DNA of 64,000 bases from positions 1-64,000 of the forward strand of contig JAJYCL010000001.1 of assembly GCA_021778415.1 (NCBI GenBank), in the 5' to 3' direction. Source of the DNA: a bacterium. GTDB taxonomy: Bacteria > Vulcanimicrobiota > Vulcanimicrobiia > Vulcanimicrobiales > Vulcanimicrobiaceae. Each line of letters opens with the position of its first letter. The first letter of the stretch is position 1. Below are positions 1-64,000 of this stretch, one piece after another. The notes below the pieces were generated by a model. The model searched no databases. It was given only the letters and a program-made list of their open reading frames with translations, and had not been told where the DNA came from. The translations under genes were made by a program, and so were the position numbers.

Positions 1-190
1 TCTCGAAGCATCATCACAACGGAGCACGCGAAGCGTGCAACATTTTCATGCGCCCCTTCGAGACGCGATGCTTCGCATCGCTCCTCAGGGTGACAGGGGG
101 CCCTTCGAGACGCGATGCTTCGCATCGCTCCTCAGGGTGACAGAGGGGCCTTCGAGACGCGATGCTTCGCATCGCTCCTGGAGGGTGACG
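1..190. repeat. 47-bp tandem palindromic repeat, about three copies
   Basis: Three copies of a unit begin at 56, 103 and 150 with an exact 47-bp period. Each copy has CTTCGAGAC, then a perfect 7-bp hairpin (GCGATGC-TTC-GCATCGC), then CTCAGGGTGACAG; the third copy diverges at its end (CTGGAGGGTGACG). The left part carries another hairpin (GCACGC-GAA-GCGTGC at 24-38), and TCTCGAAG at 1-8 mirrors CTTCGAGA at 56-63. No protein-coding signal is apparent. It lies just 3' of the minus-strand gene that ends at 201. A related degenerate copy occurs near 55.3 kb, which suggests a dispersed, REP-like intergenic element. Any function (mRNA 3' end, transcription termination, protein binding) is unknown. 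Confidence 0.85.
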
Positions 191-200
191 ACAGGACGTA

Positions 201-1601
201 CTAGGATGCGACGGCGGGGTGTTTGGCTCCGAGTCCGAGTGCGATTTCGACGACATCTTCTTCGGTGAGTGCCAAGCGACGCATTGCGGCTTCATACGCA
301 CGAATTGCTTCCATTGCGCCGCGTTGCGCAGCACGCTCTTCGCGAACGCGCTTCACTTCCTCGGTGACTTCATGCGCGAACGTCGTTGTGACATCGATTC
401 CCGCATTGGCGAAACGTTCTCCGTGCTTACGCAACGTCTGCTCGACAAGCGTTACACCTGAATGTTTGCCATACGTGAATGACATTTTCGCGCCGACGAG
501 TTCGCTTGGAACGGCTTCATACATCCGCGGATCGATAAGCATTGCTTGGGTGTGAATGCCAGATTCGTGAGCAAACACCTTAGCTCCGATGATCGGCTCG
601 TGCGGTTGCATCGGAACGCCCGACATACGCTCCATAAAGCGAGCCAATTCCCGCAACTTGTTATATTTAAATCCCGGAATCTCGATGCCATAGAGCTGAC
701 GCATCGCGACAACAAACTCATGCAACTTGATATTTCCCGCTCGTTCTCCGTACCCGTTCGCTGATACGCTGATCACTTTGAATCCAGACGAAGCTGCGGT
801 TATCGCATTGATCGTGCCCAATCCATAATCGTTGTGCAAATGCGCGACCAACGGCATGCCGGTCGGCATTGCGGCGACGATGCGTGAGCAATACCAGCGC
901 GTCGCTTCGGGCGTCAGGCACCCAACGGTATCGGGCCATGCAGGGCGCGTACCGCCGGCGGCCAAGCCGCGTTTAAAATACTCGATAAAGTAGCCGACAT
1001 CGCCGCGACTCCCATCTTCTCCGCCGAATTCAATGCGCTGAACGCCACATTCCCGCGCATAGGAAATTGCATCGCATTGCAGATTCAAATTTGCTTGGCG
1101 ATAAAATTCCAACGGCAAACTCAGCCAATCGGCCTCATCGCGGCCTTCAAAACGCAAGAGCGTTTTACCGATTTTATATTTCAGGTGAAGATCGCTTCCG
1201 GAGGAGAACGTAAAGAACGTCACTTCCTTAGGATCGATGCCGACTTCACGAAGCGTTGAAACCGTAACATCGATATCCTTACGGCTACTCCGGCACATGA
1301 CGACGATCTCGACATCGCCAAGTTGGCCTTTCCGCTTCGCCTCCATAACGAGTTGCAGCGTGCGCCGATCCCCTTCGGATGCGGCCGGGAAACCGACCGA
1401 CATAATATGCACGCCGATCTCGGCGAGTGCACGCGCGATATCCAATTTTTGGGCCGGCGTATAGCAGACGCCCGGCATTTGTTCGCCGTCGCGAAGTGTC
1501 TCGTCGTAGAGACGTATCGTACTCGCGTCCGGAAACGGTACGTCGCGAGTAAACTCTTTTGGATCGCGAATCAGTCGTTCGATCGGTTCAGATAGTTCCA
1601 T
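201..1601 (-). CDS. homocitrate/2-isopropylmalate synthase family protein
   Basis: A 466-aa enzyme of the DRE-TIM metallolyase superfamily, which condenses acetyl-CoA with a 2-oxo acid. The barrel opens with the family motif DETLRDGEQ. The metal-binding HxH (AHLHNDYG) and the GKHSG loop are present downstream. The C-terminus is short and no LeuA allosteric dimer domain is evident, so it resembles homocitrate synthase or the short IPMS-like proteins more than regulated LeuA; the true 2-oxo acid cannot be read from sequence. I chose the start because GGAGG lies 8 nt upstream of this ATG. The start overlaps the 3' end of the NDH-2 gene by 14 bp, so the two are probably co-transcribed. Confidence 0.85.
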   Translation of the reverse strand: MELSEPIERLIRDPKEFTRDVPFPDASTIRLYDETLRDGEQMPGVCYTPAQKLDIARALAEIGVHIMSVGFPAASEGDRRTLQLVMEAKRKGQLGDVEIVVMCRSSRKDIDVTVSTLREVGIDPKEVTFFTFSSGSDLHLKYKIGKTLLRFEGRDEADWLSLPLEFYRQANLNLQCDAISYARECGVQRIEFGGEDGSRGDVGYFIEYFKRGLAAGGTRPAWPDTVGCLTPEATRWYCSRIVAAMPTGMPLVAHLHNDYGLGTINAITAASSGFKVISVSANGYGERAGNIKLHEFVVAMRQLYGIEIPGFKYNKLRELARFMERMSGVPMQPHEPIIGAKVFAHESGIHTQAMLIDPRMYEAVPSELVGAKMSFTYGKHSGVTLVEQTLRKHGERFANAGIDVTTTFAHEVTEEVKRVREERAAQRGAMEAIRAYEAAMRRLALTEEDVVEIALGLGAKHPAVAS

Positions 1602-2955
1602 TAGGTGCCTCCGGAAGTTCGCTCTTCGCCCTTCGTAGCGTCGCTTCATCGCGGGGGACCAATCCGGCATCGACGGCCGCACTTGAAAACGCCCGCCGAG
1701 TATAGACGCGAAGTTCGGCAATATCACGCGGGAACAGCAGTCCTAGCGCCCAGTCGAATGCCACGTGCAACTTTCGGTCCAGGCCCGGCAAGCGCAAAAG
1801 GTAGTAGGACCGCCAGAGGAACCACGCAGCGAAGCCCGTCAGGACCCTCCCGCCGGGAAGTTGGGCGACGGCCCTGCGCGCCCCAAGCGAGGCCATGAGT
1901 CCCATCGAGTTATACGCGAATCGTTGTAGCGGCTTTCCGCGAAGGGTGGCGACAATATTCGCAGCGAGAATCGGCCCCTGCCGAATCGCATGTTGCGCCG
2001 TCGGCGGGCATGAGCCACCTGCACCGTCGGGAACCGCCGCGCAATCCCCTAGGGACCACACATTGGAGAGGCCCTCAACGCGCATTTCGTCGGTCACTCG
2101 AATCGTGCCGCGAGGGGAAAGCGGGAACCCGGTCTGCGCGACAAACGGCGACGGACGTACTCCCGCAGACCAGACTATCGATTGCGTCGGAATACGGAGG
2201 CCGCTTTGGAGTTCGATTGCCTCGTCATCCGCACTTCGAACACCATCCCCGAGGATCACTTCGACACCGCGAGAGGTTAGTGCGCGATAACTATACTGCC
2301 CCATCGCATCTGCCAGGCCGGGCAACAACGAAGCACCGCCTTCGATGAGAACGACGCGAATATCGCGCAGTTCAATCTTGGGATACAATTTCACCACCGA
2401 GTGAAAGAAATCGACGAGTTCGCCGGCAGTTTCCACGCCGGTAAAGCCCCCGCCGACGATAACGACGGTCAGTAGACGTTGCCGCTCGTCATCGCGTTCG
2501 GAGGTATCGGCTCGCTCCAAAAGCCAGACCAAACGATTGCGCAAGATGCCGGCGTCTTCGAGCGTTTTGAGGGCAAAGACGCGTTCGGCAACGCCCGGTA
2601 AGCCGAACGTTGACGTGACTGCGCCTAAAGCGAGCACGGCCTGATCATAACGAATCTCGTACTGCGCTCCGGTGAGAATATGCGTATAGCGGACCACGTT
2701 ACGACTGGGATCGATCGCATCAACTTCAGCCAAAAGAAAGCGCGTCTTTTTGAGTTGTCCTCGAATCGGCGTCACGACATGACGAATATCCAGAGCACCG
2801 GAACAGACTTCGGGCAGCATCGGCGTAAAAAGCGAAAAATTCTCTCGACTGAGCATCGTAATCTCAGCCTCGTCGCGATCAAGAGTTCGCTCAAGGTGCA
2901 TCGCCGTGGCGATGCCCGCGAATCCGCCACCTAAGATGACGATCTGTTGTCTCAT
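1588..2955 (-). CDS. ndh: type II NADH dehydrogenase (NDH-2)
   Basis: A 455-aa monotopic flavoprotein that oxidises NADH and reduces quinone at the inner membrane without proton pumping. The N-terminal FAD motif GGGFAG is at residues 7-12. A second Rossmann motif (VIVGGGFTGVETAGEL) for NADH sits mid-protein, followed by the family's GD dinucleotide region (WSLGDCAAV). The C-terminal region is basic and amphipathic, fitting membrane attachment. Length matches bacterial NDH-2. I chose the ATG that directly precedes the FAD-binding strand; longer upstream extension lacks family similarity. It overlaps the start of the downstream acyltransferase-like gene and is divergent from the M50 protease gene. 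Confidence 0.92.
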   Translation of the reverse strand: MRQQIVILGGGFAGIATAMHLERTLDRDEAEITMLSRENFSLFTPMLPEVCSGALDIRHVVTPIRGQLKKTRFLLAEVDAIDPSRNVVRYTHILTGAQYEIRYDQAVLALGAVTSTFGLPGVAERVFALKTLEDAGILRNRLVWLLERADTSERDDERQRLLTVVIVGGGFTGVETAGELVDFFHSVVKLYPKIELRDIRVVLIEGGASLLPGLADAMGQYSYRALTSRGVEVILGDGVRSADDEAIELQSGLRIPTQSIVWSAGVRPSPFVAQTGFPLSPRGTIRVTDEMRVEGLSNVWSLGDCAAVPDGAGGSCPPTAQHAIRQGPILAANIVATLRGKPLQRFAYNSMGLMASLGARRAVAQLPGGRVLTGFAAWFLWRSYYLLRLPGLDRKLHVAFDWALGLLFPRDIAELRVYTRRAFSSAAVDAGLVPRDEATLRRAKSELPEAPNGTI

Positions 2956-3039
2956 GCGCGCATGCGTTTGCCTCCGACTCCGCAAGCCCCCGCTTCGAGG
3001 TTGCCTCTTGCGTCTCGCGGAATAGGCGGCAGCGTGAGC

Positions 3040-3864
3040 ATGAGCCCTTTTCAGTCGCCCCCACCGCAAGCCGAATCGCAAGATCCCCCGAAGAAGAAAC
3101 ATCGTGGCGGAATCGGAGCTTTTCTTGCGGCCCTCGGTGCTGCAGCGCTGAAATTTAAAGTCTTTTTGCTTGCGTTAGTGCATCTGCCGTGGCTTTTTGG
3201 CGGCGCAAAAATTCTCATGGCGAGTTGGTCGCTCATCCTAAGCTTCGTTCTCTACCTCGCCGTTTTCGGCTGGCAGTTCGCGATTATTCTCGTACTCGTC
3301 TTAGTGCTCCACGAACTCGGCCACTACGTTGCCTTTCGCAGCTACGGCCTGCCGGCGAAACTTCCGATTCTCATCCCCTTCCTTGGTGCGTTTACCATCG
3401 GTCAGCCGCCGGACGATCTCGAACACGATGCGTACATTGCCTTGGCCGGACCGCTCACCGGATTACTTCTTTCGCTCTTCTGCGCATGGATCGGCAACGA
3501 ACTGCATGATCCGTTTTGGTTAGCCATCGCATCCGTCAGCGCGTTTTTGAACATCTTTAATATGATGCCGATGTTACCATTCGACGGTGGACGTATCATT
3601 GCGGCGATTTGGCCTCCGCTCTGGATTGGCGGCATGGTCGTGTATATCGGTGTCGCAATTGCGTTACACATCCCGCTACTCTTTATTCTCATCATCGGCT
3701 TGCTTGGACTCCCGACCATGATCGGCATGCTCCGCGGAACACACATCGATGAACGCGCCGCCGCAATGACATTCCTCGCTCGCGTTCGCGTCGGTGCATG
3801 GTATCTCCTCACGCTCGCCGGCCTCGGATATAGCCTCTCGCTGGCCCCCGTGGTCCATCGCTAA
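3040..3864 (+). CDS. site-2 protease family (M50) membrane metalloprotease
   Basis: A 274-aa polytopic membrane protein of the M50/S2P family, which cleaves substrates within the membrane. The zinc-binding HELGHY lies in a transmembrane helix around residues 96-101, and the third metal ligand is in the NMMPMLPFDGGR segment. The N-terminus is a Pro/Lys-rich cytosolic stretch, followed by about five hydrophobic helices. There is no PDZ domain, so it is the compact type. The start is uncertain: upstream in-frame sequence to 2947 overlaps the divergent ndh start, and no strong ribosome site is visible. Its substrate is unknown; no adjacent anti-sigma substrate is seen here. Confidence 0.82.
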   Translation: MSPFQSPPPQAESQDPPKKKHRGGIGAFLAALGAAALKFKVFLLALVHLPWLFGGAKILMASWSLILSFVLYLAVFGWQFAIILVLVLVLHELGHYVAFRSYGLPAKLPILIPFLGAFTIGQPPDDLEHDAYIALAGPLTGLLLSLFCAWIGNELHDPFWLAIASVSAFLNIFNMMPMLPFDGGRIIAAIWPPLWIGGMVVYIGVAIALHIPLLFILIIGLLGLPTMIGMLRGTHIDERAAAMTFLARVRVGAWYLLTLAGLGYSLSLAPVVHR

Positions 3865-3868
3865 GATC

Positions 3869-4441
3869 ATGGATGAGAATAAACCGCCCGCGGATTTTGC
3901 GATGCTTCGCGCGGTCGAAATTCTCGCCGGAATTTTTGAACGGTCGCGCAATCAAGAAGTGCGCTTACCACAGCCCACCGACAAACCGATCATTCTTTTC
4001 AACGAAAACATTCCGCTTGCCGTAGGCACGACGACGCAAAGCGACATTGAAAAGGCGCTCGGTTCGGGCTACGATTTTCCGGCCAAAGGCTATTCTACCT
4101 ACGCCTTTGCCGGACCCAAACGCGATCGACGTTTTCTTTCCGTGTTTTATCGCGCCGGTATCCTGATCAGCGCAGAATTCTATCTCCCGAAGACGACGAA
4201 TCCGCCGAATCTTGCTCCGCGTGTGCTCGGAGATTACCGCCTTGTTCCCGGTGAAATCGTCCTCACCAGCCCAACAACGACGCTTGACGAACGCTTTGGT
4301 AGCATTGGGGCCGGCGGGCCGGCGGTCACCTACGATGCCACCTACATAGCGCGATACCCCGGTGGCGTTGCCTATGCATGTGCCAACCGGGGTATCATCG
4401 AGCGCCTGGCGCTGTATCTTGATGATCGCAGCGCCGTCTAG
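3869..4441 (+). CDS. conserved hypothetical protein
   Basis: A 190-aa soluble protein without a signal peptide or transmembrane helix. The start is an ATG 4 bp after the M50 stop codon, so the two genes are probably one transcript. The N-terminal 30 residues are acidic and helical (MDENKPPADFAMLRAVEI). The remainder alternates short beta-like stretches with Gly/Pro turns, including a Tyr-rich segment (GYSTYAFAGPKRDRRF). I do not recognise the family. It is convergent with the solute-binding protein gene; a short CTAGG/CCTAG inverted repeat at 4442-4458 lies between the stop codons but has no T-tract. Confidence 0.7.
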   Translation: MDENKPPADFAMLRAVEILAGIFERSRNQEVRLPQPTDKPIILFNENIPLAVGTTTQSDIEKALGSGYDFPAKGYSTYAFAGPKRDRRFLSVFYRAGILISAEFYLPKTTNPPNLAPRVLGDYRLVPGEIVLTSPTTTLDERFGSIGAGGPAVTYDATYIARYPGGVAYACANRGIIERLALYLDDRSAV

Positions 4442-4454
4442 CTAGGAGATTCGC

Positions 4455-6092
4455 CTAGATATCGACGTCCATCATGTTATCGAACGGCGTTACGCCGTTG
4501 GGATGGAAGTTTTTGAGATCCCTGTTCTCCACATAGAGATCCTTACGCACGCGAAGCACGATCGTCGGAACATCTTTGACCAGTTCGTTCATCACGATCG
4601 CTGAATCTTTGTTGCGACCGGCTTGATCGTACTGGGTATAAAGATCATCCATTGCGGTTTGCGCGGTTTTGTTACACCAGTGGAGATCGTTTTGCCCGGC
4701 CGGAGGGATTTGGTTGCAGGCATAGATCTGCGAATAATCGCCGATGGCATCATTACCCCAGGCGAACGCAACGACGTCGAATTTTCCGGTATAGATGATT
4801 CCGCCTTCAGCATAAAGACCGAAAAGCACCGGTGTGGAATAATGGCGGACATCGATTGAGACGCCGATTTGTTTCCAGGTGTTGCGAATCAGCTCGATCT
4901 CTTCATCCGTATCTTGCGCACCGCTGGCGGTCGCAAAATCGAGATTGAGTTTCACCCCGTTCTTCTCGCGGATACCATCGGCACCGCGCTTCCAGCCGGC
5001 AGCATCGAGAAGTTGATTGGCTTTTGCAATATCGAAGGGAACCGTTTTAATCGTCGGATCAAAATACGCAGCCGTTGCCGGAGCCGGTTCCTCTTGAATC
5101 GTTCCTACTCCATGACCAATTTTATCTAAGATCGTTACGCGATCGGTGGCATAACGGAGCGCTTCGCGCACCGCAATGTCTTTAAGCTTCGGGCTGGTCA
5201 GGTTGAAATCCAAATGATCGAAATAAAAACTTTGAACGGTATCGACTCTATACGGCGTAATCGCCTTTGCGCGAGAGAGATAATTTCCCGGCATGAAATT
5301 CCACATATCCAAGCTCGTGGCTTGCAACTGCGTGAGAATCGTATTGCGGCTCGGAATAATCTCATAGATAATTTTCTTGAGTTTCGGCAAGCCACGGAAA
5401 TACAATGGATTCGCGACCATCACAACACGTTGCGAGCGATCCCATTCCTGGTATTTAAATGGTCCGATACCGACCGGCAGCGCGTTATACGCGACCTGAT
5501 TAATATTCGGGTACTTGGCAAGCAGATGTTTGGGGAGGATGCACGGATTGGCACCTTCGGAGGAAAAGAAAATTTCGACAAACGGCGAGAACGGCTTCTT
5601 TAAGTGAAAGACCACCGTATATTTATCCGGTTCATCGGCGGAGACGATGTCATCCCAACCAAGACGCGATGTAATGTTGTTGGCCGGATTCATGATCGCG
5701 TGATACGTCCAAACCACGTCGTCGGCGGTAAAGGGCGCGCCGTCGGACCACTTCACTCCCTTGCGGAGATGATAGGTGATCGTTAGACCGTTGGCGCTGA
5801 TGCCGCCATTGGCTTTGCTCGGAACTTCCGTCGCGAGTTCCCCGTACGGTTTGTTGTTCTCATCCCATTTGATCAGCCAGGCCATCGTCAGCGATGCCAT
5901 GTTGCCGAGCGCCGTATTTTGATACAGCAGCGGATTGAGCGTATTGATATCTTCAGCGTCGGCATAGCGCAATTCATGCGGGATCGTAAAACTATTGACG
6001 CTTTGGCCGGAAACTGCCGGGCCTTGAGTCGTCTTACTACAGGCACTCACCAGCATGGCGAGGCCCAAGGCGACAGGAATGAGACGTTTCAC
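4455..6092 (-). CDS. ABC-type (oligo)peptide substrate-binding lipoprotein, family 5
   Basis: A 545-aa periplasmic binding protein of the SBP_bac_5 (OppA/DppA/nickel) family. It starts with a lipoprotein signal (MKRLIPVALGLAMLVSACS), lipobox VSAC. The family signature around residues 100-130 (ITYHLRKGVKWSDGAPFTADD) is clear. The start is GTG, directly after the TAA of the upstream Lrp-like gene with no gap, so translation is probably coupled. No permease or ATPase genes lie nearby. Two similar lipoproteins occur at 40.5-43.7 kb, also without permeases. Ligand unknown; peptide is the family default. Confidence 0.9.
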   Translation of the reverse strand: MKRLIPVALGLAMLVSACSKTTQGPAVSGQSVNSFTIPHELRYADAEDINTLNPLLYQNTALGNMASLTMAWLIKWDENNKPYGELATEVPSKANGGISANGLTITYHLRKGVKWSDGAPFTADDVVWTYHAIMNPANNITSRLGWDDIVSADEPDKYTVVFHLKKPFSPFVEIFFSSEGANPCILPKHLLAKYPNINQVAYNALPVGIGPFKYQEWDRSQRVVMVANPLYFRGLPKLKKIIYEIIPSRNTILTQLQATSLDMWNFMPGNYLSRAKAITPYRVDTVQSFYFDHLDFNLTSPKLKDIAVREALRYATDRVTILDKIGHGVGTIQEEPAPATAAYFDPTIKTVPFDIAKANQLLDAAGWKRGADGIREKNGVKLNLDFATASGAQDTDEEIELIRNTWKQIGVSIDVRHYSTPVLFGLYAEGGIIYTGKFDVVAFAWGNDAIGDYSQIYACNQIPPAGQNDLHWCNKTAQTAMDDLYTQYDQAGRNKDSAIVMNELVKDVPTIVLRVRKDLYVENRDLKNFHPNGVTPFDNMMDVDI

Positions 6093-7247
6093 TTAACTTG
6101 GCTCCTCCGATAGTACTTCGCGCATCGCCTCGGGATCGAGGCCGTTGCGCGTGCAAAAAGCACGGTATTCCGCAGGCAAAATCTCCGAGGGTTTGATCTC
6201 GCTGCGGCCTCCCCAAAAGACATTCGTATACGACGGGGCTATCCCCGCCTCGGCCAGATGCTCGTCGATCGCCGCTTTGTGGGCCAGCACGGTCTGTTTT
6301 TCGGTGCCGTGGGCCACGGCCATCACATTGACGTTTTTGAACTCCGGGCCGCCTTCGCGCCAATAGGCATGGGTAATGACATAATGTCGCGCCACTTCGC
6401 ACCCGGCATCGAATTCGCGCCCCTCCGGGACTGCCCAATGAAAGAGAGCGTTGTACCGCGTCACTCGCTCATTGCCGCCGGTGGCCTTCACGTGTTCGAG
6501 AAACGTCGAAAAGCGTCCGATGACTCGGCGACGATCTAAATCCCGCGCAACCTCATAAAAACGTTCGATCGGAACCCCGATCTCCTTGGCTCGCTGCTCG
6601 AAAATGTTCGAGGCCAATTCATCAATCGTAAACTCGCGCTTGAGTGCTCCAAGCACCAACCACTCTTCATCGCTCAACGTCACGATTGCCGTCTCTTGCG
6701 GTTGGCCAGGAACATCGGAGCGCGCGCCCGGCTCCAAGCCTCGGCGACGGACGTGCCCGACGCCCAACGTGAACAATACTTTCGCCGGCATAATGCGAAA
6801 ATGCGTCGCGCCGATGCGCGCTTGCAAAAACTCGCAGTGCTTCTCAAGCGAATACCCTTGCGGCACCTTCAGTGTCGTCCAGAGACGATACGAAGAGCCC
6901 GTCGTCACCGTATCGGTGGTACGAATCACAACGTGGCCTGAAAAAGGATCTTCTTGAAAAAGAAAATCGAAGGCCGCATCGACTTTTTCGAGAGAGACTT
7001 CCCAGGCGACGAGTGCGCCGTGCGCGAGATTCGTCGCGAGCAACGTCTGCCGAACGCGCCGAATCGTGCCGGCGGACAGCATGGCGCCGATCCGCTCGAT
7101 CACCGTGGCTACCGGCAAACCGCTACGCTGGGCAATTTCACCCAGAGGATCGGGAAGAAAACCGACGAGTCGATCCTCAGCGATGCCGAGGATCGACGCG
7201 TTCACCGGATCGGAAATTGCGGTAGGTATTGCAGCAGCACTCGTCAT
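6093..7247 (-). CDS. tandem Lrp/AsnC-like protein resembling fused siroheme decarboxylase AhbA-AhbB
   Basis: A 384-aa protein made of two related halves. Each has an Lrp-type winged helix followed by a beta-rich AsnC-like segment. The first half contains AGTIRRVRQTLLATNLAHG. The second contains RYNALFHWAVPEGREFD and then THAYWREGGPEFKNVN and AVAHG. These match the layout of siroheme decarboxylase subunits (wing, then Leu/Trp-Val-Pro, then His-Tyr-Arg, then a hydrophobic strand ending in HG). Separate AhbA and AhbB are about 150-180 aa each, so this reads as a natural fusion. GGGAG five bases upstream fixes the ATG. No other alternative-haem genes are adjacent, so a regulatory role is possible. 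Confidence 0.55.
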   Translation of the reverse strand: MTSAAAIPTAISDPVNASILGIAEDRLVGFLPDPLGEIAQRSGLPVATVIERIGAMLSAGTIRRVRQTLLATNLAHGALVAWEVSLEKVDAAFDFLFQEDPFSGHVVIRTTDTVTTGSSYRLWTTLKVPQGYSLEKHCEFLQARIGATHFRIMPAKVLFTLGVGHVRRRGLEPGARSDVPGQPQETAIVTLSDEEWLVLGALKREFTIDELASNIFEQRAKEIGVPIERFYEVARDLDRRRVIGRFSTFLEHVKATGGNERVTRYNALFHWAVPEGREFDAGCEVARHYVITHAYWREGGPEFKNVNVMAVAHGTEKQTVLAHKAAIDEHLAEAGIAPSYTNVFWGGRSEIKPSEILPAEYRAFCTRNGLDPEAMREVLSEEPS

Positions 7248-7304
7248 GATGCTCCCACTTTCCGGGTCAAAGCCCACAAGCGTTCACCACTTTGGTCTTA
7301 GGCG

Positions 7305-8633
7305 CTACACCTTCGTCTCGCCGAGAGCATATTCGTACGTCTGTTCGGCAATACGCAGATTGAAGGTGGTGGTGAGCAGATCGGTCTTCGCCTGGCTGAG
7401 GTTTGTTTGCTGGGTGAGCAAATCGAGGAGCGTCGCGGCGCCGATTTTGTAGCGCGCATTCGAAGCGTTAAACGCCGTCTGTGCGCTCTTTACTTCTGCC
7501 TGCGCCTGCGCAACGGCGGCAACGGCCGATGCATAGCCTGCAAGGGCGGATCGAACGTCGGATTCGACGGTGAGTTTTGAGGACGCAAGGCCGGCGACGG
7601 CGACATCGAGTTGCGAGGCCGCGACCGCAACGTTGTAATTGGTCAATCCTTGATCGAAGATCGGGATTGCGAGCGTCAGACCAAGCGATTTTGATTCTTT
7701 GAGTTGCGAGCCATTGGCGAGCGTCGAGTTATAGCCATCGGATGCCTGGCCCGACAACAATGGAAAGCGCGCCAATTTGGTATAACGCAAACTTTCTTTT
7801 GACGCCTCAACGTTGTGATCCGCGCTCAAATAATCGGGGCGCAAAAGTTCGGCGCGTTTAAGCGCCGATTCGTAGGACGTCACGGTCGAGGTCAACAATG
7901 ATGCCGCCGGATTTGCAGGCGTATCATCTGCCGGCAATACCTGAGAATCGGCATCCAATCCCAGGGTCGTCGCAAACAACGACTCCGCCTGCGTTTGTGC
8001 CCCTTGTGCCTGAACGAGCGCAACTTTCTTTTGCTCGGTAAGGAATTGCGCCTGAGCGAGATCCGACGGTGCCGCCGCTCCTATTTTGATTTGCGCACGA
8101 ACCAAATCTTCTTGTTTCACATACTGCGTAACGATCTGTTGATCGAGAACCGTTAACTGCTCTGCCTGCAATGCTTTGTAATACGCATTGGCCACCGAGA
8201 AAGCCAACGTTTGCAACTGCCGTTGTAACGAGTCGTAGCCTGAGATATCGCCTTCTTTCGCTGAACGAATCCCGGCAATTGCCCGTCCGCCGTCGAAAAT
8301 CAATTGCGACATCGAGGCATTAAAGCCGAGCGTCGATGAAACGCCATTCGATAACGTACTTCCCGAGCCGGAACCGGAGGTGAAAATCGGTCCGTACGTC
8401 CGTTTTCCGGTCCCGTTGATCGACACATTCGGGAAAAGCGCGCCCTTTGCCGATTGATACTTCGCGCGTACGGCGCGATATTGCGCGAGTTGAGCTGCAA
8501 ACACCGGAGATTTGACGACCGCAATTTTGACGGCATCGGACAACGATATACGGCCGTGCGGTGCAGCGGGCGCTGCGGCAATAAGCGCGAGAGCGAACAC
8601 CACACAGGTGGCCTGAAATTTCCGAAGCGACAC
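7305..8633 (-). CDS. TolC-family outer membrane efflux protein
   Basis: A 442-aa outer-membrane factor that forms the exit duct of tripartite efflux or secretion systems. It has an N-terminal signal sequence (about residues 1-25, ending AAAPAAPHG). Two long repeats of alternating helical coiled-coil (Ala/Gln-rich) and beta segments follow, typical of the OEP family. Length is normal. The GTG start is 1 bp after the adaptor gene's stop and is preceded by AAAGG. Upstream in-frame sequence overlaps the adaptor and lacks a signal-peptide shape. It is co-transcribed with the adaptor, but no inner-membrane pump is present on either side. Confidence 0.88.
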   Translation of the reverse strand: MSLRKFQATCVVFALALIAAAPAAPHGRISLSDAVKIAVVKSPVFAAQLAQYRAVRAKYQSAKGALFPNVSINGTGKRTYGPIFTSGSGSGSTLSNGVSSTLGFNASMSQLIFDGGRAIAGIRSAKEGDISGYDSLQRQLQTLAFSVANAYYKALQAEQLTVLDQQIVTQYVKQEDLVRAQIKIGAAAPSDLAQAQFLTEQKKVALVQAQGAQTQAESLFATTLGLDADSQVLPADDTPANPAASLLTSTVTSYESALKRAELLRPDYLSADHNVEASKESLRYTKLARFPLLSGQASDGYNSTLANGSQLKESKSLGLTLAIPIFDQGLTNYNVAVAASQLDVAVAGLASSKLTVESDVRSALAGYASAVAAVAQAQAEVKSAQTAFNASNARYKIGAATLLDLLTQQTNLSQAKTDLLTTTFNLRIAEQTYEYALGETKV

Positions 8634-8634
8634 G

Positions 8635-9891
8635 CTATTTCGCCTTTCCGGCCGAAGATGGAGACGGCGAAAGCGGGCCGGCAACGCTCACCGGGCTACC
8701 GTCATGCAAAGCATCGGGACGCGTCGTAATGACCTGCGCACCAGGCTGCACGCCACTGCCGATGACTTGCGACATCGTATCGGTTTGAATGCCGACGGTC
8801 ACCGGAACTGCTTTGGCCTTGCCATCCACGACGACAAACACTTGCGACCCTGCGGCAGTTTGCGCAACTGCGCTGCGAGGAACCACGACGGCATCATCTT
8901 GATGTTCCTTAACGACGATCACCGAAACCAACATACCGCCGCGCAAAGCCCCATCGGGATTCGGTTGACGAATCCGAGCAAGATACGAGAGCGTTCCGGT
9001 TGTCGGAACGGCATTCACGGCAGAAATTGTCCCCGAGAACGTCCGTCCGGGTAATGACGAACTCGTGAAATTCACCAATTTCCCTGATTTCACATACGAA
9101 AGATCGCTGTCCGGAACGTTGATGTTTAGCCACACTTCGGAAATCCGCGAGACCTGAAACACCGGCGTGCTTGGGCCGGCCATTGCGCCCGGATCCATAA
9201 AGCGTTGTGAAACGACACCGTCAAACGGTGCATAGAGAGACGTTTGAGCGATTTCCGTGCGGAGCAAATTCGCATTCGCCTGCGCGGCCTGTGCGGCAGA
9301 TTGCGCGGCATCGACGGTGGCAACATTAGCGGAATTTCCCTGAACGCTACCAAGCGCACGATTAAAATCCGATTGCGCAGCTGCAAATTGCGACCGCGCC
9401 GCGGCAAGCGCGCTCTGCGAAAGATACCCTTGCTTGAAGAGTTGGAGAGACTGATTGTAATTGAGTTGCGCGTTCGCTAACGCAGCTTTTGCGCCATCCA
9501 GGGCGGCTTGGTTCGTTTTCGCAGTGAGCGGCAACGTGATTTGCTGGCTGCGGGCGTTTGAGCCGGCTTGGGAAGCGGTCGCTTCGGCCGCAGCGAGCTG
9601 AGCGCGCAGCGTCGAATCGTCGATTTTTGCCAGCAGCTCTCCCTTACTCACGCGATCGCCGACATTGGCGTAGATCGCGGCAATGGGGCCGGATTGCTGA
9701 AACGAAAGAGTCGAAGACTCCAACGGCGCGATCTGACCATCGAGTGAGAGCGTTGTCGAAATCGCCTGGCGCTTCGCAGTGGCCGTGGCGACACTGAGCG
9801 TCGGCGGTCCCTTGGGGCCTTTTGCCCCGCCGCAGGCGGCCAGCATGGTCGCGCAGAGTAGCGCAAGTGATATCGTCCGTGTCGTGTGCAT
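8635..9891 (-). CDS. RND-type efflux periplasmic adaptor (membrane fusion) lipoprotein
   Basis: A 418-aa HlyD/AcrA-like adaptor linking an inner-membrane pump to the outer-membrane factor. It has a lipoprotein signal with lipobox LAAC near residue 20. The lipoyl half-motif AIYANVGDRVSKGELLAKID is followed by an Ala/Gln-rich helical hairpin. The second lipoyl half is at SLYAPFDGVVSQRF, with beta-barrel and membrane-proximal domains after it. A GGAG ribosome site 6 nt before the ATG supports the start. It is the first gene of a minus-strand operon with the TolC-like gene. The transported substrate cannot be inferred without the missing pump. Confidence 0.9.
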   Translation of the reverse strand: MHTTRTISLALLCATMLAACGGAKGPKGPPTLSVATATAKRQAISTTLSLDGQIAPLESSTLSFQQSGPIAAIYANVGDRVSKGELLAKIDDSTLRAQLAAAEATASQAGSNARSQQITLPLTAKTNQAALDGAKAALANAQLNYNQSLQLFKQGYLSQSALAAARSQFAAAQSDFNRALGSVQGNSANVATVDAAQSAAQAAQANANLLRTEIAQTSLYAPFDGVVSQRFMDPGAMAGPSTPVFQVSRISEVWLNINVPDSDLSYVKSGKLVNFTSSSLPGRTFSGTISAVNAVPTTGTLSYLARIRQPNPDGALRGGMLVSVIVVKEHQDDAVVVPRSAVAQTAAGSQVFVVVDGKAKAVPVTVGIQTDTMSQVIGSGVQPGAQVITTRPDALHDGSPVSVAGPLSPSPSSAGKAK

Positions 9892-9949
9892 AGTGCTCCT
9901 GCAAGTTCGTGCGGGCTCGGAACGTTCCTCACCTCGCCGGTAGTACGCT

Positions 9950-9999
9950 TGTATACTCCATTTTGATTCACAACACCAAGCGGGCTTGATGACTTGGTG
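9950..9999 (-). promoter_or_regulatory. candidate promoter and inverted-repeat operator for the efflux operon
   Basis: On the minus strand, TTGGTG (9974-9979) and TATACA (9950-9955) are separated by 18 bp and resemble a housekeeping promoter about 60 bp before the adaptor gene. The -35 box is one arm of an inverted repeat, CACCAAG-N12-CTTGGTG (9974-9999), which is a plausible operator or alternatively an RNA hairpin. This is pattern inference only. No regulator gene adjoins. Confidence 0.45.
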
Positions 10000-10075
10000 C
10001 CGAATAGAGTACCCTAAACGACGAGAGGCCTCGGATGACCCCCTGCAGCGTGCCTGCAGGTTTCGGCCATGCGGG

Positions 10076-10130
10076 AGCCCGAACAGTCGTTGGATTGTTC
10101 ACGGGTCCGAATCCGCTTGTAAGCGGGCAC
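10076..10130 (+). promoter_or_regulatory. hairpin-rich leader upstream of the stalk/barrel gene
   Basis: The 284-bp spacer between the divergent adaptor and surface-protein genes contains foldable segments on the plus strand. One is CCCGAACA pairing with TGTTC-A-CGGG (10078-10105); another is CCGC-loop-GCGG (10113-10126). The sequence does not match any riboswitch consensus I can recall. A TATAAT sits at 10160-10165 immediately before the ribosome site, too close to serve as this gene's usual -10. The rest of the spacer shows no coding signal. Confidence 0.25.
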
Positions 10131-10175
10131 GCCCGAGGCAACCCATGGTGTTTTGTAAATATAATGGAGGTTAAT

Positions 10176-11489
10176 TTGAAGCGACTGAGCACCGGAGTCC
10201 TCGCTGTGCTATTTGCAGCCGGCCTTGGACTCAACGCTCTCGCGGCGCCCGCTGCCCCACAAGGCAACACTGGACACACAGTGGCAGCGACGGGTGGTGC
10301 GATGGCAGCTCCGGCGATGAACTTCGGTTCCCCGCCGTCGGGGCAGATCCCGATCCTGTATAACGACCATCACGTCTACGCGAAGCCGTCGACGTTGAAG
10401 CAAGGTCGCGTTCTCGCGGCTTTGGTGAAAAATGGCACCGTTCTGATCCCACTTCGCTCGATGTTCGAGCAAATGGGCGCAACTGTTTCCGTGAAGGGCA
10501 AATCCGTCACGGTTTCCAAGGCCGGCGCTTCGGCGACGGTTACTGTCGGCAAGAAGACGGCCGTCATCAACGGGCAAACCCGCACGCTCGACGTGCCCCC
10601 GATGATGTACAAAGGCGTCCTCATGGTGCCGATCCGCGTTCTGGCTGAAACCATGAATGCGTACGTTCAATGGGTTCCCGACCAGAAGGTCGTCGTCGTT
10701 CGCTACGTCGTAGCAACGGCACCGCCAACGGCTCCGCCGCCGGCAGTGACCCCGGAACCAACCGCCGTCCCAACGGCAACTCCGACCCCGGTTCCGGCCG
10801 CAACGCCGTACCAGGATCATTACGTCGCCGGCGACTTCCTTATCTCGCCGAAGGTGTACAACGAGTTCAGCCCGGGCAACACCGGAAACAACAGCGGTGG
10901 CTTCTCCTACGGTATCCATGGCGCGTATGAGTTCAATCTCTTCAATCTGCCCTGGATGCTTGAAGGCGACTATCGTCAGATCAACTACCCGCATAACTGT
11001 GCGACACCAGGCGATCCGCAGTGCCTCGTCACCACCATTGGTGGCGTGTACAATACGTACGTCCCAGCGTTCGTCGTTCGCGACTACGACTTCGATGGCC
11101 GTTTCGGCATCAAGGTTGCTAATCCGCACCTCTACGTCGGCATCGGCTATCTGTTCCATTCGAACAACGCCGGTTATCCGTCGATCAAGAACATCGGCTT
11201 CGGTGTTTCGAAGTTGCCCGACCTCAACCAACCGCTTTCGATTTATGGTAGCGTTTGGTATTACGGCAACGTCAAGGGTACATACAACAACCCGGGATCC
11301 GTTTCGAACGGATTGGTCCTCGCGTATAACATCACGAAGTTCCAACTCGGCGGAATGTATTCGTTCACCGGAAACAGCCCACTCCTCATTGACTTCGGTG
11401 TCAATGGCGAATCGGGTCGTAACAAGACCAATGCCCCGTCTGATTACTCGGTCTTCGGACCCTACATCGGCCTCGGCATCAAGTTCTAA
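10176..11489 (+). CDS. copper-amine-oxidase-N-like domain protein with C-terminal beta-barrel
   Basis: A 437-aa exported protein. The signal peptide (about residues 1-25) ends ALAAPA. Residues about 55-185 form a copper amine oxidase N-terminal-like (stalk) domain with the usual duplicated pattern (VLIPLRSMFEQMGA, VPIRVLAETMNA). A Pro/Thr-rich linker follows, then about 210 residues of amphipathic strands ending FGPYIGLGIKF. A terminal aromatic is typical of outer-membrane barrels. The start is taken as TTG because a perfect GGAGG (10166-10170) lies 5 nt upstream and the signal peptide begins there; the ATG at 10164 would overlap that site. A strong terminator follows. It is probably an abundant surface or adhesion protein; exact role unknown. 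Confidence 0.82.
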   Translation: MKRLSTGVLAVLFAAGLGLNALAAPAAPQGNTGHTVAATGGAMAAPAMNFGSPPSGQIPILYNDHHVYAKPSTLKQGRVLAALVKNGTVLIPLRSMFEQMGATVSVKGKSVTVSKAGASATVTVGKKTAVINGQTRTLDVPPMMYKGVLMVPIRVLAETMNAYVQWVPDQKVVVVRYVVATAPPTAPPPAVTPEPTAVPTATPTPVPAATPYQDHYVAGDFLISPKVYNEFSPGNTGNNSGGFSYGIHGAYEFNLFNLPWMLEGDYRQINYPHNCATPGDPQCLVTTIGGVYNTYVPAFVVRDYDFDGRFGIKVANPHLYVGIGYLFHSNNAGYPSIKNIGFGVSKLPDLNQPLSIYGSVWYYGNVKGTYNNPGSVSNGLVLAYNITKFQLGGMYSFTGNSPLLIDFGVNGESGRNKTNAPSDYSVFGPYIGLGIKF

Positions 11490-11512
11490 TTCGCGCAAGC
11501 GAACGAACAACG

Positions 11513-11542
11513 AAAAGCCCCTCGAGCAATCGAGGGGCTTTT
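11513..11542. terminator. bidirectional Rho-independent terminator
   Basis: AAAAGCCCCTCGA is followed by a short loop and TCGAGGGGCTTTT, a perfect GC-rich hairpin flanked by an A-tract and a T-tract. It lies between the convergent stalk/barrel gene and the unknown secreted protein, so it can end transcripts from both directions. Confidence 0.93.
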
Positions 11543-11565
11543 CATATTGCGTCATCCGTTTGAGG

Positions 11566-12225
11566 CTAGAGACCCGGCCCGCCTGGTGAAGCCGTCGGCG
11601 ACGGAGAGGGTGTCGGCACACACGGCGATGCCATAACGTCGAATTTCAACGTGCTGCCTGGGCGAGCAGTCGGCGCCCCGAGGGCAACCTGCGGCGCACC
11701 GCAAGCGACCGGCGGCGCAAACCAATGCTCGGTGAATCCAATTTTGAGATCGCGTTTTGCGAGTTTTCCAAAATACGACGTCGGAAACACCGTCGCAAGT
11801 TTGTTCATGTAGGCATACGCCATTTGCTGATACGTTTGCGTGAATATTTTTGAGTAGACACGAACGGCCAGAAAATATGCTCTGGCAAGCTCCGGATCTT
11901 TCGGATATTTTTTCGTCCAATCTTGCAACGACTCGTTGGCAAAATTAAGACGCCCGATGATCCCAGGGTTCGTCGTAAATGCACCAGCCTGAATTGCCGT
12001 ATCATGAAACGTGTTCTCGATGCCGAGATAACTGAGCTTCATGCGGCCGAAATACTCATCACCGGGAGCTGAAACGCGGCTTTCGCGGCACTCCAGGCGC
12101 TGATAGTGGCTCGGAAGCGCGCGGCATGGATGATTTGCAGCCTGTGCAACGACCGGAGTAACGATCGCCGATGATGCCAGCATCACCAGGGCTCCGAGCG
12201 AGAGTGGAACGGTATGTCGATTCAC
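11566..12225 (-). CDS. secreted protein of unknown function
   Basis: A 219-aa protein with a cleavable signal peptide (hydrophobic residues about 8-26, ending VVAQA). A Cys/Arg-rich segment follows (RALPSHYQRLECRESRV), then a helical middle (YPKDPELARAYFLAVRVYSK) that resembles a single TPR-like helix pair, and a Ser/Pro-rich tail (PTPSPSPTASPGG). I do not recognise a family. A GTG start is chosen because AAGGA lies 5 nt upstream; an in-frame TTG six codons earlier has no visible ribosome site. It shares the terminator at 11513-11542 with the converging gene. Confidence 0.7.
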   Translation of the reverse strand: MNRHTVPLSLGALVMLASSAIVTPVVAQAANHPCRALPSHYQRLECRESRVSAPGDEYFGRMKLSYLGIENTFHDTAIQAGAFTTNPGIIGRLNFANESLQDWTKKYPKDPELARAYFLAVRVYSKIFTQTYQQMAYAYMNKLATVFPTSYFGKLAKRDLKIGFTEHWFAPPVACGAPQVALGAPTARPGSTLKFDVMASPCVPTPSPSPTASPGGPGL

Positions 12226-12326
12226 GAAGGTCCTTTCGTCCAAGAATAACGGTATAACGCAATTCCGCGAAAAACCTCACAATTACTGCGCAAGCGTGGG
12301 GGCATACCGAGGCGAATAGCCGCTCA

Positions 12327-13616
12327 ATGCCGATGATCTGCGCTGCCGCACTCCAGCTCCCAGCCCATGACTACGAACAGTTCGATGAGGCTTGGGCGAC
12401 GTTTCTCCCGCTCATACGCACCGCAGCCAAACATGCGCGCCTGGTCGTCCTGCCCGAGGGAACGGCACCTGCGTACGTGCTCACAACGGCAGGCGACAAC
12501 GGTCGCGCCACCGCGCACGCTCTCGATGATCTCGCAACGATTGCGCGAGAAACCGATACCACATTCGTGATCGGCGCCGCTCGGACGGATCAAGGGCACC
12601 TCTATAACAGCGCATTCGTTGTCGATAACGATGGTTCTGTCGCGGGGTATGCCGATAAATTCTGCCTTTGGCATTTTGATGAACGCTGGTATAGGCGCGG
12701 CGAACGCATCGCCCCGATTTCTACGTCGCTTGGTCTTCTTGGCGTTCTCATTTGTGCCGATGGGCGGATACCCGCGATTGCGCGCTCATTACGAGCCCAA
12801 GGCGCAAACGCTCTCGTGATGCCGACTGCGTGGGTAACGTCGAATCGTCGTGACGACGATCTTGAAAACCTTCAGGCGGATCTTCTCGCGCAGACGCGAG
12901 CTCTGGAGAACAACATCCCTCTCATCGCGGCCAACAAATGCGGCGTTGAACGTGGCACGGTTAAATACTGCGGAAAGAGCCAAATCGTCGATGCCGGCGG
13001 ATCGTGCCTCGCTCTGGCGTCGCAAACGACTCCCGAAATACTCTATGCCGAGATCGCGCTGGAACACGTTCAACCGTTCCCGTTTGCCTCAGCTTCATTC
13101 GTCCATTCGCGGAGCAATCTCGAAGTACAGACCTTCCGATTGGCGGTACACGTCGGCGCCCCCATCCCCGTGCACGAGACCTGCACCATGCTCGACATCG
13201 ATGCGTTATTGAGCACATCGACCGTTCCTAGCGAGTACTCTCAGCATCGTCATATTTCTAGCATCGACATTGACGATGCGCGCGCACGCGATCCAATAGG
13301 CTGCGTGGAGGCCCGCCTCGCAGGCGTACACCTTTTCGTCTGGCACCTTCGCTCACTCGAGGAATCCGCTGCGCTGCGCATTGCGCGAACGAGAGCGGCC
13401 GAGCTGCGCTGTTATTTCGCGCTTTTTTCGGCACATGAACGGGCCTGGATCATCGATCCGAACGGTGCGCTGCTTTGCTCCGCTGATTCCGACTATCATG
13501 TTGCCGTCGCGACGGTGACACCGGAAATCTTGTGTTCAGGAATCGTGGCCCCGCACACCGATGTCCTCGAAGAACTTACGCGAGCCATGGCCGTCTCCGG
13601 GCACCATGCACGCTAG
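12327..13616 (+). CDS. carbon-nitrogen hydrolase (nitrilase superfamily) with extended C-terminus
   Basis: A 429-aa enzyme. Residues 1-about 270 form the alpha-beta-beta-alpha nitrilase fold with an apparently complete catalytic triad: Glu44 (VLPEGT), Lys111 (GYADKFCLWHFD) and Cys143 (GVLICADGRIP). Family members hydrolyse or transfer amides and nitriles. About 150 residues follow that are not part of a single nitrilase domain. They contain strands like ALFSAHERAWIIDPNGALL, reminiscent of a degenerate second nitrilase-like half. It has no signal peptide. It heads a compact plus-strand run and ends just before the beta-propeller gene. Substrate unknown. Confidence 0.85.
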   Translation: MPMICAAALQLPAHDYEQFDEAWATFLPLIRTAAKHARLVVLPEGTAPAYVLTTAGDNGRATAHALDDLATIARETDTTFVIGAARTDQGHLYNSAFVVDNDGSVAGYADKFCLWHFDERWYRRGERIAPISTSLGLLGVLICADGRIPAIARSLRAQGANALVMPTAWVTSNRRDDDLENLQADLLAQTRALENNIPLIAANKCGVERGTVKYCGKSQIVDAGGSCLALASQTTPEILYAEIALEHVQPFPFASASFVHSRSNLEVQTFRLAVHVGAPIPVHETCTMLDIDALLSTSTVPSEYSQHRHISSIDIDDARARDPIGCVEARLAGVHLFVWHLRSLEESAALRIARTRAAELRCYFALFSAHERAWIIDPNGALLCSADSDYHVAVATVTPEILCSGIVAPHTDVLEELTRAMAVSGHHAR

Positions 13617-13617
13617 T

Positions 13618-14856
13618 ATGAACAGTGTTTCGCGCGTCCTACTCGCCTTCTTGTGCGCGGCTGTCGTCGTCGCTGCGCGCCAACAATCACCAACACATCC
13701 CTTGCGCATCGCTCGGTTGCGCGTACCGGCAATGCCCTGGCTTCCAGGAAGCCGCATTCCGCTGCAACCACAGGGCTTAGGATCACCGTACCAAACGATT
13801 GTCATCGGCAGCGGATCGGTGATCGGCGGGACGTTCATCGTACCAAACCTCGCATCCGATGCAACATCGACGGTCGTCGCATCGGATGGACGGGCCATCG
13901 CAGCCGCAAACATCCATCTTGCAGCAATTCCATCGCCTGGGCCGATCATTGCCGTCGCATCGTATGATAACGGCATTGCTTTGCACAATGCGCGAAATTT
14001 TGCGATGCTTGGCGTTCTAGCAACCGACGGTCATCCAAGTGATCTTGCGTTTGGGTCGAGCGGCGATCTCATGGCTACCGATACCGATGGGACAACAGCG
14101 CTTCTTCTCGCGCGCTCACCGTGGAAGGCGTCACGCATTTCGCAGGTCCCCTTTGGCGATGAGATCGCCTACGACCCGATCGGGCACGCCTACTATATCA
14201 CCGGTCGTTTCGATGGAGATGGCGGAGTCCTGACGCGCGTTACGGCGATGTCGCAGGCGAAATCGGTTCGTGTTGGCGATACACCCGAAGGCATCGCGAT
14301 CGACCAGCTTCGACATCGTGTCTACGTTGCCAACACCAACGATGGCACGATCAGCGTCGTCGATACTACGTCGCTTACGGTACAAAAAACCTTCGCGGCA
14401 GTGCCTCGCGTTTTCGGAATCGCACTTTCATCAAATGGCAAGACGCTTTATGCCGTCGCAAATCAAAGCCAATCGTCACCATTTTCTGCAAGCGGCTATG
14501 TTGCCTCATTCGACGTCTCCGGGTCGTCGCCGCACCTGCTGGCGAGAAGTCGTCCGCTCATGTTTCCGATCGGCGTTGTCGCCGATAGCCGCCACGGACG
14601 AATTTTCGTGACCGACGAAGAACACAACAGCATCGATGTCCTTGATGCGAAGTCACTTCGCGCAGTACGCCCACCGATTGCCACCTGCAAAACGCCCTGG
14701 AAACCGAGCATTGCGGATCGTCGCCTGTTTATCCCATGCGCACGGTCCAACGCCATCGATGTCATTGCGCTATCCTCGTTGCGCCGCGTTCATGGTGCGC
14801 CGTTTGCTACCGCCGGATATCCGCTAGCCGTCCATCTCTGGTCGCATGCTCGGTAG
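13618..14856 (+). CDS. YncE-like (YVTN-repeat) beta-propeller protein, exported
   Basis: A 412-aa protein with an N-terminal hydrophobic signal (SVSRVLLAFLCAAVVVAA). A run of about seven propeller blades follows, with the YVTN-type pattern VYVANTNDGTISVVDT and similar blades (RIFVTDEEHNSIDVLDAKSL). Such propellers usually bind partners or ligands in the periplasm; no catalytic motif is seen. The ATG one base after the nitrilase stop is preferred because the signal peptide starts there; an upstream in-frame ATG at 13606 overlaps the nitrilase. The 3' end overlaps the next start by 11 bp, suggesting an operon with the NAGPA-like gene. Confidence 0.8.
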   Translation: MNSVSRVLLAFLCAAVVVAARQQSPTHPLRIARLRVPAMPWLPGSRIPLQPQGLGSPYQTIVIGSGSVIGGTFIVPNLASDATSTVVASDGRAIAAANIHLAAIPSPGPIIAVASYDNGIALHNARNFAMLGVLATDGHPSDLAFGSSGDLMATDTDGTTALLLARSPWKASRISQVPFGDEIAYDPIGHAYYITGRFDGDGGVLTRVTAMSQAKSVRVGDTPEGIAIDQLRHRVYVANTNDGTISVVDTTSLTVQKTFAAVPRVFGIALSSNGKTLYAVANQSQSSPFSASGYVASFDVSGSSPHLLARSRPLMFPIGVVADSRHGRIFVTDEEHNSIDVLDAKSLRAVRPPIATCKTPWKPSIADRRLFIPCARSNAIDVIALSSLRRVHGAPFATAGYPLAVHLWSHAR

Positions 14857-16912
14857 CCTCATTCTTGCCCTGACCCTGCTTCCCGCGCAGATTACGCCAA
14901 GACCGCCGTTTCCAACCATCCTCAGCTCGGCGCCAATGACGACGATGCTTGCCCCAGGCGTGGAGTACGAGCATCTTTCGCTTTTGACGTCGTCCGGCCC
15001 ACTGGAAATTCGACTCGTCATGATCGATCCGCATAATCCGACGGTCCACGTGCAAAGCGTCCTCGCTGCGAATGCATTGAACTCTCCGGGAGAAACGGTT
15101 AGTTCTATTGCCCGGCGCACCGATGCAATTGCCGCAATTAACGGCGATTATTTCGATATCGGGCATACGAATCAACCGCTTGGATTCACGGTTATCGATG
15201 GTGCCTTAGCTCGAGTACCGCGCAAACGCTATGCGTTGATCCTCGGCAACGACGGGCGCGCATCCTTTGCCGAAGAAACATTTCATGCGACGATTGCCAT
15301 TGGGAGCGCAACCTATCCGCTTTCGAGTTTCAATCACTATCCGCCCGACGATCTCGGCATTCTCACGTCGGCCTTCGGCCCCGTTCCGCCGAATCCCGAT
15401 GTTACCACCATTCCGTTAACCGACGGGGGCGATGGCGGCTTTGGGCAATTCATTGCCGGCGCACCGGCCGATAATACAACGACCCTTGCAGCCGGAACCT
15501 ATCTCGTTATTGGCCCGTCGGCGTATTCCGCAGCAACGATTCCCCCTCCGGGCACATCGGTCGCGATAACCGGCGACCTCATGCCCATCGCCTTGTCTCA
15601 CATACGTAGCGCCATCGGCGGAGGCCCACTCTTGTTGCGCGCAGGCCAAGCCGTCATCGATCCGGACGGTCCCAATTTTGCCGGCCCCGTTCCGGCCACA
15701 GCCGTTGGTGTGAACCCGGCCGGCGATATCATGTTCCTCGAAGTCGACGGGCGACAGCCAACGCACAGCGTTGGCCTCACCCGCCCACAACTTGCCGCAC
15801 TGTTCCTAGCATTTGGAGCCAGCGACGCGATGGCACTCGATGGCGGAGGCTCCTCTACCCTCGTTGCCGCGATACCGGGCATCGGCGTGCCCACGGTTCG
15901 CAATGCTCCGTCGGATGGCGTCGAACGCCCGGTCGGCGACGCACTCGTCGTCACGTCCAGCGCCCCCGTCGGAGGGCCGGCGCAAATCGCCGTGCAACCG
16001 ACGAGCCTCCGGGCCGTCGTCGGGGCATCGGTTCCGCTCCATATCGCCTTACTCGACGCCAACTTTCACACGCTCTCGCTCGCCAGAATCACCAGTATTC
16101 GCGTCTCGCCGGCAAAGCTCGGAAAGATCGACACTGGCGCCTTCGTTGCATCGTCGGCCGGGCGCGGGGATCTCTTCGTAACGACGAACGGCCTGCTCAC
16201 CCGGGTGCCGATTGAGGTGACCTCAACACCGAGTAGGCTCGTCGTTTTTCCAGCGCAAGCAAACCTCGAAGCGAACGAGCGCATCGCCTTTCAAGCGCTG
16301 GCCTACGACGACCATGGGTACCGTCTCGCCCTTCCCGCGTCGTTATCGTGGACTGCCTCCGACGGCCAAATTTCGAGCGATGGCAGCTACCGCGCCGGCA
16401 AGAGTAACGCTCACATACAACTCCGCATCGGAGAACGAACCGAAATCGCAGACGTTCTCATCGGTCGCCACAGCGTTGACCTAGCGCTCCCAACTCCGGT
16501 CTTCCAAACCTACCCACGCGGCGGAGACGGCTCGGTGCGGGCGAGCAAACGCGGATTCATCCTCGATGCCTCATTGCTGTCGACTGAACGGGCGGCGTAT
16601 GCCGTGTTCGATACGCCACTCCCACACTCGGCCACGAGCCTCCATCTCTTTGTCGATGGAGATGGGTGCGGCGCGGTTCTCCGCGTTTCACTTCAAGACT
16701 CCGCCGGGGCGGACTACGCGATCGGTACGACACCCATCTCCTGGGCCGGTCGCCGTGAAGTGAACTTCGCGCTTCCTAAGCGACCGGCATTAACGCTGCA
16801 CGCCATCTATCTCGTTCGCAGATTTGGCGCGATTGCGATGACGGGTGCGTGTCGCATAGGCATCGACCGCGTGATTGTCGATGTCGCGGGTACAGGGCCC
16901 ACAGCCCCGTAG
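14846..16912 (+). CDS. exported phosphodiester glycosidase (NAGPA) domain protein
   Basis: A 688-aa protein with a short N-terminal signal. Residues about 60-380 form a NAGPA domain, the family that includes N-acetylglucosamine-1-phosphodiester alpha-N-acetylglucosaminidase and bacterial exopolysaccharide-associated proteins. Hallmarks are INGDYFDIGHTNQPLGF, GGGPLLLRAG and the nearly invariant ALDGGGSSTL. Residues about 385-530 look like Ig-like strands. The last about 150 form a jelly-roll-like beta domain (HLFVDGDGCGAVLRV) that could bind carbohydrate. It overlaps the propeller gene. Activity on phosphodiester-linked sugars in the envelope is inferred from the family only. Confidence 0.82.
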   Translation: MLGSLILALTLLPAQITPRPPFPTILSSAPMTTMLAPGVEYEHLSLLTSSGPLEIRLVMIDPHNPTVHVQSVLAANALNSPGETVSSIARRTDAIAAINGDYFDIGHTNQPLGFTVIDGALARVPRKRYALILGNDGRASFAEETFHATIAIGSATYPLSSFNHYPPDDLGILTSAFGPVPPNPDVTTIPLTDGGDGGFGQFIAGAPADNTTTLAAGTYLVIGPSAYSAATIPPPGTSVAITGDLMPIALSHIRSAIGGGPLLLRAGQAVIDPDGPNFAGPVPATAVGVNPAGDIMFLEVDGRQPTHSVGLTRPQLAALFLAFGASDAMALDGGGSSTLVAAIPGIGVPTVRNAPSDGVERPVGDALVVTSSAPVGGPAQIAVQPTSLRAVVGASVPLHIALLDANFHTLSLARITSIRVSPAKLGKIDTGAFVASSAGRGDLFVTTNGLLTRVPIEVTSTPSRLVVFPAQANLEANERIAFQALAYDDHGYRLALPASLSWTASDGQISSDGSYRAGKSNAHIQLRIGERTEIADVLIGRHSVDLALPTPVFQTYPRGGDGSVRASKRGFILDASLLSTERAAYAVFDTPLPHSATSLHLFVDGDGCGAVLRVSLQDSAGADYAIGTTPISWAGRREVNFALPKRPALTLHAIYLVRRFGAIAMTGACRIGIDRVIVDVAGTGPTAP

Positions 16913-16929
16913 CGACAATAATCGACGCC

Positions 16930-18381
16930 ATGACCTTTAGTAGCGCCGCCCATCGTGCGCTCGATGCGGCATGTTCGCGCGGCGCCCACTATGCCGACGT
17001 GCGCTTTGAGAACAATCGAACCGAACGCATAGAAGTCCGCAACGGCGTTGTCGCCGCATTTGTCGACACGACATCAATCGGCTATGGCATCCGCGCCTTA
17101 ATCGATGGCGCATGGGGATTTTGCGCGTCGAATGATCTCTCCGACGCAGGCCTGGATCTGGCCGCAAAACGCGCCGTTGAGATTGCTCGAGCATGTTCGT
17201 CCGTCGCTCACACGAAATTTGGAGCAGCGCCGCAAACCCGCTACGTCGATCACTACGAAACCCCGCATATCATCGATCCGCGCCTCATTCCGCTCGGCAA
17301 GCGCGTTGCGCTTCTTCTCGATGCGGAGCGCGCGCTGCACATCGAGGACAGCATCGGAGTAGGACGCGCGTGGATCGATCTTTGGCGCAGCGAAAAACAT
17401 TTTTACTCCAGCATCGGATCGAAAATCGAGCAGACCATTTTACAATCGGGGAGCGGCATCGCGGCCATGGCGATTGGCGACGGTGACGTGCAAACGCGGA
17501 ATTTTCCCGGCGACAATGGCCTCTATCAATCCGGCGGCTGGGAAATTATCGAGCGCGCCCAGTTGCTCGAAAACGCACCGCGCATTGCGCAAGAAGCCCT
17601 CGAACTTCTGCGTGCACCGCAGACTCCGAGCGGCATCACCGACGTCGTTTTAGGCGGCTCACAAGTCTCGTTGCAGATTCATGAATCATGCGGTCACCCG
17701 GCAGAACTCGATCGCGTTCTCGGATGGGAAGCGAATTTCTCCGGGACAAGTTTCCTTGAAGTCAATCAACTCGGCAATTTGCGCTATGGCTCCGACCTCG
17801 TCAGCATCTCCGTCGATAATACCCTACCTCTTGGCATGGCGACGTGCGGATACGACGATGAGGGAACGAAATCGGTCCATTCCGATATTGTCCGTAACGG
17901 ATTGCTCACGGGATATGAAATGAGCAACGATACGGCGCGTTCAATCGGCCGCGAATCGAATGCCTGCGTCCGTGCCGAATCGTGGGAATTTGTGCCGATG
18001 ATTCGCATGTGCAATCTTGTCCTTGCCCCGGGCAATACGCCGTTTGAAGAACTGTTTACCGATATTAAAGACGGCATCTATATGGAGTCGAATCGATCAT
18101 GGTCGATTGATGATCGCCGTCTCAATTTCCAATTCGGTTGCGAAATTGCGTGGGAAATTCATAATGGAAAACGCGGTCGCATGTTGAAAAACCCAACCTA
18201 CGGCGGCGTAACTCCGCAGTTCTGGAATAGCTGCGATGCAATCGGCGATCACGCATCCTGGGTTGCCTGGGGTACGCCCAATTGCGGCAAAGGGGAACCC
18301 ATGCAAACGGGACGCACGACGCAGGCCGCAGCGCCGGCTCGATTCCGCAATGTTGCCGTCGGTGTCGGCTTCAATGAATAA
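16930..18381 (+). CDS. tldD: TldD-like metalloprotease subunit (TldD/PmbA family)
   Basis: A 483-aa protein of the U62 family. It carries the zinc motif HESCGHPAELDR (HExxxH) near residue 255, so this is the catalytic TldD-type subunit of a TldD/TldE heterodimer that degrades unfolded peptides or trims peptide precursors. C-terminal family strands (ESNRSWSIDDRRLNFQF) are present. The ATG start is 18 bp after the NAGPA gene. Its 3' end overlaps the tldE-like gene by 8 bp, matching the usual pairing. No RiPP precursor or maturase is seen nearby, so a general peptidase role is the simplest reading. Confidence 0.9.
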   Translation: MTFSSAAHRALDAACSRGAHYADVRFENNRTERIEVRNGVVAAFVDTTSIGYGIRALIDGAWGFCASNDLSDAGLDLAAKRAVEIARACSSVAHTKFGAAPQTRYVDHYETPHIIDPRLIPLGKRVALLLDAERALHIEDSIGVGRAWIDLWRSEKHFYSSIGSKIEQTILQSGSGIAAMAIGDGDVQTRNFPGDNGLYQSGGWEIIERAQLLENAPRIAQEALELLRAPQTPSGITDVVLGGSQVSLQIHESCGHPAELDRVLGWEANFSGTSFLEVNQLGNLRYGSDLVSISVDNTLPLGMATCGYDDEGTKSVHSDIVRNGLLTGYEMSNDTARSIGRESNACVRAESWEFVPMIRMCNLVLAPGNTPFEELFTDIKDGIYMESNRSWSIDDRRLNFQFGCEIAWEIHNGKRGRMLKNPTYGGVTPQFWNSCDAIGDHASWVAWGTPNCGKGEPMQTGRTTQAAAPARFRNVAVGVGFNE

Positions 18382-19705
18382 TCAACAACGCGAAGCGCTG
18401 GCTACCCGTGTTTTGGGCATGGTCGCCTCTGGTGATGCCGAGGTGCTGGTGAGCGCGGATGAGTCGGCACTGACGCGGTTTACGCGCGACACGATCCATC
18501 AGAATGTCGCCAAACACGAAACATCGATCTCGCTGCGCATTCTTCGCGACGGCAAGATGGGCGTTGCGCGTACAAATATCCTCAATGACGAGGGGCTCGA
18601 AGCGTGCGTCGCACACGCGAGCGCTCTTACTGCGTTTTCTCCTCCCGATCCGCTTCTCGGACAGCTTCCCGTCTCTCCGACGGTTGAACCAACGCCCGGC
18701 GCCTTCGATCAGGCGACAACCGATGCCACGCCGATGTATCGTGCCGATGCCGTCGCGACGATTTTTAAGCACGCACAAGCGGCAAACGCCTGGTGCGCCG
18801 GATACGTCAGCACGGCAAGCTACGGTGTGACTATCGCCAATTCTCGTGGAGCTCTGCAATCATTCGACGGCACCGATGCTGCGATCAACACAAAAATGAC
18901 AGCCCCCGATTCCACCGGTTTTGCCGAAGCGCATGCAACGAACATCGCCTCACTTGATGCCGATGCGGTGGGACGCCGCGCGGCGCGCATTGCCGTCGAT
19001 TCGGCGCAGCCCGTCGGTGTCGCCCCCGGAGAATGGACCGTCGTTCTTGCCCCTGCTGCGTTCGGTGAACTGCTCACCTACATCGGCGATCATTTCTCGG
19101 CGCAAGCGTTCGATGAGGGTTCTTCGTTTTTCGGTCGCGATCTCGGACGCCCATATTTTTCGCCGAATCTCAGCATCAGCGATGATTTTTCGCATCCCCT
19201 TGCACCCTCGATGCCCTTCGATTTTGAAGGGCAGCGCAAATCCCGGGTTGACTTGGTACGTTCCGGCATCGTTAACGATATCGTGACCGATTCGTACTAT
19301 GCGCGCAAACTGGGTCGAACAAATACCGGCCATGCGCTTCCGGCTCCCAATGCGGTCGGCCCTCAACCACTCAATTTAGTCGTCGCACCGGGGAAGCACA
19401 CACGTGATGATCTCGTTCATTCCGTTGAGCGAGGATTGTTCATTACGCGTTTTTGGTATATTCGCGTCGTCGATCGTCGCCGAGCCATCGTCACCGGAAT
19501 GACGCGCGATGGAACCTTTCTCATTGAAAACGGGAGCATCGTCCGCGGCGTCAAGAACATGCGCTTTAACGTCTCTATTGTGGATGCTCTGGCTCACTGC
19601 GAGCCGGCACGCGAACAAGCGAGAACGGGTGGATATGCCTATTCGCTCGTCGTTCCAACCGTGCGGATCGACGGCTTTACGTTCACGAGCGGAACCGACT
19701 TTTAA
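18374..19705 (+). CDS. TldE/PmbA-like metalloprotease subunit
   Basis: A 443-aa U62-family protein that lacks the HExxxH metal motif, as expected for the non-catalytic TldE (PmbA) partner. The N-terminal domain pattern (FTRDTIHQNVAKHETSISLR) and the C-terminal beta domain (NGSIVRGVKNMRFNVSI) fit the family. The ATG overlaps the tldD-like stop, indicating coupled translation and a stoichiometric complex. The last 23 bp overlap the 3' end of the convergent proC gene. Confidence 0.88.
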   Translation: MNNQQREALATRVLGMVASGDAEVLVSADESALTRFTRDTIHQNVAKHETSISLRILRDGKMGVARTNILNDEGLEACVAHASALTAFSPPDPLLGQLPVSPTVEPTPGAFDQATTDATPMYRADAVATIFKHAQAANAWCAGYVSTASYGVTIANSRGALQSFDGTDAAINTKMTAPDSTGFAEAHATNIASLDADAVGRRAARIAVDSAQPVGVAPGEWTVVLAPAAFGELLTYIGDHFSAQAFDEGSSFFGRDLGRPYFSPNLSISDDFSHPLAPSMPFDFEGQRKSRVDLVRSGIVNDIVTDSYYARKLGRTNTGHALPAPNAVGPQPLNLVVAPGKHTRDDLVHSVERGLFITRFWYIRVVDRRRAIVTGMTRDGTFLIENGSIVRGVKNMRFNVSIVDALAHCEPAREQARTGGYAYSLVVPTVRIDGFTFTSGTDF

Positions 19706-20459
19706 GTTTTTCCACGGTTGCCCAAATTGCGCTCGCATACGTGGCTCGCACTGCGCCCGATTCGAGCACCGCAAGCCCTTCAACCGTACAGCCGGCGGGA
19801 GTTGCAATCATGTCGCGCAACTCCGACGCGAGCATCCCATCGGCCATGAGTTGCGCAGCCCCCAGAAACGCTTGCGTCGCGACTTCGAGGGCGGCATTGC
19901 GATGCAAGCCGGCTCGTACGGCTCCATCGGCAAAGCCCTCGATAGCAATGCTTACGAAGGCCGGACCGCTTCCCGCGAGTGCCGTATACAGATCGAGTGC
20001 GGATTCATCGACTTCGCGAACGCGGCCTAATCGAGCGAAGAGCGTATGGCACTGAGTCTTACAACGCTCAGTCGCATCCGCCTCAAAACTTAGCGCGGTC
20101 ATCGCACGACCGGCGCGAGCCGCGACATTCGGCATCGCCCGGATCAGGGTCGCTCGCGCCCCAAGAGCGGTGCGCAACTGTCCAAGATCGACTCCGGCAG
20201 CAACGCTGGCGAAAACATGCTCATCGCGCACGTGCCCTCGCAACGACGCGAGCACCTCGATCGCATCCTTCGGCTTCGTAGCCAGAACAATCACCGAGGA
20301 TTGCGCCAATAACTCGGCATTATCGCGGCACCAGGTAATGCTGTGCCCAGATCGATCCTGCGATTTTCTCGTCGCAAGCACGCGCATATTTTCACGTTGC
20401 CAGCCATGAGCGAGTGCGGTCCCCAACGCACCGCAGCCAAGAATTCCAACCGTTTCCAT
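19683..20459 (-). CDS. proC: pyrroline-5-carboxylate reductase
   Basis: A 258-aa NAD(P)H-dependent enzyme making proline from 1-pyrroline-5-carboxylate. The Rossmann start VGILGCGALGTALAHGW is at residues 4-20. Family motifs IRAMPNVAARAGRAMTAL and ALAGSGPAFV are clear, as is the C-terminal dimerisation helix region. GGAGAT six bases before the ATG supports this start. It is monocistronic as far as can be seen: a strong terminator lies just upstream and its 3' end overlaps the convergent tldE-like gene by 23 bp. Confidence 0.93.
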   Translation of the reverse strand: METVGILGCGALGTALAHGWQRENMRVLATRKSQDRSGHSITWCRDNAELLAQSSVIVLATKPKDAIEVLASLRGHVRDEHVFASVAAGVDLGQLRTALGARATLIRAMPNVAARAGRAMTALSFEADATERCKTQCHTLFARLGRVREVDESALDLYTALAGSGPAFVSIAIEGFADGAVRAGLHRNAALEVATQAFLGAAQLMADGMLASELRDMIATPAGCTVEGLAVLESGAVRATYASAIWATVEKLKSRFRS

Positions 20460-20468
20460 AGCATCTCC

Positions 20469-20503
20469 AAAAAAAAGAAAAAAATAACCGCCCCTTGGGG
20501 CGG
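20469..20503 (-). terminator. Rho-independent terminator of the TlpA-like operon
   Basis: Read on the minus strand, CCGCCCC-AA-GGGGCGG is followed by TTATTTTTTT and then more T. This is a textbook intrinsic terminator located between the end of the 20599-22287 operon and the proC start. Confidence 0.93.
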
Positions 20504-20598
20504 CTAGCAGAAAATCGTTGACCGACGTCGTTGCGCGCGCTATCCCTGCGGGACTCTTTCTTTCCAACATGGCGGGAACTGCGGTCGGCGCAAGGTGA

Positions 20599-21474
20599 TC
20601 ATCGTGAGCGCCATGCTACACCACAACCCCACAAAAATGCAAGTACGCCGAGGAGGACTGCCGGAATGAACGGAGTCGCAGCGATCGTCAGATCAGGAAA
20701 AGCAACGACTCGTCCCTGTAACGTCAATCCGGCAACGGTAACCGCCTGCCCATCACGAGCGAGGACAATTCCATGGGGAACGGTATGGCCGAGATCATCC
20801 GTCACGATGAAAAAGATTCCACTTCCGCCACGCGACTCAAACGGCAAAGTTGCCGCCTGCGCCGGGGAGAAAAGAATCACTTTCACGTTACGATGAACGG
20901 CAGGCAACGTAAAGCCATCGAAGGGCGCATTCATGCCATCGATGGTGTGCGTAAACTTCATCAGCAAGATCGGCGAGAGAAACGTTTGCGATGTGGGCTG
21001 CGTCACAGTCAAATGGCCGTGACGAGCGTCGCTCGCCGAAACGAACACAACCCGGCGCAAGTGTTCTTCGATGGTTGCCGTTGCTGCAACGGATGTGCTT
21101 CCAAAGCGAGCGACGGGACCGATTCCCGAAATGCCGACGGTCGGCGATTGCGCATCGATGAGCGGGAAATGCGCCGTCGCTCCAAAGTCGGAGATGGCGA
21201 CATCCGCACCTGGAGCACCGGCGATGGTCCGAGGACTTGGAGCGAAGAGTCCATTGCCGATGACGGCGACCGCACACAGAACGGTTGCGGTGAGCATGGC
21301 GATGCCAACCATCGGACGGACCGGGAATCGGCGCACACCGATGATAACGAGTAACGCAAAAAACGCGACGCCAACATTACACCAATCGCTGCGATACCAC
21401 GCGACGCCGGGGTGAATGATTTCGATGACGGCAAGTCCGATGATTGCGAGGACGAGCACAAACCAACTGCGCAT
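20599..21474 (-). CDS. membrane-anchored protein of unknown function, TlpA-linked
   Basis: A 291-aa protein with about three hydrophobic helices in the first 75 residues (SWFVLVLAIIGLAVIEII and two more). A roughly 180-residue extracytoplasmic beta-rich domain follows, then a final helix near the C-terminus (FIPAVLLGVLAFLWGCGVAW). That topology resembles ResB-like cytochrome c biogenesis proteins, though I do not see the ResB signature. The ATG is 3 bp after the TlpA-like stop, so the two are surely co-expressed. A terminator follows. A redox or cytochrome-assembly role is suggested only by context. Confidence 0.65.
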   Translation of the reverse strand: MRSWFVLVLAIIGLAVIEIIHPGVAWYRSDWCNVGVAFFALLVIIGVRRFPVRPMVGIAMLTATVLCAVAVIGNGLFAPSPRTIAGAPGADVAISDFGATAHFPLIDAQSPTVGISGIGPVARFGSTSVAATATIEEHLRRVVFVSASDARHGHLTVTQPTSQTFLSPILLMKFTHTIDGMNAPFDGFTLPAVHRNVKVILFSPAQAATLPFESRGGSGIFFIVTDDLGHTVPHGIVLARDGQAVTVAGLTLQGRVVAFPDLTIAATPFIPAVLLGVLAFLWGCGVAWRSR

Positions 21475-21477
21475 CGT

Positions 21478-22005
21478 TTATAGCCCCTTGACGTTTTCGG
21501 ACAATTGCGCCTGCGTGACCGGGCCGTCGAATGCCGCGCGCACAACGCCGTTTCGATCGATAATCGTCGTCGTTGGAAGTCCGAGCGCCGAATAGACGCG
21601 CCCATAGCGTTGATCTTCGTCGATGAGAATTGGGTACGTCACTCCGAGAGAATGAGCAAACGTTGCAGCCGCAATTGCCGATTCACCCTCGTCGACACCG
21701 ACGACGACGATGCCGCTTTTCCGGTTGGCGAGCCAAAACCGCTGTAAATCGGGCATTTCCGCTCGACACGGCGGGCACCACGAGGCCCAAAGATTCAACA
21801 CGACAATATGCCCCCGAAAATCGGTAAGACCGCGCGGCGGCCCAACGGTCGCCGGAAGGGTGAATGACGCGGCCGGACTTCCGATCAACGTTCGCGGTCC
21901 CGATGTTCCCGATGCGCTGCGAAAGTACAAGAGTCCAACGGCAATGAGCACGAGGCACACTGCAATAATCGAAAACAGACGGGATCTGGACACGGGCGTA
22001 AGCAT
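21478..22005 (-). CDS. TlpA/ResA-like thiol-disulfide oxidoreductase
   Basis: A 175-aa membrane-anchored thioredoxin-fold protein. One N-terminal transmembrane helix (LFSIIAVCLVLIAVGLLYF) is followed by a periplasmic domain with the redox motif WASWCPPCRAEMP and the cis-Pro region (LGLPTTTIIDRNG). The family reduces disulfides outside the cytoplasm, often for cytochrome c maturation. It sits between a small unknown gene 9 bp upstream and a membrane protein 3 bp downstream. Confidence 0.92.
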   Translation of the reverse strand: MLTPVSRSRLFSIIAVCLVLIAVGLLYFRSASGTSGPRTLIGSPAASFTLPATVGPPRGLTDFRGHIVVLNLWASWCPPCRAEMPDLQRFWLANRKSGIVVVGVDEGESAIAAATFAHSLGVTYPILIDEDQRYGRVYSALGLPTTTIIDRNGVVRAAFDGPVTQAQLSENVKGL

Positions 22006-22014
22006 AGGCGCGCC

Positions 22015-22287
22015 CTACCAATCGCCCATGCGAGTTTCGTCGACCTCGCCTTCGAGAATCAACGTTCCGGGGGCTAAAACCGCCGCTTCAATGCGAACTC
22101 CCTCATAACGCAGTTCGAGCGCGGTGGGAATTCCTTGCGGTGCCGCAAGAGCTGCAAGAGCAAAAAATGCGTCGATACTGGCCAATGCCCGCAGCGGGCG
22201 GACGCCGAAAAGCTGGACGAAACCAGCAAAAGCACGCGCAAAATCGTCGAGAGTAAACCCGTCGACCAACCGGACTTCACGCCGCAC
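22015..22287 (-). CDS. small hypothetical protein
   Basis: A 90-aa protein starting at GTG, with no signal or membrane helix. The first half is helical (TLDDFARAFAGFVQLFG) and the second has beta-like strands (TLILEGEVDE). It lies 9 bp before the TlpA-like gene on the same strand and is divergent from folD by about 42 bp. No family is recognised and no strong ribosome site is present. Kept because the reading frame is well composed and spacing fits an operon. Confidence 0.5.
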   Translation of the reverse strand: MRREVRLVDGFTLDDFARAFAGFVQLFGVRPLRALASIDAFFALAALAAPQGIPTALELRYEGVRIEAAVLAPGTLILEGEVDETRMGDW

Positions 22288-22329
22288 GAGTTCCAGGGAG
22301 CTGTTCCTTTCCGCGCGAACCCGCGCGAT

Positions 22330-23187
22330 GTGTCTGCATTGATCCTCGATGGGCGCGAACTTGCCACCGAGTTACGCGCCGAATTGACTGCGCGTAGCGC
22401 GCTACTCCTATCGAGCGGCGTCACGCCGTCACTCGTCATCGTCCTCGTCGGCAACGATGAGTCCTCGCGCGCCTATGTTCGCAACCTCGTGCGGACCGGC
22501 GAACGTTGCGGTATTCGCGTCGTCGTCGATGAGCTCCCGGAAACGGCAACCACCCTGACCGTGCGACAGCGGCTCGAACGACTGCACGACGATGCCAGCG
22601 TGCATGGCGTCATGCTTCAGCAACCGCTCCCCGTGCATCTCCACATTCGCGAAATCGCCGATGCCATTCCGGTCAACAAAGATGTCGATGGCGCGCATCC
22701 GACCAACCAAGGGCATCTCGCCTTTGGGAGCGGCACCGATTTTGTGCCGGCAACACCTGCAGCAGTCATGCTTTTATTGGAGCGCAGCCCGCATTGGCCG
22801 CTGCGCGGACGCCGCACCGTCATGATCGGGCGATCCATCGTCGTCGGCGCGCCCGTCGCACTCCTGATGCTCGCCCAAGACGCAACGGTGACGGTCTTAC
22901 ACAAAGAATCCGCCAGTCTGCAACCCTATCTTCGTGATGCCGAAGTTGTCGTCGTCGCAACGGGCGTTCCGCGACTCATCGGAGGCGCCGATATCGCTCC
23001 GGGCGCAACCATTATCGATGTCGGAACCACCGTCATCGACGGCACGCTGCACGGTGATGTCGATTTCGCTTCTGCTTTGACCGTTGCCGGAGCGATCACG
23101 CCCGTTCCCGGCGGCGTCGGTCCCGTCACCAACGTCGCGCTCCTTCGCAACGTCGTCGCATCCGCCGAGCGCCTGATGTTGCGATAA
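22330..23187 (+). CDS. folD: FolD-like methylenetetrahydrofolate dehydrogenase/cyclohydrolase, atypical active site
   Basis: A 285-aa protein of the bifunctional C1-tetrahydrofolate family. The substrate and Asp motifs are normal (MLQQPLP; NKDVDGAHPTNQG), as are the NADP-binding GRSIVVGAPVA and the closing TPVPGGVGPVT. The catalytic Lys of the YxxxK motif (Lys54 in E. coli) is replaced by Leu53: the sequence reads AYVRNLVRTGE. The usual PCTP loop reads PATP. This predicts loss or weakening of the cyclohydrolase step. The start is a GTG just before the first strand; the reading frame is open further upstream but overlaps the divergent gene and has no family match. Confidence 0.82.
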   Translation: MSALILDGRELATELRAELTARSALLLSSGVTPSLVIVLVGNDESSRAYVRNLVRTGERCGIRVVVDELPETATTLTVRQRLERLHDDASVHGVMLQQPLPVHLHIREIADAIPVNKDVDGAHPTNQGHLAFGSGTDFVPATPAAVMLLLERSPHWPLRGRRTVMIGRSIVVGAPVALLMLAQDATVTVLHKESASLQPYLRDAEVVVVATGVPRLIGGADIAPGATIIDVGTTVIDGTLHGDVDFASALTVAGAITPVPGGVGPVTNVALLRNVVASAERLMLR

Positions 23188-23199
23188 GAAATCCAGATC

Positions 23200-23901
23200 C
23201 TAATTCTGCGAGAAGAACTTTCCGTAAAACTTTGTCTGCTGTTCGCGAAAGCCGAGTTTACCGCTTTCGCCACCATCGCGATCACGCTTGGCGTTTTCGA
23301 CAACGCGACGCAATTGCGGGAGGAGTTTCTGGAGAAAATCCAATTCCGAGCGCAATCGCGTTTGCACATCATCGACTTCTAAGAGCCGCTGCTTAATGCG
23401 CATCGCAATCAAGAGCGCATCGGCAACGGCATACGAAAACGCTTGTGGTTCCCCACTCCGATCGATCTCGACTTTTTGCCCCGAATACTCACCCAAGAGT
23501 TCGGCATACTCATCAAAGCACGTACGCACGGAACCGACGAGTTGCTCGGTCACATCCCCAGCGGGCTCGTCCATTACTTCGACTTCCACAAGTAAGTACG
23601 GTTCCCGCGAAACAATCTCGCGAATCCGAAAGCGCTCCGAACCAACCGTCGAAATATAGTACCGCCCCTGCGGTAGTGCGATCACGTCGCGAATTTCGGC
23701 GACGGCGCCTATTTGATAGGGCGTCACTTCGCTGTCGCCCGCTTCAGCACCATCGGCGATCAACGCTACCCCGAATCCCTCGCCGGAATCCAAACATTCG
23801 CGCAGCATCTCACCATAGCGAGGCTCGAAAATATGCAGGTTGAGCGTCGCACCCGGAAAGAGGACGGTATTGAGCGGAAACAGCCGTAATCGCCGAAGCA
23901 T
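23200..23901 (-). CDS. LON substrate-binding domain protein
   Basis: A 233-aa protein consisting of a stand-alone Lon N-terminal (substrate-binding) domain, without the AAA+ or protease modules. The start MLRRLRLFPLNTVLFPG and IFEPRYGEML are diagnostic. The beta part (YQIGAVAEIRDVIALPQGR) is followed by a long helical region (VADALLIAMRIKQRLLEV). Such proteins may deliver or bind misfolded substrates, but function is mostly unproven. The ATG directly before the domain was chosen. It is convergent with folD and divergent from the O-methyltransferase gene. Confidence 0.88.
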   Translation of the reverse strand: MLRRLRLFPLNTVLFPGATLNLHIFEPRYGEMLRECLDSGEGFGVALIADGAEAGDSEVTPYQIGAVAEIRDVIALPQGRYYISTVGSERFRIREIVSREPYLLVEVEVMDEPAGDVTEQLVGSVRTCFDEYAELLGEYSGQKVEIDRSGEPQAFSYAVADALLIAMRIKQRLLEVDDVQTRLRSELDFLQKLLPQLRRVVENAKRDRDGGESGKLGFREQQTKFYGKFFSQN

Positions 23902-24002
23902 GGCCTGCCCTGCCTTCGAATATCCTGTCGGGGAATACCTCCCGTCGAGTGTTAAGAGAGCAACGAGCGGGGGTCGTTCGACCCTTGCGCCAAGATAGCG
24001 GC

Positions 24003-24632
24003 ATGGACGAGACACTTTCGTATCTTGATGCCGTACATCCGCAACCGCATCCGCTACTCCTGGAACTTGAGCAGCACGGTCGCAAGGATGGTATTCCCGT
24101 CGTCTCTCGCGAGACGGGCCGCCTCCTTTCCACGCTCGTCCACGCCATGCAAGCCAACCGCATCCTCGAAGTGGGAACGGCCTACGGCTACTCCACACTC
24201 TGGATGGCACTGGCGCAGCCGCCCGTCGGAAAAATTTGGACGATCGATCCCGATGTCACGCGAACAGATGTCGCACGCAGTTACTTTAAGCGCGCGGGCG
24301 AAGACGACTACATCGAAATTTTTAATTCGCCGGCGATTGAGCTGCTAGAAAATTTCCCGCAACGAAACCTTGACATCGTTTTTCTCGATGCGCAGAAAGG
24401 CGAATACCGCGACATACTCGATCTCGTCATACCGATGCTCAAACTTTCCGGCGTCATCGTTGTCGATGATGCCCTTCTGGGCGGTCGCTTAGCCACCACC
24501 GATGCGCGCGATGACGATGAAGAGATCCTTGCGATTCGCGAATTCAACGAATATTTTCTCAACCACCCGCAACTCGACGCAACGATCCTTCCGCTCGGGA
24601 CGGGAACCGGCATCGGCGCACGCATCGCCTAA
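24003..24632 (+). CDS. SAM-dependent O-methyltransferase (family 3)
   Basis: A 209-aa class I methyltransferase resembling caffeoyl-CoA/catechol O-methyltransferases. The SAM motif ILEVGTAYGYSTLWMA is at about residues 54-69. The acidic motif IDPDVTR, the metal-binding IVFLDAQKGEY and the VVDDALLGG strand follow in the usual order. Length is typical. It starts a run with the flavin reductase (4 bp later) and the MBL hydrolase (overlapping). Substrate unknown. Confidence 0.9.
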   Translation: MDETLSYLDAVHPQPHPLLLELEQHGRKDGIPVVSRETGRLLSTLVHAMQANRILEVGTAYGYSTLWMALAQPPVGKIWTIDPDVTRTDVARSYFKRAGEDDYIEIFNSPAIELLENFPQRNLDIVFLDAQKGEYRDILDLVIPMLKLSGVIVVDDALLGGRLATTDARDDDEEILAIREFNEYFLNHPQLDATILPLGTGTGIGARIA

Positions 24633-24636
24633 CTCG

Positions 24637-25116
24637 ATGGACCGCGATCAGTTCCTCGCCGCGATGCGCCGCTTCCCTAGCGGCGTTGCCGTCGTCACCA
24701 GCATGCGTCAGGGCATTCCGCGAGGCATGACCCTTTCGGCGTTTGCCAGCGTCACCGCGGATCCACCGACCGTGCTCATTTGCGTCAATCGCGATGCGCG
24801 CAGTTATCTCAATATCGCCGACTCCGGGACATTCTGTGTGAACCTCTTGGCGCACGATCAACGCGATCTCGCCGTGCGCTTTTCCGGTAAGGTGCGAGAC
24901 AACCAATTTGACGATGTCGCCTTTCATTTTGGAACGACCGGTCTTCCCATTCTCGATGGCACCGTCGCACATTTTGAATGTACGGTCGTCCATGAACATC
25001 ACGAGGGATCCCATTCCATTTTTGCCGGTCGCGTACTGGGTGCCGATGCACAACCACGCGCACCGCTCGGATATTTCGACGGCGATTTTCGCGATTTCAC
25101 GATGGAGACAAGATGA
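24637..25116 (+). CDS. flavin reductase family protein
   Basis: A 159-aa FMN-binding split-barrel protein of the flavin reductase-like family. The start is FLAAMRRFPSGVAVVTS, followed by GMTLSAFASVTADPPTVLIC and FCVNLLAHDQRDLA, the standard motif order. The family supplies reduced flavin to partner monooxygenases or reduces flavins directly. No partner oxygenase is adjacent. It is co-directional with the O-methyltransferase 4 bp upstream, and its stop overlaps the next start (ATGA). Confidence 0.9.
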   Translation: MDRDQFLAAMRRFPSGVAVVTSMRQGIPRGMTLSAFASVTADPPTVLICVNRDARSYLNIADSGTFCVNLLAHDQRDLAVRFSGKVRDNQFDDVAFHFGTTGLPILDGTVAHFECTVVHEHHEGSHSIFAGRVLGADAQPRAPLGYFDGDFRDFTMETR

Positions 25117-25751
25117 TCTTTGAAACGTTTTCCGTCGGAGCACTAGACTGCAATTGCAGCATCCTCATCGACGATCGCACCAAGGACGCCATCGTGATCG
25201 ATGGTGGCGACGGGGTCGATGAAGTCATGAAGCGCATCGAACGGCATGGCGCAAACGTGCGTTACCTCATCCATACGCACGCGCATATCGATCATATTTG
25301 CGATCTCGGCGATCTTGCCGAACGGAGCGGCGGCAGCAGCCTCCTGCATCCCGGCGATCTGCCGCTTTACGCCACTTTGCCGATGCAAGCGCAATGGGTT
25401 GGAATGACGCGCATTCCTCGCGTTGCCACCATCGATGCCGATCTCGTTGACGGCGATATCATACGCATCGGCGATGTCGAGCTCGCCGTTTTGCATACGC
25501 CCGGCCATACGCCGGGAAGTTGTTGTTTTGCCGTGCGCGAGGCTGCACTGCCGACAACGCTGCTCACCGGCGACACGCTCTTTGCCGGAGCAATCGGCCG
25601 CTGGGATTTAGGTGGAACGTCGATGGATGATATCGTGCATTCGATTCACACCAAGCTCATGGATTTCGCCGATGCAACTCATGTCATCCCCGGACACGGC
25701 CCATCCACAACCATCGGCATCGAACGCCGCTCGAATCCGTACCTTGTGTAG
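25113..25751 (+). CDS. MBL-fold hydrolase, glyoxalase II-like
   Basis: A 212-aa metallo-beta-lactamase-fold hydrolase. The HxHxDH metal motif lies in IHTHAHIDHICDL (residues 53-65). Further ligands are in HTPGHTPGSCCF, LLTGDTLFAGAIGRWDL and the final HVIPGHGPSTTIG. This set matches the short glyoxalase II-like (YcbL type) subfamily, which hydrolyses thioesters such as S-lactoylglutathione. The ATGA overlap with the flavin reductase indicates coupling. It is convergent with the NifU-like gene 4 bp away. Confidence 0.9.
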   Translation: MIFETFSVGALDCNCSILIDDRTKDAIVIDGGDGVDEVMKRIERHGANVRYLIHTHAHIDHICDLGDLAERSGGSSLLHPGDLPLYATLPMQAQWVGMTRIPRVATIDADLVDGDIIRIGDVELAVLHTPGHTPGSCCFAVREAALPTTLLTGDTLFAGAIGRWDLGGTSMDDIVHSIHTKLMDFADATHVIPGHGPSTTIGIERRSNPYLV

Positions 25752-25754
25752 GGC

Positions 25755-26243
25755 CTAACGGAGGCTGATGAGGAGTTTTCCGTCTTGCGTTGGCGTAGCT
25801 TGCGGCACAGCGGGCGCTGGTTGCGGGGTGTGGGCGACGCGCGGCATCGTCGCATAATCGGGAACACTTCCGCTGGCGACCTTCGCACGATAATCGGCGA
25901 TGGCGACGTGCAACGCTTCGAGTGCGCGCTCGGGATAATCTTTCTTCTTCTCCGGATAGCCATCGAGAATGGCTTCGACTTGCGCCGGCGTTATGGCAGC
26001 AGCCTCATCGATCGTCAAACCCTTGACGAGATCCGTCACGATCGAGCACGTTGCCGTACCAAAACCGCAGCCGGTCGTGAAATACGAAATCTCCTCAATG
26101 ACGGCTCCGGGGCCGACTTTCAAGAAGAAATTATACATGTCGCCGCACGAATCGCTAAAATACTCACCGCTGGCGGTGGGATTATCCATCGTTTTAAATC
26201 CGGTGCGCTCTTCGACCAGTCGCTGAAATTTTGGAAAGTTCAT
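25755..26243 (-). CDS. NifU/IscU-like Fe-S scaffold lacking the third ligand Cys
   Basis: A 162-aa protein with the NifU N-terminal (IscU-like) fold. Two of three canonical cluster ligands are present: Cys33 in SDSCGDMY and Cys59 in FTTGCGFGTATC. The position of the third Cys (before the AIADY helix) is Tyr103 in KKKDYPERALEALHVAIADY. About 40 C-terminal residues are Pro/Ala/Thr-rich. AGAGG five bases upstream supports the ATG, which overlaps the sufR stop (ATGA). Co-expression with the repressor, apart from the true scaffold SufU, suggests a carrier or sensor accessory rather than the main assembly platform (inference). Confidence 0.8.
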   Translation of the reverse strand: MNFPKFQRLVEERTGFKTMDNPTASGEYFSDSCGDMYNFFLKVGPGAVIEEISYFTTGCGFGTATCSIVTDLVKGLTIDEAAAITPAQVEAILDGYPEKKKDYPERALEALHVAIADYRAKVASGSVPDYATMPRVAHTPQPAPAVPQATPTQDGKLLISLR

Positions 26244-26881
26244 CGTGCCTCTAACGTGGGTGTGGAGATAACAAACCGACATTCTTTGCCGCCGGTTGCA
26301 AGCGATTCCGTTTGTTCGTGCGGTCCGATCGTTTCGTCGATCACCTGGTGAATAACTGAACAGACTTCAGGATGTTCGCTCACGACGTCGGCGTATGGGC
26401 AATTGTGTTCGCTCAACGAAAAACCGCCGTCGATCAAGCTGTAATCAACGCGAACGCCTTTTTCGCGCAGCACATCCGCAAGTTGCGCGACGCGCGCCTC
26501 CGGCACAGTTGCCGTTACCCGTTCTTTCGCGGCGTCGCTCGCGCGACGGGCGATGCCCGAAAAGACCGCATCGACGGCATCGTCGCCATGAAGCTCACGA
26601 ACCTCGCGCAGCACCGCTGCGAGCATCTTATCGTATTGCTGCGGAAAGAGTTTATCGGCTGCCGGCGTGAGCGAGAATTCGATGGTCGGCTTCGTGGGGC
26701 CGCGGCGCACCGAGCGCTCTTCGACCAGCCCATCGCGCTCCAAGAGCACCAATTGCTGGCGGATGGCGTTCGGGGAGAGCCCGAAGACTGCGGCAAGGTC
26801 GGCCGCCGAGGCCGAACCACGCTCGCGCAGGTCGGCGACGATGCGCCCTCGGGTCGATGAAAAGAAGCGGTCCGCGATCAT
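26240..26881 (-). CDS. sufR: SufR-like Fe-S cluster-binding transcriptional repressor
   Basis: A 213-aa winged-helix regulator. The N-terminal HTH (ADLAAVFGLSPNAIRQQLVL) is followed by a dimerisation helix and a C-terminal Cys cluster with Cys161 and Cys174 (HNCPYADVVSEHPEVC) plus Cys201 (GGKECRF). That three-Cys layout is typical of SufR, a [4Fe-4S] sensor that represses suf when clusters are plentiful. It is divergent from sufC and shares a 122-bp regulatory region. It is translationally coupled to the NifU-like gene. The near-perfect AAGGGG upstream is very close to the ATG, so the exact start has some doubt. Confidence 0.88.
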   Translation of the reverse strand: MIADRFFSSTRGRIVADLRERGSASAADLAAVFGLSPNAIRQQLVLLERDGLVEERSVRRGPTKPTIEFSLTPAADKLFPQQYDKMLAAVLREVRELHGDDAVDAVFSGIARRASDAAKERVTATVPEARVAQLADVLREKGVRVDYSLIDGGFSLSEHNCPYADVVSEHPEVCSVIHQVIDETIGPHEQTESLATGGKECRFVISTPTLEAR

Positions 26882-26888
26882 GCCCCTT

Positions 26889-26956
26889 CATGCTAGCATG
26901 ATTTTGAGCAGATAGTAAAGTTCAATCTTGACTTTCCGCTTGGGGCATCCTACGAT
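26889..26956 (+). promoter_or_regulatory. suf promoter with overlapping inverted repeats (candidate SufR operator)
   Basis: TTGACT (26928-26933), 17 bp, then TACGAT (26951-26956) is a near-consensus sigma-70-type promoter for sufC. The -35 box is part of an imperfect inverted repeat, AAAGTTCAA-TC-TTGACTTT (26917-26935). A second, perfect 12-bp palindrome, CATGCTAGCATG (26889-26900), lies just before the sufR start. The layout fits autoregulated divergent control by SufR. The repeats differ from the CAAC-N6-GTTG site I recall for cyanobacterial SufR, so binding is inference. Confidence 0.6.
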
Positions 26957-27003
26957 GGCCGGGCCACTACGAAGCCACCGTTGCTTTTCCGAGGAGACCT
27001 TCC

Positions 27004-27774
27004 GTGCCCCAAACAGGCTTACATATCCATGATCTTCACGTCAGCGTCGAAGGGATCGAGATCCTCAAAGGGATTGATCTGTCCGTCGAAGCCGGGCGCG
27101 TCCATGCCTTGATGGGACCCAACGGCTCCGGAAAGTCCACGCTGGCCAACGCCCTTGCCGGCCATCCGCACTACACGGTCACCAGCGGCACCGCCACCCT
27201 TGACGGCGAGGACATCCTTACGATGCCGCCCGACAAACGGGCAAAAGCCGGGCTCTTTCTCTCGTTTCAATACCCGGCGGCCATCCCGGGCGTGAAAGTG
27301 GCAAATTTTCTTCACGCCGCGCGCCAAGCCGTGCGCCCAGGCGATCTTTCCCCGTCGAAATTCCGCGCCATGTTGTTCGAAAAAATGGATACCCTCGATA
27401 TGGATGCCGCCTTCTTAGGCCGCTACCTGAACGACGGGTTCTCGGGCGGCGAGAAAAAACGCCTCGAGATGTTGCAAATGGCCGTGCTCGCACCGCGATA
27501 TGCGATTCTCGATGAAACGGATTCCGGGTTGGATGTCGACGCATTGCGCTCCGTTGGGCAAGCCGTTCATGCGCTGCGCGCAACCGAAGAAGGCAAAAAC
27601 TGCGGCTTCCTCATCATCACGCACTATCCGCGCATTCTCGCGCACATCACGCCGGATGTTGTCCATGTGCTCATCGATGGCCGCATCGTCATGACGGGCG
27701 GTGCCGATCTTGCCCACCGCATCGAACGCGAAGGCTACGACACCATTCGCGACGAGGTAGCATCGCGTGCATAA
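27004..27774 (+). CDS. sufC: Fe-S cluster assembly ATPase SufC
   Basis: A 256-aa ABC-type ATPase that powers the SufBCD or SufCD scaffold. Walker A GPNGSGKST is at residues 38-46. The Q-loop FQYPAAIPGVKVANF is SufC-specific, the signature is FSGGEKKR, and Walker B YAILDETDSGLD carries SufC's typical Glu-Thr. The start is GTG with GAGGAG 7 nt upstream (26991-26996). First gene of the sufC-D-S-U run, transcribed from the promoter at 26928-26956. It overlaps sufD by 8 bp. Confidence 0.96.
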   Translation: MPQTGLHIHDLHVSVEGIEILKGIDLSVEAGRVHALMGPNGSGKSTLANALAGHPHYTVTSGTATLDGEDILTMPPDKRAKAGLFLSFQYPAAIPGVKVANFLHAARQAVRPGDLSPSKFRAMLFEKMDTLDMDAAFLGRYLNDGFSGGEKKRLEMLQMAVLAPRYAILDETDSGLDVDALRSVGQAVHALRATEEGKNCGFLIITHYPRILAHITPDVVHVLIDGRIVMTGGADLAHRIEREGYDTIRDEVASRA

Positions 27775-28882
27775 TGAAACCGAGCGCCGCGCGGCACTCG
27801 ATGCCTTCGTTGCCACCCCATCCGGACGCGGACGCCCCAATCGGTATTGGAAGCTCGATCTCGATGCACTCGATGTCTCCGCGTTCACCCCGAATGCAGC
27901 ATCGACGACGGTCACGATTTCCGCTCCCAATGGGGTAACGGCGTGTTCGCTTGAGGAAGCCCTCGATTCGTTCGCCGATATCGTTGCGCGTGCGCAAGAA
28001 CATCGCGGTAACGGAAAGTTCGCGCATCTTACCCGTGCGTTCGCGCAGACCGGAGCGTTCGTGCACGTTCCGGCAGGCCGGATTATCGACGAACCCATCC
28101 ATATTCACACCCGGGCCAATGATGCCGACGGCGCATTCGCACTGACCATCATCGTTATTGAAGCCGGCGCAAGCGCGACAGTCATCGAAGAGTTCGAAGC
28201 CGTTCCCGGAGCGACGTTGGTCTATGATTCACACGCAGAAGTCGGCGAAAGCGCGCGGCTAACGGCAAGTGCGATCGCACATGTTCCCGCCGACGCGCGC
28301 GTCTACGTCACACGAAGCGCGCGCCCGCAGCGTGATGCTCACGTCGCGTTTTCGCACGCCGATCTGGGCGCCGCGTTAGCCGTTGCCGAAATCGACATCA
28401 CGCTTGACGGTCCGGGCGCTAACGGAGAACTCGATGCCCTGTTCTTTCCGTCGGCAAAGCAACATGTCGATCTCCTCACCCGCGTCGATCATCGCGTCGG
28501 GCACACAACGTCCCGAACGGCAATTAAATCAGCCGCCAACGGAAGCGGGCAAGGCCGCTATCTCGGGATCATTCGCATCATTGCCGATGCGCAAGGTTCC
28601 GATGCAAGCCTACGCGATGATGCTCTGTTGCTCTCACGCGGTGCTCATATCGATTCCGTCCCGGCTTTAGAGATCGCCGCAAACGATGTCAAAGCATTCC
28701 ACGGCGCCACCATCGGTGCAATCGATGAAGAGCAGCTGTTCTACATGGCCTCTCGCGGCGTTCCTCGGGATCAAGCCGAGAAAATGATTGCCCTCGGATT
28801 CTTCGAGCCGGTCATCGAGAAATTCCCTACGGATAGTCTTCGCAAACAGTTGCGCGAGGCGCTCGAAGCAAAGCTCGCATGA
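27767..28882 (+). CDS. sufD: SufD-like Fe-S assembly protein (only SufB/D paralogue in the operon)
   Basis: A 371-aa SufB/SufD-family protein with an N-terminal helical part and a right-handed beta-helix core. The C-terminal signature (LEIAANDVKAFHGATIGAID, then LFYMASRGV) is SufD-type and keeps the His (FHGATIG) that serves as a cluster ligand in E. coli SufD. SufB's longer N-terminus is absent and length is nearer to SufD (about 420) than SufB (about 470-495). The start is GTG, overlapping sufC. No sufB gene is in the window, so either SufB is elsewhere or this protein forms the scaffold with SufC alone. Confidence 0.88.
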   Translation: MHNETERRAALDAFVATPSGRGRPNRYWKLDLDALDVSAFTPNAASTTVTISAPNGVTACSLEEALDSFADIVARAQEHRGNGKFAHLTRAFAQTGAFVHVPAGRIIDEPIHIHTRANDADGAFALTIIVIEAGASATVIEEFEAVPGATLVYDSHAEVGESARLTASAIAHVPADARVYVTRSARPQRDAHVAFSHADLGAALAVAEIDITLDGPGANGELDALFFPSAKQHVDLLTRVDHRVGHTTSRTAIKSAANGSGQGRYLGIIRIIADAQGSDASLRDDALLLSRGAHIDSVPALEIAANDVKAFHGATIGAIDEEQLFYMASRGVPRDQAEKMIALGFFEPVIEKFPTDSLRKQLREALEAKLA

Positions 28883-30123
28883 TCGAAACTCGGACGTTTA
28901 ACGGCACGACGCTCCGCAAGGATTTCCCGATTCTCGCGCAACCGACATCGCGAGGCAAGCGCCTAGTCTATCTCGATTCCGCCGCGACGTCGCAAAAACC
29001 GCAGGCCGTTATCGATACGCTGGATCGCTATTATCGTGAATATAACGCCAACATTCATCGCGGCGTCTACGAAATTGCCGCTCGCGCGACCGACGCGTAC
29101 GAACATGCGCGCGCAACCGTAGCCACGTTTCTGGGCGTTCATTCGCGCGACGTCGTTTTTACGCGCAATGCAACCGAAGCGATCAATCTCGTTGCCTACT
29201 CCTGGGGAAATCGCAACATCGGCAGCGGCGATGTCGTACTCATTAGCGAACTTGAACACCATTCCAATCTCGTTCCGTGGTTGCGCTTGTGCGAACGAAA
29301 AGGCGCAACCCTGCGCTACATTCCGGTCGATGCGAATGGGCGCTTACTGCTCGACGATCTCGATGAACGTCTGCGCGGCGTCAAACTCGTCGCGGTGACG
29401 CATGTCAGCAATACGTTAGGGACGATCAATCCCGTTGAAGAGATTATTCGACGCGCACACGCTGTCGGCGCATTCGTGCTCATCGACGGCGCACAAGCCG
29501 TTCCCCATCTTGCCGTCAATATCGCCGAACTGGATGCAGATTTTTATGCCTTCTCCGGGCATAAAATGCTCGGGCCAACGGGCATAGGCGCGCTCATTGC
29601 AACGCATGCGATCCTTGAAGAGATGGATCCCTTTCTTTACGGCGGGGATATGATCGGAACGGTCGGTTACCACAGCGTATCCTTCAACGACGTCCCCTAT
29701 AAATTTGAGGCCGGGACCGCCTCCATTGCAGATGCCATCGGATTAGGAACGGCAATCGACTACCTCACGGCTCTCGGGATGGATGCCGTTGCTGCCCACG
29801 AGCGCGACTTGTCGGCGTACGCTCTCACGCGTCTTGCCGAACTCGAACCCCGAGGCCTTGCCATCTATGGCCCCCGGGATCCGGCTACGATGTGCGGAGC
29901 GATTTCATTTAATTTCGCCGACGTGCATGCCCATGATCTGGCATCGATCCTCGATACGCAGGGAATTTGCATCCGGGCGGGCCACCACTGCACTATGCCT
30001 CTCATGGAAAAAATGGGTTGGTCGGCAACCGCCCGCGCCTCGTTCTACGTCTATAACGATCACGACGACATCGACGCGCTCATCGACGGTTTAAAGACAG
30101 CGGCGACGATCTTCAAAGTATAG
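28879..30123 (+). CDS. sufS: cysteine desulfurase SufS
   Basis: A 414-aa PLP enzyme that takes sulfur from cysteine for Fe-S clusters. The PLP-binding Lys229 is in FSGHKMLGPTG. The catalytic Cys371 is in RAGHHCTMPLM, on the short loop characteristic of group II (SufS) desulfurases. The N-terminus (YLDSAATSQKPQAV) is canonical. The ATG overlaps the sufD stop as ATGA. SufU immediately downstream is its expected sulfur acceptor. Confidence 0.96.
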   Translation: MIETRTFNGTTLRKDFPILAQPTSRGKRLVYLDSAATSQKPQAVIDTLDRYYREYNANIHRGVYEIAARATDAYEHARATVATFLGVHSRDVVFTRNATEAINLVAYSWGNRNIGSGDVVLISELEHHSNLVPWLRLCERKGATLRYIPVDANGRLLLDDLDERLRGVKLVAVTHVSNTLGTINPVEEIIRRAHAVGAFVLIDGAQAVPHLAVNIAELDADFYAFSGHKMLGPTGIGALIATHAILEEMDPFLYGGDMIGTVGYHSVSFNDVPYKFEAGTASIADAIGLGTAIDYLTALGMDAVAAHERDLSAYALTRLAELEPRGLAIYGPRDPATMCGAISFNFADVHAHDLASILDTQGICIRAGHHCTMPLMEKMGWSATARASFYVYNDHDDIDALIDGLKTAATIFKV

Positions 30124-30129
30124 GTTTTC

Positions 30130-30525
30130 ATGGACGATTTTTACCGCGATTACATTCTCGAGCATTACCGCAACCCGCATAATTTCGGCAAACTCGATGC
30201 CCCGACGGCCACTGCGGAACAAACGAATCCGCTCTGCGGAGATCGCATTCGGATGGATTTACTCGTTGGCGACGACGGCTTGGTTGCCGACGTCCGTTTT
30301 TCGGGGAAGGGTTGTGCGATCAGCCAAGCTTCGGCGTCGATGTTAACCGACGAAATTCGCGGCAAAACGTTAGAGGAAGTTGCTCGTCTCGGAAAAGATG
30401 TCATTCTGGAAAACGTCGGCATCGGCATTTCGCCAACGCGAATGAAATGCGCCATGCTCGGCCTTCGCGTCCTCAAAAGTGCGGCAATCGGAAGCATCGC
30501 ATCCTGGCCTGATGAAGACGCATGA
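30130..30525 (+). CDS. sufU: SufU-type sulfur-transfer/scaffold protein
   Basis: A 131-aa protein with all zinc/cluster residues: Cys36 and Asp38 (NPLCGD), Cys62 (GKGCAIS) and Cys107 (RMKCAMLG). The Cys62-Cys107 spacing is about 45. This is shorter than the roughly 60 I recall for Bacillus SufU, so the usual insert seems missing. It probably accepts persulfide from SufS next door. Six bp separate it from sufS, and its stop overlaps the DUF485 start (ATGA). This is the complete counterpart to the Cys-deficient scaffold at 25755-26243. Confidence 0.93.
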   Translation: MDDFYRDYILEHYRNPHNFGKLDAPTATAEQTNPLCGDRIRMDLLVGDDGLVADVRFSGKGCAISQASASMLTDEIRGKTLEEVARLGKDVILENVGIGISPTRMKCAMLGLRVLKSAAIGSIASWPDEDA

Positions 30526-30857
30526 CCGAAAGTGCAACAACGCCTCTGAGCGACGATGATGTGGCGCGCATCGCAGCGTCGGATCAATTCATCACTCTAC
30601 GCCGCAGACGTGCGGCGTTTCTCATTCCCGCAACGATATTCACCATTGTCAGTTTTCTTTTTCTCCCGTGCAGCATTCTGCTCGCTCCACATGCCATGGC
30701 GACGCCGCTCATCGGACCGATGACGGCTGCATTTCTTTTTGCCCTCGGATTAATTCTCGTCAGCTGGCTTCTTCTCGCCTATTCCGTTCGGATTTGCGCA
30801 CGTCTCGATGTCGAAACGGCGGAACTTGTTCGAACGGCAAGAAAGCAATTGCGATGA
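30522..30857 (+). CDS. DUF485 small membrane protein
   Basis: A 111-aa protein with two transmembrane helices (about residues 30-52 and 62-88) between charged ends. This matches DUF485 (YjcH), which is regularly encoded directly before ActP-type solute:sodium symporters. Here it precedes such a symporter with an ATGA overlap at both ends, so it appears to be translated as part of the suf run. It is thought to support the transporter; the mechanism is not established. Confidence 0.85.
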   Translation: MTESATTPLSDDDVARIAASDQFITLRRRRAAFLIPATIFTIVSFLFLPCSILLAPHAMATPLIGPMTAAFLFALGLILVSWLLLAYSVRICARLDVETAELVRTARKQLR

Positions 30858-32476
30858 GCCCGACGATCGTCTTCGTCCTGTTTTTTCTCGCCCTCGTGTT
30901 CGTGATTGCTGCGGCAGCATCGGCATCGACGAAGGATCTGCGCGGCTATTTTGCGGCCCATCGCCGAATCAGCGGATTTCAAAACGGCTTGGCGATTGCC
31001 GGAGATTATCTCTCGGCCGCGTCCTTTTTAGGCGCGACCGGGCTTATTGCGATCTTCGGATTCGACGGATTCTACTATGCCATCGGTTGGCTCATGGCGT
31101 ACTTGTGCCTCCTGCTTCTGCTGGCAGAGCCGATTCGCAACATTGGGCATTTCACGATTGCCGACGTCGTTGGATTTCGCATGCACGGAGATGCCGTCCG
31201 TATCATCAGTTCGGTTTCGTCACTGATCATCATCGTACTCTACCTTGTCGCCCAGATGGTCGGCATCGGAATTATCGTCCGCTCACTCATTCCCGGATTG
31301 CAACCGGCAGTAGCCATCGTTTCCGTCGGAGCGATCATGCTAGCGCTCGTCGTCTTCGGCGGTATGTTGGCGACGACGTGGGTCCAAATCGTCAAAGTCG
31401 CGATGTTGTTTCTTTCATCACTCATTCTCGCGTGGCTCGTTCTGGCCCATTTTGGTTTCTCGCCGTGGGCACTGATTCAAGCTGCGGGAACGCTCCACGC
31501 ACTCCCTCACGCGGTAACGAATCTCTTTGCAGCCGGAAGCTACTTTCATGGGCCCGTTGGCGCTTGGGACCGACTCTCGCTTGGAATCGGCTTAGTCCTC
31601 GGAGCGGCGGGTTTGCCGCACCTTCTCCTGCGACTCTATACGGTGCCGACCGGGCGCGATGCTCGCATTTCCGTTGCATGGGGCATGATCTGCGTGAGCA
31701 TCTTCTACGTCCTTTTGCTCATCATCGGACTAGGAGCGGCAACGATTGTCGGTGGGAATCTCATCGGCGCTCATCTCTCGGATACCGATGCCATTCGGTA
31801 CATCGTTGCGCATCCGCAGCATGCACAAATGCTCAACGCGCAATTGAGTTCGCTCGGCTACATCGTTCCGCATCGCGATGCAAATTATGCCGTTCCGATT
31901 TTGGCATCATTGCTCGGCGGGCGATTGGTCTTTGCCTTTGTCGCGGCAACGGCGCTTGCAACGGTGCTTTCGGTCACTGCCGGGTTAACGATCTCGGGCG
32001 CATCGTCGTTTGCTCTCGATCTCTGGCATCTTATCTGTCGCCGCAATGACTGCTCGGAACGCGAGAGAGTGACCGTTGGACGAATTGCAGCTCTCCTGAT
32101 CGGCTCGATTGCGATTGCAGTCGCGGTAAATTTTCACGGCCACAACATCGCGGTCATCGTCGGCCTCGCATTTTCGGTGGCGGCATCTGCCAACTTTCCG
32201 GCGCTCGTCCTCTCGCTCTACTGGCGCCGCCTAACGCGAGCCGGCCTCATCGTCGGCATGAGCCTCGGGCTCCTGACGTGTTTTACCCTCGTTCTCGCCG
32301 GACCCGATTTTTCAAAGACGCCGCTTTTCCCACTCGTCAACCCGGGGATCATCTCCGTACCGTTAGCATTTCTCGCCACGATCGTCGTCTCGCTCTTCAC
32401 CAAAGACGATGAGACCGATAAAAAGTTCGATCGCCTCGCCGTTCAAGCCAGCACCGGAATCGGCGCAGCCGAATAA
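30854..32476 (+). CDS. sodium:solute symporter, ActP-like (acetate/monocarboxylate)
   Basis: A 540-aa transporter of the SSS family with about 13 transmembrane helices. The start region and FAAHRRISGFQNGLAIAGDYLSAASFLG are typical of ActP (YjcG), as is the pairing with DUF485. Substrate is probably a short-chain carboxylate. The ATG overlaps the DUF485 stop. It closes the run that begins at sufC and is convergent with the next gene, with only 6 bp between stops and no clear terminator. Confidence 0.9.
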   Translation: MSPTIVFVLFFLALVFVIAAAASASTKDLRGYFAAHRRISGFQNGLAIAGDYLSAASFLGATGLIAIFGFDGFYYAIGWLMAYLCLLLLLAEPIRNIGHFTIADVVGFRMHGDAVRIISSVSSLIIIVLYLVAQMVGIGIIVRSLIPGLQPAVAIVSVGAIMLALVVFGGMLATTWVQIVKVAMLFLSSLILAWLVLAHFGFSPWALIQAAGTLHALPHAVTNLFAAGSYFHGPVGAWDRLSLGIGLVLGAAGLPHLLLRLYTVPTGRDARISVAWGMICVSIFYVLLLIIGLGAATIVGGNLIGAHLSDTDAIRYIVAHPQHAQMLNAQLSSLGYIVPHRDANYAVPILASLLGGRLVFAFVAATALATVLSVTAGLTISGASSFALDLWHLICRRNDCSERERVTVGRIAALLIGSIAIAVAVNFHGHNIAVIVGLAFSVAASANFPALVLSLYWRRLTRAGLIVGMSLGLLTCFTLVLAGPDFSKTPLFPLVNPGIISVPLAFLATIVVSLFTKDDETDKKFDRLAVQASTGIGAAE

Positions 32477-32482
32477 TCGCTC

Positions 32483-33235
32483 CTACGTCTTCGAAGCGTA
32501 GTGGTCGGCGATATAATAGCCGTTGGGGCCGGAGTCGAGTTGGAAAATGTCGAGGTACAATCCCGAGACCGCATTGAGCTGCACGTCGATTTTGATTCGT
32601 CCGTTGGCTTGCACTTCGCCGGAAAGCGACTGAATCACCGTCGTGGAGGTAATGAAGCTTCGTTCCGTCGGAACGCCTGCTCCTAGGAGCGATTCGGCGG
32701 TGGCGATGTCTCCGCGCTTGAGCGCTGCGATATAGGCTCGCACGGTCGATTCGGCGCGCTGTAAAGGCGTGGCCGCAGGCGGAACGGGCGTCGGGGTTGC
32801 CGGGGGCGGCGTCTGCGTCGGAGCTGGTCGAGGCGTTCTCACGACCGGGCGAGGGGTTTTCGCCGGCGACGAAGGCTCCGGCTTCGGCGAGGCAGACGGC
32901 AAGACCGACGATTGGGGCGACGGTTTCGCCGATGCCGTTGCTACAGACGTCGGGTGTTGCGACGGCTTCGGCGATGGTTTCGGCGAGGAACTCGGCGTCG
33001 GACTTTCCAACGGGCGCTCCGTCGGTTCTGCCGTAGGAATGGGTGTGACGCGAACCGCAGGCGCATCGGTTGCCAACGCGACACCACGATGCCCGCCCAT
33101 TGCAAAACGCGAGGCAAAACCTCCGATTGCCAATCCCACAAGAGCAACGAGCAACGCTATAATCCAAATCGATGGCCCATTACTCGGCGTCGGCGGATCA
33201 CCGGAAGAGCGTCGAATACGCGGCGAATCGTTCAT
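32483..33235 (-). CDS. membrane-anchored protein with long Pro/Ser/Thr/Lys-rich linker
   Basis: A 250-aa protein. A short cytoplasmic N-terminus is followed by one transmembrane helix (residues about 23-45, IWIIALLVALVGLAIGGFAS). About 100 residues of Pro/Ser/Thr/Lys low complexity follow, then a small folded C-terminal domain of about 90 residues (AESTVRAYIAALKRGDIATA and later strands). The last part resembles an NTF2-like or DUF4878-like domain, which often binds ligands in the envelope; this is a weak match by eye. It is second in a two-gene minus-strand unit. Confidence 0.65.
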   Translation of the reverse strand: MNDSPRIRRSSGDPPTPSNGPSIWIIALLVALVGLAIGGFASRFAMGGHRGVALATDAPAVRVTPIPTAEPTERPLESPTPSSSPKPSPKPSQHPTSVATASAKPSPQSSVLPSASPKPEPSSPAKTPRPVVRTPRPAPTQTPPPATPTPVPPAATPLQRAESTVRAYIAALKRGDIATAESLLGAGVPTERSFITSTTVIQSLSGEVQANGRIKIDVQLNAVSGLYLDIFQLDSGPNGYYIADHYASKT

Positions 33236-33247
33236 GAATGTTGTCGG

Positions 33248-33532
33248 TTACTGCGCATTGTGGGTCATCTCTTCGCATGCTTGAGCGATGATTCCCATAG
33301 TACGCTGCGCATGAGCGACCAAGGTACGCACGGCGTCAAGATTTCCGCGCTGGAGCGATGACAGTGAAATGGCCGCTTCCTCAAGGACATCCTCGGATGA
33401 TTCGCCACGTGCAGCGAACGCGCGAAGCAACGCATTCGAAAGCGCTCGACGATGTTCGACATCCATCGCTTCGATGTCCGTCGCAAGGGTTAGGGCATTC
33501 ATCGGCACGACGCGCTCGGCAGGTTCGGTCAT
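33248..33532 (-). CDS. small hypothetical helical protein
   Basis: A 94-aa protein, mostly helical, rich in Ala/Glu (ALSNALLRAFAARGESSEDVLEEAA). It has no signal or transmembrane segment and the family is not recognised. It lies 12 bp upstream of the membrane-anchored protein gene on the same strand. The start is not certain: the chosen ATG has GGAG about 11 nt upstream, and a later ATG at 33502 is possible. It is divergent from a plus-strand gene at 33592. Confidence 0.5.
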   Translation of the reverse strand: MTEPAERVVPMNALTLATDIEAMDVEHRRALSNALLRAFAARGESSEDVLEEAAISLSSLQRGNLDAVRTLVAHAQRTMGIIAQACEEMTHNAQ

Positions 33533-33591
33533 ATCGTAGCGGTACTCCCCGACAGCAGGCAGCTCCTCGGAAAACGCGAAAACTTGCGCGC

Positions 33592-33897
33592 ATGATTCGC
33601 GTGCGTGTGCCGCTCGATCTGCACGCCGTCGCCGGAACGGGTTCACCGGCGTTCGCATACGCGACGCCCGTGCGCGTCGGCGATCTTATTGCCATGGCCG
33701 TTCGAGAAGTTTTAGGCAAACGAGCCCCGGTGGAAAAATTCGAGCGCTCCATGCGCCGAACGATGATCGGCCTTGCCTGCGGTGAGTTTTTCGTCGATAT
33801 TGACGGCCGACGATTTCGCGATCCGCTCGCAGTCGTACTCTGCGAAGGTGTTGCCTCGGTCCGTTTTTTTACATCACAGCGCGCCGCATCTCTGTGA
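33592..33897 (+). CDS. small hypothetical protein
   Basis: A 101-aa soluble protein, N-terminal strands (MIRVRVPLDLHAVAGTGSPA), then a Leu/Arg-rich middle and a beta C-terminus. No family recognised. Its stop overlaps the next start (GTGA), so it is coupled to the membrane protein that precedes the sigma factor. Upstream ribosome site is weak. Confidence 0.5.
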   Translation: MIRVRVPLDLHAVAGTGSPAFAYATPVRVGDLIAMAVREVLGKRAPVEKFERSMRRTMIGLACGEFFVDIDGRRFRDPLAVVLCEGVASVRFFTSQRAASL

Positions 33898-34595
33898 CGC
33901 CTCGCCCCCTCCATCTGCTCGCCGCCGATGCGGTGCTTGCCTGTGTGAGAAACGCGATCCCCTATTCCATGACGCTTTTCGCCGGCGTAGCCATCACCGA
34001 ACTTGCACGCATGACGCTGCTCAACGATGTGCAGACGCAACTGTTTTTTGGCTTCATCGTACAACCGATACAAATTGCAATCGTCTACGCCTTTGCAACT
34101 GCGCCGAGCGACGCACGCGGCGACACGTTTTATCGCGCATTTGAGCGCTCTTGGGCCGTCATCTTGATCGATTTTGCGATGAATTTCATTCAAGTCCCGG
34201 CGCTCGCATCGGTCCAGAGTGGAGGCCTGTTTGATGCCTTTCTCGGGGGGCTGCTCATGAGCGCGACGGCGTTTCTCATTTTCGCCGATGTCGATGCCGT
34301 CGTCGGCTCCCACACCTCCCTCGTCGGCCTGATTCCGAGTGCCCTTTTACGCTCGATTCGGGTCATCGTGAGCCGCCGAATCTACCCCCGTGCCTTCCTG
34401 ATTCTCATGCTGCAGATCGCAGTCTACGCCGCTTCGGTGGGCTTCGAGGGCCTCTTAGCGCATCGTTTCTCGCCTGGGTTTGCCAGTACGATTTCCGATG
34501 TCGTGCTTCAGACGATCACCGTGGCGCCGCTGGCCGCCTTTACCGCGCTCGTCTATCGTGAGGCGACATCCCGGGAAAGCGGGACCGATGAGTGA
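33894..34595 (+). CDS. polytopic membrane protein of unknown function
   Basis: A 233-aa protein with about six hydrophobic segments (ITELARMTLLNDVQTQLFFG; AFLGGLLMSATAFLIFADVD; FLILMLQIAVYAASVGFEG). It starts at GTG overlapping the stop of the gene before it, and it overlaps the sigma-factor start by 8 bp. That tight linkage suggests it could be the membrane component of the signalling unit, but no known sensor or anti-sigma motif is visible. Confidence 0.65.
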   Translation: MTPRPLHLLAADAVLACVRNAIPYSMTLFAGVAITELARMTLLNDVQTQLFFGFIVQPIQIAIVYAFATAPSDARGDTFYRAFERSWAVILIDFAMNFIQVPALASVQSGGLFDAFLGGLLMSATAFLIFADVDAVVGSHTSLVGLIPSALLRSIRVIVSRRIYPRAFLILMLQIAVYAASVGFEGLLAHRFSPGFASTISDVVLQTITVAPLAAFTALVYREATSRESGTDE

Positions 34596-35286
34596 AACCA
34601 GAGTGGACCGGGATGGGGTCGATGAGCGCATGAGCGCCCTTGCACCACTCCTGCGGGAGTATACTGTGCCGACACCGATCACGAGCGCCAGGCCGGGTGC
34701 TGCGAACGTATCGTCATCGCTGCAATCGTTTGACACCATTGTCGATGACTATCAGCGCAAGCTCTATGGCTTTGCACTTCGCATGACGGGAAACCGCGAG
34801 GATGCCGAGGAGATCGTCCAGGACGCGTTCGTTCGCGCCTATCGCGCCCTCGGAAAAATGTCCGCCGAACAACGCGCCGAGTTACGGCTTCAGCCCTGGC
34901 TCTATACGATCACCTTGAATGTTACGCGGAACCGCTTGCGCACGAAACGGCCGCTGAGCATCGCTCTTGACGCACTTGCCGATCCCGACGCGTTATTGCG
35001 CGGGGTCACCGATGAGCCTCCGCGGCCCGAGCGGATCGTCGAACAGAATGCAGAGGTCGCGCTGGTCGAGCAGGCGCTCTTACAACTTCCTATGCATCTA
35101 CGCGCCGCCGCAACGCTACGCTTCATCGAAGGGCGTAGCCATCCGGAAATAGCTGAGATATTAGATCAGCCGATCGGTACGGTGAAATCGCATGTTCATC
35201 GCGCCGTTCGCATTTTACGACGAATTCTCGGCCCGCAAATCGGCCGCATGGTTCGCGATGAGGAGGATACCGATGCGTTGTCGTGA
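34588..35286 (+). CDS. ECF-type (extracytoplasmic function) RNA polymerase sigma factor
   Basis: A 232-aa sigma-70 family factor. Region 2 is at about residues 48-115 (FDTIVDDYQRKLYGFALRMT, EDAEEIVQDAFVRAYRAL). Region 4 is at about 165-215 (LPMHLRAAATLRFIEGRSHP, IGTVKSHVHRAVRILRR). There is no region 3, as in the ECF group, and it has an unusual N-terminal extension of about 45 residues. The start overlaps the membrane protein gene. The 3' end overlaps the anti-sigma/alkyltransferase gene by 14 bp, the usual sigma/anti-sigma arrangement. Confidence 0.93.
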   Translation: MSETRVDRDGVDERMSALAPLLREYTVPTPITSARPGAANVSSSLQSFDTIVDDYQRKLYGFALRMTGNREDAEEIVQDAFVRAYRALGKMSAEQRAELRLQPWLYTITLNVTRNRLRTKRPLSIALDALADPDALLRGVTDEPPRPERIVEQNAEVALVEQALLQLPMHLRAAATLRFIEGRSHPEIAEILDQPIGTVKSHVHRAVRILRRILGPQIGRMVRDEEDTDALS

Positions 35287-36013
35287 GGTTGAAGCACTTT
35301 GGGACGAGGTGCGCGAGGACGCGACGACCACCGTCAAAGATGCGGTCCAACGTCATTTGGGTCTTTGTCCACCCTGTCAGGATCTCTTTTCCGAATACGA
35401 AGGTGTCGCCTATCGTCTTTCTGCGTTGCCCGCGCCTGAGCCGTCATGCGATCTCGCGCGTCGTGTTGTCGAGCATATCGCAGCGATCACTGCGCACGAA
35501 CGCAAAGAGTCGATCATCCTTACCTCGGTTGCCACACCAATCGGACACATTTTCGTTGGTTACCGCAACGATAGCATCGTCTTCATCACCATGGCGGATA
35601 CGAGCGACCCACAGCGCGTGCGGGCTCAGGCGGAACAGCGGCTTCGTAGCCCGGTTGTTCTCGGCGAGACACCGGCCTGGCTCATAAAAACCCTGGACGG
35701 ATTCTTTGCCACCTGGCGAGTCGACGACAAGAGCGTCGACCTCTCCGATCTTACGCCATTCGAGCAGCAGGCGTTGCGAGCGGCCGCCTCGATTCCGCCC
35801 GGAGAAGTGCGATCGTACGCCTGGATTGCCGGAAAAATCGGACGTCCCAAAGCGGCGAGAGCCGTGGGGCAGGCCATGGCCCGCAATCCCGTTCCCCTGC
35901 TCATGCCCTGCCATCGGGTGGTTGGATCCAGCGGCGACCTTCACAACTATGGCTACGGACTCGAAATGAAGGCTCGATTATTGACGATGGAAGGGTATCG
36001 ACTCGAACGATAG
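35273..36013 (+). CDS. fusion of zinc-binding anti-sigma (ZAS) domain with O6-alkylguanine-DNA alkyltransferase
   Basis: A 246-aa protein. Residues 1-about 60 carry a ZAS-type anti-sigma motif: Cys3, then HLGLCPPC (His28-x3-Cys32-x2-Cys35) in a helical context. Residues about 85-246 are an apparently complete Ogt/MGMT-like alkyltransferase. It has RSYAWIAGKIGRPKAARAVG, the hinge Asn, the active-site LMPCHRVVG (Cys213) and a C-terminal YGYGLEMKARLL. The start is fixed by GAGGAGG about 5 nt upstream and by overlap with the sigma factor. ZAS domains hold partner ECF sigma factors; the alkyltransferase moves alkyl groups from guanine to its own Cys. The fusion suggests alkylation-triggered sigma release (inference). 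Domain calls are strong; the regulatory role is untested. Confidence 0.9.
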   Translation: MRCREVEALWDEVREDATTTVKDAVQRHLGLCPPCQDLFSEYEGVAYRLSALPAPEPSCDLARRVVEHIAAITAHERKESIILTSVATPIGHIFVGYRNDSIVFITMADTSDPQRVRAQAEQRLRSPVVLGETPAWLIKTLDGFFATWRVDDKSVDLSDLTPFEQQALRAAASIPPGEVRSYAWIAGKIGRPKAARAVGQAMARNPVPLLMPCHRVVGSSGDLHNYGYGLEMKARLLTMEGYRLER

Positions 36014-36027
36014 CCAAACAACGAAGC

Positions 36028-36738
36028 GTGTCGAAGCACGTTTTAATCGTCGGTTTTGAACCATTCGGGGGCTCTCTCGTCAATCCGAGCGAGATGCTCG
36101 TCAACTCCTTGTCGGGAATGAGGATTGCCGATCGCCCGATTGCAACGAGCGTTTTACCCGTTGAATCGCGTTCACTTGGTGAACGTCTCGGGCAACTTTT
36201 GCTCGAAGTGCAAGCCGACATTATCCTCGGCTTCGGACAAGCCGCCGGATGTGCGGCCATCGCATTGGAACGAGTTGCCGTCAACGTCCTTGATTTCAAT
36301 CAACCGGATAATGTTGGCGTGACGCGGAGCAATGAACAGATCGTCCGCGGTGGCCCCGATGCGCGGCTTTCAAACCTCCCTTTCGACAAAATCGTCGAAG
36401 CTTGGCATGCAAACGGCGTCCCAAGTTATACCTCCAACTCGGCTGGAACGTTCATCTGTAATCAATTCCTCTACGAACTTCTCGGACGCACCGAGAACGC
36501 ATCGCCGCCCGTCATCGCCGGCTTCGTTCACCTTCCGTACTTGCCAAGTCAAGCAATTGCGGCCGGTTCTCAAGCCAACCCGTCGATGTCGTTCGACCTG
36601 ATGAAAAAAGCCGCCGAACTCCTCATCGAAACGCTTGTCCCCTGGGTGGATAACCGCACACCGGAACCGACGCGACCTCGCGATCCGGGCAAACCGCAAA
36701 TGTGGATCCCCCGCGGCATAAAGGAAGCAGAACGCTGA
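36028..36738 (+). CDS. pcp: pyroglutamyl peptidase I
   Basis: A 236-aa cysteine peptidase (C15 family) that removes N-terminal pyroglutamate. The catalytic residues fall at Glu81, Cys144 (TSNSAGTFICNQ) and His168 (GFVHLPYLP), the same numbering as the Bacillus enzymes. The N-terminus GFEPFGGSLVNPSE is canonical. The start is GTG, 14 bp after the alkyltransferase fusion gene, on the same strand. The last about 20 residues are a Pro/Arg-rich tail that overlaps the next gene's reading frame. Confidence 0.93.
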   Translation: MSKHVLIVGFEPFGGSLVNPSEMLVNSLSGMRIADRPIATSVLPVESRSLGERLGQLLLEVQADIILGFGQAAGCAAIALERVAVNVLDFNQPDNVGVTRSNEQIVRGGPDARLSNLPFDKIVEAWHANGVPSYTSNSAGTFICNQFLYELLGRTENASPPVIAGFVHLPYLPSQAIAAGSQANPSMSFDLMKKAAELLIETLVPWVDNRTPEPTRPRDPGKPQMWIPRGIKEAER

Positions 36739-38456
36739 ACGACCCACGCATCGCCGCCATCCCCGACGTTCACGGGCACGCAAAAGGTGAACATCGGCCC
36801 TTCACCGAGGAACGTCCGATCCCATATTCGGCTCGCATGTTGTTCTTGTGGTTTTACCATGCATGTCGTCGCGGCTATCCGCGCTTCATGATGGTGAGCG
36901 ACCACGTGAATTATTTGACATTCGAAGATCCGGGTGCCGTCAATATGGCGCGACGAGCGCTCAAGCTCGCGCAAGCGGGAGATCTCTATGGCGCAGCAGA
37001 GGTGGCCGGCGTCGATGTCGCCGTCGCTGCAGTCGTCAGCGAAGGGATACGCCGTGGCATGCGCTTCGGCTTCGGTACGGAGGTCGATAACGACCCCCGG
37101 TCGCGCCCCGATGCGCAACATATCGTCGAAGCGATGCGGCCCGATGGGATTATTCGTTCGGTGCATTTCGTCACCATCGAACATCCGGAAAAAGGTGCTG
37201 ATTTCGCCTGGCCGTTCGATAATCCGGAGTTTGTCACGCTCTTCGAACATGTCGGAACCGAGCGTGTGTGGCAACTCTACATGGAGAAACTTCTCGACGA
37301 CATCGATAAGCTTCCAGGCAATATCGTCGGGCATTTTTACGTTCCGGCAAAATTCGGTCATTGGCCCGATCAAAAAACGCTCGAACACTATGAAGACCAA
37401 GTGCTCGACGCGTGTGCAAATCGCGGCATGGCAATCGAACTCAATACGCGGATATTCTATCGCGATTATCCAACCGAACAACGCGAAAAACATCGCGCCG
37501 CCTATCAGCGTCTCATTGCAAAGGCGCAAGATAAAGGCGTGGGCATCGCAATCGGTTCCGATGCCCACAGCCCCAAAGATCAAGGGAGTGGCTTTGACAT
37601 CGCCCTTGAAATGCTCGATCAAGCGAACATCAACGAAATCGTTTTTCCGATCAACGGGCGATTGGCTCGCGTTGCTTTGCGCGCGACGCAAGAACATCTT
37701 GAAGCCCAAGAAAAACGCGACCAACCCGCCCCGCTGCCGGGAAGTAGTATCACCGGATACGGGCGCGCGGAACTTGGACTTCCCGAACCCACTGAAGCCG
37801 AACTTGCAGCCGCAGCAGCGGCACGCCCGGCCCGCGCAGTCGGCGCTAAAAAGCGCACGACCGGCCCAACTCGCGTAGCCAAAGATGCAACCAAGGAATC
37901 CAAAGCATCGGCCAAACGCGCATCGACATCAAAAAAAGCCGGCCCTGCGCACGAAAAACCTGAACCACCAGCGACACCGGAAAGCGCGCCGAAGGTAGCA
38001 CCGGCCAAAAAAGCTGCAGCCGTAAAGAAACCCGCCCCGGAAAAGAAACCGGCGGCAAAAGCACCGCCGGCACCGGCAAAAAAAGTGCCCGTCGCAAAGA
38101 AAACTGCTCCGGCGAAAAAAGCGGTCGTCGTGAAAAAAGTTGCCCCCGCAAAAAAAGCCGTCGTCGCAAAGAAACCCGCGGCCAAGGCGCCGGTAAAAAA
38201 AGCCGCACCTCCGGCAAAGAAGACGGCTCCAGCCAAAAAAGCCGTTCCAGCCAAGAAGGCCGCACCGAAAAAAGCGGTCGCTGTGAAAAAACCCGTAGCC
38301 AAAGCTCCCGTAAAAAAAGCGGCAGCGGCAAAAAAGGCAGCGCCCGCAAAGAAGGCGATGCCCGCAAAGAAAGCCGTCCCCGTGAAAAAGGCACCCGCGA
38401 AAAAATCCAAGGCACCAGCTAAGACAAAGAAAAAAGCGACTCCAAAGCGTCGCTGA
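36702..38456 (+). CDS. PHP-domain protein with histone-H1-like Lys/Ala/Pro tail
   Basis: A 584-aa protein. Residues about 18-330 form a PHP metal-dependent phosphoesterase domain. His/Asp ligands lie in DVHGHAKGEH, VSDHVNYLTF, GFGTEVDND, SVHFVTIEHP, GHFYVPAKFGHW and IGSDAHSPKD. Residues about 380-584 are almost only Lys, Ala, Pro and Val in PAKKA-type repeats, like eukaryotic H1 tails and bacterial nucleoid proteins. The start is uncertain. The GTG given overlaps pcp by 37 bp with no ribosome site. A CTG at 36735 overlaps the pcp stop and has AAGGAAG 7 nt upstream, so a rare CTG start is possible. The tail predicts nucleic-acid or polyphosphate binding. Confidence 0.85.
   Translation: MDPPRHKGSRTLNDPRIAAIPDVHGHAKGEHRPFTEERPIPYSARMLFLWFYHACRRGYPRFMMVSDHVNYLTFEDPGAVNMARRALKLAQAGDLYGAAEVAGVDVAVAAVVSEGIRRGMRFGFGTEVDNDPRSRPDAQHIVEAMRPDGIIRSVHFVTIEHPEKGADFAWPFDNPEFVTLFEHVGTERVWQLYMEKLLDDIDKLPGNIVGHFYVPAKFGHWPDQKTLEHYEDQVLDACANRGMAIELNTRIFYRDYPTEQREKHRAAYQRLIAKAQDKGVGIAIGSDAHSPKDQGSGFDIALEMLDQANINEIVFPINGRLARVALRATQEHLEAQEKRDQPAPLPGSSITGYGRAELGLPEPTEAELAAAAAARPARAVGAKKRTTGPTRVAKDATKESKASAKRASTSKKAGPAHEKPEPPATPESAPKVAPAKKAAAVKKPAPEKKPAAKAPPAPAKKVPVAKKTAPAKKAVVVKKVAPAKKAVVAKKPAAKAPVKKAAPPAKKTAPAKKAVPAKKAAPKKAVAVKKPVAKAPVKKAAAAKKAAPAKKAMPAKKAVPVKKAPAKKSKAPAKTKKKATPKRR
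37980..38453 (+). repeat. low-complexity coding repeat (Lys/Ala/Pro)
   Basis: Repeated GCNAAAAAAG-type codon runs encode imperfect units such as PAKKA, VAKKP and APVKKA within the PHP protein's tail. The antisense strand reads as a long Phe/Gly-rich open frame, which is an artefact of the repeat. Runs of A here are slippage-prone, so length could vary between strains. Confidence 0.8.
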
Positions 38457-38471
38457 TAAAGGAGAATTTCG

Positions 38472-40481
38472 ATGACGGAGCTCGGGCGACTTCGCAACGT
38501 CGCGATCGTCGGCAACCATCATGCGGGAAAGACGACGTTGCTCGAGGCGATGCTCGCGCATAGCGGCGCAATTTCGCGAAAAGGCAATGTTGCAGATGGC
38601 ACGACCGTTACCGACTTCGAGCCCGAATGCATTGATCACGCACAATCGACGACCATCGGTTTTGCCCACACAACGCACGACGGCAATGAGATCACGTTCG
38701 TCGATTGCCCTGGGTTTATCGATTTTTTCGAAGAGACGCGCTATGCACTCGAGGGCGTCGACAGCGTTGTCGTCGTGCTCGATGCCGATCCGACGCGTAT
38801 TGCTCAGACCCGTGGCTTGTTTGATGCCATCGAGGCCCGGCTGCTCCCGCATCTCATCGTCATCAATAAAATGGATCGTCCGGGTGCCGATTTCGACGCG
38901 ACGCTTGCGGCGTTACAAGCGCAGTACGGCCGACATGTTGTTGCGCACGCATGGCCCTTAGGAAACGAAGAAGCGTTTACCGGAGCGATCGATCTCGCTC
39001 ATCTACCGGCAAAGATTCCCGAACATCTCGCATCGCGCGTCGCAACGGCTCATAGTCAGTTACTTGAAGCGATGGCCGACTTTGATGATCACCTTCTCGA
39101 AGAGCTGCTCGAGGGCACCGATCCGCCCGCCGATGAAATCGATCGCGATCTCTGCGCCGAATGCTCTCACGATCAAATCGTCCCGGTGGTACCCGCATCG
39201 GGCCTCACCGGCGTCGGCATTGCGCAGATTTTAGATGCCATCGTTGCCTTGTTGCCATCGCCCGATGTCAATCCATTGATTGATATCACCTCCGGCGAGC
39301 CGATTGCCGCACGAAGCGATGGGCCGATCGTCGCCCGCATTATCAAAACGAGTATCCATCCCCAATCGGGAAAGCTCTCCATCGTGCGCATCGTGACCGG
39401 CACGCTTGCAGCCGATAGCCAGCTTACTAATGCGTCCCGCCCGGGACAATCGGTGCGTTGTGCCGGTCTCTATAAACTTCAAGGCAAGAAGCAAGAACCG
39501 CTCCAACTCGCCGGCCCCGGTGAAATTGTCGCCATTGCGCGCCTAGAGGCCGCAGGCACCGGTGATGTTCTCGTGAGTAACGGTCACAAAATCATGCTCG
39601 CACCCGTGCATACGGCAACACCGGTCTTCGCCGTTGCGATCCGCCCTAAAGAGCGTATGGACGAAGCCAAACTCTCACAAATGCTTGCCCGCATCATCGA
39701 TGAAGACCCTTCTCTTTGCATCACCCACGACGATACGACCCATGAGTTGCTGCTCTTAGGGCATGGCGAACAGCATGTGATGATCGCTATCGAGCGACTT
39801 GCCCGCAAATACAAAGTCGACGTTGAAACATCGCCGCCGGCCATTCCCTATCTCGAAACAATCACCGCCGAAACGGATGTTCACTCACGCTACAAACATC
39901 AAACGGGCGGTCATGGCCAATTCGCCGACGTATGGCTCCGCTTCGCACCTCGGGAGCGCGGCGCAGGCATTAGTTTCGAAGAGAACATTGTGGGCGGCGT
40001 CGTTCCGAAACAGTATTTTCCGGCAGTCGAAAAAGGCGTGCGAGAAGCGCTCCTCCATGGAACCGTCGGTGGGTATCCCGTCACGGACATTCATGTTGTC
40101 TTGCACGACGGTCAATATCACGATGTCGATTCCAGCGAACAGGCATTTAGAACCGCAGCAGGCATGGGCGTTCGCGATGCACTTCCAAAATGCAAACCAG
40201 TGGTATTAGAACCCATTGTCACGATCACCGTCACCGTTCCGACGACCTATACATCGACGGTTATTGCGCAACTCACCGGAAAGCGCGGACAAATTCTTGG
40301 AATGAAACCGTCCACGGTCAGCGGCATCGACGAAATCGAAGCGCACGTTCCGCAAGTCGAACTCAGTCGCTACATCACCGAACTTCGAACGGCGACGATG
40401 GGCTTAGGGACGTTCTCTTGGAAGCCTTTGCGCTATGAGCCCGCACCGCCGGGACGAATCCCCAGCAAGACGCCAGCGTAA
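38472..40481 (+). CDS. elongation factor G-like GTPase (EF-G paralogue)
   Basis: A 669-aa translation-factor-like GTPase with domains I-V of EF-G. The G1 loop is GNHHAGKTT (residues 14-22) rather than EF-G's usual AHIDAGKTT. G3 is VDCPGF and G4 is NKMD. Domain IV begins near TDVHSRYKHQTGGHGQFADV and domain V near VVLEPIVTITVTVP. The set resembles the EF-G-like (FusA2/EF-G2) paralogues of other phyla, some of which do not act in normal elongation. An AAAGGAG ribosome site precedes the ATG, 15 bp after the PHP gene. No ribosomal genes adjoin. Confidence 0.9.
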   Translation: MTELGRLRNVAIVGNHHAGKTTLLEAMLAHSGAISRKGNVADGTTVTDFEPECIDHAQSTTIGFAHTTHDGNEITFVDCPGFIDFFEETRYALEGVDSVVVVLDADPTRIAQTRGLFDAIEARLLPHLIVINKMDRPGADFDATLAALQAQYGRHVVAHAWPLGNEEAFTGAIDLAHLPAKIPEHLASRVATAHSQLLEAMADFDDHLLEELLEGTDPPADEIDRDLCAECSHDQIVPVVPASGLTGVGIAQILDAIVALLPSPDVNPLIDITSGEPIAARSDGPIVARIIKTSIHPQSGKLSIVRIVTGTLAADSQLTNASRPGQSVRCAGLYKLQGKKQEPLQLAGPGEIVAIARLEAAGTGDVLVSNGHKIMLAPVHTATPVFAVAIRPKERMDEAKLSQMLARIIDEDPSLCITHDDTTHELLLLGHGEQHVMIAIERLARKYKVDVETSPPAIPYLETITAETDVHSRYKHQTGGHGQFADVWLRFAPRERGAGISFEENIVGGVVPKQYFPAVEKGVREALLHGTVGGYPVTDIHVVLHDGQYHDVDSSEQAFRTAAGMGVRDALPKCKPVVLEPIVTITVTVPTTYTSTVIAQLTGKRGQILGMKPSTVSGIDEIEAHVPQVELSRYITELRTATMGLGTFSWKPLRYEPAPPGRIPSKTPA

Positions 40482-40485
40482 CGCG

Positions 40486-42087
40486 ATGCTTCGATCCTTC
40501 ACGGTAACGGCCGCAGCTCTGCTCGCCGCCGTCTCGCTAGCTTCATGCTCTCGACCAAGTACGCAAACCGGCACGACGAATGCTTGGACGCAACCCGGAA
40601 CACTTCGGATTGCGATTTCGAGCGATATTAAATCGCTCAATCCGCTCCTCGCCGGGACAACGAAAGAAATTTTCGTTACGAATCTGATGTTCGAGCCATT
40701 AGTCTCGGCGAGCCCGACCGGCGACACGGTTCCGATGTTGGCAAAACTCGTGCCGACGAAAGCAAATGGCGGCGTGAGTGCCGATGGATTAACGATCACC
40801 TACCACCTCCGACCGGATGCGCGTTGGACGGATGGCAAACCGGTTACCAGCGAAGACGTTCTGTTTTCTTGGCGTGCCATTATGAATCCGAACAACAACG
40901 TTGTCTCACGACACGGCTACGACGATGTCGCCAGCATCCAAACGCCCGATGCACACACCGTTATTGTCCACCTTAAAACGCGCTTCGCCCCCTTCGTCGA
41001 TACGTTTTTCGGCGAATCGGACCAACCGTATGAAATCGTTCCCTCGCATGTCCTAGCTCGCTACCCGAATATTAATCAGGTTCCATTTAACGCGGCTCCT
41101 ACCGTCAGCGATGGTCCGTTCACATTTGTCGCGTGGCATCATGGTGATTCCGTCGAACTCAAGGCAAACGACCACTTTTTCATGGGTAAGCCGAAGCTTC
41201 GGCGAATCGACATTCGTTTTGTCGCCGATGAAAATACGGAAGTCGGCTTATTGCAAACGCATGACATCGACTGGATTCTCGAAGCCTCACCGAATATGTA
41301 TCCATTGCTGTCGCATCTTCCCGGCGTTCGCGTGGTAGAAAATAACGTCAACGGCTATGAAGGCATGGTCTTTAATACCCAATCGCCCGTTCTGCGCGAT
41401 GTGCGCGTCCGCCGCGCGATTGCCATGGCGATCAACAAAAGCGAGCTCGTAAAGACGCTCACGTTTAATCAAGATCAGCCGGCAACAGGCGACATCCCGA
41501 GCTGGATGTGGGCCTATCCACAACATCTTGCGAGTTACCCTTTTGACCCGGTTGCTGCAAAGCGACTACTCGAAGAAGCCGGCACTCCTACGCCGCACCT
41601 TTCGTTAGTGCTTACCTCAGGCGACGCAACCCGGCGCAAAGCCGCCCTCCTCATTCAATCGATGCTCCAAACAATCGGCATCAAAGCCGAAATCAAGACG
41701 TTTCCCGAAGACGTCCTCTACGCACCGGCGGCGATGGGCGGCATCATGCAGCGCGGTGCATTCGATCTCGCCATCTCGCCGTGGTACGCCGGTATCGATC
41801 CGGACAATGCGTCGCAATACACCTGCGTCAATCGCCCACCGGGCGGCTACAACTATGCAGGCTATTGCTCGCCGGAAATGGACGCAGCGCAAAACGACGC
41901 ACTGACCCATTATTCTCGTGCTACGCGAAAAATTGCGTATGCGCACATTGAGGGATTAATCCATCGCGATGTCCCGCAAATTTTCTTCTGGTGGTATCGC
42001 CAATTACAACCGATCAATAGTGATTTTCACGGCCTCGCCCCGAATCCGGTCGGCGAAGCGTGGAATGCCTGGGAATGGAGTATCTAA
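40486..42087 (+). CDS. ABC-type substrate-binding lipoprotein, family 5
   Basis: A 533-aa SBP_bac_5 protein with a lipoprotein signal (MLRSFTVTAAALLAAVSLASC, lipobox LASC). It has the family motif TITYHLRPDARWTDGKPVTS near residue 110. The ATG is 5 bp after the EF-G-like stop. An upstream in-frame ATG would place the signal internally. It is followed at once by a close paralogue (42089), and both resemble the one at 4455. No permease or ATPase genes follow. Confidence 0.9.
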   Translation: MLRSFTVTAAALLAAVSLASCSRPSTQTGTTNAWTQPGTLRIAISSDIKSLNPLLAGTTKEIFVTNLMFEPLVSASPTGDTVPMLAKLVPTKANGGVSADGLTITYHLRPDARWTDGKPVTSEDVLFSWRAIMNPNNNVVSRHGYDDVASIQTPDAHTVIVHLKTRFAPFVDTFFGESDQPYEIVPSHVLARYPNINQVPFNAAPTVSDGPFTFVAWHHGDSVELKANDHFFMGKPKLRRIDIRFVADENTEVGLLQTHDIDWILEASPNMYPLLSHLPGVRVVENNVNGYEGMVFNTQSPVLRDVRVRRAIAMAINKSELVKTLTFNQDQPATGDIPSWMWAYPQHLASYPFDPVAAKRLLEEAGTPTPHLSLVLTSGDATRRKAALLIQSMLQTIGIKAEIKTFPEDVLYAPAAMGGIMQRGAFDLAISPWYAGIDPDNASQYTCVNRPPGGYNYAGYCSPEMDAAQNDALTHYSRATRKIAYAHIEGLIHRDVPQIFFWWYRQLQPINSDFHGLAPNPVGEAWNAWEWSI

Positions 42088-42088
42088 C

Positions 42089-43729
42089 GTGTTTATCCGC
42101 ATTCTAGCGTTCGCCGTAGTCAGTCTACTTGTTGCCGGGTGCGCAAAATCCGGCGGAGGAAGCGCACTCCAAGCCAATGGCGACCACAGCTGGACAGTTC
42201 CCGGCCGATTGCGGATGGCAATTATGACCGACGTTAAGAATTTAAACCCGCTGCTCAATTCCAACACGACCGATGTTTTTATCGACATGTTGATGTTCGA
42301 ACCGCTGGTCTCCGCCAATCAAAAGGGGACGGTGATCCCGATGTTGGCAGCGGTGGTTCCGAGCAAAGAAAACGGCGGTATCAGTGCCGATGGCTTAACG
42401 ATTACCTACCACCTTCGCCCCGATGCAAAATGGAGCGACGGGGTTCCGGTCAGCAGTACCGACGTCAAGTGGTCGTGGCAAGCGATTATGAACCCGAACA
42501 ATAATGTCATTTCGCGCCATGGCTATGATTTTATTCGTTCCATCGATACACCGGACGCCCACACCGTCGTCGTTCATCTTAAAACCCGCTTTGCACCCTT
42601 CGTTAATTCATTTTTCGCACCATCCGATCAGCCGTTCCCCGTCGCCCCGGCACATATCTTAGCGAAATATCCGAACATCAATCAAATTCCGTTCAACGAT
42701 GCTCCGACGGTCAGCGACGGCCCCTTTACCTTCGTGTCGTGGCAGCATGGCGATCACATCGAACTCAAACGAAACGATGCGTTTTTCATGGGCAAACCGA
42801 AACTTAAAAGCATACTTATTCGCATCATTCCGGATGAGAACACCGCCGTCAACGCACTGCGTTCCCACGATATCGACTGGATTTTCGAGGCGTCAGCCAA
42901 CAACTATAAAGCGCTCTCGACAATTCCAGACGTCTCAATTGTGCGCGTTGACGTCAACGGATACGAATATTTACAGTTGAACACGCAATCGCCGGCGTTG
43001 CGCGACGTTCGCGTGCGACGAGCTATTTCATATGGAATCGATAAAGCGCGACTCGTGCAAACGCTCACCTTCGGACAAATGCAGGCGGCAACGGCCGATA
43101 TTCCGCCGTGGCTCTGGGCCTACGACCCAACGTTACAATCCGACCCCTACGATCCGGCGAAGGCTCGCGCGCTGCTCGAATCCGCCGGATGGAAACCCGG
43201 AAAAGACGGCATGATGCGCAAGAACGGCCGACCGCTCGAGCTCACGCTCACGGTCAACCCCTCGAACATCACGCGACGCCAGGGCGCAGTGCAAATTCAA
43301 GCCATGTTGGCAACCATCGGAATCGACGTTCACGTCAAATCCTATGCCGCCGACATCCTCTTCGCACCCGTTGGCGATGGCGGCATTCTCCAGGGCGGAA
43401 AATTCGATATCGAATACGCCGGTTGGTACGCGGGAATTGACCCCGACGACTCCTCGCAGTTGATGTGTGAAAATGTCGCTCCGAACGGCTATAATTACTC
43501 TCGTTATTGTTCGAAAGCGATGGACGCGGCGCAGAACGATGCGTTATCCCACTATAGTCAAGCACAACGAAAGATTGCGTACGCAAAAATTCAAAAGCTG
43601 ATCATCCAAGACGCTCCGATGATCGTCACCTATTGGGAGCGCCAAATTCAGCCGATTAGCGTGGATTTCAAGGGATTTGCGCCGAATCCGGTTACGGAGG
43701 GATGGAACGCATGGGAGTGGAGCATTTAG
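42089..43729 (+). CDS. ABC-type substrate-binding lipoprotein, family 5 (tandem paralogue)
   Basis: A 546-aa SBP_bac_5 protein, strongly similar along its length to the upstream gene product. Both share motifs such as IMNPNNNVISRHGYD-type, VHLKTRFAPFV and the C-terminal NPVTEGWNAWEWSI-type ending. This points to a recent tandem duplication. The start is GTG 1 bp after the previous stop, preceded by GGAG, with lipobox LVAGC. Its 3' end overlaps the start of pyrE. Confidence 0.9.
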   Translation: MFIRILAFAVVSLLVAGCAKSGGGSALQANGDHSWTVPGRLRMAIMTDVKNLNPLLNSNTTDVFIDMLMFEPLVSANQKGTVIPMLAAVVPSKENGGISADGLTITYHLRPDAKWSDGVPVSSTDVKWSWQAIMNPNNNVISRHGYDFIRSIDTPDAHTVVVHLKTRFAPFVNSFFAPSDQPFPVAPAHILAKYPNINQIPFNDAPTVSDGPFTFVSWQHGDHIELKRNDAFFMGKPKLKSILIRIIPDENTAVNALRSHDIDWIFEASANNYKALSTIPDVSIVRVDVNGYEYLQLNTQSPALRDVRVRRAISYGIDKARLVQTLTFGQMQAATADIPPWLWAYDPTLQSDPYDPAKARALLESAGWKPGKDGMMRKNGRPLELTLTVNPSNITRRQGAVQIQAMLATIGIDVHVKSYAADILFAPVGDGGILQGGKFDIEYAGWYAGIDPDDSSQLMCENVAPNGYNYSRYCSKAMDAAQNDALSHYSQAQRKIAYAKIQKLIIQDAPMIVTYWERQIQPISVDFKGFAPNPVTEGWNAWEWSI

Positions 43730-44271
43730 GGCATCCGGATCATCCGGTCGGCCCGGTAGCAGAACTCAATTGGCTACGAAAAATTATTGTCGAGCGCGCG
43801 CTCGTCCGTGGAGATTACGTCCTGTCGGGAGGGGCCCGCAGCGACTTCTACATCGATAAGTTTCGCCTATTTTCCGATCCGAGTATTTTGCGACGCATTG
43901 CGCGCCTGTTCACCTCGATCATTGCCGAGGTCAATCCGGATCTCATTGCCGGCACCGAACTCGGTGGCGTCGTCTTGGCAACGGCCGTGTCGCAGTTGGC
44001 AAACCTGCCGATGATCGCCGTCCGCAAACAACCCAAAGGCTTTGGCGCCTTCCCCAATGAGTATGTCGAGGGAGACTTTGCTCGCGGCCAACGCGTCCTC
44101 TTACTCGAAGATGTCGTGACCAATGGTCGACAACTCCTCGAGGCCAAAGCTCGCTTGGAAATCCTGGGACTCGATGTCACGCCCTGCGCCGTTGTCGCCC
44201 GTGGCCTCGCACCCGTCCGCGCCCTGGTACAATTCTCACTTCCTCGCGGAGAACCCAAACTCGAAAACTAG
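43711..44271 (+). CDS. pyrE: orotate phosphoribosyltransferase
   Basis: A 186-aa type I phosphoribosyltransferase forming OMP from orotate and PRPP. The PRPP loop VLLLEDVVTNGRQ is clear. So are the N-terminal substrate segment (SGGARSDFYIDKF) and RKQPKGFG, the Lys-rich flexible region. Two candidate ATGs occur: 43702 is 1 nt after GGAGG, so 43711 with 10 nt spacing is preferred. The gene overlaps the upstream lipoprotein gene by 19 bp. No other pyrimidine genes are in the window. Confidence 0.9.
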   Translation: MGVEHLGHPDHPVGPVAELNWLRKIIVERALVRGDYVLSGGARSDFYIDKFRLFSDPSILRRIARLFTSIIAEVNPDLIAGTELGGVVLATAVSQLANLPMIAVRKQPKGFGAFPNEYVEGDFARGQRVLLLEDVVTNGRQLLEAKARLEILGLDVTPCAVVARGLAPVRALVQFSLPRGEPKLEN

Positions 44272-44292
44272 TTCCCGCGCACGGGCAAGACG

Positions 44293-45126
44293 CTACAAGC
44301 GCAAATCATTCCCGTCGTCGGCAACGTAAATCGGGCCTTCATAGTGCATCCGAGCACCCTCGATGAGTTGCTCAGCCGACCATTCGCTGCCGTAATGCGA
44401 AAGCAAGAGACCGTGAGCGCCTGACTGCGCAGCCATCAACCCGGCCTCCGCGGCATTGCAATGACCACGCGGCTCATAGAGTTCATCATGAAGCCCAAGG
44501 GTTGCTTCGCAGCAAAAGAGCGTGGCATTCCGAGCGATCTCAATGACCGATTCGGTTGGCGAGGTATCGGCGGAATACGCAAACACCACGCTCTCACATT
44601 CGATCCGCATGGCAAAAGCCGGAACCCAATGGTGCGTTAGCGCCAAGCGTATATGCATGTCGCCGACAACAATGCCATTATCGGGTCGATACTCGACGAC
44701 GTCGAAGACATCGTCGAGAAAATCTCCACCGATCTCCGGCGCAAAAGCCGAGACCAAGCGACGCATCGTCCGCTCGCCGCCGGGCGGCAGATACAGGGGT
44801 AAGGGTGTCGCTCGGCGTCGTTGCCCATACTTGAGCGAATAGCGAAGCGGCACGAGATCCAAAAAATGGTCGGCATGCATATGCGAGATAATCACGGCAT
44901 CGAGATCAGCCGGTTCGCAGGCCATGCGCAGGTTCGCGAGCGCCCCGGTGCCGACATCGATGACGATGGCCGTCTCAGCGCTCTGAACGATATATGAGCT
45001 ACAGGCGCGACCGGGCCGCGGGATCGATGAACTCGATCCCGCTACGCGGATTCGTAACGTGGCGGGCCTTACGGCAGAGATGCCAGCACCTCGGCTGCGT
45101 GCCCGTCCACCGTGACCTTGGGCCAT
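44293..45126 (-). CDS. MBL-fold hydrolase, RNase Z-like
   Basis: A 277-aa metallo-beta-lactamase-fold protein. The metal motif ISHMHADHFLDLVPLRYSL matches the RNase Z/arylsulfatase-like subfamily, with further ligands in TLHDE-type (ATLGLHDE) and LSHYGSEW. The N-terminus (RVAGSSSSIPRPGRACSSYI) is the usual GTGS-like loop. It could mature tRNA 3' ends, but many paralogues act on other esters. The only usable start is an ATG inside the 3' end of the peroxiredoxin gene (58-bp overlap), so it is translationally linked to that gene. Confidence 0.85.
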   Translation of the reverse strand: MAQGHGGRARSRGAGISAVRPATLRIRVAGSSSSIPRPGRACSSYIVQSAETAIVIDVGTGALANLRMACEPADLDAVIISHMHADHFLDLVPLRYSLKYGQRRRATPLPLYLPPGGERTMRRLVSAFAPEIGGDFLDDVFDVVEYRPDNGIVVGDMHIRLALTHHWVPAFAMRIECESVVFAYSADTSPTESVIEIARNATLFCCEATLGLHDELYEPRGHCNAAEAGLMAAQSGAHGLLLSHYGSEWSAEQLIEGARMHYEGPIYVADDGNDLRL

Positions 45127-45524
45127 ACGCGAAGTATCGTTCCTTTCGGATCGATGAGGAAGGTTGACCGTTGTACGCCGAGCGATTTTTTCCCGTACAT
45201 GTTCTTCTCGACGATCACTCCCATAGCGTCGCAGAGTTCCGACCCGATGTCGGCTAAGAGTGTGAATGGAAGTCCATACTTTTCCTTAAACTTCCGATGC
45301 GATTCGACCGAATCGCGACTGACCCCGACGATCCGTGCTCCCTTGGCCTCAAACGAGGCGAGCAGGTCACGAAACTGTTGGCCTTCGTTGGTTCAACCCG
45401 GGGTATCGTCCTTGGGGTAAAACCAGAGAACGAGATGGCCGCCGAGCAAGTCGTGGGTCCGAACCTGCGATCCGGTCTCGTCGGCCAATGCTATCTGTGG
45501 GAAGCTCTCACCCGCTGCGAGCAT
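45069..45524 (-). CDS. peroxiredoxin (BCP/PrxQ type), probable selenoprotein with in-frame TGA at the catalytic position
   Basis: A 151-aa thiol peroxidase of the BCP/PrxQ family, read through one in-frame TGA. The sequence up to the TGA ends LVLWFYPKDDTPG; the family's next residue is the peroxidatic Cys. The frame then continues with TNEGQQFRDLLASFEAKG, GVSRDSVESHRKF, LPFTLLADIGSELCDAMGV and RSTFLIDPKG, all normal for the family, to a TAA at 45069. So TGA encodes residue 44, most simply selenocysteine. A possible resolving Cys is Cys98. AAAGGA 7 nt upstream supports the ATG. It lies 20 bp after the potassium-channel fragment and overlaps the MBL gene. Confidence 0.88.
45346..45395 (-). promoter_or_regulatory. 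UGA codon and candidate bacterial SECIS region
   Basis: On the minus strand the TGA (45393-45395) is followed after 4 nt by a stem ACGAA/TTCGT (45369-45388) with a 10-nt loop starting GG. Further on is GCCTC-GTTT-GAGGC (45346-45359). Bacterial SECIS elements are hairpins a short distance after UGA with a G in the apical loop; either hairpin, or a combined fold, could serve. The match is modest, and only folding and comparison can decide. Confidence 0.4.
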
Positions 45525-45544
45525 GCGGTATCCTTTCTGCTGTG

Positions 45545-46393
45545 TCACGTCGCTTGCGCAAACTGGTCGATCGGCACCATGAACAGAAGCCGATCTCCAG
45601 GTTGAACGTCTTCTGCGAACTTGTGAATAGGCAACGCCGTTCCCTTGCCGTCTGATGTTTCGCGCCAAACATACAGCGGCACCCAAAGAATTGGGGTTGC
45701 GCGAGAGGTTGGCGGGGGAAGATTTCGTTCGTCCTGACGCCGCTCGGCTAACTGAAACGTACGGCGCTGAGGAGTGTCTGCGTACAGCGTTATGCGACCG
45801 CGAGTCGATTCAAAACGGGCAAGGCCGGCAATGGTCGGCGCAGTCATCTCCGTCGTCGAGAACGAGGTAATATTAAAATGCCGCTTGACGGAGCGCCCGA
45901 ACTCAAGATCATCGATACGCAAGACGGCATGGATTCCGTGCTTGACCTTCCCTTGAACGCGCGAACGGGCCCCGAGAGCCGCCTCAAGATTCACCGTATC
46001 GGAATTGGTCACCGCAATGATCGACTTCGCGAGTTCCGGAGAACAGTATGAAATCGTCTCATCGCTGGTAGCATCGCCTGAGAGCAGATCGACTTCGCGA
46101 TCCCGCGCAAGTTCGATAAGGACTTGATCCGGATTCTGCTCGACGACAACGATACGCTCACCAAGATCGCGGAGAAATTCTATAACGAGCGAACCGACGT
46201 TTCCGGCGCCACAAACGATGATGTGGCCGCTTCGGTGTATTTTACGCAGACCGCGTAAACGTCGCACTTGCGCGACGTTGATTCCGGAGGTCACGGCGGC
46301 GGTAAAAATCGACTGCGCCAAGACACCGAGTAGGATGGCAATGATCACAACCGATAGCGCTATGGTTGCCAGGTATCGACATGCGTCGCGCAA
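45545..46393 (-). CDS. C-terminal part of split K+ channel: pore helix 2 plus RCK/TrkA-N domain
   Basis: A 282-codon frame. Residues about 6-32 are a transmembrane helix (YLATIALSVVIIAILLGVLA) that would be the channel's second membrane span. A TrkA-N/RCK NAD-binding domain follows (HIIVCGAGNVGSLVIEFLRD, VVEQNPDQVLIELARDREVD) and a C-terminal TrkA-C-like part. It only makes sense joined to the reading frame at 46360-47445, which ends inside the pore loop. The frames differ by -1. The apparent TTG start has no ribosome site. Confidence 0.75.
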   Translation of the reverse strand: MRDACRYLATIALSVVIIAILLGVLAQSIFTAAVTSGINVAQVRRLRGLRKIHRSGHIIVCGAGNVGSLVIEFLRDLGERIVVVEQNPDQVLIELARDREVDLLSGDATSDETISYCSPELAKSIIAVTNSDTVNLEAALGARSRVQGKVKHGIHAVLRIDDLEFGRSVKRHFNITSFSTTEMTAPTIAGLARFESTRGRITLYADTPQRRTFQLAERRQDERNLPPPTSRATPILWVPLYVWRETSDGKGTALPIHKFAEDVQPGDRLLFMVPIDQFAQAT

Positions 46394-47445
46394 TTTTTAC
46401 ACGCAGTGATATCGCCATATCCCACCGTGGTCATCGTCGTGGTAACAAAATACAATGCAGCCGGAATATTGAGATGGAGAACCGCTACGAAAAATGCAAC
46501 GAAAAATGCGTAGGCGACTGCGGTGGCAAGGAGAAGATTTCGCAATAGCGGCTCCATGCGAGTGAAATAGAGCATCGCATCGCTGAGCGCACCCCAAATT
46601 CGTGCGCCCGTCGGCTCGTGACTCGGCCCCTGATGACGATCGGCCGCCTTGAGCCGTTCCAGCGGACCAAAAACGACGACGCGTTGCTGCGCATCGATCC
46701 AGGCTTGCGTGAAGCGAGTATCGTTACTGGATTCTGCGCCTTCGCATAGATAGGGCAATGCGCCATCAACTTCAACGATGCGCACGCCGAGACGCTCTTC
46801 AGCTTGATCGACGCTCAATCCGGCGATGCCAAAATCCGCTGCTGAACGTTCCGAAAAACCGAATATACCGGCCCGCGATCCGCGTTTGCGGCTGCGCCTC
46901 GCACTTGGGTCCCGACGCCGTGCGACGCGCGCCAAAAGCGGTTCCAGCGTCGGAAACGGTACTGCGTAAAAACACGATGGATCGACGGCCGACGCGGCAT
47001 AGGTCGCTGCTGCAAGTGCTGCCGGTGAGACGGCGGTAATATTATTCCCCAGGCCTTCTTGTATTTTATGCCCGAGCAACGGATTAAATTGGCGCAACGT
47101 GATACGAACGGAATCATTGAGATCGCGAGCAGCCAAGGCGACGCGCAAGTTGAGGCGATCATCTTGTGCGACGGCAACCAAACACGTATCGGACGTCGAT
47201 TCACCCTTTCGGCGAAGTCCGGCTTCTTCAAGCGCCCCGGCACCTCGAGGATCGCGATCGCAGTAGCGAAATGATTCCGGATGGCTTCGCTGCAGTTCTT
47301 CGACAACGTGCATGACGCGATGCGCGGCGTGCTCAGGCTTCCATAACAAACAGACGGCATGCCCGCGCGTCAAAAGTAGCTCGCGACATACCTCAAAAGC
47401 CAGGTCGTCTCCCCCGACGACGATAATCAGAGTCTCCGAGGACAT
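46360..47445 (-). CDS. N-terminal part of split K+ channel: RCK domain, helix 1 and selectivity filter
   Basis: A 361-codon frame. A first TrkA-N/RCK-like domain (TLIIVVGGDDLAFEVCRELL) is followed by a linker and a transmembrane helix (LLLATAVAYAFFVAFFVAVL). The pore loop has the potassium filter TTVGYGD. Thirteen residues after the filter the frame stops (TWQP, then TAG), while the matching second helix continues in the -1 frame. An AAAAA run (46394-46398) lies at the switch. The intact protein would be a roughly 630-aa RCK-2TM-RCK channel. Frameshift mutation, assembly error or programmed slippage are all possible. The start is uncertain (an ATG at 47478 has GGGGG upstream). Confidence 0.78.
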   Translation of the reverse strand: MSSETLIIVVGGDDLAFEVCRELLLTRGHAVCLLWKPEHAAHRVMHVVEELQRSHPESFRYCDRDPRGAGALEEAGLRRKGESTSDTCLVAVAQDDRLNLRVALAARDLNDSVRITLRQFNPLLGHKIQEGLGNNITAVSPAALAAATYAASAVDPSCFYAVPFPTLEPLLARVARRRDPSARRSRKRGSRAGIFGFSERSAADFGIAGLSVDQAEERLGVRIVEVDGALPYLCEGAESSNDTRFTQAWIDAQQRVVVFGPLERLKAADRHQGPSHEPTGARIWGALSDAMLYFTRMEPLLRNLLLATAVAYAFFVAFFVAVLHLNIPAALYFVTTTMTTVGYGDITACKNCATHVDTWQP

Positions 47446-48007
47446 GCGCACCGATTCGCCGCCCGATTCCCCGTCCATGCGTCCCCCGCATCCACTTTGT
47501 GTCGCCCTCATCGATCGCCTTGAGCCCAGGGCGAGTATTATCGAATGCGGCATCGGCAGCGGCCGCAATCGCCGCGCCTTACATGCCGCAGGCTTCGTCG
47601 TCGATGATTTTTCGGCCCTCGCGCCAGGCAGGCGCTATGACGGGGCACTTTCAACCCACCATCTGCTGCACGGAACTCAAGAGAGCATCGCGACCGACCT
47701 TGAACGGCTTGCCGATGCACTACGAATCGAAGGAACGCTGTACGCGACGTTCGGCTCTACCGGCGATGAGCGCTTCGGGCGCGGCAGAAAACTCGCACCG
47801 CATGTTTTTGCGCCGACCAGTGGCGATGAAATCGGTGTTCCACACACCTTTTGGGATGAGGCCGACCTTCGGTCCCTCCTCGATCAACGCTTTCGCATCG
47901 AATCCCTGGACGAAATCATCGTCGATGATATCGCCGGCCGCTGGGCGCACCAGGAACAGCCGCTACACAATGCCGTTCACTGGTTTGCCATTCTGCTTCG
48001 TCAGTAG
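47444..48007 (+). CDS. SAM-dependent methyltransferase-like protein
   Basis: A 187-aa protein with a class I methyltransferase N-half. IIECGIGSGRNRRALHAAGF is the glycine-rich SAM loop, followed by an acidic strand (VVDDFS) and a motif-4-like segment (YDGALSTHHLLHG). It is shorter than most family members. Substrate unknown. Its ATG shares the CATG tetranucleotide with the divergent channel gene start. It converges on the rhodanese gene with a 7-bp 3' overlap. Confidence 0.7.
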   Translation: MRTDSPPDSPSMRPPHPLCVALIDRLEPRASIIECGIGSGRNRRALHAAGFVVDDFSALAPGRRYDGALSTHHLLHGTQESIATDLERLADALRIEGTLYATFGSTGDERFGRGRKLAPHVFAPTSGDEIGVPHTFWDEADLRSLLDQRFRIESLDEIIVDDIAGRWAHQEQPLHNAVHWFAILLRQ

Positions 48008-48324
48008 CGCGGGATGGTCGAATCCACAATACGTGCGTAGGCGTCGATTCCACCATCGACGTTTGCAACGTGTTCAAAACCTTGAGCGACAAGAAACCGC
48101 GCAACGTGCTCGCTACGGCCGCCATGATGACAGAGCACGGCAATTGGTTTTTGTTTCGAAAGTTCCGAGAGACGAGCGGGGAGTTCGCGCATCGGGATAT
48201 GCAAAACGTCCGGCAGACTCGCACGAGCAAGTTCGAACGGCTCACGGACATCGAGCACAACCGGCGGAGATGCCGTTGCTCGCCGTTTTGCAAATTCGTT
48301 CACGTTAATTTCCTCAACCGGCAT
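48001..48324 (-). CDS. rhodanese-like sulfurtransferase domain protein
   Basis: A 107-aa single-domain rhodanese. The active-site loop CHHGGRSEHVARFL contains the persulfide-forming Cys. The start region VVLDVREPFELARA and the end DGGIDAYA are typical. It lies 3 bp after thiG in the thiamine run, so it may carry sulfur for thiazole formation (inference). It is the last gene of the long minus-strand cluster from 52881. Confidence 0.9.
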   Translation of the reverse strand: MPVEEINVNEFAKRRATASPPVVLDVREPFELARASLPDVLHIPMRELPARLSELSKQKPIAVLCHHGGRSEHVARFLVAQGFEHVANVDGGIDAYARIVDSTIPRY

Positions 48325-48327
48325 CGC

Positions 48328-49110
48328 TTAGGAATCCTTCGTGACGATGAGATCGCGCATGGGTGACGATGCATTAGCGTAGAGTCGTTTTTCCATGCGT
48401 CCTGCCTGGAAGGCCAATCTCCCGGCAATCACCGCGTATTTCATTGCTTCAGCCATGCGCACCGGATCGATTGCCGCGGCTATACCCGTGTTCATGAGAA
48501 TCGCATCGACTCCAAGTTCCATGGCAATTGCGGCATCGCTTGCCGTTCCGACTCCGGCATCGACGATGACCGGAATGCGGGCACGCTCTTTGATGATCGC
48601 AATCGAATAGGGGTTGCACACCCCTAAACCGCTGCCGATCGGGGCGGCCAATGGCATCACGGCGGCACAGCCGATTTCTTCGAGTTCTTTACAGGCAACG
48701 GGATCGTCGCCAATGTAGGGCAAAACCGTGAATCCGTCGCGCACCAAGACTTCGCACGCTTCGATGGTGCCGCGCACATCGGGATGGAGCGTTTGATCGT
48801 CGCCGATAACTTCGACTTTAATCAAATTCGTATGGAGTAATTCTCGAGCGAGTTTCGCTGTGAGAATAGCATCTTTTGCCGTATAACATCCGGCCGTATT
48901 CGGAAGGATCTGCAGCGCCGGATCGATATAGTCGAGCATACTCTTGCCGCTAGGATCGCCTAAATCGATGCGACGAATGGCGACCGTCACCATCTCCGCG
49001 CCACTCGCGCGATGGGCATCTTGCATCACCGCAAGCGATGGATATTTCCCCGTTCCGACGATAAGACGCGAGCTAAACTCATAGGCTCCAAGCCGAAATT
49101 TCTCACTCAT
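48328..49110 (-). CDS. thiG: thiazole synthase
   Basis: A 260-aa TIM-barrel enzyme that assembles the thiazole phosphate of thiamine from DXP, dehydroglycine and ThiS-thiocarboxylate. Motifs [56 protein letters not shown] and [20 protein letters not shown] are all present. Length is normal. It lies in the order thiO-thiS-thiG-rhodanese; ThiF and ThiI are not nearby. Confidence 0.97.
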
Positions 49111-49166
49111 ACGGGACAGCCGTTCTCACTGCGCTTGGTGCATCCCCGCAGATCGCGAAGAAACAC

Positions 49167-49367
49167 CTATCCGCCCGCCACCGCACGAATAATCTCAATG
49201 CGATCGCCCTCCGAACAGACCGTCGACGCGTACTCCGCTACGCGAACGACCGTGTCATTGCGCGCGACGGCAACACCCCGCCTCGGTACCTGGTGGGCAT
49301 CAAGAATATCGGCGACCGTCGCACCGAGCGCAAACGTGGCTTCCACACCATTGACCAGGAGAATCAT
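49167..49367 (-). CDS. thiS: sulfur carrier protein ThiS
   Basis: A 66-aa ubiquitin-like protein ending in the diagnostic VAGG, whose C-terminal Gly becomes the thiocarboxylate sulfur donor for thiazole synthase. The N-terminus MILLVNGV and the central VAVARNDTVV strand are standard. It lies between thiO and thiG. The activating enzyme (ThiF/MoeB type) is not in the window. Confidence 0.93.
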   Translation of the reverse strand: MILLVNGVEATFALGATVADILDAHQVPRRGVAVARNDTVVRVAEYASTVCSEGDRIEIIRAVAGG

Positions 49368-49385
49368 ACACCTACCGCCTGTTTG

Positions 49386-50456
49386 CTACAGTGCATCGGC
49401 CATCCGCCGTGCAGTTATCGGCGCCAGTAAGATGCCATTGCGATAATGCCCGACGGCAACAAAATATCCGGCGATGCTCGTCGCGCCGATCTGCGGCAAA
49501 CCGCTCGGCGTACTCGGTCGAACACCGCTCCACATTTCCGTTAATGCGCAATCGCGCAATGCGGGCGCTGCGCGAAGTGCCGCATCGAGCAACGATTGTA
49601 CGCCTCGCGCAGTAACACGGGTATCGAATCCGATATCTTCAACCGTTGCACCGATAAGCAACCGCCCATCGTCGCGCGGAACAAGGTAGGCTCCCGGAGC
49701 CCAGACGACGCGTTGAATCAAACCACGCGGAATCTGCAAGGCGAGCATTTGCCCCTTGACCGGCTCAACCTCAACGACGGAATCGATGGGAACTCCGGCT
49801 AGCTGCGATGCCCACGCACCGCAGGCGTTCACGACGCTTCCTGACGGATAAAATCCTTGATCGCTTCGGACTCCTAGCACGCGACGTTCATCGCATTCAA
49901 GCGCAATGTCGCGAGCCGAAGCGTGTATCGTCACACCGCGGGCCGCGCATGCCGCGAGCAGAGCACGACCGAGGAGACGATTGTCAATCTGCCCCTCGGA
50001 TTCAACGAGTAATCCTCCGCGCACCGTCGATGCAAGCGATGGTTCAAGACGCAGCACATCGTCACGATCCAAAATCTGCGCCTTGACCGACCGTCGCCGC
50101 AGCGTCTCCCAACGCGCCGCACAATCTTCCATTTCGATCTCGCTAAAGGCGGTTGAAAGAATACCGTCAAGGCGAAGGTGCGGATCGATTCCGCCTGCAG
50201 CGAAAAGCCTACTCACGAATTCGGGATACATCGCAAGCGAATCGGCGCAGAGCGCGCGAAACGACGCATCCTCGATCATCTCCGTGTGCGGCGCGAGCAT
50301 CCCTGCAGCTGCCCATGATGCCGCACGCGCCGGCTCATCGCGATCGAAAACGCGTACCCGCGCCCCGCGCCATGAAAGTTCAAACGCAATGGAAAGCCCG
50401 ATGATGCCGCCGCCTATGACGGCGACATCCGCGTCGATCTCCTTGCCACCCATCAC
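49386..50456 (-). CDS. thiO: glycine oxidase ThiO
   Basis: A 356-aa FAD-dependent amine oxidase of the DAO family that oxidises glycine to the iminoacetate used in thiazole synthesis. The FAD motif AVIGGGIIGLSIAFELSWRG is at the N-terminus, and GLPQIGATSIAGYFVAVGHY at the C-terminus holds the flavin-site Gly/His. The start is GTG or the adjacent ATG, 9 bp after the ETF-QO stop. No TPP riboswitch is visible before it. Confidence 0.93.
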   Translation of the reverse strand: MMGGKEIDADVAVIGGGIIGLSIAFELSWRGARVRVFDRDEPARAASWAAAGMLAPHTEMIEDASFRALCADSLAMYPEFVSRLFAAGGIDPHLRLDGILSTAFSEIEMEDCAARWETLRRRSVKAQILDRDDVLRLEPSLASTVRGGLLVESEGQIDNRLLGRALLAACAARGVTIHASARDIALECDERRVLGVRSDQGFYPSGSVVNACGAWASQLAGVPIDSVVEVEPVKGQMLALQIPRGLIQRVVWAPGAYLVPRDDGRLLIGATVEDIGFDTRVTARGVQSLLDAALRAAPALRDCALTEMWSGVRPSTPSGLPQIGATSIAGYFVAVGHYRNGILLAPITARRMADAL

Positions 50457-50465
50457 GTCGTGCGA

Positions 50466-52127
50466 CTACATCCCCGTGTAAACGGGGCCCTCACCACCCT
50501 GCGGCGGAACCCACGTGATGATTTGATAGGGATCGGCAATATCGCAGGTTTTGCAATGGACGCAATTGGTGAAATTGATTTGCAGGCGCCCTTCGACTTT
50601 GCCATCCACCTTATTGAACATCGGTTCATACACTGCGGCCGGACAAAAATACTCGCACGGGTTGCCATACTCGACCGTGCATCGATCGCGGCAAATATTC
50701 GTATCGGCGACATGTAAGTGGCAGGGTTGGTCTTCTTCGTGAATCGCGCCGCTCTTATACACATCGGTCAGCTTATCGAAGGTCAATTTGCCGTCAATCG
50801 GAGCGCGAGGCGACAGCGTCGGTTTATATCCGCGACGTTCCATACGTTCAAATCCGGCCTCGCCCGGCAATTTTTCTTTGAACCCGAATCCGCGACCGCC
50901 GGTGATCATGCCGAGCGAGGCGTTGAGCATGCCCGCAATCAAACCGCCGTGGAACCCCTGGTGAAAATTGCGCGCGGTGCGCATTTCGGTATACGCCCAC
51001 GAGCTTTCGAATTTTGTCGCCATTGCAGCGAGTTGCGCTGCATCGAAACGATCGGCGAGCAAGGCTTCCCACACCGTTTCCGCAGCCAACATTCCTGATT
51101 TCATCGCTAAATGGACGCCTTTTAGGCGCATGCCATTGAGGAAGCCACCCGAATCGCCGACGAGCAGAAGGCCGTCTCCGTAGAGCTTGGGCATAGCAAA
51201 GAATCCGCCCTCGGGAATCGCTTTGGCACCGTAGCGGATCATCTCACCGCCTTCGAGCATCTTGGCAATCACCGGATGCGCCTTCATGCGCTGCAATTCA
51301 TTGTGCGGATCCATCGACGGATCTTTCGAATCGAGTCCCGTGACATGACCGATATCGATGATATCGTCGGCCATGCAATAGATAAAACCACCGCCGAAAG
51401 TATCGGCCGAAAGCGGATAGCCTAACGTGTGATACACGGAGCCCGCAGTAACGCTTCCGACAGGCATTTTCCACAGTTCTTTTACGCCGGTTGCATAGAC
51501 TTGCGGCTCTTTGCCCGCATCCAAATTCAATCGTGCAATCGCTTGCTTGGCAAGCGTCCCGCGCGGACCTTCACCTAAAATGACGACCTTCGCAAGAATA
51601 TCGGCGCCGGCTTCAAAGTTCGATTTCGGCGCGCCATCGTGGCCGACACCCTTATCGCCGGTGCGAACGCCGATGACCCGATCACCGTCCCACAACAGCT
51701 CTTGCCCTGGAAACGCCGGAAACACTTGCGCCCCGGCCGCTTCGGCCTTATCGGCCATCCACTTGACGACGCGTTGCAGCGAGGCCACATATTTGCCGTG
51801 ATTTTGCAACGGAGGCGGCGCAAACGGCGCCTTCATCCTTCCCGTCGCGGTGAGATACCACAGTTCGTCAACGTTCCCAACCGGTGCATCCACCGGCGCA
51901 TCGTTTTCATCGCGCCAACCCGGCACGAGCTCATCAAGCGCTCGGGGATCGAGAACGAGGCCGGAGATCGCATGATTGCCGATCTCGCCGCCTTTTTCGA
52001 TCACCAGAATTTCGAGCTCTCGCCCGGCGGCCTTAGCGAGCTGGCCTAGGCGAATCGCCCCGGCGAGACTTGCCGGCCCAGCGCCGACAAAAAGGACATC
52101 GACTTCAAGTTGATCGCGATCTGCCAT
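50466..52127 (-). CDS. electron transfer flavoprotein-ubiquinone oxidoreductase
   Basis: A 553-aa membrane-associated flavo-iron-sulfur protein that passes electrons from ETF to the quinone pool. The N-terminal FAD loop FVGAGPASLAGAIRLG is followed by the quinone/membrane region. The C-terminal ferredoxin-like domain has the Cys ligands NCVHCKTCDI plus an upstream Cys-rich stretch (CRDRCTVEYGNPCEYFC). Length is normal. ETF alpha/beta genes are not in the window. It is grouped, perhaps accidentally, with the thiamine genes on the same strand. Confidence 0.93.
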   Translation of the reverse strand: MADRDQLEVDVLFVGAGPASLAGAIRLGQLAKAAGRELEILVIEKGGEIGNHAISGLVLDPRALDELVPGWRDENDAPVDAPVGNVDELWYLTATGRMKAPFAPPPLQNHGKYVASLQRVVKWMADKAEAAGAQVFPAFPGQELLWDGDRVIGVRTGDKGVGHDGAPKSNFEAGADILAKVVILGEGPRGTLAKQAIARLNLDAGKEPQVYATGVKELWKMPVGSVTAGSVYHTLGYPLSADTFGGGFIYCMADDIIDIGHVTGLDSKDPSMDPHNELQRMKAHPVIAKMLEGGEMIRYGAKAIPEGGFFAMPKLYGDGLLLVGDSGGFLNGMRLKGVHLAMKSGMLAAETVWEALLADRFDAAQLAAMATKFESSWAYTEMRTARNFHQGFHGGLIAGMLNASLGMITGGRGFGFKEKLPGEAGFERMERRGYKPTLSPRAPIDGKLTFDKLTDVYKSGAIHEEDQPCHLHVADTNICRDRCTVEYGNPCEYFCPAAVYEPMFNKVDGKVEGRLQINFTNCVHCKTCDIADPYQIITWVPPQGGEGPVYTGM

Positions 52128-52146
52128 AACGCTGTACTTAACACTC

Positions 52147-52881
52147 CTACAGGGGTGGTGGTGTCAACAACTTCGCCGTGAGCGCAGCGAGTACCGCCGA
52201 GCGTATCAGAGCCACACGACGATTTTCAGGAAGGCGGCCCGGAGCCTCGAGCGTTCCCACGCGTGCCATCCCACGACGAGCAAAGGCCAGCGAATATGAA
52301 AGGCCTCCAAGCTCGCGACGTTCTTGTTCCGGATCCGGGGTGTGCACCGGGTCCACTGCGAGATCGGAGGAGAGAGCAGCACACATCGTCTCGGCCCACG
52401 CGTGGTCGCCATACGAGTAACAATAGAATCCCTCCTCATCGAGATCGTCATGCAGATCTAGACTTAAGACATACCGATGATCTCGCGTCGCCGTGAGAAT
52501 GGCCTTTGCTTCCGGAGACGATCCTCCGCGCCCAAAGGTGCGGTTGAGATCAATTCCCTCGGAGTTGCCACGCGTGCCGCGATCAAAGCCGGTCGGATTC
52601 ATACACGGCCAAAGACGGTATGAGTAGCGCGGATCCAAGAGGCTATCGCGCACGAGTTCGTAGAGCGCGATGGGCCCGGTTCGCTCGTCGCCGTGGATTC
52701 CCGTCGCAATCGCTATGGCCGGCGCCCGATAATCGCCAAGTTCCACGCAGAGCAATGTTCTCGGCGCACCAACGCACGCAACCTCGCGCACAGCGAAATT
52801 CTCTTTGCCGCGAAAAGCCTTCCAAGCGGCGACGAGATCGGAGTAGGTTCCAAACATCTCTGCAGTAAAGCACGTTGGCAT
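52147..52881 (-). CDS. M14-family zinc carboxypeptidase / aspartoacylase-like deacylase
   Basis: A 244-aa zinc hydrolase. The metal site GIHGDERTG (HxxE) lies at about residues 62-70, with substrate motifs PCMNPTG and GIDLNRTFG, and the third ligand in LSLDLHDD. The catalytic Glu is probably in GTLEAPG. The compact size fits the M14 aspartoacylase/succinylglutamate desuccinylase branch or short murein-peptide carboxypeptidases. No signal peptide, so it is cytoplasmic. Its start codon shares a CATG with the divergent LOG-like gene. Confidence 0.85.
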   Translation of the reverse strand: MPTCFTAEMFGTYSDLVAAWKAFRGKENFAVREVACVGAPRTLLCVELGDYRAPAIAIATGIHGDERTGPIALYELVRDSLLDPRYSYRLWPCMNPTGFDRGTRGNSEGIDLNRTFGRGGSSPEAKAILTATRDHRYVLSLDLHDDLDEEGFYCYSYGDHAWAETMCAALSSDLAVDPVHTPDPEQERRELGGLSYSLAFARRGMARVGTLEAPGRLPENRRVALIRSAVLAALTAKLLTPPPL

Positions 52882-53497
52882 GAAAATTCAAATCGGCGTG
52901 ATGGGATCGGCCGGTGGGATACTGACCGATCATGAATTGGATTTGGCCCGGCGCGTTGGGCGCCGCATTGCACAACGAGGGTGCACGATCGTCACCGGGG
53001 CCTGCCCGGGACTCCCGCATGCAGCCGTCTTGGGCGCGCATGAAGAGGGCGGCTCCTCGCTTGGCGTTTCGCCCGCCTATTCGCGCGAAGAGCACGTCAA
53101 CATTTTCGGTTCGCCGCTGCAACCGTACACCACGATTGTTTTCACAGGAAGCGGCCTGATGGGCCGCGAGACGCATAATATTCACTCGTCGGATTTTGTT
53201 TTGTACGTCGGCGGGCGCAGTGGTACGCTCGGTGAGTTTTGCATCGCCTACGATGAGGGGAAACTCATTGGCATTCTGCGCGACTCGGGCGGCATTTCAA
53301 ATGAATTTTCGCGCATCGCGGCGCTCGTGCAGAAAGAGACCGGATCCTCTATTATCGAGCATCGCGAACCGGAAAAACTCGTAGACGCGTGCTTGGATTA
53401 TTATCTCAAAGAGCCCATGCCTAGTTCCGTTGCCTTCAATCGCCATGATCTGCCATCGGTCGATCGACCGAGCATCACACAGGAGTCACGTGGCTGA
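52880..53497 (+). CDS. LOG/TIGR00725-like Rossmann protein
   Basis: A 205-aa protein of the lysine-decarboxylase-like/LOG superfamily. The N-terminal GVMGSAGG loop is followed by TIVTGACPGLPHAAVLGA and the phosphate-binding YVGGRSGTLGEFCIAYDEG. These match the nucleotide-binding family that includes cytokinin-activating LOG proteins and DprA-like folds; the substrate here is probably a nucleotide but is not known. It overlaps the divergent peptidase start (CATG) and the beta-CASP start by 8 bp. Confidence 0.85.
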   Translation: MKIQIGVMGSAGGILTDHELDLARRVGRRIAQRGCTIVTGACPGLPHAAVLGAHEEGGSSLGVSPAYSREEHVNIFGSPLQPYTTIVFTGSGLMGRETHNIHSSDFVLYVGGRSGTLGEFCIAYDEGKLIGILRDSGGISNEFSRIAALVQKETGSSIIEHREPEKLVDACLDYYLKEPMPSSVAFNRHDLPSVDRPSITQESRG

Positions 53498-54845
53498 ATT
53501 ATCTTTTCTCGGAGCGGCCGGAACGGTCACCGGGAGCAAGCATTTGTTGACGATCGGTGGCAAACACATTCTCGTCGACTGCGGTATGTTCCAAGGGACC
53601 GTGGATGTCCGAAATCTCAACGATGCACCGCTTCCATTGGCAGCCGACGATATCGATGCCGTCATCATTACCCATGGACACATCGATCACGTCGGCTTCC
53701 TGCCCAAACTCGTTGCCGATGGATTTTCCGGACCGATCTATACAACACCGCCGACCGCCGCACTGATGAGCATCGTTCTCAACGATGCAGCGCATTTGCA
53801 ATCGTACATGCACGCGCGCGGCTTCGGGCACGAACGACCGAATACGCCGCCCCCGTATTATAATCAGGTCGATGTCGACACGACGATGCGTCACGTTCAC
53901 CCGGTTGCCTATGAATCGAATTTTGATGTGGCGGGAGTGGCCCAAGGAAGTTTGCATAATGCCGGACATATCATCGGCTCGGCCTTTGCCGCGCTCCGCT
54001 TCGAAGGAAAACGCGTTATTTTCAGCGGCGATCTCGGTCGCTACGATCGACCATTACTCTTCGATCCCTCGCCCATCGAAGCCGTCGACGTTCTCGTTTG
54101 CGAATCGACCTATGGGGATCGCGAACATCCCGCAGAACCGCTCGAAGAACTGCGCAAGGTCCTCATCGAGGCCGTAACTCGCGGTGGGGCCATTATTATT
54201 CCGAGCTTTGCCGTCGAACGCACGCAAGACTTGCTCTACGCCCTTGGGCAGTTGCAACGCATGGACGAACGTCTCGCGTCCGTACCGGTGCACCTCGATT
54301 CACCGATGGCCGAAGCAGTCGATGATCTTTTTGCTAAGTTTCCCCACGATTATAAAGCGCTTCCCGATGCTAGCGCACCGAACTTCGGGTGCAAACATCT
54401 GACGATACACGTCACCGCCGAGGATTCGAAACGCCTCAATACCGTGAAAGGTTCGCACATTATCATTTCGGCGAGTGGAATGGCATCGGGTGGTCGCATC
54501 CTGCATCATTTGCACAATCATCTTGCCGATGCCCACGCCAGCGTTATTTTCGTCGGATATCAGGGAGCCGGAACGCTCGGGAACCTGCTTGTGCATGGAG
54601 CCCATTCGGTTCGGATTCTCGGTGAAACGATGGTTGTTCGCGCACACATTGCCAACGTCGAGGGGTACAGCGCCCACGCCGATAGCAAGGGTCTCCTGCG
54701 TTGGCTTAGCACCTGCACCTCGACGCCGCAGTTTTATGCCGTTCACGGCGAACCGGCATCGGCGGCGGCACTTTGCGCAACCGTTACACATAAATTACAT
54801 TGGCCGGCAGCCGTGGCACGGCGTGGAACAACCGTCACGTTGTAA
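53490..54845 (+). CDS. MBL/beta-CASP ribonuclease-like protein
   Basis: A 451-aa exonuclease/endonuclease-like protein with the metallo-beta-lactamase motif THGHIDHVGFLPKLV (HxHxDH). Later ligands (HNAGHIIGSAF, FSGDLG), a beta-CASP insert (IIPSFAVERTQDLLYALG; FVGYQGAGTLGNLLV) and a C-terminal GYSAHADSKGLLRWL complete the set. This is typical of bacterial RNA-processing RNase J/CPSF-type relatives (RMMBL end). The start is GTG with AGGAG 5 nt upstream, overlapping the LOG-like stop by 8 bp. Confidence 0.92.
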   Translation: MAELSFLGAAGTVTGSKHLLTIGGKHILVDCGMFQGTVDVRNLNDAPLPLAADDIDAVIITHGHIDHVGFLPKLVADGFSGPIYTTPPTAALMSIVLNDAAHLQSYMHARGFGHERPNTPPPYYNQVDVDTTMRHVHPVAYESNFDVAGVAQGSLHNAGHIIGSAFAALRFEGKRVIFSGDLGRYDRPLLFDPSPIEAVDVLVCESTYGDREHPAEPLEELRKVLIEAVTRGGAIIIPSFAVERTQDLLYALGQLQRMDERLASVPVHLDSPMAEAVDDLFAKFPHDYKALPDASAPNFGCKHLTIHVTAEDSKRLNTVKGSHIIISASGMASGGRILHHLHNHLADAHASVIFVGYQGAGTLGNLLVHGAHSVRILGETMVVRAHIANVEGYSAHADSKGLLRWLSTCTSTPQFYAVHGEPASAAALCATVTHKLHWPAAVARRGTTVTL

Positions 54846-54898
54846 CGTATGAACCACATGCGCACGATTACTCGCCGTTAAAACGTTGTCCTAACGCA

Positions 54899-55243
54899 AT
54901 GGATGTCCGTTACGTACAACTTCTTGCCTCGTTCATCACTGCGCGTAGCGAGTACGTCTTGGCGCGCCTTGAGTTTGCTTCGTACCATGCCACGATCGCC
55001 GCTCCTCCACCGATCGACCGCCTTCCCGACGCATCGGAGGCGACGTTACAAGCAATTTGGCCCGCGATAGAAACGCAAGTCGAACAGGCTGTTGAAAGCA
55101 TGCGGATGCTTACGCGGCTGCACGGAAATGATCTTTCCGAGGATCGTCAATTCCATCGTATCGGAGAGCTCCTTCGCGAAATGGAACAATACGCTCGAGC
55201 AATCCGTTGGGTCCAATCCAACGAAGAACCCAACCCATCATAA
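54899..55243 (+). CDS. small hypothetical helical protein
   Basis: A 114-aa protein, nearly all helical and acidic (ATLQAIWPAIETQVEQAVES), without signal or membrane helix. The family is not recognised. The ATG is 53 bp after the beta-CASP gene, and a palindromic repeat relic follows its stop. A reading from an upstream in-frame start would overlap the nuclease gene. Confidence 0.55.
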   Translation: MDVRYVQLLASFITARSEYVLARLEFASYHATIAAPPPIDRLPDASEATLQAIWPAIETQVEQAVESMRMLTRLHGNDLSEDRQFHRIGELLREMEQYARAIRWVQSNEEPNPS

Positions 55244-55258
55244 TCGTCCGCACATATG

Positions 55259-55352
55259 TGTCACCCTCAAGAGCGTGCAAAACCGGCGTCTCGAAAAGTC
55301 GAAGAGCCTCGTTCCGACGTGCTTCGAGACGCTCGTGGCGTATGACGGGGTC
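55259..55352. repeat. degenerate copies of the 47-bp palindromic repeat
   Basis: The minus strand reads TTTTCGAGACG, a short gap, then GCTCTTGAGGGTGACA (55259-55299). On the plus strand GCTTCGAGACGCTCGTGG follows (55321 on). Both match the unit at 1-190 (CTTCGAGACGC, hairpin, CTCAGGGTGACAG), one inverted and one partial. It sits between a hypothetical gene and the M20 hydrolase, again intergenic. Confidence 0.65.
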
Positions 55353-55362
55353 GAACTCGCGC

Positions 55363-56529
55363 CTAGCCGATGAGGGCGAGGTTGGTCATCATCGTGAACC
55401 CGATATCCAAGGCGTGTTCATCAATATCGTAACGTGCGCTATGTTGCGGATAACCGCCAAGATGCTTGCCGTGCGTTCCGACGATGAAATACGCACCAGG
55501 TCGACGCTGCTGCATATACGACATGTCTTCGGACCACATAACGATCGGATACGGGTCGACGATACAATCGCGCTCTAACGCGCGATACGCGACTGCACGA
55601 ACCACATCGTTCATTTCCGGTTCGTTAATGGTTGGCGGGTAACCAAAATCGTACTCGAATTCATAGGTCACGCGCAACGCTTCGCAGATGCCCTTCACGA
55701 TGCGCTCAAGACGCTGCGGCATCGACTGACGAATTTCATCATTGAGGACGCGCACAGTTCCCATCAAGGTAGCCGAATCGGGAATCACGTTAAACGTCGT
55801 GCCCGATTCGATACGGCCAACCGTGACGACGACTGGCTCGCGCGGTGCAACTTCACGTGCAACAATCGTTTGCAGCATCGTGACGATATGAGACGCCGCA
55901 ACAACGGGATCGATGGCGAGATCGGGCATTCCGCCGTGACCGCCACGGCCCGCAATGCGAAGCGTGAAACGGTCCGAACACGCAAAAAATGCACCGTCGC
56001 GAATGCCAACTTTGCCGACTTCCAAGCCGCTAAAGAGATGCAGAGCAAAAACTCGATCAACGTGCGGTTTTTCTAACGCACCGTCATCGATCATCAGAAG
56101 ATTTCCGTGCGAACCTTCTTCACCCGGCTGAAAACAAAACACAATGGTTCCGGCGACTTCATCGCGATGCGCAGCGAGCCACTTTGCCGCACAAAGAAGA
56201 ATCGCCATGTGCCCATCGTGACCACAGGCGTGCATGACGAACTCTTTTTGCGAGCGGTACTCGACATCGGAAAGTTCTTGAACGGGCAGGCCGTCCATAT
56301 CGGCGCGCAAGAGCGTCACGGGGCCCGGCTTCCCCCCCTTGAGCGTCGCTAATATCCCGGTTTTCCCAACTTTCGTTCGAATTTCATCGAAGCCGCATGG
56401 CGCTAATTCACGCTCGATATAGGCGGCCGTCTCGAACTCTTGCATCGAAAGCTCGGGATGGGCATGAAAATAGCGACGATAGCGCACAAGTTCATCATGC
56501 GGCGCTTTACGTAAAACCGGTGCAATCAT
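55363..56529 (-). CDS. M20-family metal-dependent amidohydrolase
   Basis: A 388-aa dinuclear-metal hydrolase of the amidohydrolase/carboxypeptidase (M20D) type. Metal and catalytic motifs RADMDGLPVQEL, MHACGHDGHMAILL and FQPGEEGSHG are clear, as is the dimerisation domain with GRGGHGGMPDLAIDPV. Relatives cleave N-acyl amino acids, hippurate or indole conjugates. No signal peptide. It lies 42 bp before the next minus-strand gene. Confidence 0.92.
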   Translation of the reverse strand: MIAPVLRKAPHDELVRYRRYFHAHPELSMQEFETAAYIERELAPCGFDEIRTKVGKTGILATLKGGKPGPVTLLRADMDGLPVQELSDVEYRSQKEFVMHACGHDGHMAILLCAAKWLAAHRDEVAGTIVFCFQPGEEGSHGNLLMIDDGALEKPHVDRVFALHLFSGLEVGKVGIRDGAFFACSDRFTLRIAGRGGHGGMPDLAIDPVVAASHIVTMLQTIVAREVAPREPVVVTVGRIESGTTFNVIPDSATLMGTVRVLNDEIRQSMPQRLERIVKGICEALRVTYEFEYDFGYPPTINEPEMNDVVRAVAYRALERDCIVDPYPIVMWSEDMSYMQQRRPGAYFIVGTHGKHLGGYPQHSARYDIDEHALDIGFTMMTNLALIG

Positions 56530-56571
56530 AAGACGCCCTTCGGCAAAGAGACCCGCCCCTCCGTTACGTCG

Positions 56572-57474
56572 CTATTGGGAGCGGAATACTTCCCAAAAGG
56601 GATACTGACCGGGGACCGCGCGACAGAATGCCATGGCCGGGTGAAATTCCATTCGTCGGAGGCTCTGCTTCACCCACGCGTCGATACCCATTTCATTCGA
56701 TGATCGTAAAATCCGTGTATCAACCACATCACCCGCTGCATTGATCGAAATGCGTTGACCAACGTAGACGACACCAACGTTCGCAAGTTCATCTACCAAC
56801 CACCGAGGTTGTTGTTGCGCGAAAGATGGGTCGTTGAGCTCAGGCTCGGTAAATGCATTTTTGCAGGGGAAATGCGGGTCATCGATTCTTTGCGACGGGA
56901 TGATGTACGTCGAGGCTACAGGAGATAACGACAACGCCTGGTGCACGTCAATATCGTTTGGTTCAGATCGCGCAAATACGGGACCGGCTATTTCAGGCAT
57001 CTGAGGCGCGCACGCAATCGGCCCTAAATGGCTCCAATCGCCTGTCATATCGAGCGAAGAAAGCGACGGGGTCCAAACCATTTTCACGGAATGTACCGTC
57101 GAGGGCAATTGGATATACAATGGCGATGATCGAGTGAGGCTCCGAGTCCAAATTCCTCCGGGTCCGGTATAATGATCAACCCGTCGCTGCAAGCCGGTCG
57201 CCGGGAGTCTGGCTCGAAACCAGCCGGCATCGGTTTGCATTTCAAGCTGTCCTCGCACTCGCCTCGCATGATTCGCACCAAGCTCAAGCGCCAGAATTCC
57301 ATCAGATTGCAAAGCCCAATGCACAACGCGGGCTGGGCAAAACTCGCCATGTACCCCGCCTGCGGGTGGCTGCATCGCCGTCTGTGCCGACGACGCAGCA
57401 AAAACAGCCATTGGTGTTACGGCTGAGAGCGCAACGCTCACTATGAATAGCGTACGGAAAACCATTGATCGCAC
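56572..57474 (-). CDS. exported protein with TonB-C-like domain (paralogue A)
   Basis: A 300-aa protein. Its signal peptide (MVFRTLFIVSVALSAVTP) starts just after the chosen GTG. The middle domain has a Cys near the start (HGEFCPARVVHWALQSDG) and MQTDAGWF; the C-terminal about 90 residues (YVGQRISINAAGDVVDTRIL) resemble a TonB C-terminal fold. It is clearly homologous to the next gene (EGEACPARMGRWKMQPDG, MQTDHGWY), so they are a tandem pair. No energising ExbBD or receptor genes are adjacent, so a TonB function is only suggested by the fold. Confidence 0.65.
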   Translation of the reverse strand: MRSMVFRTLFIVSVALSAVTPMAVFAASSAQTAMQPPAGGVHGEFCPARVVHWALQSDGILALELGANHARRVRGQLEMQTDAGWFRARLPATGLQRRVDHYTGPGGIWTRSLTRSSPLYIQLPSTVHSVKMVWTPSLSSLDMTGDWSHLGPIACAPQMPEIAGPVFARSEPNDIDVHQALSLSPVASTYIIPSQRIDDPHFPCKNAFTEPELNDPSFAQQQPRWLVDELANVGVVYVGQRISINAAGDVVDTRILRSSNEMGIDAWVKQSLRRMEFHPAMAFCRAVPGQYPFWEVFRSQ

Positions 57475-57533
57475 GTGTGCACTTCTCCTAGTTCGACGTA
57501 ATTGGCATGTGGAGTTCGTTCCTAGCGACGACA

Positions 57534-58472
57534 TTATGGGTAGTCGCCGGGAAAATAATCAACGCTAAAGATATACCGACCAACGGCGGGCTTACAAAAT
57601 GCCGTCGCGGATCTAAACGTCGTTCCCAATGCCGCCGCCAATGCCGACTTATCGATGGTATTGTTTCCGGAGGGCATGTAGATACGCTCTGATAGAATAT
57701 TATTTGTCGTTCCGATCGTTACCAAGACATCCACCGTAATATTCGTTAACAGCGATAATCCTCGAAGATTCACTGACGGGAGGCGCACGGCCGAAGCCGG
57801 CGTAAATGGTGTCTTGCAGTCGCCGACTAGCCCCGTCGTGGGACGAGTTTCCAATGGCACGACATTCGCAGCCCGAACGCTATCTAACGACGTATCGGTA
57901 AGGTCGGAAACGATAGAATTCGGACCATGAGTGGAGGCCGACTTTTTTGCATTCGAACCAACGAGCATATCACGAAAATCGGCAATCGAAAGGCTGCATG
58001 AAACGCGCCCGATCGGATACCAAGGATCACTCTTAGTCGTCACGCGCGCATCGATGACCCATGCATCCAAAAGTTTCGTCGCCCCAATGGGCAGCCTGAC
58101 ATAAATTGGCGCCGTTTGGATACGCGTAGCACTCCAAGAAACAGTGGCTGTATGGAAATGTTCCGGCCAGGCGAGCATCGCTGTCGGCGGAATACGGACA
58201 CTATACCAACCATGATCGGTCTGCATGCCAAGAGTGACACCAACATCGCGACTACGATCTGCACGCAGATTTAGCGCGACAACGCCATCGGGCTGCATTT
58301 TCCAGCGGCCCATTCTCGCCGGGCATGCTTCACCTTCGAGAACTCGTGGAGCAGCAACGGCCGGAGGCGTCGGAATGGGGACCACCGATTCCGCTCCCAA
58401 AACGCTCGCTGTAAAAACACGAAAAAACAACGTTGCAGCAAATGCAAACGCAAAAAAAGCCCGAAAGAACAT
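57534..58472 (-). CDS. exported protein with TonB-C-like domain (paralogue B)
   Basis: A 312-aa paralogue of the product at 56572-57474. The N-terminal hydrophobic signal (FFRAFFAFAFAATLFFRVF) is followed by the shared Cys-containing domain and a TonB-C-like end (LTNITVDVLVTIGTTNNIL). The two share the conserved Cys near the N-terminus and MQTD-GW motifs but differ in the middle, implying an older duplication. The ATG has no strong ribosome site. The two genes are 59 bp apart. Confidence 0.65.
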   Translation of the reverse strand: MFFRAFFAFAFAATLFFRVFTASVLGAESVVPIPTPPAVAAPRVLEGEACPARMGRWKMQPDGVVALNLRADRSRDVGVTLGMQTDHGWYSVRIPPTAMLAWPEHFHTATVSWSATRIQTAPIYVRLPIGATKLLDAWVIDARVTTKSDPWYPIGRVSCSLSIADFRDMLVGSNAKKSASTHGPNSIVSDLTDTSLDSVRAANVVPLETRPTTGLVGDCKTPFTPASAVRLPSVNLRGLSLLTNITVDVLVTIGTTNNILSERIYMPSGNNTIDKSALAAALGTTFRSATAFCKPAVGRYIFSVDYFPGDYP

Positions 58473-58501
58473 AGGACAAGGCGTACGACGTAGAGGCGAA
58501 T

Positions 58502-58972
58502 TTAACCTTTGTTCCGCTCGAAGGAATAGAGTCTCTCGCGCATGGAGCCCGGAGCACAGCCCTTGAGGCGACCGTCAGCACCGATGACGCGATGGGCCGG
58601 AATAAAAAGATCGATCGGCGTTCTTCCCATTGCCGCCGCGACGGCGCGATGGGCACCCGGGTGACCGACTGCGTATGCCACATCGGAGTAGGAGAGAAAC
58701 TCACCAAAATGGAGCCGCGACACGAGTCGCCATACGGCGCACTCGAATTCCGTCCCTTGCAATGCTAACGGTACCGTAAACACATCGAGTTGCCGACGCC
58801 AGTACGAGCGCACTTGTCGGGCAGCCTCCTGCAATAACCGCGATGGGCAACGAGCCCGCAGTGCCGTGCGCGCCACGAAATCGCCTGTTATGATCGCGGT
58901 TGACGAACACGTTAGTTCCAAGGCGAAATCAAATGGAGTAGGGATGACTCCGCGCATCGTCTTTTGCGGCAC
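58502..58972 (-). CDS. alkyltransferase-like protein (ATL), active-site Cys replaced by Ala
   Basis: A 156-aa protein of the Ogt/MGMT family, with FECAVWRLVSRLHFGEFLSY and the DNA-binding helix (VGHPGAHRAVAAAM). The active-site PCHRV is IPAHRVIG, so Ala126 stands where the methyl-accepting Cys should be, and the usual Asn of the NP motif is Thr (GRTPI). It cannot accept alkyl groups. ATLs bind O6-alkylguanine lesions and hand them to nucleotide-excision repair; I recall a Thermus thermophilus homologue with the same PAHR motif. The start is GTG with AGGAA upstream. Contrast the intact alkyltransferase domain at 35273. Confidence 0.92.
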   Translation of the reverse strand: MPQKTMRGVIPTPFDFALELTCSSTAIITGDFVARTALRARCPSRLLQEAARQVRSYWRRQLDVFTVPLALQGTEFECAVWRLVSRLHFGEFLSYSDVAYAVGHPGAHRAVAAAMGRTPIDLFIPAHRVIGADGRLKGCAPGSMRERLYSFERNKG

Positions 58973-58981
58973 GATTATTTC

Positions 58982-61066
58982 CTATGTTCCCTTTTGGGCT
59001 CCCGCGTAGACAATCCACTTAAAGTACAAGGCAGGTGTCGTTGAAAGCGAATTTGGATTGCCATACACCAAATAAAATTCATTATGAGCATGAAGATAGT
59101 GAAACGCCGCACTCAGATTATCGGCAAAAAGCGGAACAAAAGACGGGGGAGAATAGGAGTTAGGAAGATTCATTCCATTGATTCGACGAGCTCCGACATC
59201 GAGCGATGCATCACGGGAAAATTGCCAATCTACTCCGACCGTATTCAGCCACTGACGAAACGATGGCTCATTCACCGCGTTCGATGCATAGATATTTTCG
59301 TTGAACTGCAACGATACACTGATCCGTTTTTTGAGTTGATAGGTATCAAAGGCTTGCCACGTTTGCGCACGTCCGTGAAAATACTGCCCTTCACTATACC
59401 CTATGCCAACAGGCGTATTTGACGAGAGATTATATCCAAAAAATGCACCATTGCCCGCTACGTACGGTAGAAATTCACCATTTGCACCAAGGACCGACTG
59501 AGAGGTTTGGTACAAATGCATGGAGATCAAATTTTTCAAATCGAGCGACGCTTGATAGCCGGCCTCCGCTTGCGCTAACGCACCACGATGATTCCAAAGC
59601 CGGCTGACATTGGCCGAGACCTGCACATCCCTTACTTTGCTTGCAGAAGAAAACGTGAACGTGTGCATTGCATAACCTTCATATCCTCCGGTGTCCGTTT
59701 GGGCCACATACCCATCAACCGGGCTATATTGCGCACCTATGAACTGTCGTGCAACGAGTGCGGTCGTCTGCTGCGAAAAATATCCTACTCCAACCTCGCC
59801 GTAATGCCCCTGCGTAGGGTCGGTCACAAACGTTCCATTTTCGCGCCCGTAGTTCGCGTAAGCCGAAAGATGCGACTTTCCTAGGAGAACACCGCTTGTT
59901 ACAGTCGTCGTCGTATCCGTGAAACTCGCCGTATTTACCAAAACCCGCTGCACATTAACTGACAATGCACGAGTCGTATTACGAGTTGAAAAATTTAATG
60001 CAAGGGCGGAATCCGTACGTCCGGTACCAACAGCGGTAAACCCGCCGACACTCAACGGGCCTTGCGTTCCTTCAATTCCATAGGCTTGTCGATACGTCGG
60101 AATCGCTACCGTGTATAACGACTGCGGACAGCTTAAACACCCGAATGCATTATTGAAATATCCACTAAGCTGGGTGAAAAGGGGACGAACTTCCGAAAAT
60201 TGCCGTGCAAACGCGGTTGGAGAAATCGATTGCTGATCGGTTTCAACGTTTGAATAATCGGGATGCACCGATCCAAGGAACGATGCTGTCGGCGTAATCG
60301 GAATGGCAAGATCGAGCCCCATCTGCGATGTCGAGCCGCCAGCGTTTTTCGAACCAGCGACGGCGAGAAGATAGGGCTGAAAACGTGGGCGCGGACGCGA
60401 TGCTTTTTGTGTCGGCACGGTCGGCATGACGCCGGTTATCATCCCCTCATAGAGAGGATCCGCTGGTCCGCCGGAATCGGGATTATAGGTCCAAACGTCC
60501 GTTGCATTCGATTGCACCGCGTAGCGCAGAAATTGCACCGACCAGACATGCGATGCACCCGTACGCAGGATATTAAATGGAATACGCATCGTCACGACAT
60601 ATCCGCGACGATTGCGCGATGCAGCCGCAACCCAATCCGGAGAGTAAGACGAATTTTCGCTTGAGGCTTGCGTCCGGACGCCGCGAGCATTCGCAAAAAA
60701 ACCATACGAAAACCCTTGTTGCCCTTGCGGGTTCAGCGAGACGCCAACGTAATCGTCATTATAGACTCCCGACCCGTTACTTACCGTCGCCGCTCGAATG
60801 ATCGAATGTTGCCTGACAACAAAGGCAACATCGAGGCCGGCGGCATCCTGCGCAATGTAGACCACGGGTGGATGCCGTTGAGTGCGACGATTCGTAAAAT
60901 CATACGATAAACGAATGCTCTTCGCGCCTTTCCACGTTGCGTCAATTTGACCGGACATACTTGGTGTTGCGGCGAGCACTGGAACGGCAATACTCGGCAT
61001 GGTGGCCGCCGCAGCCGCTCCAACGGGCGCAAGCACACCGAGCAAGCAAACGAAAAACCATTTCAT
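58982..61066 (-). CDS. exported CBM9-like/DUF5916-type protein with large beta-barrel
   Basis: A 694-aa protein. It has a signal peptide (MKWFFVCLLGVLAPVGAAA). Residues about 25-210 form a carbohydrate-binding family 9-like domain (IDATWKGAKSIRLSYDF; VYNDDYVGVSLNPQG). The next about 470 residues are amphipathic strands rich in Tyr/Phe/Gly, as in outer-membrane barrels of the DUF5916 type. The ATG was chosen because it begins a classic signal peptide. An in-frame ATG at 61198 would add 44 residues, themselves partly hydrophobic. Ligand unknown, possibly oligosaccharide. Confidence 0.75.
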   Translation of the reverse strand: MKWFFVCLLGVLAPVGAAAAATMPSIAVPVLAATPSMSGQIDATWKGAKSIRLSYDFTNRRTQRHPPVVYIAQDAAGLDVAFVVRQHSIIRAATVSNGSGVYNDDYVGVSLNPQGQQGFSYGFFANARGVRTQASSENSSYSPDWVAAASRNRRGYVVTMRIPFNILRTGASHVWSVQFLRYAVQSNATDVWTYNPDSGGPADPLYEGMITGVMPTVPTQKASRPRPRFQPYLLAVAGSKNAGGSTSQMGLDLAIPITPTASFLGSVHPDYSNVETDQQSISPTAFARQFSEVRPLFTQLSGYFNNAFGCLSCPQSLYTVAIPTYRQAYGIEGTQGPLSVGGFTAVGTGRTDSALALNFSTRNTTRALSVNVQRVLVNTASFTDTTTTVTSGVLLGKSHLSAYANYGRENGTFVTDPTQGHYGEVGVGYFSQQTTALVARQFIGAQYSPVDGYVAQTDTGGYEGYAMHTFTFSSASKVRDVQVSANVSRLWNHRGALAQAEAGYQASLDLKNLISMHLYQTSQSVLGANGEFLPYVAGNGAFFGYNLSSNTPVGIGYSEGQYFHGRAQTWQAFDTYQLKKRISVSLQFNENIYASNAVNEPSFRQWLNTVGVDWQFSRDASLDVGARRINGMNLPNSYSPPSFVPLFADNLSAAFHYLHAHNEFYLVYGNPNSLSTTPALYFKWIVYAGAQKGT

Positions 61067-61447
61067 GAGCTTAAGACGCGCACGACGAACTGCCCGAAGC
61101 AACGGCACGGGCAGAGGGACCGCGGCGCGGGCAGCTCCAGGAACGAGAAAAAGGGAGACGAGCATGAAGTATGCCGCCCCGACAAGTGGCCGATTCATCG
61201 GGGCTACAGATACACACCGTCTCAGACGAGTTCCTGGACGAACGCCTCATTCTTGTATTCTGTGAAAGCCGATTCAGAGAGTGTGGAACAGCGATGGCCA
61301 CGAGGCCCTCCAAGCCGAGACGGCCCATACCTCGCCTTGGGCTCCAAAATGACATCATATCGATCGTTGCTATGGCGGCTACCCTCCAACGCCAGTTCAA
61401 CACGGGTTTGCAGGTAGCTTACGAGTCCCAATCGATACCATATATGC
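61067..61447. other. intergenic region, no supported gene
   Basis: The region holds the likely divergent promoters for the CBM9-like protein (minus) and the small lipoprotein (plus). The first part may extend the CBM9-like gene if it starts at 61198. An 79-codon minus-strand frame (61222-61461) lacks a ribosome site or recognisable features. I see no hairpins strong enough to call. Confidence 0.6.
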
Positions 61448-61816
61448 GTGAGCGTGCACAATTTTATTTGCCGTGTGGCAACCTCATTATTGCTCGGCGT
61501 CGTTGCTTCGTGTGGAGGCGGAAATCAACCAACCATCCATTCGATCCCTAGTGGACCGGCTCTTTCCTGGACTGCCGGCTGGACGCCAGGAACGCACAGT
61601 GGCTCCCTTGCATTTCAAACGATCGGCCAAACAGCAACGGTATCCGCAATTGCTTCAGCCTATACGTCACAACCACCGTACCAAGTAAGCGTGTCTGGAA
61701 GCTGCGTGACGCCAAGTTCTATAACGATGAATACGACGGTTCAAATTACAGCCGCAAATTCCGGTTCCTGTACGATTTGGATAAGCACGAGTTCACTTTC
61801 AGCAACCGTTCCCTAA
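61448..61816 (+). CDS. small predicted lipoprotein
   Basis: A 122-aa product starting at GTG, with a lipoprotein-like signal (VATSLLLGVVASCGGG, lipobox VASC). A Ser/Thr-rich beta-like domain follows, with the only other Cys pair in GSCVTPSSITM and GSCTIW, probably a disulfide-bonded Ig-like domain. No family recognised. The frame stays open after its TAA (61814-61816) into the next reading frame, so it may be the intact N-terminus of a truncated larger gene. Confidence 0.5.
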   Translation: MSVHNFICRVATSLLLGVVASCGGGNQPTIHSIPSGPALSWTAGWTPGTHSGSLAFQTIGQTATVSAIASAYTSQPPYQVSVSGSCVTPSSITMNTTVQITAANSGSCTIWISTSSLSATVP

Positions 61817-61849
61817 AACACGGCCTGCCCGAAGCAATTCGCTGCGTTC

Positions 61850-62182
61850 ATGATGCCCACGGAACCGGGTCCGAGCGAGGATGATGCTGCTTTTTCGGGA
61901 ATCGCTAACGGCAATTCATCTTTCGACTGCGCGCATTTTTCGAGGTTGTTAATTTTGTTGCTTAAAATTGTCTCAGCTACTGCCCTATTTTTGTTGTTAC
62001 TAGTCCCCTTTTTCAGGCAGAGGAGAAATCGCGGATCGCTGACCATATGGTCAATTAGCTGTCTCCTGTTCGCGCTGCTTTTTATGCCTCAACTGCAGCA
62101 ATTTTCACTCGCTCTTAGCATTTGCGCGATCGTCGGCTTTTCTGCTTACTTGTTTTCATTACGATCTACAAGGTTACATTAG
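61850..62182 (+). CDS. small membrane protein of uncertain reality
   Basis: A 110-codon frame with about three hydrophobic segments (LILLLKIVSATALFLLLLVP; IWSISCLLFALLFMPQL; ALSICAIVGFSAYLFSL). It lies in the same frame as the lipoprotein gene 34 bp upstream, separated only by one TAA. No ribosome site stands out. It could be a separate tiny membrane protein or the C-terminal relic of a disrupted gene. Confidence 0.35.
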   Translation: MMPTEPGPSEDDAAFSGIANGNSSFDCAHFSRLLILLLKIVSATALFLLLLVPFFRQRRNRGSLTIWSISCLLFALLFMPQLQQFSLALSICAIVGFSAYLFSLRSTRLH

Positions 62183-62601
62183 GGCGAGATGCCTCGATTT
62201 CGTAGAGACGGAGTTAATTCAAGTCGAGTTCGCACTTAAAATCGCGAACTCGACGATCCGATCTTCGAGGCGCGCGAATCGGCGCGCGCGGTCATTTTCG
62301 AATATATTGAGATCTGGCACAATCGCCAACGACGACATACGACGCTCGGACATGGCAGCCCCGTGCGGTTCGAAGAAGATCAGGCTGCATAAACTCCGTG
62401 TCTACGAGCACCTCACTGTTCTCCGCTGGCGCACAGATTCTCGCCGCAAAGCACGTTTCCATGAAACGGCGCAATCGATTTTCTGCCCGATTTCTATATC
62501 ATCAAAAAAATGGCCGTGTACGGATATAACGCCGATGATCAAAACGAGAAAATCAACTAACATCAAGCTTTTCCGCTCGTGATCGCATAGAAATGCATTC
62601 G
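62183..62601. other. intergenic region, no supported gene
   Basis: Several short open frames occur on both strands, but none has a ribosome site, recognisable domain or signal peptide. The local base composition is more AT-rich than the rest of the window. It ends in the long palindrome at 62602. Confidence 0.55.
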
Positions 62602-62632
62602 AATAAATCGCGCCTCGAGGCGCGATTTATTT
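62602..62632. terminator. 30-bp perfect palindrome with T-rich flank (probable terminator)
   Basis: Fifteen bases, AATAAATCGCGCCTC, are followed directly by their exact complement in reverse. The centre is 62616/62617, and the flank continues TTATAA. As RNA this folds into one long hairpin with A/U ends on both sides, so it can terminate transcription in either direction. A protein-binding palindrome is an alternative. Confidence 0.6.
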
Positions 62633-62816
62633 TATAACGACGTATTCTTGAGTTTTTCACGCGGCGATTTTGCGCGATCAGTTGCCCTTACGCTCATTCA
62701 TATAGTGGAATAACCGATTAAAATGGTTTCCACTCGAAGGGCAAAAAAAATGCCGCTAACCTGATTTCGGATTATCGTCTGCTATCGGTTTTCTGCCTTT
62801 TTATTTTGTGGGAATT

Positions 62817-63721
62817 TTGAATCGTAAGTTTTTTCTATTGCAGCGGCAGCGCTTGCCTGTTCGTTGTTTGCTGGATGCTCCGTAGGGGCTGCAAATACGC
62901 TCATTGACACCGCCTCGCTAGCGAGCGTGCCAACACAGCAAAACTGTCACATTGTTCCTAATGCATCACAGCACGATGTCGTATTCGCATCGTGTACGGA
63001 TACGGATTTTCCATGTACGACAAGCCAACCGAATATGTCATGCGAGGGGACTACCGTAATCTATGATCCATCTGGCAACCCCGGTCGAGGATCGCCGTGT
63101 AGTTTGCCGCCCGGAGGCGCCATTGAACCGCCAAATGCGCCAAGACCTCCCGGCCCGATTCACAAGCCATTACTGCATAAATCGGCGCTTCTCTTATTAT
63201 CCGAAAAACTCGCGGCGGCCGGCATTGTTCGCGCTACTGTAAGCGCTCAAATAGCCAATAATGCCGTGCAGAAGTTCTAAAATCTCACTGACGCCGAATC
63301 CCAAGACGCTTTTGCTGATACGAGCGTATTTTCAACAACGTCAACTTTAGAGCTTTGGAAAACGCTCTCGCCGGCTGGAAGTCCTGCACTTTGCGGCCCG
63401 TTTTTTACCACGGTCTCATCCCTCATCAATTCCGATGGAAGCCTGATGACCGTTTCCGAAATTCAGCAGTCTTTTGCACTACCTCAAACTCCAACGGCGG
63501 TGAGCATCGTGTCCGGCTACGCCCCGGGAGGAACTGCTTATGTGGGAACCGCTGCAAGTAATACATTTGGCCCGGGTGGCGGTCTTCAAATTTTCGGAGG
63601 GTCCAAAGCGACACTGGCGGAAGATTCGACTGTCTCGACGGAATCTGCCCTATCAAGTCTTGGCGAGGCGTTGGAATCGCTAATTGAAGCCCTGCACACC
63701 GCTCATTGTCATGCCCAGTAA
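62817..63721 (+). pseudogene. decayed lipoprotein gene (frameshift plus internal stop)
   Basis: A TTG at 62817 begins NRKFF, but the frame breaks at a TTTTTT run (62829-62834). Adding one T restores a perfect lipoprotein signal, FSIAAAALACSLFAGC, continuing into the frame that runs from 62835. That frame stops at TAA (63278-63280) after NNAVQKF, yet it stays open in register to 63721 with a coherent Thr/Gly/Ser-rich sequence (EIQQSFALPQTPTAVSIVSG). No start codon lies between the stop and 63446. So it reads as one gene of about 300 codons broken twice. Sequencing error could explain the T-run but less easily the TAA. Function unknown. Confidence 0.6.
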
Positions 63722-63727
63722 AATTAG

Positions 63728-64000
63728 GTGAACGATTTGCGTCCAGCCAACGAGTCTTTAGTCTCCGTAATAGACGACGGCAAATTCGCTCGGCGCATAC
63801 TCGTGTTGCCCGATCGAAGGAAGAGCGTCCAGCACACAATTAAACGATTCGATATATATGGCCAGCGAGTACTCGTTCGATTCCAAACAACTATCCCAAA
63901 AATGGATTTGATTGGCGTATGCCCGCTAACCGTTGCCGGGTTTCATGCCGAATTCCCAAACGCGGAATCACCGTCAATGAGGGGCTATATCGACGAATCG
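63728..64000 (+). CDS. partial reading frame running off the window edge
   Basis: From GTG at 63728 the frame is open for 91 codons to the last base, giving mixed charged and hydrophobic sequence (DDGKFARRILVLPDRRKSVQ; IPKMDLIGVCPLTVAGFHAE). There is no signal peptide or recognisable motif, and the ribosome site is weak. It follows the decayed gene by 6 bp. Too short to classify. Confidence 0.35.
   Translation, partial: MNDLRPANESLVSVIDDGKFARRILVLPDRRKSVQHTIKRFDIYGQRVLVRFQTTIPKMDLIGVCPLTVAGFHAEFPNAESPSMRGYIDES

Follow-up and report, generated by a model that had tools for sequence, protein, structure and literature searches.

An ECF sigma factor gene overlapping a gene for an anti-sigma/alkyltransferase fusion in Candidatus Eremiobacterota: a possible ECF-based adaptive response to DNA alkylation

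ECF sigma factors are the most abundant alternative sigma factors. In a bacterial contig (JAJYCL010000001.1, assembly GCA_021778415.1) the gene for such a factor overlaps a gene whose product joins a predicted zinc-binding anti-sigma (ZAS) domain to an O6-alkylguanine-DNA alkyltransferase, and this raises the question whether a DNA repair enzyme can act as the anti-sigma factor of its neighbour and report DNA damage directly to transcription. The window analysed here comprises positions 1 to 64,000 of this contig and belongs to a draft genome of 2.59 Mb, which is the genome covered by the genome-wide scans. An initial annotation had read the pair as a possible one-step sensor of DNA alkylation, perhaps acting together with an adjacent membrane protein (33894) and a 101-aa protein (33592). 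A sigma/anti-sigma pair containing an alkyltransferase is what we also find, and the two additional partners had to be given up. The features of the locus are as follows.

34593-34620, plus strand: candidate ECF-type promoter of the pair, with -35 TGAAACC (34593-34599) and -10 GGTC (34617-34620)
34630-35286, plus strand: ECF sigma factor, 218 aa, conserved start MSALAP, matching Sigma70_r2 (2e-15) and Sigma70_r4_2 (4e-13)
35273-36013, plus strand: anti-sigma/alkyltransferase fusion, 246 aa, with its ATG inside the sigma gene (14-bp overlap, translational coupling)
35273-35494, plus strand: predicted zinc-binding class I anti-sigma domain, residues 1-74
35279, 35354, 35366 and 35375: predicted zinc ligands of this domain, Cys3, His28, Cys32 and Cys35
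35513-36010, plus strand: O6-alkylguanine-DNA alkyltransferase (MGMT/Ogt) domain, residues 81-246
35909-35911, plus strand: codon of the alkyl-acceptor Cys213 of the MGMT domain, in PCHRV

Both open reading frames lie where they had been annotated and share the 14 bp from 35273 to 35286; Cys3, His28, Cys32, Cys35 and Cys213 are all present. For the sigma gene the frame and its end at 35286 were retained, and the start was revised: the original start at 34588 precedes the conserved promoter, and the conserved start is the ATG at 34630, giving a protein of 218 amino acids that begins with MSALAPLLREYTVP. The closest solved relative of the sigma factor in a profile search against the PDB is SigW (5wuq, E=7e-42), the partner of RsiW.

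A protein search for the fusion (60 relatives) found the full-length protein in every one of the 36 genomes from the window's family and in all four from a second family of the order, altogether in 41 of 41 genomes when the window is included. The fusion with its adjacent sigma gene is thus order-wide in Candidatus Eremiobacterota, occurring in two families and in every genome checked. The sigma gene is located directly upstream, adjacent or overlapping, at all 41 loci, and of the 39 pairs that could be parsed, 32 overlap by 14 bp and four by 11 bp. Identity to the window protein goes down to 43% across the 41 members, and C3, H28, C32, C35, C213 and H214 are invariant in all of them. The same arrangement in 41 of 41 genomes makes the pair more than chance. 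The initial annotation had named loss of the fusion in relatives through a misassembly and a lack of conservation of the ZAS Cys/His residues as observations that would speak against it; full-length conservation rules out a misassembly or a chance fusion, and within the order the four zinc-binding positions do not vary. At the class level, the loci examined contained MGMT homologues only and no sigma-MGMT pair.

Neither 33894, the membrane gene, nor 33592, which encodes the 101-aa protein, was found beside the pair in any of the relatives whose neighbourhoods were compared, and the promoter of the pair begins at the stop codon of 33894, which places both genes outside the system. Downstream of the pair the window encodes a pyroglutamyl peptidase (36028-36738, plus strand) and a PHP-domain protein with a Lys/Ala/Pro-rich tail (36702-38456, plus strand); one or both of these genes are syntenic with the pair in many relatives.

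Is the N-terminal half an anti-sigma domain? Its profile (residues 1-77) matched RsiW (5wuq) in the PDB with E=6e-5, the match extending through helix 4, and RslA (3hug) with E=0.015, and the Pfam match of the zinc-finger half alone to zf-HC2 was marginal (E=0.027). Among the NCBIfam models, 'anti-sigma factor' matched 38 and the RsrA model 34 of the 41 members, member 1 being under the curated cut-off for both. AlphaFold predicts helices at residues 3-16, 19-31, 33-50 and 61-74 with modest confidence (pLDDT 55-74), and this half of the model gave no match in Foldseek, so that the homology rests on sequence profiles. Taken with the Hx3Cx2C motif, the additional N-terminal Cys and the four predicted helices, the profile homology to RsiW and RslA identifies the N-terminus as a predicted class I zinc-binding anti-sigma domain, in agreement with the ZAS pattern noticed at the outset. 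In class I pairs, region 2 of the sigma factor is gripped by helix 4, the main sigma-2 contact of these domains, and region 4 by helix 1 (PMC7406223). We infer that the domain binds the sigma factor encoded next to it.

Redox sensing is common among soluble ZAS proteins (PMC7406223), and the pair might be a thiol/zinc redox switch of the RsrA kind, in which the sigma factor is freed once the zinc cysteines are oxidized or nitrosated, and the MGMT domain is only repair output, fused for stoichiometry. Four zinc ligands that are invariant in 41 of 41 members are also compatible with thiol sensing, and 34 members are matched by the RsrA model. We nevertheless consider this explanation unlikely, since the zinc of RsiW, the closest solved relative, is reported as structural (PMC7406223), and since the related pairs of other phyla described below are without the zinc finger and have kept the MGMT domain, usually with an Ada domain.

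The C-terminal half matches Pfam DNA_binding_1 (PF01035) with E=4e-30 and was modelled with high confidence. In Foldseek it has the fold of Mycobacterium tuberculosis Ogt (E=9e-13) and also of human AGT and Ada-C. The apparently complete O6-alkylguanine-DNA alkyltransferase of the initial annotation is therefore upheld, with Cys213 kept in 41 of 41 members. In the AlphaFold model only about six residues separate the end of helix 4 from the start of the MGMT domain. Pfam found no Ada zinc domain (PF02805) in the window fusion, and an AraC-type DNA-binding domain was absent from this protein and from the four related proteins scanned. As the fusion is the sole MGMT homologue with a catalytic Cys in the genome, it probably also performs the DNA repair there. 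A second MGMT homologue is encoded in the window (58502-58972, minus strand), in which the acceptor Cys is replaced by Ala (IPAHRV); this Ala is kept in eight of the eight closest orthologues (L266-L273), so that the product resembles an alkyltransferase-like (ATL) protein of the Ala type.

In nearly all genomes of the order, TGAAACC-N17-GGT(C/T) is found 35-39 bp before the conserved ATG of the sigma gene. The pattern GAAACY-N15-17-GKT occurs in 37 of the 41 upstream regions, compared with 0.23 expected from dinucleotide shuffles, and the spacer columns of the alignment are nearly random. This conserved ECF promoter ends just before the start of the sigma gene, and the pair is therefore probably autoregulated. 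In the window the ATG follows the -10 element after 10 bp, and the transcript would thus be nearly leaderless.

A pattern scan of the window's genome returned no promoter-placed match other than that of the pair itself, and the motif counts in the relatives are low and little above the reversed-pattern control. A large regulon was rejected on these grounds; the direct target seems to be mainly the pair, and in the window's genome the regulon may be restricted to it. The initial annotation had proposed a search for an ECF promoter shared with other repair genes. A motif of this kind is present before the pair and, in other phyla, before two further MGMT genes (L252 and L253), but not before the AlkB genes of Eremiobacterota. 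The overlapping genes, the autoregulatory promoter and the few other targets in Eremiobacterota would also suit a feedback thermostat that senses no damage, the anti-sigma domain merely balancing sigma factor and enzyme while another signal, for example the supply of sigma factor, sets the output. This seems quite improbable to us, because it leaves unexplained why the other part of the protein is always an alkyltransferase with an intact active site, and likewise why an extra Ada sensor domain is present elsewhere.

The initial annotation had also suggested a search for ZAS-MGMT fusions and their neighbours, and related pairs were found in Actinomycetota and Chloroflexota. Our scan of genome contigs comprised 80 loci, these two phyla among them. 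At 42 loci outside Eremiobacterota an ECF sigma gene is located directly before an MGMT gene on the same strand, mostly with a 4-bp overlap; the sequence counts that follow refer to 41 of these loci, for which the complete sequence could be read. The catalytic Cys is present in every one of these 41 MGMTs, and 40 carry a C-terminal Ada domain with four Cys (CxPxC...CxxC), which Pfam confirmed in four of the proteins. These distant proteins are without the zinc finger, and a short N-terminal segment aligns with helix 4 of the anti-sigma domain; in the partner from Nonomuraea the N-terminus was modelled as helices 5-12 and 19-25. These partners share with the Eremiobacterota fusions a helix-4-like segment and the MGMT domain, and not the zinc finger; the input part common to all would hence be the MGMT domain and not the zinc site. 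A pure redox switch is made less likely by this pattern, in which the family as a whole can do without the zinc finger and not without the MGMT domain.

In bacterium HR23 a single protein (L077:5989-6915, plus strand), encoded behind an ECF sigma gene, contains a zinc anti-sigma domain, an MGMT domain and an Ada domain, and it is a possible intermediate between the ZAS-MGMT and the MGMT-Ada types. In the MGMT tree the Eremiobacterota fusions are grouped (99/94), their joining to the other sigma-linked MGMTs is without resolution, and HR23 is on a long branch. One Eremiobacterota genome (G030) encodes both a ZAS-MGMT pair and an Ada-type pair of sigma factor and MGMT-Ada protein (L047:1884-3210, minus strand) that is Actinomycetota-like. 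Whole-genome sampling yielded full-length members in 14 of 81 Chloroflexota and two of 79 Actinomycetes genomes. These fractions are rough: the genomes used as centres are included, and in each genome only some of the candidates were scored. A sigma gene lies directly upstream of all 13 full-length members newly retrieved, and five partial MGMT hits from the same sampling have none in this position. A locus from a metagenome-assembled genome labelled 'Proteobacteria' (L128; compare L208) encodes the same protein as a genome of the Chloroflexota sample (G162), and its label is probably wrong.

The distant pairs have the same kind of promoter architecture as those of Eremiobacterota. Of the 41 regions preceding their sigma genes, 31 contain TGCAAC and 23 contain GGTGTT, where shuffled sequences give 1.5 and 1.6; the two elements together form the predicted promoter TGCAACC-N14-GGTGTT, 36 bp before the start. 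The GCAA of the actinobacterial -35 element was considered as an Ada box and dismissed, as pairs lacking the Ada domain carry GCAA and the Ada-containing locus L101 is without it.

The neighbours of the partner genes include AlkB, 3 and 24 bp downstream in two Acidimicrobiia loci, and an AlkA-like HhH-GPD gene 60 bp downstream in one further locus. The regulon search in other phyla gave 20 sites that were read. Two of them lie before the MGMT genes L252 and L253 mentioned above, and the remaining sites are in open frames, have no evident gene downstream, or precede genes that are not clearly connected with repair. Matches at Dtd genes (L255 and L256) look like conserved coding sequence and were not accepted as promoter sites. 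Though few, the repair neighbours point to alkylation repair. L253 (G068:C2:4700-6700) is from Pseudonocardia alaniniphila, where a divergent second MGMT gene stands behind TGCAACC and its coding sequence seems to be split between two frames. A gene judged by eye to encode a DMT/EamA-like transporter follows the pair in one Chloroflexota genome (L103:6731-7663), and another such gene, likewise recognized by eye, follows a TGCAACC...GTGTT site in a different Chloroflexota genome (L259).

The partner protein might also be a positive factor: once alkylated it would guide the sigma factor to promoters, or else the sigma factor would bring the enzyme to transcribed DNA. Such an activator or tether would fit the distant partners, which have only a short anti-sigma helix and the Ada domain, and the group ECF122, which PMC8999054 lists without an anti-sigma factor; E. 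coli Ada offers an analogy, as it activates through contact with a sigma factor, sigma70 (PMC4437013). The Eremiobacterota protein and that of HR23, however, carry a full anti-sigma domain whose solved homologues inhibit, and we regard this explanation as very improbable.

The reading we prefer, to which we assign a probability of roughly 60%, is that the pair regulates its own expression and constitutes an ECF-based adaptive response to DNA alkylation, with the inhibition of the sigma factor being relieved by self-alkylation of MGMT. Alkylation is indicated as the input by the Ada-domain homologues, the AlkB and AlkA-like neighbours and the invariant catalytic Cys; we infer that it is the trigger, by what route the signal reaches the sigma factor, and the release itself. 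In the unstressed cell the anti-sigma domain, with helices 1-4 held by zinc, would mask the sigma factor. The MGMT domain would take an alkyl group from O6-alkylguanine onto Cys213, irreversibly. Alkylation of MGMT destabilises the protein and disrupts the contacts between its N- and C-terminal domains (PMC10779285), and the alkylated domain of the fusion might similarly open and be destabilised, possibly with subsequent degradation. This change would be passed to the adjoining helix 4, whose grip on sigma region 2 would be loosened or destroyed. The freed sigma factor could then transcribe its own gene and that of the fused repair enzyme from TGAAACC-N17-GGTC, and more of both proteins would be made until unmodified fusion exceeds the damage and the loop is shut.

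A more far-reaching version has, in our view, slightly better than even odds: that a single protein is repair enzyme, damage sensor and anti-sigma factor, with irreversible self-alkylation of MGMT freeing the sigma factor, that it forms with the Ada-domain versions a second, ECF-based adaptive response, and that it supplies the missing anti-sigma element of ECF122-like sigma factors. If true, a suicide enzyme of DNA repair serving as anti-sigma factor would be a new class of input for ECF sigma factors, and there would be an adaptive response to alkylation that is independent of Ada-type transcription factors, in phyla in which little work has been done on this response. Many MGMTs are stoichiometrically alkylated by O6-benzylguanine, which makes the proposed switch accessible to a simple reagent in vitro.

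How does the pair compare with known systems? Our literature search found neither an anti-sigma/MGMT fusion nor an ECF-based alkylation response, although the supplement of the ECF classification may say more. The claim that no ZAS-alkyltransferase fusion had been described is consistent with this result, and it has to be qualified by the association of ECF122 with MGMT, which is already listed (PMC8999054). We therefore claim novelty for the fusion, for the promoter common to the pairs and for the mechanism proposed here, and not for the neighbourhood of ECF sigma factor and MGMT genes. For ECF122, PMC8999054 (for the Casas-Pastor classification) gives 6-O-methylguanine DNA methyltransferases as neighbours, no anti-sigma factor and a mechanism listed as unknown. 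MGMT is a conserved neighbour of the sigma gene here as well, and the actinobacterial sigma-MGMT pairs are probably ECF122. Unlike the neighbour in that entry, however, the one described here has either a complete anti-sigma domain, in Eremiobacterota and HR23, or a remnant resembling helix 4, which would offer ECF122 a testable mechanism.

The closest solved relatives of the two proteins are SigW/RsiW and SigL/RslA, with the Cx24-26Hx3Cx2C pattern in common; RsiW and RslA are membrane-anchored and have extracytoplasmic inputs, whereas the C-terminal half is here a cytoplasmic DNA repair enzyme. A cytoplasmic zinc anti-sigma domain is also found in RsrA and ChrR, and ChrR likewise has a C-terminal sensor domain, but these proteins respond to thiol oxidation and singlet oxygen, and the alkyltransferase is absent from them. 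With E. coli Ada the system would share a suicide alkyltransferase that is a damage sensor and induces its own gene, and the AlkB and AlkA-like genes and the Ada zinc domain of the Ada adaptive response recur in the related operons of other phyla. Unlike in Ada, the output would be an ECF sigma factor and not an AraC-type DNA-binding domain, and the window protein is without an Ada zinc domain.
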